Shown here piece after piece: positions 1-42,016 of a stretch of DNA of 42,016 nt; within the stretch, counting starts at the first letter, position 1, and every line of letters starts with the position of its first letter. Under the pieces are notes generated by a model that was not told the DNA's origin, did not search any database, and saw only the letters and a program-made list of their open reading frames with translations. This stretch comes from Betaproteobacteria bacterium. Lineage in GTDB: Bacteria; Pseudomonadota; Gammaproteobacteria; Burkholderiales; Usitatibacteraceae. Where the stretch lies: contig JAABQW010000298.1 of NCBI GenBank assembly GCA_011391275.1, positions 1 through 42,016 on the forward strand, read 5' to 3'. The position numbers were made by a program, and so were the translations under genes.

Positions 1-187
1 CGGGTAGCTAAATGCGGAAGAGATAACCGCTGAAAGCATCTAAGCGGGAAACTTGCCTGAAGATGAGATCTCCCGGGGGTTCAACCCCCCTGAAGGGTCG
101 TCCGAGACCAGGACGTTGATAGGCTGGGTGTGCAAGGGCGGCAACGCCTTGAGCTAACCAGTACTAATTGCCCGTGCGGCTTGACTC
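1..187 (+). rRNA. rrl: 23S ribosomal RNA, 3' end (partial)
   Basis: This is the last part of a 23S rRNA gene; the rest lies before the window. The conserved 3' region is readable: the GATAACCGCTGAAAGCATCTA segment near position 20, the TGATAGGCTGGGTGTG stretch near 116 and the closing AGTACTAATTGCCCGTG block near 161. The end is placed near 187 by analogy with known 23S 3' ends, which close with a GGCTTGAC-like sequence; it could be a few bases off. A 5S gene follows on the same strand after about 130 bases. Confidence 0.95.
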
Positions 188-316
188 TATAACTCTGCTT
201 GAAAAGCCTGTGCGCGCCACCAAAACGGCGCCGAGGCACTACTACCCAACCTTCATGTACCCCCCGAACAAGCGCGTGGCCGCCCGCCCAGAACACAGGC
301 GACCACGACACAGAAT
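188..316 (+). other. 23S-5S rRNA internal spacer
   Basis: About 130 bases separate the two rRNA genes. I see no tRNA cloverleaf and no credible reading frame. In rrn operons this spacer carries processing stems; I did not resolve them. Confidence 0.7.
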
Positions 317-431
317 TCCTGGCGACCATAGCGCGTTGGCCCCACCCCTTCCCATCCCGAACAGGACCGTGAAACGACGTCGCGCCGATGATATTGCGGA
401 TTGCCCGTGAGAAAGTAGGTCATCGCCAGGG
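317..431 (+). rRNA. rrf: 5S ribosomal RNA
   Basis: The ends pair with each other: CCTGGCGA near 318 and TCGCCAGG near 423-430 form helix I. Between them lie the usual landmarks CCATAGCG, CCCATCCCGAAC and GTGAAACG...GCGCCGATGATA. The length of about 115 bases is normal. It is the last gene of the rrn operon and is followed at once by a strong terminator. Confidence 0.95.
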
Positions 432-440
432 CCTTACCAG

Positions 441-478
441 AAAGGGCCACCCCGAACGGGGTGGCCCTTTCGTTTTTT
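441..478 (+). terminator. Intrinsic terminator of the rrn operon
   Basis: A perfect 13-bp stem, AAAGGGCCACCCC pairing with GGGGTGGCCCTTT, closes on a GAAC loop (441-470) and is followed by a T-run (473-478). It lies ten bases behind the 5S gene, so it should end the rRNA transcript. Confidence 0.93.
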
Positions 479-547
479 GCGCGCCCGCCTTGCGCGCGCA
501 CCGCTGCGGGCGATAACCTCGTTGCGAGCACCGCCGAGGAGAGAGCC

Positions 548-1672
548 TTGAAAGCCCGCGCAGCCGTCCTTCACGTCGTCGGAGCGCCGCAGCCCTACGA
601 GCAGAGCCGGCCGCTGCGGATCGAGGAAATCGACATCGCCCCGCCCGGCCCCGGGGAAGTGCTGGTGCGAGTCCGTGCCGCCGGCCTGTGCCACTCGGAC
701 CTCTCGGTCATCAACGGCGACCGCCCCCGCCCCGTACCGATGGCGCTGGGCCACGAAGCGGCCGGCGAAGTGGTCGAGTGCGGTCCCTTCGTCGCGGACC
801 TCGAGCCGGGTGACCACGTCGTGATGGTGTTCGTCCCGAGCTGCGGGCACTGCGTGCCCTGCATGGAAGGCCGGCCCGCGCTCTGCGAGCCCGGCGCTGC
901 CGCCAACACCGCGGGAACGCTCCTCGGCGGCGGCCGGCGCCTGTCGATGGGCGGCAAGCCCGTCAACCACCACATGGGCGTCTCCGCGTTCGCCGACTAC
1001 GCGGTGGTCTCGCGCCGCTCCCTCGTGAAGGTCGACCCGACGCTCGCGTTCGACGAGGCCGCGCTCTTCGGATGCGCCGTCCTCACCGGCGTCGGGGCGG
1101 TGGTCAACACCGCCCGCATGACTCCCGGCACCACCGCCGCCGTCGTCGGCCTCGGCGGCGTTGGGATGAACAGCATCCTCGCGGCGGTTCTCTCCGGGGC
1201 GAGGGCCGTCGTCGCCGTGGACCTGTTCGACGACAAGCTCGACCTCGCGCGCTCCCTGGGCGCCACTCACTGCGTCAACGCCAGGGCGCCCGACGCCATC
1301 CAGCAGGTGAGGGACGCAACCGGCGGCGGCGTCGACTTCGCCTTCGAGATGGCGGGATCGGTGCAGGCCATGGAACTCGCCTACCGCATCACGCGGCGGG
1401 GAGGCACCACGGTGACCGCCGGCCTTCCGCATCCGGACCACCGCTGGCCCCTGCAGCACGTGAACCTCACCGCGGAGGAGCGCACTGTCAAGGGCAGCTA
1501 CGTGGGCTCGTGCGTGCCGGTGCGCGACCTGCCCCGGTACATCGCCCTCTACAAGGAGGGAAAGCTCCCCGTCGACCGGCTGATGAGCGATCACCTGAAG
1601 CTGGAGGACATCAACGCGGGGTTCGACAGGCTGGCGAGCGGTCGCGTCGTCCGCCAGGTCGTGATTCCCTAG
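548..1672 (+). CDS. Zinc-dependent alcohol dehydrogenase (MDR family)
   Basis: A 374-residue medium-chain dehydrogenase/reductase that should oxidise an alcohol or reduce an aldehyde with NAD(H). Seen: the catalytic-zinc cysteine in GLCHSD (about residue 48), GHEAAGEV with the second zinc ligand, the four-cysteine structural zinc loop (CGHCVPC...ALC), and the Rossmann motif GLGGVG with an acidic residue at the end of the next strand (VVAVDLF), favouring NAD. The start is taken as TTG 548 because GAGGAG lies six bases before it and the protein then begins where the family begins. An upstream in-frame start at 461 would lie inside the rrn terminator stem. Substrate cannot be told from sequence. 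The next gene follows after 29 bases but is probably functionally separate. Confidence 0.88.
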   Translation: MKARAAVLHVVGAPQPYEQSRPLRIEEIDIAPPGPGEVLVRVRAAGLCHSDLSVINGDRPRPVPMALGHEAAGEVVECGPFVADLEPGDHVVMVFVPSCGHCVPCMEGRPALCEPGAAANTAGTLLGGGRRLSMGGKPVNHHMGVSAFADYAVVSRRSLVKVDPTLAFDEAALFGCAVLTGVGAVVNTARMTPGTTAAVVGLGGVGMNSILAAVLSGARAVVAVDLFDDKLDLARSLGATHCVNARAPDAIQQVRDATGGGVDFAFEMAGSVQAMELAYRITRRGGTTVTAGLPHPDHRWPLQHVNLTAEERTVKGSYVGSCVPVRDLPRYIALYKEGKLPVDRLMSDHLKLEDINAGFDRLASGRVVRQVVIP

Positions 1673-1701
1673 GCCCGCCGCCCCCGCGAGAATCGCCATT
1701 G

Positions 1702-3585
1702 ATGGCGACGCCCAGCGCACCCACCCCCGACAAGAAGGCACGCGGACCGGCCCTCGCCGCGATCGCACGCCGGCTGTGGAGCCAGCCCCGGTCGCGAAGC
1801 GTGGTTCTCTACCTGCTCGTGGCGGTCTTCCTCGTCGCGGCGAGCCGGCTGCCAAACCGCGAGGACGCGCCGCTCGCGATCCTCGAGCGCCTCGCTTTCG
1901 ACTACCAGATGCAGGTCCTGCGCGACCACTGGCCGCACCCCATCGAGAACGACGTGGTCCTGGTCGGCATCGACGAGGGCAGCGAGGAGGTCTTCACGGA
2001 GCCCGTGGCGCTCTGGCACAGGCACTTCGCGCGGCTCTTCGTCGCCCTCGCCGAAGCCCGGCCCCGCGCGGTGGGGGTCGACGTGGTGCCCCCGGAGCGC
2101 TCGTACGACGACATCGTGCCGGGTTACGACCTCGCGCTCTTCCGTTCCATCCGCGACCTTCGCCAGAAGACCGTCGCCGTCTTCGCGCTTACCGTCGACC
2201 GGGAGGGACGCGCGGCGCGCATGCACCCGACGTTCGCGCGCGTGATCGGCGAAGAGGGCCTGGGCATCGACCAGCAGTTGCGGGACCCGGACTCGGTCTC
2301 GCGCCGCTTCGACGAGGCGGCCCTCGGCACCGAGCGGACCGCCCGCACGCTCGTCGGGCAGATGCTCCGCGGCCTGGGCCTTCCGGTGGAGGCGGGCTAC
2401 ATCGACTACAGCGTCGGCGCGCGGATGGAGTACATCCCCATGCAGGACGTCATCGCCTGGAAGGAGCAGGGCCAGTCCGAGCGGCTCCGGGCGGCCTTCG
2501 CCGGCCGCATCGTGCTCGTGGGTTACGTGCTCAAGCGTGCCGACCGCTGGGAGCTGCCGGTGCGCCTGATCGACGTCGACCGGGCCGACGGGCGCGCGCG
2601 ACTCAGCCAGCCAGGCGTCATCACCCACCTGCAGGTGATGCGCAGCCACCTGGCGAGCGGCCTGCTGCAGCCGATGGGGGAGGCGCTGCGCTGGTCCCTG
2701 TGCCTGCTCGCCGCCGGCCTCGTCTTCTTCCACTTCCGCCTCGCGACTGCCCTCGCGATCGTCCTCGGCCTCACCGCCGTCGTGGGCGGCGCCGGCCTCT
2801 ACGCCATCCGCGCGCACCAGGTCCTGGTGCCCGTCGCCTCCATCGCCTTCACGATCTGGGCCGGCTTCGTCACGCGGGCGATCGTGGACGGCATAGAGAA
2901 CACCGTCGAACGCGGCCGCCTGCGGCGGACCTTCGCGGGGCAGGTGAGCCCCGCGGTGATGAACGAGATGCTCGCGGGGAGCCTCTCCCCCGGCGTGAGC
3001 GGCCAGCTCGCCGACGTGTGCATCCTCTTCAGCGACATCCGGGCGTTCACGACGCTCTCGGAGCGCATGCCCCCGGTCGTCGTGACCACCGTCCTGCAGC
3101 GGTACTTCGACCGCATGGTGCACGCCGTCCACCGCCACGAGGGCACCGTCGACAAGTTCATCGGCGACGGCCTGATGGTCCTGTTCGGGGCGCCCCGGAA
3201 GTCGGACGATCCCTGCGGCGACGCGGTGAAGTGCGCGCTGGACATGATGTCCGAGCTCGACGAGCTCAACGCGGAGTTCGAGAAGGAGGGCCTGCCGACG
3301 CTCGTCATAGGCATCGGCATCAACTTCGGCACCGTCACCGTCGGCAACATAGGATCGTCGGAGCGGCACAATTATTCGGCCATCGGGGACGCGGTCAACG
3401 TGGCCGCGCGGCTGGAGGGGCTGACCAAGGAGCTCGGGCGTAAGATACTCATTACCGAGTCCGTGGTGAGCCGGATGGGGGAAGGGTTTCACTTCGACCC
3501 GCTGGGCACCCACCAGATCAAGGGACACAGCCCCGTGGGCATCTGGGGCATCCGCACGGCGCGGCCGGCGCCTGCGGCGACATGA
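1702..3585 (+). CDS. CHASE2-domain membrane adenylate cyclase (class III)
   Basis: A 627-residue sensor that should convert ATP to cAMP in the cytoplasm in response to an extracytoplasmic signal. Layout: one membrane segment at about residues 34-52, a CHASE2 sensor domain outside the membrane to about 325, a run of membrane segments at about 330-400, then a class III cyclase domain. The catalytic set is complete: metal-binding Asp445 (FSDIRAF) and Asp489 (KFIGDG), adenine-selecting Lys485 and Asp563 (AIGDAVN), and transition-state Asn566 and Arg570. Lys plus Asp point to ATP rather than GTP. It is followed directly by two secreted FecR-like proteins and a secreted caspase; the next gene's ribosome-binding site lies at this gene's stop codon, so translation is likely coupled. 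No cAMP receptor gene is seen nearby. Confidence 0.92.
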   Translation: MATPSAPTPDKKARGPALAAIARRLWSQPRSRSVVLYLLVAVFLVAASRLPNREDAPLAILERLAFDYQMQVLRDHWPHPIENDVVLVGIDEGSEEVFTEPVALWHRHFARLFVALAEARPRAVGVDVVPPERSYDDIVPGYDLALFRSIRDLRQKTVAVFALTVDREGRAARMHPTFARVIGEEGLGIDQQLRDPDSVSRRFDEAALGTERTARTLVGQMLRGLGLPVEAGYIDYSVGARMEYIPMQDVIAWKEQGQSERLRAAFAGRIVLVGYVLKRADRWELPVRLIDVDRADGRARLSQPGVITHLQVMRSHLASGLLQPMGEALRWSLCLLAAGLVFFHFRLATALAIVLGLTAVVGGAGLYAIRAHQVLVPVASIAFTIWAGFVTRAIVDGIENTVERGRLRRTFAGQVSPAVMNEMLAGSLSPGVSGQLADVCILFSDIRAFTTLSERMPPVVVTTVLQRYFDRMVHAVHRHEGTVDKFIGDGLMVLFGAPRKSDDPCGDAVKCALDMMSELDELNAEFEKEGLPTLVIGIGINFGTVTVGNIGSSERHNYSAIGDAVNVAARLEGLTKELGRKILITESVVSRMGEGFHFDPLGTHQIKGHSPVGIWGIRTARPAPAAT

Positions 3586-3596
3586 AGGAGGTCCAC

Positions 3597-4439
3597 ATGA
3601 AAACGACACTTCGCGCACTCCTCGCCACGGCGGCGGCCCTTGCGGCGATCACGGCGCTGGCCGCCGACGGCATCGCGTTCATCACCAACCTCAAGGGCGA
3701 GGCTTCCGTCGACGGCGCCCCGCGCCCGCTGCTCATGAGCGAGCTGGCCAGGGGCCAGAAGATCGCCGTGGGCAAGGAGGGCCAGGTGACCGTGATGTAC
3801 ATCCAGTCGGGCAAGGAATACCAGCTGAAGGGCCCAGGCGACTACTCGGTGGGCGAGCGCGGCATCGACGCCGCCCACGGCATCCCCCCGGCGGCCCGCG
3901 AGACGCCGTGGCGCGCGAACAGCGAGGTCCTCGTGAAGGTCGCGCAGTCGTCGTCGGCCAGCATCCGCATGCGCTCGATCGCCCCAGCGAAGCCCGCGGC
4001 GAAGGCGAGGCTCGACTTCCCGACCCGCGGCGCGGTGACGCAGTTGCAGCCGACCCTTCGCTGGACGGCGCCGGACGCGAAGGCGCAGGCCGACGTCGCG
4101 ATCGCCGTCGCGGGCAGGGAGGACAAGCCGGTCGCCAAGGCGCGCGTTGCGGCCACGAGCCACCGCTTCCCGGTGAAGCTGCAGCCCGACACGGAATACG
4201 CCTGGACGGTTTCCGTGGCCGGCGAGGAGATCGGGGCCGCGCGGTTCCGCACGCTTCCCGCGGCGGCCATCCAGGGCGCGGAGAAGCGGCGCCCCCCCGA
4301 GAGGGCGGAGTTCACCGATCGCCTGATGTACGCGCTCCTGCTGCAGGAAATGGGTGCGGAGCAGGAGGCGCAGGAAGCCTGGGGCAAGCTGGCCCAGGAG
4401 CGAACCGACCTTCCGGAGCTCGAGAGCCTCGCGAAGTAG
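3597..4439 (+). CDS. Secreted FecR-like domain protein, copy 1
   Basis: A 280-residue exported protein of unknown function. It has a Sec signal peptide (KTT, a hydrophobic Ala/Leu run, then ALAADG near residue 22). The next 80 or so residues (TNLKGEASVDG..., VTVMYI...GKEYQLKGPGDY) resemble the beta-strand FecR-type domain. A probable immunoglobulin-like section follows (LQPTLRW...YAWTVSVAGEE), then a helical tail (LLQEMGAEQEAQEAWGKL) that looks like a TPR hairpin. ATG 3597 is chosen because AAGGAGG lies six bases before it; ATG 3582 would lack one and overlap the cyclase. About 21 bases downstream is a paralogue with the same layout. In this position the pair could act as envelope sensors or partners of the CHASE2 domain; that is inference. 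Confidence 0.85.
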   Translation: MKTTLRALLATAAALAAITALAADGIAFITNLKGEASVDGAPRPLLMSELARGQKIAVGKEGQVTVMYIQSGKEYQLKGPGDYSVGERGIDAAHGIPPAARETPWRANSEVLVKVAQSSSASIRMRSIAPAKPAAKARLDFPTRGAVTQLQPTLRWTAPDAKAQADVAIAVAGREDKPVAKARVAATSHRFPVKLQPDTEYAWTVSVAGEEIGAARFRTLPAAAIQGAEKRRPPERAEFTDRLMYALLLQEMGAEQEAQEAWGKLAQERTDLPELESLAK

Positions 4440-4460
4440 GAACGCGCCGGGGATACGACC

Positions 4461-5288
4461 ATGAGACCCGTCGATCGCGCTCTTTGCATCGGCCTTTTTT
4501 TCCTCGTTTCGCTGGCTGCGCGTGGGGCCGACCCCGTCGCGTTCGTCTCGGACTTCCGGGGCGAGGTCGCGGTGAACGGCGCCGGCCGCCCGGCCTTCCT
4601 CGCCGAGCTGCTCCCCGGCACGCGGCTCGTGCTGGGCCGGGACGCCAGCGCGTCGGTGATGTACGTCGTGGCCGGGGAAGAATTCTCCCTGAAGGGACCG
4701 GGCGAGTTCGTCGTGACCCGGCAGGGGGTAAAGGCCGAAAAGGGGAGCGCGCCTGCCAGCCGCATCCCCGCGGTCAAGGCGAACATGGCGATCCTGGTGC
4801 AGACGTCGCGGGCGGCCACCGCCAGCCTGCGGATGCGCAGCGCCCCGGCACCCAGGAGCGAGAAGGCCGGGCCGGCCTATCCCGTGGGCGCGAAGATCGC
4901 CACGCTCCAGCCGACCCTGCGATGCGCAGGCGACGCGAACGCCAGCCACGCGGTGGTCGTGACCACGGCGGCGGGAAAGGAGGTGTTCCGCGGCGGCACC
5001 AAGGGGACATCGATCCGCCTGCCCGTGCGCCTCGCGGCCGGCCAGGGTTATGCGTGGACCTGTGCCACGGGCACGGGCGAGCCGGCCGAGGCCCGGTTCG
5101 AGACGCTGCCGGCGGAGGCGATCGCGACGGCCGAAAAGGCGCGCGCGGCCGCCCGGACGTTCCCCGACCGCGTCCTCCTGGCGATGCTCCTCCAGGAACT
5201 CGGCGCGGCGCAGGATTCGCGGGAGGCGTGGGCGCAGCTCGCCGGGGAGCGCCCCGACATTCCCGAACTCGCGGGGCTGGCACGCTGA
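4461..5288 (+). CDS. Secreted FecR-like domain protein, copy 2
   Basis: A 275-residue paralogue of the preceding gene with the same order of parts: signal peptide (CIGLFFLVSLAARGAD), FecR-like strand region (SDFRGEVAVNG..., SVMYVVAGEEFSLKGPGEF), Ig-like section (LQPTLRC...YAWTCATG) and helical tail (AMLLQELGAAQDSREAW). The copies agree best in the FecR-like core and the tail and differ in the linkers, so the duplication is not recent. This copy has two cysteines in the Ig-like section where copy 1 has none that match (LRC for LRW, WTCA for WTVS); they could form a disulfide in the periplasm. Function unknown. Confidence 0.83.
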   Translation: MRPVDRALCIGLFFLVSLAARGADPVAFVSDFRGEVAVNGAGRPAFLAELLPGTRLVLGRDASASVMYVVAGEEFSLKGPGEFVVTRQGVKAEKGSAPASRIPAVKANMAILVQTSRAATASLRMRSAPAPRSEKAGPAYPVGAKIATLQPTLRCAGDANASHAVVVTTAAGKEVFRGGTKGTSIRLPVRLAAGQGYAWTCATGTGEPAEARFETLPAEAIATAEKARAAARTFPDRVLLAMLLQELGAAQDSREAWAQLAGERPDIPELAGLAR

Positions 5289-5331
5289 GCTTGCCGTCGG
5301 GCATGGCGTCTTGAGCGATAATCCGCGGTCC

Positions 5332-5356
5332 GGCCCCGGGCTTCGCGCCCCGGGCC
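5332..5356 (+). promoter_or_regulatory. GC hairpin just upstream of the caspase-MORN start
   Basis: GGCCCCGGGC (5332-5341) can pair with GCCCCGGGCC (5347-5356), ten positions with one C-C mismatch, around a short TTCGC-type loop. It ends ten bases before ATG 5367, and no Shine-Dalgarno sequence is seen there. There is no T-run, so it is not a standard terminator. It may limit or stabilise translation of the caspase. A weak GATAAT (5317-5322) just upstream could be a -10 element, but its best -35 (TTGCCG at 5291) is 20 bases away. Confidence 0.4.
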
Positions 5357-5366
5357 CGCCAAGACG

Positions 5367-7361
5367 ATGACGACAGGAATTCCCGCCACCCGCCTGCGCA
5401 CGATCGCCGCCCTCGCCGCGCTGGCGATCCTCGTGGCCTTCGCGCCGGCCGCGATGGCCAACGGTCGCGTGGCGCTCCTCATCGGCAACAACGCCTACCC
5501 GTCCTCGCCGCTTCGCAACGCGGGGAACGACGCGCGCGACCTGGGCGCGGCGCTCCGGGAGATGGGCTTCAAGACGATCGTCAAGGAGAACACGTCGCGC
5601 GCGCAGATGATCGCGGCGCTGCAGGAGTTCGGCAAGGCGCTCGACGGCGCCGAGGCGGCGCTCTTCTTCTATGCGGGCCACGCGATGCAGTTCAAGGACC
5701 GCAACTACCTCATCCCCATCGACGCGGTCATGGGATCCGAGGACGACGTCACGTTCTTTTCCGTGGAGGTCTCGCAGGTCTTCGACCGCATGGAGCGTGC
5801 CCGGACGCGCTTCAACTTCGTCATCCTGGACGCCTGCCGCGACAACCCCTTCCGCGACACCTTCAAGGTCTCCGCCACCGGTCTTGCGCAGATGGGCGGG
5901 CCTTCCGGCACCCTGATCGCATACGCGACCGCGCCAGGCGCCACGGCCGCCGACGGCTTCGGCCGGAACGGCATCTACACGGGCCACATCCTGCAGAACA
6001 TCAAGGTCCCGGACATGCCGGTGGAAGTCCTCTTCCGCAAGGTCCGCGAAGGAGTGGAACGCGACACCAAGCGCCTGCAGACGCCGTGGGAACTCTCGTC
6101 GATCAAGGGGGACTTCGTCTTCAACGCGACGGGGCGCCAGCCCGCCGCGGGCACCGGCCAGGCGGGCGCCGGCCCGTCGGCCGACATGGCCGCGCAGCTC
6201 GAGCTCCAGTTCTGGAAGAGCGTGCAGGACTCCAGCAACGCCAACGACATCCAGGCCTACCTCGAGAAGTATCCCAACGGCGTCTTCGCGTCGCTGGCGC
6301 GCAATCGCGTCGATTCGATGCTGGGGCGCGGGCGCGCGGCAGCGGCGGCGGCGCCTGCCGCATCGCCCGCCGTGGTGCCTCCCCCCGCGACGGCGGCAAC
6401 GTCGGCCACTTCGCCGCCGGCGACCGCCGCGAAGGAGGAGCCGGCACCCGCCGTGGCGGCGGCAAGGGTGGCGACCGCGCCGCCCTCCGTCACTGCCGCC
6501 TCGCCATCGGCGGCCCCGGCGGCAGCCGCGGCGCCGGCTGCCCCTCCAGCGCCCAAGCCCAAGGACGACCAGCCCGGCCGGGAGATCGCCCCCGGGATAC
6601 GCGAAGTGACCTTCGCCGACGGTTCGGTCTACGTGGGCGGGATGCGCGGCATCCAGTTGCACGGCAAGGGGCAGTACACCTCCAAGGTCTTCAAGTACCA
6701 GGGCGAGTTCCTGGACGGGCTCAAGCACGGCACGGGCAAGTACGAATGGGAGAACGGCGATCGCTACGAAGGCACCTTCGCCGACGACCGCCCGAACGGC
6801 AGCGGCAAGTACCAGTTCGCCAACGGCGACACCTACGAAGGCGAAGTGAAGGCGGGCGTGGTGGCCGGCCGCGGCACGTACGTGACGAAATCCGGGGACC
6901 GCATCGAGGGGTCCTTCGTCGGGGGGCTCGCCAACGGGACGGGCATCTACCGCTTCGCGAGCGGCGATCGCTACGAGGGCGAGCTTGCCGGTGGCAAGCC
7001 CCACGGCAAGGGGCGCTACTTCGCGAAGGGCGGCGACCGGATCGAGGCTCCGTTCGTGGACGGGCTGGCGCACGGCAAGGGCGTCTACTACTTCTCCAAC
7101 AACGACCGCTACGAGGGCGACATCCGCGAGGGGGCGCTCACGGGCACGGGGGCCTACTTCCATGCCTCCGGCCAGAAGTACGAGGGCGAGATGGTCAACG
7201 GGGTGCCGCAGGGCAAGGGGACCTTCTGGTTCGCCGACGGCTCGCGCTTCGAGGGGGTCTTCGAACGCGGGCTCGCCCGGGCCAAGGGGGCGCTGGTCAG
7301 GCCCGACGGCAGCCGGACGGACGCCGAGATCATCGACGGCGGGGTGCGCCTGCCGGGATGA
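5367..7361 (+). CDS. Secreted caspase-family (C14) protein with ten MORN repeats
   Basis: A 664-residue exported protein. Order: signal peptide to about residue 31; a caspase-like peptidase domain to about 250 with catalytic His105 (YAGHAMQ) and Cys157 (LDACRDNPF); a helical segment near 275-320 (FWKSVQDSSNANDIQAYLE) often found with bacterial caspases; an Ala/Pro-rich linker; then ten back-to-back 23-residue MORN repeats (pattern RYEG.F..G..HGKG.Y.F..GD) from about 420 to 650. The Cys-His pair is intact, so it should cleave peptides, probably after a basic residue as in other prokaryotic caspases (family knowledge). MORN repeats are used for membrane or protein binding. The signal peptide puts it in the periplasm or outside. 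It ends the cluster begun by the cyclase, 78 bases behind the second FecR-like gene. Confidence 0.9.
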   Translation: MTTGIPATRLRTIAALAALAILVAFAPAAMANGRVALLIGNNAYPSSPLRNAGNDARDLGAALREMGFKTIVKENTSRAQMIAALQEFGKALDGAEAALFFYAGHAMQFKDRNYLIPIDAVMGSEDDVTFFSVEVSQVFDRMERARTRFNFVILDACRDNPFRDTFKVSATGLAQMGGPSGTLIAYATAPGATAADGFGRNGIYTGHILQNIKVPDMPVEVLFRKVREGVERDTKRLQTPWELSSIKGDFVFNATGRQPAAGTGQAGAGPSADMAAQLELQFWKSVQDSSNANDIQAYLEKYPNGVFASLARNRVDSMLGRGRAAAAAAPAASPAVVPPPATAATSATSPPATAAKEEPAPAVAAARVATAPPSVTAASPSAAPAAAAAPAAPPAPKPKDDQPGREIAPGIREVTFADGSVYVGGMRGIQLHGKGQYTSKVFKYQGEFLDGLKHGTGKYEWENGDRYEGTFADDRPNGSGKYQFANGDTYEGEVKAGVVAGRGTYVTKSGDRIEGSFVGGLANGTGIYRFASGDRYEGELAGGKPHGKGRYFAKGGDRIEAPFVDGLAHGKGVYYFSNNDRYEGDIREGALTGTGAYFHASGQKYEGEMVNGVPQGKGTFWFADGSRFEGVFERGLARAKGALVRPDGSRTDAEIIDGGVRLPG

Positions 7362-7403
7362 GGGCCCGCCCGTCGACAGGGTGCGCCGGCGCCGGGGCTA
7401 CGG

Positions 7404-7429
7404 TATAATCGCAGGTTCCGCTACAAGGA
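7404..7429 (+). promoter_or_regulatory. Possible -10 element and ribosome-binding site of the 42-residue gene
   Basis: A perfect TATAAT lies at 7404-7409 and AAGGAG at 7424-7429, seven bases before the ATG at 7437. No convincing -35 hexamer lies at normal spacing: TCGACA at 7373 is 25 bases from the -10. The leader would be only about 20 bases. Confidence 0.5.
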
Positions 7430-7436
7430 GCTGGCC

Positions 7437-7565
7437 ATGGCCGAACGCAAACGTACCCGTCGCAACACCCTCGAGCGCCGTTGCCTGTCCAAGGCCTTCA
7501 AGCGCCTGTTTCACGGCGCGTCGAAGTCCACCTTCAAGGTGCTGGAGCAGATCAAGAAGAACTGA
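7437..7565 (+). CDS. Small basic protein of 42 residues, function unknown
   Basis: This short frame begins MAERKRTRRNTLE and ends FKVLEQIKKN. It has a well-spaced AAGGAG and a perfect TATAAT upstream, which supports real expression. The protein is strongly basic (Arg/Lys-rich N-terminus and C-terminus), has one cysteine and no membrane segment, and could form two amphipathic helices. It might bind nucleic acid; no family is recognised. It has its own promoter-like element, separate from the caspase gene ending 75 bases upstream, and is followed by GC hairpins. Confidence 0.6.
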   Translation: MAERKRTRRNTLERRCLSKAFKRLFHGASKSTFKVLEQIKKN

Positions 7566-7620
7566 CCGCGACCGCGGTCGTTGTTCGCCGACGGGGCCGC
7601 GGATGCGGCCCTCGTCGTTT
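7564..7620. terminator. GC hairpins between convergent genes
   Basis: Two hairpins lie between the small gene and the end of pepN on the other strand: GACCGC/GCGGTC (7564-7579) and GGGCCGC/GCGGCCC (7594-7611), the second followed by TCGTCGTTT. The T content is poor, so this is a weak call for a bidirectional terminator. Confidence 0.35.
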
Positions 7621-7631
7621 GCGCGCCGCCG

Positions 7632-10310
7632 TCAGGCGAGCGCGCGCCCCACGACTTCGGAGACGTCGGCCGAGACCGACGGCGAGCCCGCGACGGACTC
7701 GAGGGCGGCGCGGGCGTTGCGCTGGCGCCCCTCGTCGAGCTTGCGCCAGCGGTCGAACGCGCGCGCGAGCCGGGATGCGACCTGCGGGTTGAGGCGGTCG
7801 AGCTCGACGGTCCATTTCGCGACGAGCGCGTATCCGGAACCGTCGGCGGCGTGGAAGTGCGTGGGATTGTCCATCGCGAACGCGTGCAGGACGGAACGGG
7901 CGCGGTTGGGGTTGCGCAGGTCGAAGGCGGGGTGCGCGAGCAGCGCCTCGACGCGGGCAGCCGCCCCCGGCAGGTCCGAGGTCGCCTGCACGCGGAACCA
8001 CTTGTCGACGACGAGCGCCTCGTCCTTCCACCGGTCGTGGAACATGGCGAGCGAGCGGTCGCGCTCCGCCCCCGCCGAGTTCGCCAGGCAGGCGAGGGCG
8101 GCCATCGCATCCGTCATGTTCTCGGCGCGGCGGAACTCGAGGAACGTGAGCGCGCGCGCCGTCGAGTCGTCGATCGCCATGATGTAGCCGAGCGCCGCGT
8201 TGCGCAGCGCGCGGCGGCCAGCGGCGGCTGCGTCGGGCGAGTAGGCGCCGGGCACGGTGAAGTGGCGGAACGCGCCCTCGAAGCGCGTGCGGTAGCGCTG
8301 CGCCACGGCGAGGATGAGATGCTTCCTCGCAGCGTGGATCGCGTCCGGGTCGGCTACGGCCATCTGCTCCGCGATCAGGCCCTCGCCGGGCAGCTGCAGG
8401 CACTCCGCGGCGAACGCCGGGTCGCGCGCGCCGTCGGTGAGCACCCGGCCGAGCGCCTCGACGTAGGCGGGCGGCACTTCCATCGCGCGGCCGGCACGAA
8501 GGGCATCGACGCCCGCGAGCAGGATCCGCGTGGCGAGCACCTGGCCCGCCTCCCAGCGGTTGAACGGGTTGGCGTCGTGCGCCATCAGGTGCGTGAGCTC
8601 GGCGTCGGCGTAGTCGTGACGCAGCACCGCCGGCGCCGAGTAGTCGCGAAGAATCGACGGGACCGGCGGTTCGGCGACGTCGGTGAAGACCAGCGACGCG
8701 CTCGCCTGCGTGAGGGAAAAGACCCGCGTGATCTCGCCCGTCTTGGGGTCGGGGGACGCGTGCGCGGCATCCTCGCCCTCCAGGCGCAGCGGCATGTCGC
8801 GGCCCTGCGGTCCCACGAGGCCCACGGCCACCGGGAGGTGGAAGGGCAGCTTCTCCTCCTGCCCCGGCGTCGGCGGGCAGGACTGCGCGAGGGTGAGCGT
8901 GTAGGTGCGCGCGGCCGGGTCGTACACGCCGCGGCTTTCGATCACGGGCGTGCCGGCCTGCGAGTACCAGCGGCCGAACTGCTCCAGGTCGGCGCCGTTG
9001 GCGTCCGCCATCGCCGCCCGGAAGTCGTCGCAGGCCACGGCCTGCCCGTCGTGACGCTCGAAGTAGAGGTCCATGCCGCGGCGGAAGCCTTCCCGGCCGA
9101 GCAGGGTCTGGTACATGCGCACGACCTCGGCGCCCTTGTCGTACACCGTGGCAGTGTAGAAGTTGTTGATCTCGACGTAGGACTCGGGGCGCACGGGGTG
9201 GGCCATCGGGCCCGCGTCCTCGGGAAACTGCCGTTCGCGCAGGTCGCGCACGTCCTGGATGCGGGAGACGGCCCGCGAATACTCGTCGCCGCCGTACTCC
9301 TGGTCGCGGAAGACGGTGAGGCCTTCCTTGAGCGACAGCTGGAACCAGTCGCGGCAGGTCACGCGGTTGCCGGTCCAGTTGTGGAAGTACTCGTGGGCGA
9401 CCACGCGGTCGATCATCATGAAGTCGGAGTCGGTCGCGGTGTCGGCGCGCGCCAGCACGAACTTCGTGTTGAAGATGTTGAGGCCCTTGTTCTCCATGGC
9501 CCCCATGTTGAAGTCGCCGACGGCGACGATCATGAACCGGTCGAGGTCCAGCTCGAGCCCGTAGCGTTCCTCGTCCCAGCGCATCGCGCGCTTGAGGCAC
9601 TGCATCGCGAAGCCCGCCTGGTCGAGCTTGCCCGGCTCGACGTAGACCTGCAGGAGCGCCTGCTTGCCGGATCCCGTGACGAAGCGGTCCTCCAGGAGGT
9701 CCAGCTTCGCCGCCACCATCGCGAAGAGGTAGCAGGGCTTCGGGAACGGGTCCTCCCAGGTGGCGGCATGGCGACCGCCGGCCTCCTCCGCCGAGGCGAC
9801 GAGGTTGCCGTTGGCCAGCAGCTGCGGGAACTCGTCGCGCGCCGCGTGCAACGTCACCGTGTAGGTGGCCATCACGTCCGGGCGGTCGGGGAAGTAGGTG
9901 ATGCAGCGGAAGCCCTCGGCCTCGCACTGCGTGAAGAGGCCGTCACGCGACGCGTAGAAGCCCTCGAGCCGCGTGTTCTTCCACGGGTCGAAGCGCACCG
10001 CCGTCTCCAGCGTGAACGCCCCGGGCACGCCGGGGACCGTCAGAACGCCGTCGGCCAGGGCGTATCCCGATGCGTCCAGCGGCTGGCCGTCGATCGCGAC
10101 GGAGAGCAGTTTGAGGTGGGCGCCGTCCAGCACCAGCGCGCCGCCGGGCCCCTCGGGGTTGCGGCGCACGGAGAGCTTCGCGCGCACGGTCGCCCACGGC
10201 CTCGCGATGTCGACGTCCAGGACGACGGTATCGACGAGGTACGCGGGCGGCGCGTAGTCCCGTGCCCGCACGATACGCGCAGCAGGGTCGCGCAGCGTGC
10301 TGCCCTCCAT
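7632..10310 (-). CDS. pepN: Aminopeptidase N (M1 family zinc metallopeptidase)
   Basis: An 892-residue cytoplasmic exopeptidase that removes N-terminal residues from peptides and takes part in peptide turnover. Seen: the M1 exopeptidase motif GAMEN at about residue 269, the zinc site HEYFHNW at about 306 with the downstream ligand glutamate in LKEGLTV, and DQEYGGDEYSRAVSRIQ matching the PepN subfamily rather than eukaryotic-type M1 enzymes. Length is close to the 870 residues of the E. coli enzyme. ATG 10310 lies nine bases after the helicase stop; no strong ribosome-binding site is seen, so translation may be coupled to the helicase. No signal peptide. Confidence 0.96.
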   Translation of the reverse strand: MEGSTLRDPAARIVRARDYAPPAYLVDTVVLDVDIARPWATVRAKLSVRRNPEGPGGALVLDGAHLKLLSVAIDGQPLDASGYALADGVLTVPGVPGAFTLETAVRFDPWKNTRLEGFYASRDGLFTQCEAEGFRCITYFPDRPDVMATYTVTLHAARDEFPQLLANGNLVASAEEAGGRHAATWEDPFPKPCYLFAMVAAKLDLLEDRFVTGSGKQALLQVYVEPGKLDQAGFAMQCLKRAMRWDEERYGLELDLDRFMIVAVGDFNMGAMENKGLNIFNTKFVLARADTATDSDFMMIDRVVAHEYFHNWTGNRVTCRDWFQLSLKEGLTVFRDQEYGGDEYSRAVSRIQDVRDLRERQFPEDAGPMAHPVRPESYVEINNFYTATVYDKGAEVVRMYQTLLGREGFRRGMDLYFERHDGQAVACDDFRAAMADANGADLEQFGRWYSQAGTPVIESRGVYDPAARTYTLTLAQSCPPTPGQEEKLPFHLPVAVGLVGPQGRDMPLRLEGEDAAHASPDPKTGEITRVFSLTQASASLVFTDVAEPPVPSILRDYSAPAVLRHDYADAELTHLMAHDANPFNRWEAGQVLATRILLAGVDALRAGRAMEVPPAYVEALGRVLTDGARDPAFAAECLQLPGEGLIAEQMAVADPDAIHAARKHLILAVAQRYRTRFEGAFRHFTVPGAYSPDAAAAGRRALRNAALGYIMAIDDSTARALTFLEFRRAENMTDAMAALACLANSAGAERDRSLAMFHDRWKDEALVVDKWFRVQATSDLPGAAARVEALLAHPAFDLRNPNRARSVLHAFAMDNPTHFHAADGSGYALVAKWTVELDRLNPQVASRLARAFDRWRKLDEGRQRNARAALESVAGSPSVSADVSEVVGRALA

Positions 10311-10319
10311 GGCGGCCGC

Positions 10320-11939
10320 TCAGGCCGCCTTGCGGCGGAAGAGCGCCGGGACGGCGTGCGTCGAGCGCTTGCGCCCCGGGGCCTCGTCGGGCTGCTCGAT
10401 GGGCTTGGCGTCCGCCGCGGGCTCGTAGGGCTTGGAGAAGTCCATGTCGCCAGCCCCCGGCTTCGGGGCGGATCTGGGCGGGCGCTCCTCGGCGCGCTTC
10501 CCGGAGCGCGGCGGGCGATCATCGGCCTGCCTTTCCGTGCGCGGCGGGCGATCATCGGCCTGCCTTTCCGTGCGCGGCGGGCGATCATCGGCCTGCCTTT
10601 CCGCACGGGGAGGGCGCACCTCGGTCTGCTTGTCCGCGCGGGGAGGGCGTTCCTCCGTCCGCTTGTCGTCGCGGGGCGGCCGGCTGCTGCGCTCGGCGCC
10701 TCGTTCCGCGCCTCGTCCGCCGCGGGCCCTGCCACGGCCGCGCTCGCCGCGCGAGTCCTCCGGGATCTCGCCGGGATAGGTCGCCGCGCGCGTGCCGTCG
10801 AAGCCGGGCACGGGCCGGACCTCGATCTTCTTCTTGATGAGCGCCTCGACGGCCGCGAACATGGGGCGGTCCTCGGCGCAGACGATGGTGATGGCCTCGC
10901 CTTCCATCCCGGCCCGGCCGGTGCGGCCGATGCGATGCACGTAGTCCTCGGCCACGGTGGGCAGGTCGAAGTTCACGACGTGCGGCAGGGCCTCGATGTC
11001 GAGGCCGCGCGCGGCGATGTCGGTGGCCACGAGCACGCGCACCTTGTTCTGCTTGAAGCTCTCCAGCGCCTCGATGCGGGCGTTCTGGCTCTTGTTGCCG
11101 TGGATCGCCGCGGCGTTGATGCCGTCGCGCTCGAGCTGGTAGGCGAGGCGGTTGGCGCCGTGCTTGGTCTTGCAGAAGACGAGCACCTGCTCCCAGTTGT
11201 TGGTCTTGACGAGGTGGGCGAGGAGCTCGCGCTTCCTCTTCGACTCGACCATGTGCGCCCACTGCGTCACGGACTCGGCCGGCGTGTTCCGGCGGGCCAC
11301 CTCGACGGTGGCCGGGTCCTTCAGGAACTGCGCGGAGAGCTTGCGGATCTCGTCCGAGAAAGTGGCGGAGAAGAGCAGCGTCTGCCGCGAGCCCGGGATC
11401 GTGTTGATGATGCGCTTGATGTCCGGGATGAAGCCCATGTCCAGCATGCGGTCGGCTTCGTCGAGCACGAGGATCTGCACGTGGCGCAGGTCCACGGCCT
11501 TCTGTCCCATGAGGTCCAGCAGGCGGCCGGGCGTGGCGACGAGGATCTCGACGCCCTTGCGCATCTCGGCGATCTGCGGGTTGATGTTGACGCCGCCGTA
11601 GACCACGAAGGGCTTGAGCGCGATGTGCTTGCCGTAGGTCTTGACGCTTTCGTAGACCTGGATCGCGAGTTCGCGCGTCGGCGTGAGGATGAGGCAGCGC
11701 ACCGGGTGCAGCGCGGGCGAGAAGCTCTTGCTCGCGTACGGGGCGAGGCGCTGCAGCAGGGGCAGGGTGAAGCCGGCCGTCTTGCCGGTACCCGTCTGGG
11801 CCGCGCCGAGCAGGTCGCGCCCGGCAAGGACCACGGGAATTGCCTGCGTCTGGATGGGCGTGGGTTCTGTGTAGCCTTGTTCCGCGACGGCGCGGAGCAG
11901 CTCGGGCAGAAGCCCGAGACTTTCGAAAGCCTGACTGAT
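10320..11939 (-). CDS. DEAD-box RNA helicase (RhlE-like), apparent ATC start
   Basis: An ATP-dependent RNA helicase that should remodel RNA in ribosome assembly or decay. From ATC 11939 it has 539 residues. The Q motif (F5 and GYTEPTPIQ, about 22-30), motif I AQTGTGKT (47-54), DEAD in LVLDEADRM (about 160), SAT in LLFSATF and [10 protein letters not shown] (about 340) are all present. The C-terminus is a long basic, repetitive tail from about residue 385. No ATG, GTG or TTG precedes the Q motif in this frame; the first standard start (GTG 11834) would delete it. ATC 11939 has AGGAG six bases before it, so it is the best start. The 5' leader is long (over 100 bases), as in cold-regulated helicases. 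pepN follows after nine bases. Confidence 0.88.
10473..10675 (-). repeat. 33-bp tandem repeats inside the helicase C-terminal tail
   Basis: Three near-identical 33-bp units run from 10506 to about 10602 (unit starts 10506, 10539 and 10572), each coding the 11 residues [11 protein letters not shown]. More degenerate units flank them on both sides ([31 protein letters not shown]). The unit is a multiple of three, so copy-number change would keep the frame. The encoded tail is basic, disordered and probably RNA-binding. Confidence 0.85.
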
Positions 11940-12093
11940 GGTTATCTCCTGAATGATCGGCCTGGGAGGGTTTTGACGCCCTCGACCGGTTCAGGCAGAC
12001 AAACTTGCATCGTCGGAAATCCGCGCCCGGTGGGCTGGCGGAGGGGCTTGGAGGTGCTAACCGGTTGAAGCGCCTCGTAAACCTTGGACGAGC

Positions 12094-12099
12094 ATTGTA
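12094..12099 (-). promoter_or_regulatory. Possible -10 element of the helicase gene
   Basis: TACAAT on the minus strand (12099 to 12094) lies immediately downstream of the palindrome at 12104-12147. The -35 position falls inside the palindrome and shows no good match. If used, the leader before the ATC start would be about 150 bases. Confidence 0.3.
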
Positions 12100-12103
12100 C
12101 GGT

Positions 12104-12147
12104 AATCAGGTCACTTTCGGGGTTTTGCGCCCGAAAGTAATCTGATT
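12104..12147. repeat. Palindromic element A, behind nnrU
   Basis: AATCAGGTCACTTTCGGG (12104-12121) pairs with CCCGAAAGTAATCTGATT (12130-12147) with two mismatches around an 8-base GTTTTGCG loop. It begins seven bases behind the nnrU stop and could act as that gene's terminator. It shares the core TCAGGTYACTTT with the palindromes at 22295 and 26687. Confidence 0.75.
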
Positions 12148-12154
12148 GCGAGGG

Positions 12155-12835
12155 TTAGTAGGCCCTTACACCGAACAGCCAGGGGTGGGTGGCCAGGAAG
12201 ATTGCGTAGGCCGCGAGTCCCGCCGCGACCCGCTTCGCGCCGATCTCGCCCCCCGAGAAGCGGTTCCGCCCCTCGACGATCGCCGAGAAGGGGACGTTGG
12301 AGGTGACGGCCGCGAAGCGCGCCCATTCCTCGCCCAGGGCGTCCGCCTTGCGGGCGTCGATGAGCGCGGTGCCCGCCAGGGCCAGGATCAGGAAGCCCCC
12401 GAAGAAGACCAGCGACGCCACGTCGCCGCGGGCTGCCAGGTGGACCGCGGCCCACAGCGCGATGCCCCACATCACCGGGTGGCGGGTGACGCGCAGGATG
12501 CCGCGAGCCGGGTCGCCGGCCGTGAGCGCCGCGGCCTGCCCCACCGCCGAGGGGTTCCTCGTCATGACGCCCGCGGCCACCAGGACCAGCGAGAAGGGCA
12601 TGACGACCAGGGGCCAGAGCTTCACGCCGGGGACCTGCCACAGCGGCTGGTAGGGGGCGCGCAGGTACGCCCACGCCATCCACCCGATGGTGAGGAGCGA
12701 CACGAGCGAATAGGCGCCGACGTAGGCCCTCTCGCCGATCGCCTCCACCAGCGAACCGCGGACGGGCGTGCTCGCCACGAAGTGCGTGGCGAGGAAGACG
12801 AGCGTGGCGAGGGCGAGGTGGGCGACGGGATCCAT
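12155..12835 (-). CDS. NnrU family membrane protein
   Basis: A 226-residue integral membrane protein with about six hydrophobic segments. It shows NnrU-family features: THFVASTPVRGSLV near the N-terminus, NPSAVGQ, VTRHPVMWGIALWA with a conserved His in the middle, and a C-terminal WLFGV. NnrU was named in denitrifying bacteria where it affects nitric oxide metabolism; its molecular role is unsettled, and the family is related to isoprenylcysteine methyltransferase-like (NfhB/DUF1295-type) membrane proteins. No denitrification genes are near. It sits upstream of the helicase on the same strand with a palindrome between. Confidence 0.85.
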   Translation of the reverse strand: MDPVAHLALATLVFLATHFVASTPVRGSLVEAIGERAYVGAYSLVSLLTIGWMAWAYLRAPYQPLWQVPGVKLWPLVVMPFSLVLVAAGVMTRNPSAVGQAAALTAGDPARGILRVTRHPVMWGIALWAAVHLAARGDVASLVFFGGFLILALAGTALIDARKADALGEEWARFAAVTSNVPFSAIVEGRNRFSGGEIGAKRVAAGLAAYAIFLATHPWLFGVRAY

Positions 12836-13079
12836 CGGGGCTGTCTTTCAGTGCGCGGCGGCGAGGGCGAGCGTGGGGAAGGGGCGGCGAGTCATGTTGC
12901 GTGCATTATCCCCCGGCTTGCCGCACCGAAGACGAAACGGCAGTCCGGGTCAACTTCGAAATCGCGGAAGCCCGGATTGGAAATCGGCTTGGGGGCGGGT
13001 CGCATGCCCTGCTATTGAGTGGGTCGTCCCATTTCACCGTGCTCCTCTCCCGGGGGCCGGCGGGGCAATCGGAGGCGAC
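12836..13079. other. Intergenic region between divergent genes
   Basis: 244 bases between nnrU (minus) and the small hypothetical gene (plus). It should hold both promoters, but I see no convincing -35/-10 pair, no tRNA and no credible small gene. Confidence 0.5.
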
Positions 13080-13418
13080 ATGGATGATCCCAAGGCCACG
13101 TTCGAGAAGGCCATGGCTTCCCTCATCGAAGGCAAGCGTGGCCTGGGAAGTGCGCCTGCCGATGCGCGAAGCGCGCTGGTGGGCGCTTGCCTCCTCGCCC
13201 TGGAGCGAATGCTGTCCGAAGCGATCCGCGTGAAGTCGGTGGACGCGTTCGTGGATGTCCTCGCCTGGCAACTGGCGGTGATGGGAACCCAGGGAGGCCC
13301 GGCGGCCATTGCCGACGTGGTGGGCCGGCTGGAATGGCACCTGGGCAATCTGGCGGATGCAGACGGCGAGGAGGGCGGGCAGGAGTCGGCCGGGAGCCCG
13401 GACTCGCGCTCGCACTGA
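13080..13418 (+). CDS. Hypothetical protein, 112 residues
   Basis: Not recognised. ATG 13080 has GGAGG at 13071-13075, only four bases before it. The protein is mostly helical by composition (MDDPKATFEKAMASLIEGK..., LVGACLLALERMLSEAIR, VDVLAWQLAVMG), acidic overall, with an Asp/Glu/Gly/Ser-rich tail and no signal peptide. The stretch AIRVKSVDAFVDVLAWQL could be an amphipathic helix for partner binding. It ends 84 bases before the converging fic gene. Confidence that it is a real gene is moderate and rests on start context and amphipathic pattern. Confidence 0.5.
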   Translation: MDDPKATFEKAMASLIEGKRGLGSAPADARSALVGACLLALERMLSEAIRVKSVDAFVDVLAWQLAVMGTQGGPAAIADVVGRLEWHLGNLADADGEEGGQESAGSPDSRSH

Positions 13419-13502
13419 CGCAGTCCGCGCCCGTCGAGCTGACCGGCTCCATCCAGGGCCTCGTGCTCGTGGTGCGCTTCCGGGACCGTGCGAGCGGTCG
13501 CC

Positions 13503-14642
13503 TCAATACGGATCGAACGCGTTGCCGTCCCGCGTGAGCAAGTTCATCAGCTTAGGGTGAACGAAGAGTTTTTCCTTCCCGAAGGCCTGCTCGACGAGCA
13601 CACCGATCGAAACGAGCGCCTTGAGATAGCGCGCGGCCGCCTGGCGCTCAGCAATCCCGGCCTGCACGAGATTGGCGATGCGACAGTAGGGCTGCTCGAA
13701 GATCACGTTCACGAGTTCGTGGCTGTAGATCTTCGGGAGCTTCGCGCGCACGTGCCCGGCGGTCTCATCGGCCAGGCTGCGGACCGCGCCGATCTTGGCT
13801 GTGGTCCACGCGGCGGTGTCTTCCACGGCGCGGAGCATGTAGAGCAGCCACGGTTCCCAGGCGCCGTCGCGCGTGACGGCGAGCAGCAGGCGGTAGTAGT
13901 CCGCCTTGTTCGCGATGATGTAGCGGCTGAGGTAGAGAATCGGGAGCGGCAGCAGGCCTTGCTCGACCAGGAAAAGGCTGTTCAACACGCGACCGGTTCG
14001 CCCATTGCCATCGGTGAACGGATGAATCGCTTCGAACTGGTAGTGCGCGGCAGCCATCCGCACGAGCGGCTCGATCGCATCTTCCTCGTGCAGGAAGCGC
14101 TCCCAATTGGCGAGCAGGTCGCGGATGCGCCCCTCGCCTTCGGGCGGCGTGTAGACCACCTCGCCGGTGGTGTCGTTGACAAGCGCGGTGCCCGGCACCT
14201 TGCGCACGCTCATCTCCACGCCCTTGATCTGCGTGCAGATCGACTCCGCGGTCCGTGTCGTCAAGGGCCGGTTCTTCAGCGCCGCGACACCTTCGAGCAG
14301 GGCGCGCCGGTAGCGTAGCGCCTCCCGGGTGGCGGAGTCGGCGCCACTGTCGGACTGCAGGTGCCGGAACAGCCTGTCGGCCGTGGTGACGATGTTTTCG
14401 ATTTCCGAACTCGCCCGGGCCTCCAGCAGGGGAAGGGTGTTGATCAGCATCGCGGGATTGGGGATCAGTTCCGCAGCCTTCTTCAATTCCGCGAGCGCCG
14501 CGCGCGCGCCGATGCATTGCTTCAATACCCGCTTCGTCTCGAGTTCGACGGTGGGAGGGAGACGCGGCAGATCGTTGTAGGGCTTGTCCGGCTGCCGGCC
14601 CGTGGGTGAGCTCATGTCGCCAGAAGTCACTTTTTGCGCCAT
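13503..14642 (-). CDS. Fic family protein AMP-transferase (class II, with C-terminal winged helix)
   Basis: A 379-residue Fic protein expected to transfer AMP from ATP to hydroxyl groups of target proteins. The active-site motif [12 protein letters not shown] is perfect, with catalytic His in AIHPF. Upstream lies the inhibitory helix motif SSEIEN near residue 77, matching (S/T)xxxE(G/N); placed before the Fic core it makes this class II, self-inhibited. The N-terminal part ([10 protein letters not shown]) is the usual Fic_N domain, and the C-terminus looks like a winged helix-turn-helix. ATG 14642 lacks a ribosome-binding site; ATG 14615 is an alternative start. Upstream are phased TGTCGC sites. 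It neighbours a higBA pair, an accessory setting. Confidence 0.92.
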
Positions 14643-14690
14643 GTGAGGAGCTTATGTCGCTGGCGGCGACACGTCAAGAGAACGTGTCGC
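14608..14690. promoter_or_regulatory. Phased TGTCGC sites over the fic start
   Basis: GAGCTCATGTCGC (14608-14620) and GAGCTTATGTCGC (14648-14660) are direct repeats differing at one base, exactly 40 bases apart. A third TGTCGC ends at 14690, 30 bases further. The last belongs to a perfect inverted repeat, GCGACACGT (14666-14674) and ACGTGTCGC (14682-14690). On the minus strand a TTGACG within this region could be a -35. The arrangement on one face of the helix suggests an operator set controlling fic; the binding protein is unknown. Confidence 0.5.
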
Positions 14691-14765
14691 AAAAAGCATA
14701 TTCTGACGACATGACTGGCCGCTCCATTGCCTTCGAGGGTGAGAGTCGTCTCCAGCGCCAAGCCC

Positions 14766-14868
14766 TTATCCCGCTCTCTTGAGCGCGACCAGGTGAACCT
14801 CGTCGTACAGGCCGTCTTCGCGCAGGAGGTCATCGCGGCATGATCGCCGGTACGCCCAATTGGGACCG
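14766..14868 (-). pseudogene. Remnant reading frame behind higA, possibly part of a truncated antitoxin
   Basis: On the minus strand a frame without a start reads ...NWAYRRSCRDDLLREDGLYDE and then VHLVALKRAG before the TAA at 14766. The pattern LREDGLYDEV...ALKRA resembles, from memory, the N-terminal part of some XRE-type antitoxins, where it is followed by a longer helix-turn-helix region. Here it stops early. It begins directly behind the higA stop. This may be decay of an older module; the match is weak. Confidence 0.3.
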
Positions 14869-15162
14869 CTAGGGTGACGCGATCCTCTTGATCGAGCCCA
14901 GCCGGCTGCCGATCGACCGCTCCGCCTTCATCAGGTCGAACTGCGCCTGGAGATTCAACCAGTATTGTGGCGACTGCCCGAAGGCCTTTCCGAAGAGAAG
15001 CGCCAGTTCCGCCGTCATCGGCCGCGAGCCCTTGATCACGTGGGATATGCGCATGGGAGACACGCCGATCGCCCGGGAGAATTCCGCCTGCGACGTGTTC
15101 AGCTCCGCCAGCGCCTCGGCGAGAAAGGCGCCAGGGTGAACGGCAGGAAGCCCGACTTGCAC
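14869..15162 (-). CDS. higA: HigA-type antitoxin (XRE helix-turn-helix)
   Basis: A 97-residue antitoxin that should neutralise the toxin encoded just upstream and repress their shared promoter. The N-terminus VHPGAFLAEALAELNTSQAE followed by FSRAIGVSPMRISHVIKG is the classic HigA helix-turn-helix, and ALLFGKAFGQSPQYWLNLQ is the family's second conserved block. The start is taken as GTG 15162, with GGAGGA ten bases before it and 16 bases behind the toxin stop. A longer open frame upstream runs through the toxin gene and is not real. Confidence 0.93.
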   Translation of the reverse strand: MQVGLPAVHPGAFLAEALAELNTSQAEFSRAIGVSPMRISHVIKGSRPMTAELALLFGKAFGQSPQYWLNLQAQFDLMKAERSIGSRLGSIKRIASP

Positions 15163-15178
15163 GCTCTTCTTCCTCCGG

Positions 15179-15460
15179 CTAGTGGTAGTCGACGATTTCG
15201 ACGTCGTGCGCATGGCCAGCCTCGAAGCGGAAACAGATCCGCCATTGGTCGTTGATCCGGATGCTCCACTGCCCCTCGCGATCATTCCGGAGCGGCTCCA
15301 GCCGGTTCGACGGCGGTAAGCGCAGGTCCTCGAGCGTCGTTGCCGCGTGAAGCTGGAGCAACCGTATCCCGGCACGGGGCAGGATGGCCGGTGGAAAGCG
15401 GCGGGAGCGACCCGTGCTGAAAAAGCGCTCCGTTTCCGCGGAGGCGAAGGAACGAATCAC
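15179..15460 (-). CDS. higB: HigB-type toxin (RelE-like mRNA interferase)
   Basis: A 93-residue toxin of the RelE/HigB fold, expected to cut mRNA on the ribosome. The N-terminus MIRSFASAETERFFSTG and the C-terminal block WSIRINDQWRICFRFE...DVEIVDYH are the typical HigB signatures, with the conserved Arg/Trp cluster of the active site. Length is normal. The start is GTG 15460, only a few bases from the predicted transcription start, so the mRNA may be leaderless or nearly so. The toxin-first order is typical of higBA. Confidence 0.93.
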   Translation of the reverse strand: MIRSFASAETERFFSTGRSRRFPPAILPRAGIRLLQLHAATTLEDLRLPPSNRLEPLRNDREGQWSIRINDQWRICFRFEAGHAHDVEIVDYH

Positions 15461-15469
15461 CGGCGTCGA

Positions 15470-15498
15470 GTATAAACAAATTGTTTAACGCGGGCAAT
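15470..15498 (-). promoter_or_regulatory. higBA promoter with embedded HigA operator
   Basis: On the minus strand TTGCCC (15498-15493) and TATACT (15475-15470) form a promoter with exactly 17 bases between. The palindrome TAAACAAATTGTTTA (15474-15488), perfect apart from its central base, lies in the spacer and touches the -10. That is the expected place for HigA autorepression. The predicted transcription start is about 15463, three bases before the GTG start of higB. Confidence 0.75.
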
Positions 15499-15602
15499 GG
15501 CGCCCGCTCTCAATCAACGCGCCGATGGGACGGTGGGATGACCGTCCGATCCACTTCACCTTCTACAAGGCAAGGCCGGGGACGGCTTGTCGCCGCAAGC
15601 AA

Positions 15603-16370
15603 CTATTGCTCAGGCGCATGAGATCGGCAAATGAAGTGGCAATGCCGCAGGTTCTCTTCATGCCTGCCTGAGGCGATCATGGCGTTAGGCTGCTCTATGG
15701 CGGAATGCCGACCGCTAAAGCACGAATCAAGCTCGGACTGAAGTGCCCGACTTACTCCGATGCCAATACAGAGGATGTGAGCGGGGTCGGCGGCCATGAG
15801 CTCCCCTCGCCAGTAGCCATGCCACGAGGCGAGTATCGACTTGCGAATCTCTTCAAAAGGCAGCTTTTCACCGCCCGGGATGTAGACGCCGACAAGACTT
15901 GCATCGACCAACCAGATCCCACGGCGCCGCATCGCCTCAAGGACCCGAAGCTTGTTGCCAACACGCGTCGAAAGCTCGGGCGTACCGCCCTTCTGAAGCG
16001 CCGTCACGGGCGGCGGCCCGTCGGGTCCGTGAACACACGCGTGAAAGAGCTTCCAGAACTGCGGGGTACCCCGGTTCTTCGAGATCGCCCCCCTTACGAT
16101 TCCGTCCTCGCCGTAGCCCAGGCAGTAAACGAATCGCGTGTAGGCAGCGGGTGCTGCCGGATGACCGAATCGGGATAAATCGACGCTTGCCTCCAGCTCC
16201 TCCTCGGGTGTGTGGAGGTGAGATTCGGCGAGCAGCACTACCCGGACCTTTTCAGGGCGCCAGTACGCACGCTGGGCGATTACGGCCTCGACCGAGTGCA
16301 ACGATTCAATTGACGTGCCGGGTGAGGCGTTCGCCACAATTCGTTCGTACGCTTGGCGAACGTGGGACAC
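15603..16370 (-). CDS. Protein of unknown function, 255 residues
   Basis: Not recognised. Seen: a strand-turn motif VRVVLLAESHLHTPEEE near residue 42, a tyrosine/glycine-rich VYCLGYGEDG, and a late hydrophobic strand HILCIGIGVSRAL. The two strands around 42 and 200 recall the uracil-DNA glycosylase-like fold, but catalytic motifs cannot be assigned and this is only a suggestion. GTG 16370 is preferred because AAGGA lies six bases before it; ATG 16376 would sit right against it. Base composition is visibly lower in G+C than the flanking genes, which suggests transfer. It lies 40 bases behind the uvrA stop on the same strand. Confidence 0.65.
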   Translation of the reverse strand: MSHVRQAYERIVANASPGTSIESLHSVEAVIAQRAYWRPEKVRVVLLAESHLHTPEEELEASVDLSRFGHPAAPAAYTRFVYCLGYGEDGIVRGAISKNRGTPQFWKLFHACVHGPDGPPPVTALQKGGTPELSTRVGNKLRVLEAMRRRGIWLVDASLVGVYIPGGEKLPFEEIRKSILASWHGYWRGELMAADPAHILCIGIGVSRALQSELDSCFSGRHSAIEQPNAMIASGRHEENLRHCHFICRSHAPEQ

Positions 16371-16410
16371 GGTCATTCCTTCAAGCGGGCTTTTTCGCGC
16401 AATAAGCTTC

Positions 16411-22170
<5,760 letters not shown>

Positions 22171-22294
22171 GGTTCCGGGATCGGCGGCGGCCACGGGGCC
22201 GGGCTTTGGAAGGGGCAAACGACCATTCTAGGCACGGAAGGAGACCGCCGTGGCGTCTATCGGCCTTGGGGACAAGGAATGTGGATAACTACGC

Positions 22295-22355
22295 GTGAAA
22301 TGGGGTCAGGTTACATTGCACAAAAATTGTGCAAAGTAACCTGACCCCATTTCAC
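22295..22355. repeat. Palindromic element B, between uvrA and the ABC operon
   Basis: Two 29-base arms (22295-22323 and 22327-22355; outer sequence GTGAAATGGGGTCAGGTTAC) pair with one mismatch around three A residues. Almost identical to element C at 26687. It lies between the 5' ends of divergent genes, so it cannot be a terminator for either. It looks like a mobile REP/MITE-type unit. Confidence 0.9.
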
Positions 22356-22427
22356 ACATTTCCCCTTGATCACGGTCAGCCGTCCGGGGCGCCGCGGTAG
22401 CATGCTGGACTTGCCGCAGTCCCCGCG

Positions 22428-23144
22428 ATGAGCCCGATGCCCGATCCCATCTTCCGCATGCGCGACGTCTCGAAGGTCTACCACGTCGGCGACCTGGAAG
22501 TGGTCGCGCTGCGCGACGTCTCGCTGGAGCTCTACGCCGGCGAGTTCGTCGTGCTGCTGGGCCCCTCGGGCAGCGGCAAGTCGACGCTCCTCAACCTGCT
22601 GGGCGGCCTGGACACGCCGACGAAGGGGCAGGTGGATTACCTCGACCACGACCTCTCCGAGGGCGGCGACGAGAAGCTCACCGCCTTCCGGCGCGAGCAC
22701 GTGGGCTTCGTCTTCCAGTTCTACAACCTGATCCCCAGCCTCACCGCCGCAGAGAACGTGGCGCTCGTCACCGACATCGCCGACAGGCCGCTGGACCCGC
22801 GCGAGGCCCTCGCGCTCGTGGGCCTTGCAGAGCGCGCCGACCACTTCCCGGCCCAGCTCTCCGGCGGCGAGCAGCAGCGCGTCGCCATCGCGCGCGCCGT
22901 GGCCAAGCGCCCCGACGTGCTGCTTTGCGACGAGCCCACCGGCGCCCTGGACGTAGAGACCGGCCGCCTCGTGCTGGAAGTGCTCGAGCGCGTGAACCGG
23001 GAGCTGGGCACCATCACCGCGGTCATCACGCACAACGCCTCGATCGCTGCGATGGGCGATCGCGTGATCCGCATGTCCAGCGGGCACATCGTCGACATCG
23101 CCGCCAACGCGAAGCGCCTGCCGGCCTCGGAGCTCGTCTGGTGA
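22428..23144 (+). CDS. ABC exporter ATP-binding protein (LolD/MacB type)
   Basis: A 238-residue ATPase that should drive the permease encoded next to it. Seen: Walker [11 protein letters not shown]-loop [10 protein letters not shown], signature [14 protein letters not shown], Walker [13 protein letters not shown] and switch His in VITHNAS. The [15 protein letters not shown] and [12 protein letters not shown] blocks are typical of the LolD/MacB group, which moves substrates from the inner membrane or periplasm outward without a membrane-spanning substrate path. Starts at ATG 22428 or ATG 22437. Its stop overlaps the permease start by four bases (GTGA), so the two are translationally coupled. 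Confidence 0.93.
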
Positions 23145-25510
23145 GGATCGGCGCCCTCGACCGCAAGATCCTGCGCGACGCCTGGCACATCCGCGCGCAG
23201 ATCATCGCCTGCGCGCTGGTGGTGGCCGGCGGCATCAACTCCTTCGTCTCGCTCTCCTCGCTCAACCGCTCCCTCGCCGCCTCGCAGGCCTCCTTCTACG
23301 AGGAGTACCGCTTCGCCGACGTCTTCGCAGGCGCCGTGCGGGCGCCGGAGCACGTGGCGCAGCGGCTCGCCGAGATCCCCGGCGTGGCGGTGCTGGAAAC
23401 CCGCGTCGTCGCGCGCGTGAACCTCGACGTGCCGGGCCTGGACGAGCCGGCGCGCGGGCGCATCGTCTCGATCTCGCGCGACCCCACGGGAGGCCTCAAC
23501 GCCCTCTACATCCGGCGCGGCCGCATGCCCGCGGCCGCGAGCCAGGACGAGGTGCTGGTCGCCGAAGCCTTCGCCATCGCCAACCGGCTGGAACCCGGCG
23601 ACTCGATCCGCGCCGTGGTGAACGGCCGCTACAAGAGCCTTCGCATCGTCGGCGTGGCCATCTCGCCGGAGTACATCTACGCGCTGGGCCCCGGCCAGCT
23701 CGTCCCCGACAACCGCCGCTACGGCATCCTGTGGATGGACCGCAAGGGGCTCGCCACCGCCTACGACATGGAGGGCGCCTTCAACGACGTGACCGCCAAG
23801 GTGAGCCCGGGCGCGACCGTCGAGCCGGTGCTGGGGGAGATGGACCGCATCCTGGGCGCGTACGGGGGCGTCGGCGCCTACGACCGCGAGGACCAGCTTT
23901 CGCACCGTTTCCTCTCGGACGAGATCGCGCAGAACCGCACGATGTCGCGCATCACGCCGACGATCTTCCTCGCGGTGGGCGCCTTCCTCCTCTACACCAT
24001 CCTCACGCGGCTGGTGCAGATGCAGCGCTCGCAGGTGGGGCTGCTCAAGGCGTTCGGCTACTCCGGGGGCGAGATCTCGCTGCACTACCTCAAGCTCGCC
24101 TTGGTGATCTCGCTGCTGGGCGCGGCGATGGGCGTGGCGACGGGGATCCCGTTCGCCAACGCGATGCTCGACCTCTACGCGGAGTTCTACTTCTTCCCGA
24201 TGTACGCGAGCGACCAGGTGTGGCCCGTGGCGGCGGCGGGCGTCTCGCTCGCGGTGGCGGCCGCGGCCCTCGGGGCGGTGCCGGCGGCCCTGCGGGCAGC
24301 GAGGCTCGCTCCGGCGGAATCGATGCACCCCGAGCCCCCGCCGCGCTTCCACGCCGGGGTGTTCGAGCGCTGGGGCATCCGGCACGCGCTCAGGCCCGCG
24401 GGGCGCATGCTGGTGCGCAACCTCGCGCGCCGGCCGCTGCGTTTCGTCGCCAACGTCGCCGGCATCGCCATCGCGGTGGCGCTCCTCGTGATGATGACGG
24501 CGATGATGGACGGCGTGCGCTACCTCATGGAGTGGCAGTTCACCGTCGTGCAGCACGAGGACGTGCAAGTGCTGCTCACGGAGCCGCGCTCCCGCGAGGC
24601 GCTGGATTCGCTGCGGGCGATGCGCGGCGTGGTGGAGGTGGAGCCCTTCCGCTTCGCCTCCGGGCGCTTCCACGCGGGGCACCGCATGAAGCGCGGCCTC
24701 GTCTTCGGCATCGAGGATTCGCCCACGCTTCGCCGGGTCGTGGCGGCTGACGGCCACGCCCCGGCCATCCCCCCCGATGGAGTGCTCCTCACCGGGATCT
24801 TCGCGAGCGCGCTCCAGGTGCGCGCGGGCGACACGATCGAGGTCGAGGTCATGGAGGGCAAGCGCCCGCGCGTGCCGATGCTGGTGGTGGGCGTGGTGGA
24901 GGAGCCCATCGGGTTCTCCGCCTACGTCTCGCGCGCCACCGCCAACCGGCTCATGGGCGAGGGCGATGTGCTCACCGGCGCCTACCTGCGCGTGGACGCG
25001 AACGAGCGCGCGAAGGTGTTCGCGGACCTCAAGGCGATGCCGCAGGTCGCCGGCGCCAACCTGCGCGAGGCGGCCTACGCCCAGTTCAGGGAGATGATCG
25101 ACCGCAGCGTGGGCATCATGATCACCGTGAACCTCGTCTTCGCGTGGATCATCGCCTTCGGGCTGGTGTACAACGGCGCGCGCATCGCGCTCTCGGAGCG
25201 CGGCTACGAGCTGGCGACGCTGCGCGTGCTGGGCTTCACGCAGCGCGAGTCGGCCGCGCTCCTGCTGGGCGAGCAGGGCGTCATCACGGGCGTGGGGCTT
25301 CCGGCCGGGCTTGCGCTGGGCATCGCGCTCACGCTCTACTTCGTCTGGATGCTCTCGACGGACATGTGGCGCATGCCGTTCGTGGTCACCGGGCTCAACC
25401 TCGTCGGGGCCATGGCGGCGGTGGGATTCGCCGCGGCGGCCTCGGGCGCGGCGGTGGCCTGGCGCCTGCGGCGCCTGGACCTGGTGGGCGCCCTCAAGGC
25501 GCGGGAATGA
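23141..25510 (+). CDS. ABC exporter permease, FtsX/MacB-like, two FtsX domains
   Basis: A 789-residue inner-membrane permease. It has an N-terminal membrane anchor ([20 protein letters not shown]), a large periplasmic MacB-like domain, three membrane segments near 265-390, a second anchor near 430 ([19 protein letters not shown]), a second periplasmic domain, and three closing segments from about 650. Two FtsX repeats make it a complete permease pair in one chain. The start is GTG 23141, overlapping the ATPase stop. Together with the HlyD-like adaptor it forms a mechanotransmission-type exporter; substrate unknown. Confidence 0.9.
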
Positions 25511-25523
25511 GGCGGGACGGTAA

Positions 25524-26687
25524 ATGAAACTCACGAAGAGGACCCTGGGCTACGCGATCTTCACGGTCGCGGCGGTGGCGCTGCTCGCGTGGTGGGCGTG
25601 GCCCTCGCCGCGGCTCGTCGAGACGGCGCGCGTGGGGCGCGGACCGGTCCAGGTCGCCATCGAGGAGGACGGCGAGACGCGCGCCGTGGACCGCTATGGC
25701 GTGGCGGCGCCCGTGGCCGGGCGGCTGCTGCGCGTGGTGCTGCGCGAGGGCGACGCGGTGCAGGCGGGGCAGGTGGTGGCGGAGATCGCGCCGCTGCCGC
25801 TCTCGGAGGCCGATCGCGACATGCTGGAGGCGAAGCTCGAGTCGGCCAAGGCGCTCAAGCTCGAGGCGGACGAGCGCGTGCGGCGGGCGGAAACCGATGC
25901 GGCGCAGGCCGAACGCGAGCGCGTGCGCGTGGCCGACCTCGTCGCGAAGAAGTTCATGTCGGACCAGGCGCTGGAGCAGGCGCTGGTGGCGGTGCAGACG
26001 AAAGCGGCGGACCTGAAAGCGGCACGCGCGCGCGTCATCGCAGCCGCGGCCGACGTGGAGGCGGCGCGGGCGACGCTCGTCGCGGTGCGCGCCAAGGCGC
26101 CCATGGTGCGCGTCACCTCGCCCGTGAACGGGCGGGTGCTGCGCATCGTCGAGAAGAGCGAGCGGGTGCTCCAGCCCGGCACCGTGCTCGTGACGGTCGG
26201 CGATCCGCAGGCGCTCGAAATCGTCGTCGACGTCCTCTCCAACGACGCGGTGCGCCTGAGGCCGGGCATGCGCATGCTCATCACGGGCTGGGGCGGGCCG
26301 GAGATCGAGGCGGCCGTGCGCCTGGTGGAGCCGGCGGCGTTCAGGAAGATCTCGGCGCTGGGCGTGGAGGAGCAGCGCGTCAACGTGATCGGCGACTTCA
26401 AGGCGGTGCCGGCGGGGATCGGGGACGCCTACCGGCTGGACGCGCGCATCATCATGGCCGAGAAGCCCGACGCCCTTCGCGTGCCCGTGGGCGCACTCTT
26501 CCGCCGCAACGGCAAGTGGACCGTCTTCGTCGTCGACGGCGGCCGCCTCGCGGCCCGCGGTGTCGAGCTGGGCCTTCGCGGCGCCCGCGACGCCGAGATC
26601 GTCGCCGGCCTCTCCGACAAGGAGCAGGTGGTCCTCTACCCCGGCAACGACCTCGCCGACGGCGCCCGCGTCGCCGCCCGCCAGTAA
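25524..26687 (+). CDS. HlyD/MacA-like periplasmic adaptor
   Basis: A 387-residue membrane-fusion protein linking the inner-membrane exporter to an outer-membrane channel. One N-terminal membrane anchor (YAIFTVAAVALLAWWAW), a lipoyl half-motif (YGVAAPVAGRLLRVVLREGDAV), a long helical hairpin from about 95 to 190 rich in Ala/Glu/Arg, the second lipoyl half (VTSPVNGRVLRI) and a beta-barrel region. Starts 13 bases behind the permease. No outer-membrane partner gene is in the operon, so a shared channel is likely. It ends exactly at the edge of palindrome C. Confidence 0.9.
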   Translation: MKLTKRTLGYAIFTVAAVALLAWWAWPSPRLVETARVGRGPVQVAIEEDGETRAVDRYGVAAPVAGRLLRVVLREGDAVQAGQVVAEIAPLPLSEADRDMLEAKLESAKALKLEADERVRRAETDAAQAERERVRVADLVAKKFMSDQALEQALVAVQTKAADLKAARARVIAAAADVEAARATLVAVRAKAPMVRVTSPVNGRVLRIVEKSERVLQPGTVLVTVGDPQALEIVVDVLSNDAVRLRPGMRMLITGWGGPEIEAAVRLVEPAAFRKISALGVEEQRVNVIGDFKAVPAGIGDAYRLDARIIMAEKPDALRVPVGALFRRNGKWTVFVVDGGRLAARGVELGLRGARDAEIVAGLSDKEQVVLYPGNDLADGARVAARQ

Positions 26688-26752
26688 TCCTGAAATGGGG
26701 TCAGGTTACTTTGCACAAAATTGTGCAAAGTAACCTGACCCCATTTCAGGAT
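26687..26752. terminator. Palindromic element C between convergent stop codons
   Basis: A perfect palindrome: 32-base arms (26687-26718 and 26721-26752; outer sequence ATCCTGAAATGGGGTCAGG) around a two-base loop. The last base of the adaptor stop codon (26685-26687) and the whole mnmC stop codon (26746-26748, minus strand) lie within it. It is the third member of the element family seen at 12104 and 22295. The position fits a bidirectional terminator, but there is no T-run beyond the stem, so factor-dependent or stem-only action is more likely. Confidence 0.8.
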
Positions 26753-28575
26753 AGGAAGCGCTTCGGCGAGATCGCGCCGGCGAGGTCGCGCGGCAGGGGG
26801 GAGGGTTCGCCCTCGAGCTTCGACGCGATGAGTTCGGCGCCGATGGGTGCCCAGAGCAGCCCGCGCGAGCCCAGCCCGGTGGCGGTCCAGACGCCGGGAA
26901 CCTGCGTGGCGCCGACGATCGGCAGCCGGTCGGGGACGGTGGCGCGGAAGCCCGCGAGCCCGTCGAGCTCCAGCGGGTCGACGCCGTCGGCGAACCCGGG
27001 AAGCATCGACCCGGCGCGCGCCAGGTTCTCGCCGTGGTCCGCCGCGCGGATGTCTTCACCCGCGTCGTCGTGCTGGTAAGTGGCGCCGACGACGTGCCCG
27101 CCGTCGGGAAGGGGAGCCACGTAGCCGCTTCCGCTCACCACGATGTCTAGCGAACGTTCCGTCGCGGGCGGCAGGAAGGTCACCTGGCCGCGGACGCTGG
27201 CGAGGCGCAGGCGCGCCTCGGGCAGCAGGCGCTTCGCGTCGAAGGCGTTCGCCAGGACGATCGTGGGAGCCTCGGCGATCACCGATCCGCCGGCATCCAG
27301 GGCGCGCCAGTCGGCGCCCTCCCGCTCGAGGCGCTCGACGCGACGCCCGAGGTAACGGCGCACGCCCTGCCCGGCGCGAGCGAGGAGTGCGACGGCGAGG
27401 CTGCCGGGCGACACCCACGACCCCGAGGGCATCCACCACCCGGGGCCGCGCACCTTCCGGCCGGCGAGGGCGCCCGCCTCGGCGGCGTCGACGAAGCGCA
27501 GGAACGCAGGGTCGTGTTCCTGCGCGGCGATGATGGCGGCCATGCGCGCTGCCTCGTCGTCGCCGTCGGCCAGCTGGAGCACGCCGCAGCGCCGCCACAC
27601 GAGGTGGTAGCCGTCGTGCTGCAGCGCGCGGAAGTGCTGCAGCGCGTACAGGAAGGCGGGCCGCGACGCCTGCGCGTTCACCGCGTCGCGCAGGTTGGCG
27701 ATGGGGCGCACGAGGCCGACGGTGGCACCCGTGCGCTTCTCGTGCACGTCGATGATGTCGACGCCCCAGCCCCGCGAGGCCAGCCGCTCGGCGACCATCG
27801 TGCCGGCGAGGCCGCCTCCCACGACGACGGCGCGGCGCGACCGGCGGTCCGGCGCGGGCGGCTCCCCGTCGCGCACGCCGGCGAGCATCTCGCGCTTGTG
27901 CGCGAAGCCCTCGCGCTTCTCGACGCGGAACCCGGCGTCGGAAAGCGCGGTGCGCACGCCGCCGGCCACGGTCCAGGTGGCGAGCGTGGCGCCGGGCACG
28001 GCCAGGCGCGCGAGTTCGCGCACCACTTCGGGCGACCACATGTCCGGGTTGCGCGCCGGCGAGAAGCCGTCGAGGAAGAGCGCATCGGCGCGCGCTTCGA
28101 GCTGCGGCAGCAGTTCGCGCGCGTCGCCCGCCAGGAGCGTGAGCTGGACCCTCCCGCCGTCGAACTGCAGGCGGTGGAAGCCTGCGATCGGCGGCGGCCA
28201 GGTCGCCACGAGCGCGGCCGCGAGCGGGCGCAGCTCCTCGAACGGCGCCAGGGCGTCGGCCAGGTCGGTTGCCGGGAAGGGGTGGCTCTCCACCGACACG
28301 AAGTGCAGCCGCGCAGGCCCGCGGGGATCGCTTCGCAGCGCGTCCCAGGTGGCCAGGAAGTTCAGGCCCAGACCGAATCCCGTCTCGAGGATGGTGAACG
28401 CGTCGCGGTCGCGCCACCGCTCCGGCAGCGCGTTGCCGGAGAGGAAAACGTGGCGGGCCTGGGCGAGGCCCCCTGCGGCGGGATGGTAGGAGTCCTGGAA
28501 CCCGGGGGCATAGGGCGCGCCCAGCGGCGTGCGCTCGAGCCGCGCGGGGGTGAGGCAGACGGGTCGGCCAGCCAT
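26746..28575 (-). CDS. mnmC: Bifunctional tRNA mnm5s2U34 biosynthesis protein MnmC
   Basis: A 609-residue enzyme making the wobble modification mnm5s2U34 in tRNA. The N-terminal half is the SAM-dependent methyltransferase (MnmD): FQDSYHP, ETGFGLGLNFLATWD as the SAM loop, and LDGFSPARNPDMW. The C-terminal half is the FAD oxidoreductase: AVVVGGGLAGTMVAERLA as the dinucleotide motif near residue 245, and GLGSRGLLWAP near the end. It removes the carboxymethyl group from cmnm5s2U before methylation. Somewhat shorter than the 668 residues of E. coli MnmC. The stop codon is supplied by palindrome C. cnoX lies 102 bases upstream on the same strand. Confidence 0.95.
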   Translation of the reverse strand: MAGRPVCLTPARLERTPLGAPYAPGFQDSYHPAAGGLAQARHVFLSGNALPERWRDRDAFTILETGFGLGLNFLATWDALRSDPRGPARLHFVSVESHPFPATDLADALAPFEELRPLAAALVATWPPPIAGFHRLQFDGGRVQLTLLAGDARELLPQLEARADALFLDGFSPARNPDMWSPEVVRELARLAVPGATLATWTVAGGVRTALSDAGFRVEKREGFAHKREMLAGVRDGEPPAPDRRSRRAVVVGGGLAGTMVAERLASRGWGVDIIDVHEKRTGATVGLVRPIANLRDAVNAQASRPAFLYALQHFRALQHDGYHLVWRRCGVLQLADGDDEAARMAAIIAAQEHDPAFLRFVDAAEAGALAGRKVRGPGWWMPSGSWVSPGSLAVALLARAGQGVRRYLGRRVERLEREGADWRALDAGGSVIAEAPTIVLANAFDAKRLLPEARLRLASVRGQVTFLPPATERSLDIVVSGSGYVAPLPDGGHVVGATYQHDDAGEDIRAADHGENLARAGSMLPGFADGVDPLELDGLAGFRATVPDRLPIVGATQVPGVWTATGLGSRGLLWAPIGAELIASKLEGEPSPLPRDLAGAISPKRFLS

Positions 28576-28677
28576 CCCCGGATCATACCGTCACTGTCCG
28601 CCTGGCCCGGCGCGGGCTCCCAGTGGCGCGCCCGAAAAGGAGTAAACGGGCACGCCGCCCGCGCCGGCTGCGGAAAC

Positions 28678-29523
28678 CTAGTAGAGCACCCCCGACAGGC
28701 GCCGACGGTAGTCGGACACGAGGTCGGGCTCGGCCGCGGCCATCTCGAACACGGCGAGCATCTTGCGCCGGCCGATGTCCTCGCCGAAGGCGCGGTCGCG
28801 CTTCACGATCTCGAGGAGCTGCTCGAGGGCGGCGCCGAACTCGCGGTTGGCGATGTGCACCTCCGCCAGGTCGAGGCGCGCGGCCAGGTCGCCGGGGTCG
28901 GCCTCGAGGCGGCGCGCGAGGTCGCCCGCGGCCGGCAGCGTCGCCGCGCGTTCCGCGGCCTCCAGGCGCGCGGAAATGGTCGCCCATGCGGAGGCCTGCT
29001 GCGCCTTGGGCGAGAGCGACGCCCAGTGCTCGCGCGCGCCGGCGAGGTCGCCGCGGTCCAGGAGAATCGCGACCGCATCGAGGCGGGCCGCGTCGTTGGA
29101 GGGGTCGAGCGCGATCGCGTTGCGCAGGTGATCCTCCGCAAGCGCCGCCTGCCCGGCCGCGAGCGCCGCGCGCGCCTGCCGCAGCTCCAGTTCGCTCGGG
29201 TCCGGCACGAGCTGCGCGAGGAACGCCTTGATGGCGCCCTCGGGCTGCGCGCCGAGGAATTGCGAGACGGGCTTGCCGTCCACGAAGGCCACCACGAACG
29301 GGATCGAGCGCACGCCGAACTGCGTGGAGAGCTCGGGGTTCTCGTCGGAGTTCACCTTCACGAGGCGCCACCGGCCGCCGGACTCGCGCTCGAGCTTCTC
29401 GAGCATCGGGCCGAGAGCGCGGCACGGGCCGCACCACGGCGCCCAGAAGTCCACGACCACGGGCAACTCGCGGGAGGCCTCGAGCACGTCGCGCTCGAAG
29501 GAGGCGAGGGAAGCGTCGATCAT
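28678..29523 (-). CDS. cnoX: Thioredoxin-TPR protein, CnoX/YbbN-like chaperedoxin
   Basis: A 281-residue cytoplasmic protein with an N-terminal thioredoxin domain (VVDFWAPWCGPCRALGP, cis-Pro in RSIPFVVAF) and a C-terminal TPR region (LRQARAALAAGQAALAEDHL and following). This is the layout of E. coli CnoX/YbbN (284 residues), which guards proteins from oxidation and hands them to GroEL and DnaK. Here the site is a true CGPC, so unlike the SxxC form in E. coli it should also be redox active. ATG 29523 is chosen for the GGAGAG before it; the in-frame start ten codons upstream lacks one. Confidence 0.9.
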   Translation of the reverse strand: MIDASLASFERDVLEASRELPVVVDFWAPWCGPCRALGPMLEKLERESGGRWRLVKVNSDENPELSTQFGVRSIPFVVAFVDGKPVSQFLGAQPEGAIKAFLAQLVPDPSELELRQARAALAAGQAALAEDHLRNAIALDPSNDAARLDAVAILLDRGDLAGAREHWASLSPKAQQASAWATISARLEAAERAATLPAAGDLARRLEADPGDLAARLDLAEVHIANREFGAALEQLLEIVKRDRAFGEDIGRRKMLAVFEMAAAEPDLVSDYRRRLSGVLY

Positions 29524-29663
29524 CGATTCTCTCCGGACAGGGGGGGCACGCAAGGTTAGATGGCGACGGCCTTCCCGAGTTCAAGGCGCCTGCCGGCGGT
29601 CGGTCGGCCGCTTCTTGATGAATAATGGCCCCTGCGCTCCATCGGGGCGGAAAGGAAGCGGCA

Positions 29664-30086
29664 ATGGCACTGAAGCTGGACCTTCCGGCCGGGCTCACCG
29701 GCACGGCCGAGCTCGTGGTGGGCGAGCAGCACACGGCGCCCCGCGTGGGCAGCGGGCGCATCCGCGTGCTCGCCACGCCGGTCATGATCAACCTCATCGA
29801 GGCGGCGGCGCTCGCGGCCGTGGAGCAGTCGCTGCCGGAGCAGCACCAGAGCCTGGGCACGCGGCTCGACGTCTCCCATGTCGCGGCAACCCCCGTGGGC
29901 ATGCGGGTGCGGGCGACGGCCGAGGTGGTCGGGGTGGAGGGGCGCACGATCCGCTTCCGCGTGCGCGCCGAGGACGAGCTCGACCTCATCGGCGAGGGCA
30001 CGCACGAGCGTGTCGTGGTGAACCTCGAGCGCTTCGACGAACGCGTCAGGGAAAAGGCGGCCCGGGGAGTCCGGGAAAAGGGCTGA
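29664..30086 (+). CDS. Hotdog-fold thioesterase (FlK-like)
   Basis: A 140-residue acyl-CoA thioesterase of the fluoroacetyl-CoA thioesterase-like family. The family's Thr/Glu/His set is present: ATPVMINLIEAAA (Thr and Glu) and DVSHVAATPVG (His), followed by the closing hotdog strands RVRATAEVVGVEGRTIRFRVRAED. Physiological substrate unknown; most such genes have nothing to do with fluoroacetate. ATG 29664 follows an AAAGGAAG. It diverges from cnoX and ends 18 bases before the converging peptidase gene. Confidence 0.85.
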   Translation: MALKLDLPAGLTGTAELVVGEQHTAPRVGSGRIRVLATPVMINLIEAAALAAVEQSLPEQHQSLGTRLDVSHVAATPVGMRVRATAEVVGVEGRTIRFRVRAEDELDLIGEGTHERVVVNLERFDERVREKAARGVREKG

Positions 30087-30104
30087 GGCGGGTGCCGGGC
30101 CCGC

Positions 30105-31364
30105 TCAGCCGGGAAGATTCCGCGGCAGCGGGGCGGCCTCGAAGAACTTGAGCGCCTGGTAGAGGATGGGGTCGCCCGGCCCGCCGCTGGGCGAGACGAT
30201 GTCCACGGCGATCGCCGGGCGCGTGGCTTCCCGGGGCGTCCCGTCGGCGCGCAGGACGCGGACCGCGGGATAGCGAAGAACGATTCCCGATGCGGGGAGG
30301 CGCAGGGCGCGTGCCTGGCCGCGCAGCCCCGCCATGGGCGTGCCGATCAGCGTGGCCCGGGCCGCGGACTCCAGGCCCACGGCGAGCGACTCGCCCTCGC
30401 CGGCGGTCCAGCGGTCGATGAGCACCGCCGTGCGCCCGGCGTAGGCGAACGGCCCGCGGGGCGCCACGCTCTCGGCCGGCGCTTCCGGGGCGCCGCGCGC
30501 GGCGCGCGCGACCCAGGGCGAGTCTGCCGTGACGAAGCGCCCGAGCAGGGCGCGGGCCACCTCGGGCAAGCCGCCGGAAGGCGTTTCGCGCAGGTCGAGG
30601 ATCAGGCCCCGCGATGCCCGCAGGTGCTGGAGGGCGGCGTCGAAGTGCTGCACGAGGCCCGGTTCGCCCAGGTTGTCCTTCAGGCGCACGTAGGCGAGCG
30701 CCCTGTCCTCGCCGACGCGGCGCACCACGAGCGGCGGGGTGCCGGCCGGCGGGCGGTCCACGCGCTCGATCGCGAGCCGGCTCCTGCGGCCGCCGAACTC
30801 GACCTCGACGGCGAGCGCGCCCGACCACGGCCCGGCGAGCAGGCGCCGCAACGCCCAGTCGCGCGCGCGCGGGTCGGCCTGGCGGCCGCGGCGCAGGAGC
30901 TTGCGCACGGCCTGGTCCACCGCCGTGCCCTGGATCGCCAGGACGCGCATCCCCGGCACGGCGCCGGCCACGTCGGCGATGCTGCCGGCGCGCACCGCCG
31001 CGATCGTCGCGTCCTTGCCGACCCACTCGGCCCACAGGTCGCTCGCCACCGGCACGGGCCGCGCCGAGCCGGGCAGGTGCGCGTCCAGCGTGACGTGCTC
31101 GTCGTTCAGCTCGGCAACGGCGCCCTCGAGCGCGACCACGAGTTCCTCGCGCGTGCGGGCCCCGGCGGCGCGTTGGCGCCAGCGCCCGGCGGCTCCCCGC
31201 CAGTCGTGTCCGCGCTCGAGGTACGCATAGTCGCGGTCGATGGCCTGCCACAGGGCGTCGAAGTCCGCGGCGAAGGGGGAGGGCGCGCGTGCAGCCAGCG
31301 CGAGGGAGGGCCCCGTTGCGAGGACGGCCAGGGCGTCGCGCAGGAAGCGGCGGCGCGCGTGCAT
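30105..31364 (-). CDS. S41 family peptidase, exported
   Basis: A 419-residue serine peptidase related to C-terminal processing/tricorn-core proteases. The N-terminus has a signal with ARRRFLRDALAVLATG, which fits either Tat or Sec export. Seen: an N-terminal helical domain with FDALWQAIDRDYAYLE, a PDZ-like section (GSIADVAGAVPGMRVLAI), the S41 strand LILDLRETPSGGLPEVAR and the nucleophile region DRWTAGEGESLAVGL, then IGTPMAGLRGQ. The Lys of the C-terminal processing type is not evident, so the tricorn-like subgroup is more likely. It starts 9 bases behind the AhpD-like gene on the same strand. Confidence 0.82.
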   Translation of the reverse strand: MHARRRFLRDALAVLATGPSLALAARAPSPFAADFDALWQAIDRDYAYLERGHDWRGAAGRWRQRAAGARTREELVVALEGAVAELNDEHVTLDAHLPGSARPVPVASDLWAEWVGKDATIAAVRAGSIADVAGAVPGMRVLAIQGTAVDQAVRKLLRRGRQADPRARDWALRRLLAGPWSGALAVEVEFGGRRSRLAIERVDRPPAGTPPLVVRRVGEDRALAYVRLKDNLGEPGLVQHFDAALQHLRASRGLILDLRETPSGGLPEVARALLGRFVTADSPWVARAARGAPEAPAESVAPRGPFAYAGRTAVLIDRWTAGEGESLAVGLESAARATLIGTPMAGLRGQARALRLPASGIVLRYPAVRVLRADGTPREATRPAIAVDIVSPSGGPGDPILYQALKFFEAAPLPRNLPG

Positions 31365-31373
31365 GCAGCCCGC

Positions 31374-31931
31374 CTACGTCGCGAGGGGCGGCTCGACCCC
31401 TTCGGGCAGCGGCGTGCGCGCCACGTTCATCACCATCGCGAGCGTGGAGTAGTAGCCGCAGATGCCGCACAGGTCGATGACGCCGCGTTCGCCGAAGAGC
31501 TCGACGGCGCGGCCGTATGTGACGTCGCTCACCGACCGGTTCGCCTGCAACTCCTGGAGGAAGTCGTGCACCACCGCCTGGTCCGGTGCCATGCCGTCCG
31601 GGCGCCGTCCCTCGGCCACCGCCTGCACGTGGTCGGCGGGGACGCCGGCGCGCTCCGCGATCGGCCGGTGGACGTGCCACTCGTACTGCTGGTTCCAGCG
31701 GCGCGCCACCACGAGGATCGCGAACTCCGAGAGCCGCGGCGGCAGCGCGCTCTTGTAGCGCAGGTACTCGCCGGTCTTCTGCAGGGGCGAGAGGAAGTCG
31801 GGGCTGCGCAGCAGCGGGACGAAGGGGCCGAACACCGCCCCGCGCGGCCCCGTGGCCAGTTCCGCGGCGGCGCGCTTCTGCGCGGGAGACAGGCTTGACT
31901 CGGGGAGGGGGGGCAGGCGGTCGGTTCCCAT
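31374..31931 (-). CDS. Carboxymuconolactone decarboxylase/AhpD-like family protein
   Basis: A 185-residue all-helical protein. The core LSEFAILVVARRWNQQYEWHVHRPIAERAGV is the conserved CMD/AhpD block with its Glu and His residues, but the CxxC pair of peroxidase-type AhpD is not in that block. A later GICGYYSTLAMVMNVA is the second conserved helix. True decarboxylases are shorter; a general stress or ring-compound role is possible. The end is 9 bases before the S41 peptidase, so the two are probably co-transcribed. Confidence 0.85.
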   Translation of the reverse strand: MGTDRLPPLPESSLSPAQKRAAAELATGPRGAVFGPFVPLLRSPDFLSPLQKTGEYLRYKSALPPRLSEFAILVVARRWNQQYEWHVHRPIAERAGVPADHVQAVAEGRRPDGMAPDQAVVHDFLQELQANRSVSDVTYGRAVELFGERGVIDLCGICGYYSTLAMVMNVARTPLPEGVEPPLAT

Positions 31932-32027
31932 GGCTCGATGTCGCTCGGATCGATGAGGCAGATCCTAGCCCATCCGCGGGCGTTCGCCGATGACCGCGGT
32001 CAAACGGGGCGCTGCGGCGCCGCGCGG

Positions 32028-32663
32028 CTAGTCGATCTGCGCGATCGCGTGGATGCGCTCGAGCCGGTCGGCGATCTCGGCGGCCCGGGCGAATCCCGCG
32101 GTCACGAGGAAGAACCGCTGCGGCGGGTAGCCCGCGGCGAGCGTCGGGAAGCCGGTCACGCCCGTCTTCTGGGTGGCGGAGAAATCGTTACGAACCGCCT
32201 CCCTCGCCGCCTCCGACGCGTGGGCGGAATGGAACTCGGCGCGGTCCAGCCCGACGTCGGCGGCGAGGTCGGCGAGGACGTCGGCGCTCGTCACGTCGCG
32301 CCCCTCGACGTAGAACGCCTGCTGCACGCGCCTGAGGTAGGGCAGCGCGCAGGCGGGATCGCGGGTGCGCGCGACGACCACCGCGCGGCACGCGGGCTCG
32401 GTGTCGTAGACGAATCCGTCGCGGGCGAGCGCGGCGTCGTTGAACGGCAGGCCCGACTCCTGAGCCACCTGCGCCCAGTGGGCGGCGATAGACTCGCGGA
32501 AGGCCGGCGTGGCCGCCTCGGTCGTGTCGGGTCGCAGGCCGCCCATCACGAGATCGACGCGAAGCTGCGGGCGATCGCGCAGCAGCGAGTCGAGCTCGGG
32601 CCCGAAGCCGTAGCACCACGAGCACATCGGGTCGGCGAAGTAGACCAGGTACGGATCGCTCAT
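32028..32663 (-). CDS. DsbA-family oxidoreductase (FrnE-like)
   Basis: A 211-residue thioredoxin-fold protein with the active site DPMCSWCYGF at residues 12-21, a helical insertion, and cis-Pro in GVTGFPTL. No signal peptide, so it should act in the cytoplasm, as the FrnE/2-hydroxychromene-isomerase-like group does. The ATG overlaps the stop of the diguanylate cyclase (ATGA), so the two are co-translated. The frame stays open far upstream, but that part is antisense to nothing conserved and is not coding. Confidence 0.87.
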   Translation of the reverse strand: MSDPYLVYFADPMCSWCYGFGPELDSLLRDRPQLRVDLVMGGLRPDTTEAATPAFRESIAAHWAQVAQESGLPFNDAALARDGFVYDTEPACRAVVVARTRDPACALPYLRRVQQAFYVEGRDVTSADVLADLAADVGLDRAEFHSAHASEAAREAVRNDFSATQKTGVTGFPTLAAGYPPQRFFLVTAGFARAAEIADRLERIHAIAQID

Positions 32664-33826
32664 GCGGCGCGCGACCTTCCCAGGGACACGGCCGCGACGC
32701 GGTTGCGGCCGCGGCTCTTCGCGATGTAGAGGGCCTCGTCGGCGCGCGCGATGAGCGCGTCGAGCTCGTCGGGGCCCTCGTCGATTCGCGCCGCGACGCC
32801 CGCGCTCACGGTGAGCGAGATTCCCTTCCCGTCTACCGCGAAGGAGGTCTTGGCCACGGCCTTGCGGATGCGCCCGGCGAGCGCCACGGCGCCGGGCCCC
32901 GGGACGTCGGGCAGGAGCAGGCAGAACTCCTCGCCGCCGTAGCGCACGAAGACGTCCTCCGTGCGCAGCTGGTCGCGCACGACCTCGGCGAAGCGGCGCA
33001 GCGCCTCGTCGCCGGCCAGGTGGCCGTGCGTGTCGTTCACGTTCTTGAAGTGGTCCACGTCCAGCAGCACGAGCGACAGCGGGCCGTCCACGCGGCGCGC
33101 GCGCGAAAGCTGCTTCCGTGCGAGGTCGACGAAGGTGCGCCGGTTGAGGGCGCCGGTGAGCGGGTCGGTCGCCGCGAGCTGTCCGGAGACGAAGTCGGCG
33201 CGCTCCTTCTGCATGAGCAGGAACGACACGGACGAGAGGAGGACGACGGTGTAGGCCGCCATGAGGCCGAAGGTCTGGATGGCGGAGGGCGCGAGGAATC
33301 CCTGGATCGACCCGGGGACGAGGACCGCGCCCGCCGACCGCGCGGCCAGGCTCACGGCGCCGAGGGCGAAGCTCGCGACGAAGAGGCCGTGCGCTCCGCG
33401 GCTCACGCCCTCGACGGGCTTCCAGGCGAGTGCCAGGAGCGCCAGGTGGGCGGCGGCGAAGAGCGCGTTTCCGACGATCAGCCGGGCGCCGAGGTCGTGC
33501 ACCACCGCGCCGACGGCGAAGGCCGGGACGAGGCCGGCAGCCACGTGGGCGAATGCGGGCAGCGAGGAGCCGCGGAACGCGAGGATGGCAGCCGCGATGA
33601 GCGAGAAGGAAGCTCCGACCAGGCCGTTGGCGACGACGACCGAGGCCCAGTCGGGGATCTCGCCGCGGAAGGCGAACAGCGCGAAGGCCACTGCCTGCGC
33701 GAGGAGCGAAAGCGTCCACGGCGCCAGCCCGCCGCCCAGGCGACGGCTGGTGCCGACCCAGAGCGAGAGGGCGAGGACCAGGTTGGTCGCCACCATCACG
33801 ACGAAGAGGGAGCGGATGTCGAACAT
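32660..33826 (-). CDS. Membrane diguanylate cyclase (GGDEF domain)
   Basis: A 388-residue enzyme making cyclic di-GMP from two GTP. The N-terminal 205 residues hold about seven hydrophobic segments (a 7TM-type sensor). The GGDEF domain follows: DPLTGALNRRTF, DVDHFKNVNDTHGH, active-site RYGGEEF. The inhibitory site RxxD is intact as RTED exactly five residues before GGEEF, so product inhibition is expected. Signal unknown. It overlaps the DsbA-like gene by four bases and diverges from the GST gene. Confidence 0.93.
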   Translation of the reverse strand: MFDIRSLFVVMVATNLVLALSLWVGTSRRLGGGLAPWTLSLLAQAVAFALFAFRGEIPDWASVVVANGLVGASFSLIAAAILAFRGSSLPAFAHVAAGLVPAFAVGAVVHDLGARLIVGNALFAAAHLALLALAWKPVEGVSRGAHGLFVASFALGAVSLAARSAGAVLVPGSIQGFLAPSAIQTFGLMAAYTVVLLSSVSFLLMQKERADFVSGQLAATDPLTGALNRRTFVDLARKQLSRARRVDGPLSLVLLDVDHFKNVNDTHGHLAGDEALRRFAEVVRDQLRTEDVFVRYGGEEFCLLLPDVPGPGAVALAGRIRKAVAKTSFAVDGKGISLTVSAGVAARIDEGPDELDALIARADEALYIAKSRGRNRVAAVSLGRSRAA

Positions 33827-33867
33827 GGCGGCAGGTTATGCGAGGGAGGCGGCGAAAGCCGTGCGGT

Positions 33868-33899
33868 GCGTCACAGAGGATGCCCGCTGGCGGTGACGC
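33868..33899. promoter_or_regulatory. Inverted repeat between the cyclase and GST genes
   Basis: GCGTCAC (33868-33874) and GTGACGC (33893-33899) form a perfect 7-bp inverted repeat with an 18-base spacer in the 134-base divergent region. TGTAAT at about 33909 could be the -10 of the GST gene. Possible operator; evidence is weak. Confidence 0.3.
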
Positions 33900-33960
33900 C
33901 TGTAACCTGTAATCTTTCACCTGCACCCGGCCCTCGCCGGGCCCCTCCCGCGGAGACCCC

Positions 33961-34569
33961 ATGAAGCTCTACTACTTCCCCGGCGCATGCTCCATCGCGC
34001 CGCACATCGTCGCCCGCGAGGCGGGCATTCCCCTCGAGCTGGAAAAGGTGGACCTCGGCTCGAAGCGAACCGCCACCGGCGAGGACTATCTCGCGGTCAA
34101 CCCCAAGGGTTACGTGCCGGCTCTGCGCCTGGAAGACGGGTCGGTGCTCACCGAGGTGTCCGCGCTCGTCCAGTACCTCGCCGACCGGGCGCCGGGCTCG
34201 GGCCTCATCCCGCCCGCGGGATCGATGGAGCGCTACCGGGTCCTCGAATGGATCGGCTACGTCTCCACCGAGATCCACAAGGGCTTCGGCCCCCTGTGGA
34301 ACGCGAAGCTCGCGCCCGAGGCGCGCGCGGCGGCGGTGGCGGCGCTCGCGCACCGGCTCGATCTCGTCGAGAAGACGCTCGAGAAGCAGCCGTTCCTCAC
34401 CGGCGAGCGCTTCACCGTGGCGGATGCCTACCTGTTCGCCGTGGCGAGCTGGGCGCCGTGGGTCAAGCTGGACATGGCGCCCTGGCCGAAGCTGCGGGAC
34501 TTCGTCGCCCGCGTCGCGGCGCGACCGAAGGTGCAGGAGGCCCTCGTGGCCGAGGGGCTCGTCGAGTAG
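33961..34569 (+). CDS. Glutathione S-transferase, beta class-like
   Basis: A 202-residue cytosolic GST. The N-terminal thioredoxin-like domain starts MKLYYFPGACSIAPHI with the beta-class cysteine at position 10, then NPKGYVPAL with the cis-Pro, and LTEVSALVQYLAD which contacts the glutathione gamma-glutamyl group. The helical domain contains FTVADAYLFAVASWA, the conserved N-capping motif. Substrate unknown; detoxification or thiol homeostasis. Confidence 0.93.
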   Translation: MKLYYFPGACSIAPHIVAREAGIPLELEKVDLGSKRTATGEDYLAVNPKGYVPALRLEDGSVLTEVSALVQYLADRAPGSGLIPPAGSMERYRVLEWIGYVSTEIHKGFGPLWNAKLAPEARAAAVAALAHRLDLVEKTLEKQPFLTGERFTVADAYLFAVASWAPWVKLDMAPWPKLRDFVARVAARPKVQEALVAEGLVE

Positions 34570-34591
34570 GGCCGGGGAGCCGGTACCGCCC

Positions 34592-35503
34592 TCAGGGCGC
34601 ATTTTTCAGCAGGTTCATCGCCACCATCTCGGCGAACTTGCGCGGCGGGATGAAGCCCTTGCCCCACACCCCGTCGAAGTCGGCCGTCACCTTCGAGTCG
34701 GTGATTTCCTCCAGCTTCTTCCCCTCGCGGATCATCGTCCTGATGCGCTCCGCGATGGCGGCGAGCATGTCGCGGTAGGCCTGCAGGTCGTCGCGGGTCC
34801 CGAGCGGCCCGTGGCCCGGGATGATCCGCGTCCTTGCCGACGCGAGACCCAGGGCGCGGTCGCACGCGGCGATCATGCCGTCGATGGTCCCGCCGCTGCC
34901 GGTGTCGATCAGCGGGTAGAGGCGGTTCCAGAAGACGTCCCCCATGTGGATCACGTCGCTTCCCTCGAAGTGGACGATGACGTCCCCGTCCGTGTGGGCC
35001 CGCGGCACATGAAAGGCGCGGATTTCCTCGCCGTTCAGGTGGAAGGTCGTGTCCTGCGAGAAGGTCACCACGGGCAGCCCGGCTTTCGGCAGGGGCTTCA
35101 CCGTGGCGCGCCACATCTCCAGGAACTGCTCCGTGCTCAGGCGCTTCCTCGTGTTGTCATGGGCGACGATGACGGCGCCGGCCTTGCCGAGGGCCTCGTT
35201 GCCGCCCACGTGATCGCCGTGCCAGTGCGTGTTGAGGATGAACCGCACGGGCCTGGGCGAGATCCGGCCGATCTCCGCCACGATCCTCTCGGTGAGCGGC
35301 GCGTACTGGTCGTCCACGAGGAAGACGGCATCCTCGCCCGCCGAGACGGCGAGGTTGCCGCCGGCGCCCGTGAGCATCCAGACCGTTTCGGCGAGCTTTT
35401 CGGAGCGGATCGCGACCTTCGAGAAGTCCTGCTGCGCCGGCGCGGGAAGCGCGAAGGCGAGGGCGAGGGCGGCGCATGCGGCGCCCGCGAAACGGCGGAT
35501 CAT
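34592..35503 (-). CDS. Exported metallo-beta-lactamase-fold hydrolase
   Basis: A 303-residue periplasmic enzyme. Signal peptide IRRFAGAACAALALAFALPAPAQQ, zinc motif NTHWHGDHVGG (HxHxDH), third ligand region HTDGDVIVHF and closing IIPGHGPLG. The wide spacing and the C-terminal helical tail resemble generic MBL-fold hydrolases rather than true carbapenemases; quinoprotein-relay and glyoxalase II-like members look similar. ATG 35503 is chosen for AGGAGG eight bases before it and the signal peptide that then results. It converges with the GST gene, 22 bases apart. Confidence 0.88.
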   Translation of the reverse strand: MIRRFAGAACAALALAFALPAPAQQDFSKVAIRSEKLAETVWMLTGAGGNLAVSAGEDAVFLVDDQYAPLTERIVAEIGRISPRPVRFILNTHWHGDHVGGNEALGKAGAVIVAHDNTRKRLSTEQFLEMWRATVKPLPKAGLPVVTFSQDTTFHLNGEEIRAFHVPRAHTDGDVIVHFEGSDVIHMGDVFWNRLYPLIDTGSGGTIDGMIAACDRALGLASARTRIIPGHGPLGTRDDLQAYRDMLAAIAERIRTMIREGKKLEEITDSKVTADFDGVWGKGFIPPRKFAEMVAMNLLKNAP

Positions 35504-35645
35504 GGTTCCTCCTGGCGTGGTGGCTTGCTGCTTTCCTGCCATCCTAACGCCGTTCCGCCGGAGGCGATGCCCGCATGATCGCCGGAGGCGATTGAACTTC
35601 GAGATTCGCCGGCCCTCTGACACGCGTCCAAACCGGGAGAAGACC

Positions 35646-36575
35646 ATGACCACCGCGGAGCAGGAAGCCATCCTCTTCATCGCCTTGCGTGCCGCCTTCG
35701 CCGATGGGGCGAAGGACGAGCGCGAGCGCGCCGAGATCCGGCGCATCACCGAGGCCATGTCCGCCGGGCCGAACGTGGCCGCGCTCTACCAGGACGCGCT
35801 GCTGGGCCGCCGGACGCTCGCGCAGGCCGCCGCCGCGCTGCCGACGCCGGAGCTGCGCCAGTACGCCTTCGAGATGGCGGTCTGCGTATGCGACGCCGAC
35901 GGCGCGCACTCGGCGCCCGAAAAGGCATTCCTGGACGAGCTCCGGGCGACGCTGGGGCTGGACGAGGCGCGCGGCGAGGCGTTCGCGGCGCAGGCGGCCG
36001 CGGTGGCGGGCGCACCCCTCGGGCCCGTGTCCGCCGTCGAGCCCCCCTATGCCGCGACGATGACCGGCGCGGAGATGGACAAGATGGTGCTCAACTACGC
36101 CATCCTCAACGGGGCCCTCGAGCTGCTGCCGCAGAACCTCGCCTCGATGGCGATCATTCCCCTGCAGATGAAGATGGTCTACCGCATCGGCAAGGCGCAC
36201 GGCTTCGAGCTCGACCGCGGCCACGTGAAGGACTTCCTCGCGACCGTGGGGGTGGGGCTCACCTCGCAGTACCTCGAGCAGTTCGGCCGCAAGCTCGTGG
36301 GCGGGCTGCTCGGGAAGCTCGCGGGCGGCATCGGTCGCTCGCTCGGATCGGCCGCGACCGGGGCGGGCTTCTCCTTCGCCTCCACGTACGCGCTGGGGCA
36401 GGTGGCGAAGCGCTACTACGCCGGCGGGCGCGCGCTCTCGACCGACATGCTGCGCCAGGCGTTCGCGGACATGCTGGGCGAAGCGAAGGGCCTGCAGTCG
36501 CGCTACCTGCCGGAGATCGAGCAGCGCGCGCGCACGCTCGACGTGGCCGAGGTGGTGCGCTCCGTGCGCGCCTAG
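35646..36575 (+). CDS. TerB-like and DUF697-like protein
   Basis: A 309-residue protein of unknown function. The N-terminal 125 residues form an all-helical TerB-like domain (ILFIALRAAFADGAKDERE, MAVCVCDADGAHSAPEKAFL) with the acidic metal-site pattern. The C-terminal part (LNYAILNGALELLPQ, AIIPLQMKMVYRIGKAHG, a glycine-rich hydrophobic stretch GGLLGKLAGGIG) resembles DUF697/YcjF-type membrane-associated domains. TerB domains occur in stress and phage-defence related gene sets; nothing here shows that. Its stop codon overlaps the converging MlaF-like stop by two bases. Confidence 0.75.
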   Translation: MTTAEQEAILFIALRAAFADGAKDERERAEIRRITEAMSAGPNVAALYQDALLGRRTLAQAAAALPTPELRQYAFEMAVCVCDADGAHSAPEKAFLDELRATLGLDEARGEAFAAQAAAVAGAPLGPVSAVEPPYAATMTGAEMDKMVLNYAILNGALELLPQNLASMAIIPLQMKMVYRIGKAHGFELDRGHVKDFLATVGVGLTSQYLEQFGRKLVGGLLGKLAGGIGRSLGSAATGAGFSFASTYALGQVAKRYYAGGRALSTDMLRQAFADMLGEAKGLQSRYLPEIEQRARTLDVAEVVRSVRA

Positions 36576-37417
36576 AGCGCCCGGATGGAGCGCGGGAGCT
36601 CGCGGGCCGGCGCGAGCTCAAGCTCCTCGGCGATGGGCCGCGCCGGGAAGTGGAAGGGCACCGGGCCGTCGGGCTGGGCGTGCAGGAACTGGCGCACGAA
36701 GGGGTCCTGCGAGTCGAGCATCTCCTGCGTGGGGCCGTGCCCGACGATCCGCCCGTTGCCCATCACGTACAGGTAGTCGGCGAGCTTCACCGCCTCCGGC
36801 ACGTCGTAGGTGACGACCACCGAGGTGCTGCCGAGCGAGTCGTTGAGGGTGCGGATGAGGTTGCAGATCACGTTGAGCGTGATCGGGTCGAGCCCCGCGA
36901 AGGGCTCGTCGTAGATGAGGAGGTCGGGGTCGAGCGCGATGGCGCGGGCGAGCGCCACCCGCCTCGCCATGCCGCCGGAGAGCTCGGTCGGGTAGAGCCG
37001 CAGCGCGCCGCGCAGGCCCACTGCGTGCAGCTTCATCTTCACGAGGTCGGAGATGACCGCCTCGGGCAGCGACGTGTGCTCGCGCATCGGGAAGGCGATG
37101 TTCTCGAAGACCGTGAGGTCGCTGAAGAGGCCGCCCTTCTGGAACATCATGCCGATCTGGCGCCGCAGCCGGTAGAGGCTGTCGTGGTCGAGCGCGTGCA
37201 CCTCGTGGCCGCACACCTTCACGGCTCCGCGCGCCGGCCGCAGCGCCCCGCCCATCAGCTGCAGGAGCGTGGACTTGCCGCAGCCGCTCGCGCCGAGGAT
37301 GGCGACGACCTTCCCCTTCGGGATGTCGAGGTCGAGCCCCTCGAGCACGCGGCGCTTGCCGTACGCGAAGTGCAGGTCGCGGATCTCGATCAGGTTGTCG
37401 CAATCGGCGGAGAGCAT
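36572..37417 (-). CDS. MlaF-like ABC ATPase with Tyr at the switch-His position
   Basis: A 281-residue ATPase of the MlaF/Ttg2A group, which powers phospholipid traffic between the membranes. Walker A GASGCGKST, Q-loop MMFQKGGLFSDLTV, the group-specific signature LSGGMARRVALARA and Walker B LLIYDEPFAGLDP are intact. In the switch (H-loop), where ABC ATPases have SHD or THD, this protein reads VVVTYDVPE; the codon is TAC, one base from CAC. No mlaE, mlaD, mlaC or mlaB follows, which is unusual since these genes normally form an operon. It converges with the TerB-like gene and diverges from the NYN gene. Confidence 0.88.
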   Translation of the reverse strand: MLSADCDNLIEIRDLHFAYGKRRVLEGLDLDIPKGKVVAILGASGCGKSTLLQLMGGALRPARGAVKVCGHEVHALDHDSLYRLRRQIGMMFQKGGLFSDLTVFENIAFPMREHTSLPEAVISDLVKMKLHAVGLRGALRLYPTELSGGMARRVALARAIALDPDLLIYDEPFAGLDPITLNVICNLIRTLNDSLGSTSVVVTYDVPEAVKLADYLYVMGNGRIVGHGPTQEMLDSQDPFVRQFLHAQPDGPVPFHFPARPIAEELELAPARELPRSIRAL

Positions 37418-37457
37418 GCCGGCATTGTAAGCTAGGGGTCATTCCGGGGAGAACACC

Positions 37458-38333
37458 ATGGCGGAAATCCGCAACCTTGCCGTCTTCTGCGACTTCGAGA
37501 ACGTCGCGCTGGGCGTGCGCGAGGCGAAGTACGACCGTTTCGACATCAGCAAGGTGCTCGAGCGGCTGCTGGTCAAGGGCAGCATCGTCGTGAAGAAGGC
37601 GTACTGCGACTGGGAGCGCTACAAGGAGTTCAAGGCGCCCATGCACCAGGCCTCGTTCGAGCTGATCGAGATCCCGCACGTGCGCATGTCGGGCAAGAAC
37701 TCGGCCGACATCCGCATGGTGGTCGACGCCCTCGACCTCTGCTACACCAAGAGCCACGTCGACACCTTCGTGATCGTGAGCGGCGACTCCGACTTCTCGC
37801 CGCTCGTCTCGAAGCTGCGCGAGAACGCCAAGACGGTGATCGGCATCGGCGTGAAGAAGAGCACCTCCGACCTCCTCATCGCCAACTGCGACGAGTTCAT
37901 CTACTACGACGACCTCGTGCGCGAGATCCCCAAGCGCCAGCCCTCGCGCAGGGCCGAGGGCAAGGGGGAGGCCAAGGGCGACGTCAAGGGCGACGTCAAG
38001 GGCGAGGGCAAGGCCGCCGCCCCGGCGAAGGACAAGGAAAAGGACAAGGACCGCGACACCGGCGGCACGGGCAAGAGGCAGGAGGCCTACGACCTCGTCC
38101 TCGAGACGATCGACGACCTCGTGGACGAGCGCGGGCTGGAGGAGACGCTGTGGGGCTCGATGGTGAAGCAGGCCATCAAGCGCCGGAAGCCCGGCTTCAG
38201 CGAGAGCTACTACGGCTACCGCTCGTTCAACCAGCTCCTGGAGGAGCTCCAGGACAGGGGCCTGCTCGAGCTCGAGCGCGACGACAAGAGCGGCGGCTAC
38301 ACCATCCGCTCGGTGGCGCCGGACGAGGACTAG
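37458..38333 (+). CDS. NYN-domain putative RNase with C-terminal LOTUS/OST-HTH domain
   Basis: A 291-residue protein. The N-terminal NYN domain (PIN-like fold, LabA/DUF88 group) has its acidic residues in VFCDFENVALG, NSADIRMVVDALDL and VSGDSDFSPLV, the set that binds metal for RNA cleavage. A Lys/Gly/Asp-rich linker at about 160-200 includes a repeated GDVK coded by a 12-bp DNA repeat (37974-37997). The C-terminus (LWGSMVKQAIKRRKPGFSESYYGYRSFNQLLEEL) is a LOTUS/OST-HTH domain, which in other proteins binds RNA G-quadruplexes or helicases. Probable RNA turnover enzyme; target unknown. ATG 37458 follows GGGGAGAA. Confidence 0.88.
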   Translation: MAEIRNLAVFCDFENVALGVREAKYDRFDISKVLERLLVKGSIVVKKAYCDWERYKEFKAPMHQASFELIEIPHVRMSGKNSADIRMVVDALDLCYTKSHVDTFVIVSGDSDFSPLVSKLRENAKTVIGIGVKKSTSDLLIANCDEFIYYDDLVREIPKRQPSRRAEGKGEAKGDVKGDVKGEGKAAAPAKDKEKDKDRDTGGTGKRQEAYDLVLETIDDLVDERGLEETLWGSMVKQAIKRRKPGFSESYYGYRSFNQLLEELQDRGLLELERDDKSGGYTIRSVAPDED

Positions 38334-40702
38334 CGCGGCGCGGGAACGCGCCCGCGCGCCGCAAGCGCGCGCCCGATGGCCTCGTCGATGCGCGCGGCCC
38401 ACCCGGCATCCATCTCGAACGGCGCCGCGGGAAGCGCGGTCCACCGGCGCGCCTGCGCGCCGCCCCCCGGAGCGTCCTTGGCCGCGGCCGCGGCGCGCGC
38501 GAGGAAGACGTCGGTGCGGTTGGCCGTATCGCCCGTGGTCCGCACGAAGAGCGAGAGGAAGTCCGCGCCGCTTCCCGCGAGCGCCATGTAGTCCCCCAGG
38601 AAAAGCCCGTTCGCGTTCGGGGCGCTCGCCAGGTCGAAGGGGCCCGCCAGCCGCGTCTCCGTCCAGGTGACGCCGTCGGCGGAACGCGCAAGCCAGTAGC
38701 CCGCGGGCAGCGTGCGCGTGTCAGGCGTGTTGTCGCGCAGGTCGAAGTACGTGACGCCGATCGTGCCGTCGGCCAGCACGTGCACGGCCGGCGTGAAGGC
38801 GGCCACGGCCGGATCCGGGTTGACGCGCACGGGCGCCGACCACGTGAGCCCGCCGTCGAGGGAACGCGAGTAGGCGATGGCGTCGCGCAGCCCCGACGAG
38901 AAGCGCGAGTCCTGCCAGGCGACGTGCACGGCGCCACCCGGCCCCGTGGCGGCGGCCGGGATGATAGAGCCGTCGCGGATCGCGGTTCCCGTCTCGGGGT
39001 CGCGGGCGCCGAGGCCGAGGTGCGCCGCGATGCGCACCGGCGCGGACCAGCTCAGCCCGCGGTCCGCCGAGCGCAGGGCGAACACGGAGGCCGACCGTCC
39101 GGTGCCGTCGGCCGCGTAGTCGATGCGCAGCCCCACGTTCAGGAGCGCGCCGGGGGCGGGGACGACGATCACGTTGCCGATCGTCTGGCTCGCCGTGCCG
39201 GGGTCGAAGATGGCGCGCGCCGGTTCCCAGGTGGCGCCGCCGTCGGCCGTGCGCGCGAACATCGCCGGTCCGCCGCCGGTGTTGAGCAGGCGGTCCCAGG
39301 CGGCGTACGCGTAGCGCGCATCGGCCGGGTCCGCGGTGATCGTGTTCTTGTCGTTGAAGTACGGCCCCGTGTCCGCGATGAGCGGCACCGCGGGGCCCCA
39401 GGTGAGCCCCCCGTCCCCGGACCGGGAGACGAGCATCGCGTTCGCGGAGCCCGGCGCGAACGAGCCTCCCGTGGTGGAGAGCGACATCGCCCACGCGGTG
39501 CCGTCGGGGCCGATCGAGACCCACGGATCCGTGGCGCGGTCGAAGTCCCCGCCGTTGGCGGCGCTACCGCCGCCGCAGCGCGAGAACGCCATGGGGCGCG
39601 TGGCCCAGGTGGCGCCGCCGTCGAAGGAAACCGCGGCTACCAGCCCGCGCGCGGACCCGTTGGACCACCGGTCCTGCTGCCACATGGCGACCAGGTGGCC
39701 AGGGTTGGAAGGGTTCGCCGCGAGGCTGGGCTCGACTTCCGCATTCACGTAGGCCACGCCGGTGCCCGCCCCGCACGAGACGGGGAACGGCGAGGGCCCC
39801 GACAACAGGCGCGCCGGAACCGCGTCGACGCAGGCGTGGCCGGTGAGCGGGCCGACCAGCCGCGAGAGGTCGAACGCGAAGGACTGCGTTCCCGAGTAGG
39901 TGAGCCGCATCGCGGAGCAGGACAGGAAATCCAGCCGCGCGGAACCGCCCGCTGCCGGGACGAAATCCGCGGGCCGGAACCCGGCGCCGAAGCTCGGGCC
40001 CGCCCCGGTGATGAGCGGGATCGTGACGCTGGTGGCGCCCGCGGGATGGTCCGCGCTGCCGACCAGCCAGTTCGCCCGCCCCTCGGCGGTGTAGGTGAAG
40101 TAGGCGAGGTAGGCGACGTTGCGCCCGCCCACCGTTTCGAAGGTGACGAACTGGCCCTCGCCCGCGCGCGCGGCGTTCCACCAGTGGCCGCTCATCGGGC
40201 CCGCGAACGCCGCCGCGGGGGCCACCGGGGCCGGTGCGGCGCACCCCGCGCCGCCCAGGGGGCCCACGAGCCGCGTGAGCTCCAGCGTGACGCCGGCCAT
40301 TGCGGAGTGGCGCATGCGCATCCGGTTGCACGTGACGAACTCGAGGGTCGCGGTGCCCGCGCCCGCGGCCGCGAAGTCGGCCGGCCTGTAGCCGGCGCCG
40401 AAGCTCGGGCCATCCCCGGTGACGAGCGGGATGTCGATGCGGGTGGCGCCCGGCGCGTAGTCCGCGCTGCCGACGTGCCAGGTGGCCGTGCCGCCGGCGG
40501 TGTACGTGAAATAGGCGAGGTAGGCGACGTTGCGCGCGCCCGCGGATTCGAATGTGACGAACTGGCCCTCGCCCGCGCGCGAGGCGTCCCACCACGAGCC
40601 GGACATGAGGCCGGAGAAGGTCTGCGCAAAGGCAGGGACCCACGCCATCGCGAGCAATGCCACGGCGAGGAGCGGCGTGCGAAGGCGGATGCGTGAACCC
40701 AT
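38330..40702 (-). CDS. Secreted Asp-box (sialidase-like) protein with duplicated N-terminal domain
   Basis: A 790-residue exported protein. After a signal peptide (LAVALLAMAWVPAFAQ) come two repeats of about 130 residues (SGSWWDASRAGEGQFVTFE... and SGHWWNAARAGEGQFVTFE...), each with NVAYLAYFTYTA, FGAGYRPADF or FGAGFRPADF and a C..MR...RLVGPL ending; this beta-rich unit of unknown role occurs in secreted proteins. From about 290 a beta-propeller follows with five Asp-boxes of the type SxDxGxTW (SFDGGATW, SGDGGLTW, TADGGATW, SADRGLSW, SLDGGLTW). The sialidase FRIP motif and Arg triad are not evident, so enzymatic activity is doubtful. ATG 40702 is supported by GGGAGA upstream. It overlaps the end of the NYN gene by four bases. 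Confidence 0.82.
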   Translation of the reverse strand: MGSRIRLRTPLLAVALLAMAWVPAFAQTFSGLMSGSWWDASRAGEGQFVTFESAGARNVAYLAYFTYTAGGTATWHVGSADYAPGATRIDIPLVTGDGPSFGAGYRPADFAAAGAGTATLEFVTCNRMRMRHSAMAGVTLELTRLVGPLGGAGCAAPAPVAPAAAFAGPMSGHWWNAARAGEGQFVTFETVGGRNVAYLAYFTYTAEGRANWLVGSADHPAGATSVTIPLITGAGPSFGAGFRPADFVPAAGGSARLDFLSCSAMRLTYSGTQSFAFDLSRLVGPLTGHACVDAVPARLLSGPSPFPVSCGAGTGVAYVNAEVEPSLAANPSNPGHLVAMWQQDRWSNGSARGLVAAVSFDGGATWATRPMAFSRCGGGSAANGGDFDRATDPWVSIGPDGTAWAMSLSTTGGSFAPGSANAMLVSRSGDGGLTWGPAVPLIADTGPYFNDKNTITADPADARYAYAAWDRLLNTGGGPAMFARTADGGATWEPARAIFDPGTASQTIGNVIVVPAPGALLNVGLRIDYAADGTGRSASVFALRSADRGLSWSAPVRIAAHLGLGARDPETGTAIRDGSIIPAAATGPGGAVHVAWQDSRFSSGLRDAIAYSRSLDGGLTWSAPVRVNPDPAVAAFTPAVHVLADGTIGVTYFDLRDNTPDTRTLPAGYWLARSADGVTWTETRLAGPFDLASAPNANGLFLGDYMALAGSGADFLSLFVRTTGDTANRTDVFLARAAAAAKDAPGGGAQARRWTALPAAPFEMDAGWAARIDEAIGRALAARGRVPAPR

Positions 40703-40868
40703 GCGTTCTCCCGATGCGGCATTGCGGTTCGAGGCCATTGCGGCGACGGGTCGCCGCTTGCCGCGTTCCTGTGTGTTACGGCGCGCGCACCGTGCGGGGA
40801 CGCGGCGTAAAATCCGGATTCACAAGTAAACCACGGCGCACGCAAACACGATAAGGGAGATTTCAGGA

Positions 40869-42016
40869 ATGGGGCTCGTCGATCGCGTCAAGAACATCCT
40901 CCTCACCCCGAAGGCGGAATGGCCCGTCATCGCGGGCGAAAGACCATCCACCGGCGACCTCATGGGAGGCTACGTCGCGCCGCTCGCCGGCATCAGCGTC
41001 CTTTGCGGCTTCATCGGCAACTCCGTGATCGGCATGAGCCTGCCGTTCGTCGGCACCTACCGCACGCCGATCCTCGCGGGCATCGGGGTGGCCGTCTTCT
41101 CCTTCGTGATGGCCTTCGTCGGGATCTTCATCCTCTCGCTCATCATCAACGCGCTGGCGCCGACCTTCGGCGGGGAGAAGAACCCCGCGCAGGCGATGAA
41201 GGTGGCGGTGTACTCGTACACGCCGGCCTGGATCGCGGGGATCCTCGGCATCATCCCGGCGCTGGGGCTCATCGGCGTGGTCATCGCGCTCTACGGCCTG
41301 TACCTCCTCTACCTGGGCCTGCCGCAGCTCATGAAGAACCCGGCGGAGAAGTCGATCGCGTACACGGCCGTCGTGGTGATCTGCGCCATCGTCATCAATG
41401 TCGTCTTCTCGATGATGGCCGGCGGCGTCCTGATGCTCACCGGCGGCGGCGCGATGATGGGTGGCATGGGCGGCTCGGCCGGGATCACCCTCGACAAGGA
41501 CTCGCCGGCGGCGAAACTCGAGGGGTTCGGCAAGCAGATGGAGCAGGTCGGCAAGAAGATGGAGGCCGCGCAGAAGAGCGGCGACCCGAACAAGCAGATG
41601 CAGGCGGCCATGGAGGGTCTCGGCGCCGTCCTGGGCGGCGGCAAGCGCTTCGAGCCGGTCGGCATCGAGGTGCTGAAGCCCCTGGTTCCGGAGAAGTTCG
41701 CGGGGCTCCCGCGCACCAGCCAGGGCGCCGAGAAGGGCGGCATGGCGGGACTGCAGATGTCCAAGGCCGAGGCGCGCTACGAGGACGGCTCGGGCAAGGA
41801 GGTCGAGCTCGAAATGACCGACACCGGCGGCGCGGGCGGCCTCATGGGCCTCGCAGGCTGGATGAACGTGCAGGGCGAGCGCGAGGACGGCTCGCGCATC
41901 GAGCGCACGCGCCGCGAGGGAAACCGCATGGTCCACGAGGAAGTCTCGAAGACGGGCGGCGACAACGAGTACACCGTGGTGCTGGGCGAGCGCTTCGTCG
42001 TGAGCGCGCGCGGCCA
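40869..42016 (+). CDS. Yip1-family membrane protein (3' end beyond the window)
   Basis: The first 382 residues are seen; the gene runs off the window. The start is MGLVDRVKNILLTPKAEWP, typical of bacterial Yip1-domain proteins, followed by five hydrophobic segments to about residue 205 (GISVLCGFIGNSVIGMSLPF, VFSFVMAFVGIFILSLIINA, IIPALGLIGVVIALYGLYLLYL and others). A Gly/Met-rich turn leads into a soluble, Lys/Glu-rich region, then a beta-rich part (AEARYEDGSGKEVELEMTD...). Function unknown; Yip1 proteins affect membrane organisation. A TAAAAT at 40808 could be a -10 element. Confidence 0.8.
   Translation, partial: MGLVDRVKNILLTPKAEWPVIAGERPSTGDLMGGYVAPLAGISVLCGFIGNSVIGMSLPFVGTYRTPILAGIGVAVFSFVMAFVGIFILSLIINALAPTFGGEKNPAQAMKVAVYSYTPAWIAGILGIIPALGLIGVVIALYGLYLLYLGLPQLMKNPAEKSIAYTAVVVICAIVINVVFSMMAGGVLMLTGGGAMMGGMGGSAGITLDKDSPAAKLEGFGKQMEQVGKKMEAAQKSGDPNKQMQAAMEGLGAVLGGGKRFEPVGIEVLKPLVPEKFAGLPRTSQGAEKGGMAGLQMSKAEARYEDGSGKEVELEMTDTGGAGGLMGLAGWMNVQGEREDGSRIERTRREGNRMVHEEVSKTGGDNEYTVVLGERFVVSARG

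Follow-up and report, generated by a model that had tools for sequence, protein, structure and literature searches.

In the magnetotactic genus Magnetospirillum, the gene mtxA is followed by a gene for a CHASE2-adenylate cyclase (PMC4439547; PDB 4z29). The MtxA protein was trimmed by trypsin, so that its crystal starts at residue 142, and SAXS data agree with two lobes joined by a flexible linker. The mtxA deletion resembled the wild type under standard conditions. The available sections of that paper report close orthologues of MtxA in five organisms only, and no other homology.

The CyaD1/CyaD2/CyaK-Clr cascade of S. meliloti resembles the locus described here in its CHASE2 cyclases, its cAMP output and its extracytoplasmic helpers, one of which has a FecR domain (PMC5498481, PMC13001267). 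A plasmid encoding CyaD1 without CHASE2 caused constitutive cAMP production, and CHASE2 thus restrains the CyaD1 cyclase (PMC5498481). The cascade differs in that its signal passes through the outer-membrane protein NsrA, and the available parts of these papers mention no caspase-fold gene (PMC5498481, PMC13001267). The BiofilmReg operon of Burkholderia encodes a response regulator, a LysM-FecR protein, a CHASE2 kinase and a DUF4136 protein (PMC5192318). It likewise combines a CHASE2 receptor with a secreted protein, but the receptor is a kinase and not a cyclase, the secreted protein is a true FecR/LysM protein, and the operon as given in the available text includes no peptidase.

The locus analysed here has two MtxA-like proteins (A and B), which share with MtxA predicted secretion, a presumed N-terminal domain, a Big/FN3 domain, TPR repeats, a flexible linker and an adjoining CHASE2 cyclase gene. 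The available text on MtxA describes no caspase-fold partner, whereas in the present analysis the family is broad and often has a caspase-fold gene as its third part. The position of an mtxA gene beside a CHASE2 cyclase gene was already published; new here is that MtxA-like genes also adjoin caspase-fold genes. In the open-access literature searched, no publication was found on the threesome of CHASE2 cyclase, MtxA-like protein and caspase-fold protein, or on CHASE2 paired with a CHAT domain, and none pairing MtxA with a caspase or CHAT was among the open-access matches listed.

The four genes and their products

The window, which is the whole stretch of 42,016 nucleotides that was analysed, contains four consecutive genes on one strand (1702-3585, 3582-4439, 4461-5288 and 5367-7361), as originally predicted. 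The features are as follows.

1702..3585, + strand: CHASE2 receptor-type class III nucleotidyl cyclase, 627 aa (Pfam, hydropathy, PDB class III cyclase matches)
about 1825-2718, + strand: CHASE2 domain (Pfam CHASE2, E 1.4e-20)
about 3007-3540, + strand: class III cyclase domain (Pfam Guanylate_cyc, E 5.4e-26)
3597..4439, + strand: MtxA-like secreted protein A with signal helix, beta domain, linker, FN3 and TPR-like parts (AF2, Foldseek, profile)
3966..3977, + strand: linker motif Arg-Met-Arg-Ser of protein A, with R126 as its second Arg (alignment)
4461..5288, + strand: MtxA-like secreted protein B, paralogue of A (42% identity)
4830..4841, + strand: equivalent Arg-Met-Arg-Ser motif in protein B (alignment)
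5317..5322, + strand: GATAAT, a -10-like box preceding the caspase gene (conserved in the family)
5367..7361, + strand: caspase-MORN protein, 664 aa, predicted exported (Pfam, AF2, VIA-align)
5466-6116, + strand: caspase domain (Pfam Peptidase_C14, E 6.4e-35)
5679..5681, + strand: codon of catalytic His105 (invariant in 15/15)
5835..5837, + strand: codon of catalytic Cys157 (invariant in 15/15)
about 6579-7349, + strand: MORN array (Pfam MORN, E 1.8e-40)

The first product is, by its sequence, a CHASE2 receptor cyclase and a predicted cAMP maker. Hydrophobic segments at residues 29-52 and 332-392 bracket CHASE2 and are taken as transmembrane from hydropathy only. A metal-binding Asp, an adenine-type Lys and Asp, and an Arg are in place, the adenine-type pair presumably being Lys485 (motif DKFIGDG) and Asp563 (motif GDAVN). 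Both domains of the sensor cyclase originally proposed are present, the cyclase domain with its key residues, and cAMP is the predicted product.

The open reading frame of protein A opens at 3582, and a second start at 3597 fits better. The N-termini of A and B look Sec-like by eye, and the two proteins hold up as paralogues with predicted export. In the AF2 model of protein A (pLDDT 88), an FN3/Big domain is followed by TPR-like helices, as in MtxA. MtxA chain 4z29_B is the first-ranked Foldseek match of this model (E 4.8e-5, prob 1.00, 153 columns, rmsd 5.6, TM 0.33/0.49), and 4z29_A is the best PDB match of the sequence profile A4, at a modest E of 0.001. Profile A4 also finds, with E 8.6e-14, the L102 protein, which is a close MtxA homologue (phmmer E 7.6e-84). 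The smaller profile A2 did not find MtxA in the PDB at E<=1, and MtxA is not among the best 50 VIA-align rows of the MtxA-like model, all of which span residues of the FN3 region only. The N-terminal domain of the MtxA kind lies outside the crystal and is covered by the A4 alignment only. The relatives taken were full-length proteins and some partial ones; many partial matches limited to the beta domain or to FN3 were left out, as were fragments at contig edges, for example those of G168, G320 and G373. On these fold and weak profile resemblances, the secreted paralogues are classed as MtxA-like. Their earlier label of FecR-like is dropped: none of 27 members matches Pfam FecR (PF04773) at E<=5, and in hhalign a FecR profile, shallow with its 11 domains, gives probabilities of 0.33% and 0.65% and no support for R126 as the FecR 'VRGT'. 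Pfam DUF928 matches 3 of the 27 members, with a best E of 0.02.

The fourth product consists, in its AF2 model, of a signal helix, the caspase domain (Peptidase_C14, 121.3 bits against a curated cut-off of 21.4), a disordered Ala/Pro linker and the MORN array. Asp55 and Asp155 are invariant together with the His-Cys dyad in the alignment of 15 of the 18 family members; two of the others are cut by contig ends, and the third, G026, has an in-frame stop in its caspase frame. The best match of the model is MALT1 (VIA-align Z 26.6, 210 residues, rmsd 2.8). MALT1 is Arg-specific, and we equate Asp55 and Asp155 with its S1 residues; the caspase is predicted to be an Arg-type peptidase, which would cut after Arg/Lys. 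It shares the C14 fold and the His-Cys dyad with orthocaspases, metacaspases and the human paracaspase MALT1, and differs from them in its predicted export, its fusion to MORN repeats and its position beside a receptor cyclase. The exported caspase with intact Cys-His of the original prediction is upheld as to the dyad, and its export is predicted from an N-terminus that is signal-like by eye. A crude export script, run without a control, proposed a signal in 21 of 21 proteins, some plainly spurious, and thus does not discriminate export. Export had also been said to set this caspase apart from cytoplasmic defence caspases, but a secreted bacterial caspase is not unprecedented, as a Bradyrhizobium PF00656 protein carries a signal peptide (PMC3355149) and N-terminal transmembrane or signal helices occur in metacaspases (PMC3501461).

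Conservation and recurrence of the neighbourhood

Within the 28 family genomes searched, the order and strand of cyclase domain, secreted protein(s) and caspase are constant in the window and in 17 of 17 relatives with the secreted protein. The genes remain clustered across four genera though their flanks change, ADH and PepN both being absent from the examined DNA of 8 of these 17; in several genomes of its own genus the flanks are the same. Of the ten family genomes in which the secreted protein is missing, seven yielded no C14 gene and three (G005, G020 and G027) have one; these counts of absence are soft because only the best six candidates or fewer per genome were scored in the alignment searches. 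No remnant of the cluster in G023 was found in L130. Spread by plasmids was considered and rejected: P0002 is unmatched in 72,556 plasmid records (1e-3), and the caspase query matches 221 plasmid records, none of which covers 80% of it.

Beyond the family, a caspase-fold gene adjoins the MtxA-like gene in 29 of 41 further loci (CHAT in 20, C14 in 9), and all three parts, including the CHASE2 cyclase, occur together in 21. Of these, 29 loci outside the cluster contribute 19 with CHAT or C14 next to the MtxA-like gene, and 12 loci from other classes within the phylum contribute 10. The 12 loci without a caspase-fold gene include five that end at a contig edge and seven that do not. The 41 loci contain kin: L050, L074 and L076 come from one genus, L071 and L072 both from Rhodoferax MAGs, L086-L088 from one genus, and L094-L105 from 10 genomes. 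The free variation of caspase neighbours that had been named as counter-evidence to the original prediction is thus not observed.

In a control for chance, 15 of 19 loci (18 genomes) have a caspase-fold gene against 0.38 expected, the loci having been chosen after the 29-locus counts were in view and independence assumed though the genomes are related. Left out were the negatives L082 and L091, the positive L076, four contig-edge loci and three further loci, all positive; gene counts were transcribed by hand and genome sizes rounded. The locus gene is the sole CHAT match of its genome in G010, G012, G205, G156, G030 and G161, and both C14 genes of G198 and both of G335 are at the locus. In L102, the close MtxA homologue is flanked, all on one strand, by a CHAT gene (E 1.2e-54, own profile) and by a gene that Pfam identifies as a CHASE2 cyclase.

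The partner peptidases elsewhere are mostly CHAT proteins with TPR repeats instead of C14-MORN; the C14 partners include some weakly scoring WD40-C14 proteins (L081, L097 and probably L096). The sister-locus peptidases have the same TPR-CHAT architecture as the peptidase of Craspase, which reportedly acts with a CRISPR effector inside the cell; they differ from it in their signal-like N-termini, seen by eye. Among the distant peptidases, six of eight N-termini are signal-like by eye, the other two frames (L103, L104) reaching the contig end. A Crp-family gene (L073) and a gene for a cNMP-binding GGDEF-EAL protein (L051) adjoin related cyclases, and the L050 locus includes a TPS-domain surface protein.

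A proposed envelope switch and the linker arginine

The repeated co-location suggests that caspase-type enzymes take part in bacterial envelope signalling. The favoured reading, with about an even chance, is that the cluster represents one form of a widespread signalling module. Its first part would be an inner-membrane cyclase with CHASE2 facing the periplasm, its second one or two secreted two-lobed MtxA-like proteins, and its third an exported caspase-fold peptidase, C14-MORN here and mostly TPR-CHAT elsewhere. The MtxA-like protein would contact CHASE2 and set the output of the cyclase. The Arg-type peptidase would be turned on when the MORN (or TPR) array senses some condition of the envelope. 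It would act on the MtxA-like protein, the simplest site being the linker Arg between the lobes or its vicinity, and thereby change the cAMP output to Crp-type effectors. Conserved order and recurrence strengthen the idea originally put forward of a single envelope signalling unit with its peptidase on the outer side; the joint function, with its physical contact, direction of signalling and cleavage, we infer.

The cleavage step taken alone is doubtful. The Arg equivalent to R126 is found in 49 of 50 aligned sequences, the exception being L082, and its column is one of two invariant columns in profile A4, from which L082 was left out; the linker around it is of low confidence in the AF2 model (pLDDT block 58). 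The first Arg of Arg-Met-Arg occurs in 27 of 27 cluster proteins as against 3 of 23 others. As a C14-specific cleavage signature the motif was rejected: its second Arg is kept with or without a peptidase nearby and thus does not prove cleavage. The linker Arg is also kept in L051, L080, L083 and L084, which have no CHAT or C14 in the examined DNA, and may therefore serve structure or CHASE2 docking and not cleavage. In the distant C14 loci L096, L097, L099 and L100, the sequence local to this Arg is very different despite the caspase-fold match, and CHASE2 was not found in the examined DNA. With this mixed evidence, the near-invariant Arg is a candidate cleavage or docking site.

Promoter evidence and other readings

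The caspase probably has a promoter of its own. [GA]ATAAT occurs in 15 of 18 family intergenic regions upstream of the caspase, against 0.5 expected, and GCGATAATCC once in the window, against 0.03 expected; the promoter scan did not call the box at 5317..5322. The cluster of the original prediction stands as a conserved gene association, and its single transcript is doubtful. Separate promoters, which had been named as counter-evidence, are partly borne out as regards co-transcription and not as regards the association.

A separate promoter also agrees with a somewhat unlikely reading in which the peptidase is an output: the CHASE2 cyclase would sense the envelope, cAMP and a Crp regulator would induce the caspase or CHAT gene, and the MtxA-like adaptor would direct the peptidase to different substrates in the envelope or at the surface. 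The Crp and cNMP-binding genes near some loci, the surface protein of L050 and the loose tie between linker Arg and peptidase fit this reading, but the caspase start used follows after a gap of 3-21 bp in three g4 genomes, where co-transcription is thus likely.

An anti-phage or programmed-death system, with the cyclase as alarm and the caspase as executioner, is very improbable. PADLOC profiles for PycC and caspase do match the two enzymes, and bacterial caspases occur in conflict systems. One conflict-system component has been found fused to CHASE2 (PMC8195603). However, the cyclase carries adenine-type residues and is a CHASE2 receptor in the membrane, the caspase and the MtxA-like proteins look exported, and the flanks are shared by several genomes of the genus. 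The EACC1-associated caspase model NF047832 scores 52.8 bits against a cut-off of 140, and no Pycsar effector is matched among the four proteins, only cyclase folds. That the caspase is an unrelated neighbour kept by chance of inheritance is strongly disfavoured and hardly credible, since in spite of its promoter-like box and the hairpins between the genes in some g2 genomes, the genes stay associated where their flanks differ, and the pairing reappears far beyond the family with peptidases of another kind.

To return to the envelope module, its broadest form is an unlikely proposal: throughout the Pseudomonadota, exported CHAT and C14 peptidases would serve interchangeably in the periplasm as proteolytic switches, acting on MtxA-like adaptors which in turn gate CHASE2 cyclases, MtxA being one member. 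If true, caspase signalling would have an equivalent in the bacterial envelope, one in which cutting at a specific site governs a second messenger and not death. The module as such would supply the orphan MtxA family with partners, and would offer a plausible job and a candidate substrate for the caspases and CHAT peptidases that bacteria export. Possibly, the module is a route by which CHASE2 domains, whose inputs are mostly unknown, learn the state of the envelope.

The four-gene cluster and its proteins

The original prediction of four consecutive same-strand genes is borne out, all four being on the + strand at 1702-7361:

1702-3585, +, CHASE2-cyclase (Pfam: CHASE2 and Guanylate_cyc)
3582-4439 (better start 3597), +, secreted protein A
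4461-5288, +, secreted protein B
5367-7361, +, caspase-MORN protein (Pfam: Peptidase_C14 and MORN)

Genes 2 and 3 have no Pfam match above the cut-off. Judging by the sequences, the upstream gene (461-1672) is presumably alcohol dehydrogenase-like (ADH), and the downstream genes, on the - strand, we take to be PepN and an RhlE-type helicase. In the helicase tail (10432-10779, - strand), a basic Arg/Pro-rich unit recurs in near-identical tandem copies.

Because hydrophobic segments occupy residues 29-52 and 332-392 of the cyclase, CHASE2 should lie outside the membrane and the catalytic domain inside. The latter has Asp445, Lys485, Asp563 and Arg570, whose roles are presumed from class III cyclases.

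The predicted intact Cys-His pair of the caspase held up in the alignment, where His105 and Cys157 are invariant in 15/15 caspases of the family. Three of 18 were left out: in genomes G003 and G025 the contig ends inside the gene, and in G026 (locus L049, - strand) one in-frame stop means that either the gene is broken or the assembly is in error. In the AF2 model, the signal helix and caspase domain are followed by a three-helix segment, then by an Ala/Pro linker that is disordered, and lastly by a MORN sheet, with pLDDT >90 across most of the MORN part; the model's pTM is 0.41, and the relative placement of the domains is not to be read from it. Among solved structures, chains of the MALT1 paracaspase come nearest (Z 26.6, with an rmsd of 2.8 over 210 residues). 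The N-termini, judged by eye, and the AF2 helix suggest that the peptidases are exported; a scripted export-signal test did not discriminate among proteins. The other C14 gene of the window genome (L053, 4290-6122, -) has no signal peptide by eye, and no cluster genes were found near it.

Secreted proteins A and B share 42% identity. The confident AF2 model (mean pLDDT 88) comprises a signal helix, a beta domain (27-102), a helix (109-123), a low-confidence linker, an FN3 domain (138-219) and a helical C-terminus (222-280). The earlier "FecR-like" label found no support in a Pfam search or profile comparison. The top Foldseek match is the C-terminal structure of MtxA, a protein of magnetotactic bacteria (4z29_B; E 4.8e-5, 153 columns, rmsd 5.6, TM 0.33/0.49), and MtxA is also the top PDB sequence for a profile built from 28 relatives (E 0.001). 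MtxA was not found in PDB sequences with a smaller profile, nor among the best 50 VIA-align rows, which are mostly FN3 domains.

Conservation and transcription within the family

The window genome is a 3.27 Mb draft of 320 contigs, about 81% complete; the cluster is also present in the complete genome of Betaproteobacteria bacterium GR16-43. The secreted protein occurs in 18/28 family genomes, the window genome included, and in the window and 17 relatives order and strand are unchanged for cyclase domain, secreted protein and caspase; contig ends truncate CHASE2 in two loci and MORN in two. Both secreted paralogues are found in 9/18 loci. No C14 gene was found in 7/10 family genomes that lack the secreted protein; G005, G020 and G027 have such genes.

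PepN follows the cluster in 9 loci. Both ADH and PepN are absent from the sequence examined at one locus of genus g3 and seven of g2; both flanks extend several kb in L038, L040, L044 and L045, and L046-L049 are short on one side. Downstream of the caspase, a basic 42-aa ORF (7437-7565, +) recurs at 74-100% identity in nine related loci, belonging to genera g1, g3 and g4, and was not found in g2 loci.

In g1 loci the reading frames of the cyclase and of protein A either overlap or are separated by at most ~15 bp. The region from the last secreted gene to the caspase contains a [GA]ATAAT box in 15/18 loci (0.5 expected from shuffling), most commonly as TTGAGCGATAAT or TTTGCGCAATAAT. By our own filter, hairpins precede it in G011, G021, G026 and weakly in G025, whereas G017, G019 and G024 gave none; a promoter scanner made no call at the box. 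The gap to the caspase start used is 3-21 bp in three g4 genomes, in one of which (G010) a later ATG would place GATAAT upstream. In most genomes, then, a separate promoter for the caspase is probable.

Caspase-fold genes beside MtxA-like genes

Wider relatives of proteins A and B (MtxA-like proteins) were followed in 29 loci, six in the window's own family, scanned with our own profiles. In 19/29 there is a caspase-fold gene no more than ~10 kb away (CHAT in 14, C14 in 5), and CHASE2 was detected in 24/29. Pfam confirmed 14/14 peptidases submitted, ten CHAT and four C14. The ten CHAT proteins carry TPR repeats (sub-cut-off in L050 and L071); the C14 protein of L092 has an additional weak CHAT match, and that of L081 is a WD40-C14 protein. 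The peptidases of L079, L086 and L087 were confirmed by Pfam-model genome searches; those of L072 and L076 are called from our own profile. The window's own family has a further, paralogous locus, to which four of the CHAT loci (L054, L086-L088) belong.

A second set of 12 loci was taken from other classes of the phylum, with 10 genomes represented; 10/12 have a caspase-fold gene (six CHAT, four C14). Pfam, run on six proteins, gave CHAT in L094 and L101, WD40 and C14 in L097, WD40 in L096 (C14 was not among the best 25 rows), a CHASE2-cyclase in L102 and CHASE2-GAF in L104. The L102 protein matches MtxA at E 7.6e-84, and its gene is flanked, on the same strand, by a CHAT gene (own profile) and the CHASE2-cyclase gene.

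CHASE2-cyclase, MtxA-like and caspase-fold genes occur together in 21/41 loci, 18 of the first set plus L094, L095 and L102. No caspase-fold gene was found in 12 loci. The sequence runs out at a contig edge in five of them (L052, L055, L074, L085 and L098) and does not in the other seven (L051, L080, L082, L083, L084, L091 and L105). As a chance control, all CHAT and C14 genes were counted for 19 loci in 18 genomes: 15/19 have one within ~10 kb, against 0.38 expected under random gene placement; a probability computed from this is naive, as the genomes are related. The locus CHAT is the sole CHAT match in six genomes. The 19 loci were chosen after the neighbour scan, with two negatives and one positive omitted that might have stayed in; restoring them gives 16/22 and leaves the picture unchanged.

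Several neighbouring genes were also recorded. Two tandem C14 genes, the sole ones found in both genomes, adjoin the MtxA-like gene at L078 (11136-14901, +) and L079 (5684-9254, -). G012 and G014, both complete genomes, have a second C14 caspase gene beside a ~870-aa CHASE2 gene (L131, 6549-10993; L132, 4897-9349), a different type of CHASE2-caspase pairing. A Crp-family regulator (L073, 7317-8069, -) and a cNMP-GGDEF-EAL protein (L051, 10938-12578, -), each adjoining a related CHASE2 cyclase, are candidate cAMP effectors. A TPS-domain (two-partner secretion) surface protein (L050, 3186-6995, +) lies near a CHASE2/MtxA-like/CHAT locus. The MtxA-like gene of G701 (L085, 1834-2738, -) spans two frames, possibly by frameshift or assembly error.

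The linker arginine and a possible mechanism

The linker of proteins A and B holds an RMRS motif whose second Arg is found in 49/50 aligned relatives, the exception being L082, near which neither cyclase nor peptidase was found. An alignment without L082, reaching down to 18% identity to the window protein, has two invariant columns, and this Arg is one of them; it lies in a block of pLDDT 58. The aligned segment of MtxA is TVRRS. According to PMC4439547, trypsin trimmed MtxA to residue 142 onward, a point not far from TVRRS. Caspase-fold peptidases of this kind tend to cleave after basic residues (for orthocaspases, PMC6426788). Counting against cleavage, four loci where no peptidase is visible retain the Arg, and its surroundings differ in distant C14 loci. 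A docking site for CHASE2 is an equal candidate.

Parts of the arrangement are already published: an MtxA and CHASE2 cyclase pair (PMC4439547) and a FecR and CHASE2 kinase pair (PMC5192318). In Trichodesmium, CHASE2 is fused to a metacaspase (PMC3501461, PMC2853523), and PMC3355149 reports a bacterial caspase that is secreted. No paper on all three genes together was found in the open-access literature searched. We favour a receptor-cyclase module; close behind it stands the possibility that the peptidase is the output and the MtxA-like adaptor its targeting subunit. In the favoured receptor-cyclase module, the MtxA-like adaptor would set the output of CHASE2, and the exported peptidase would edit the adaptor.
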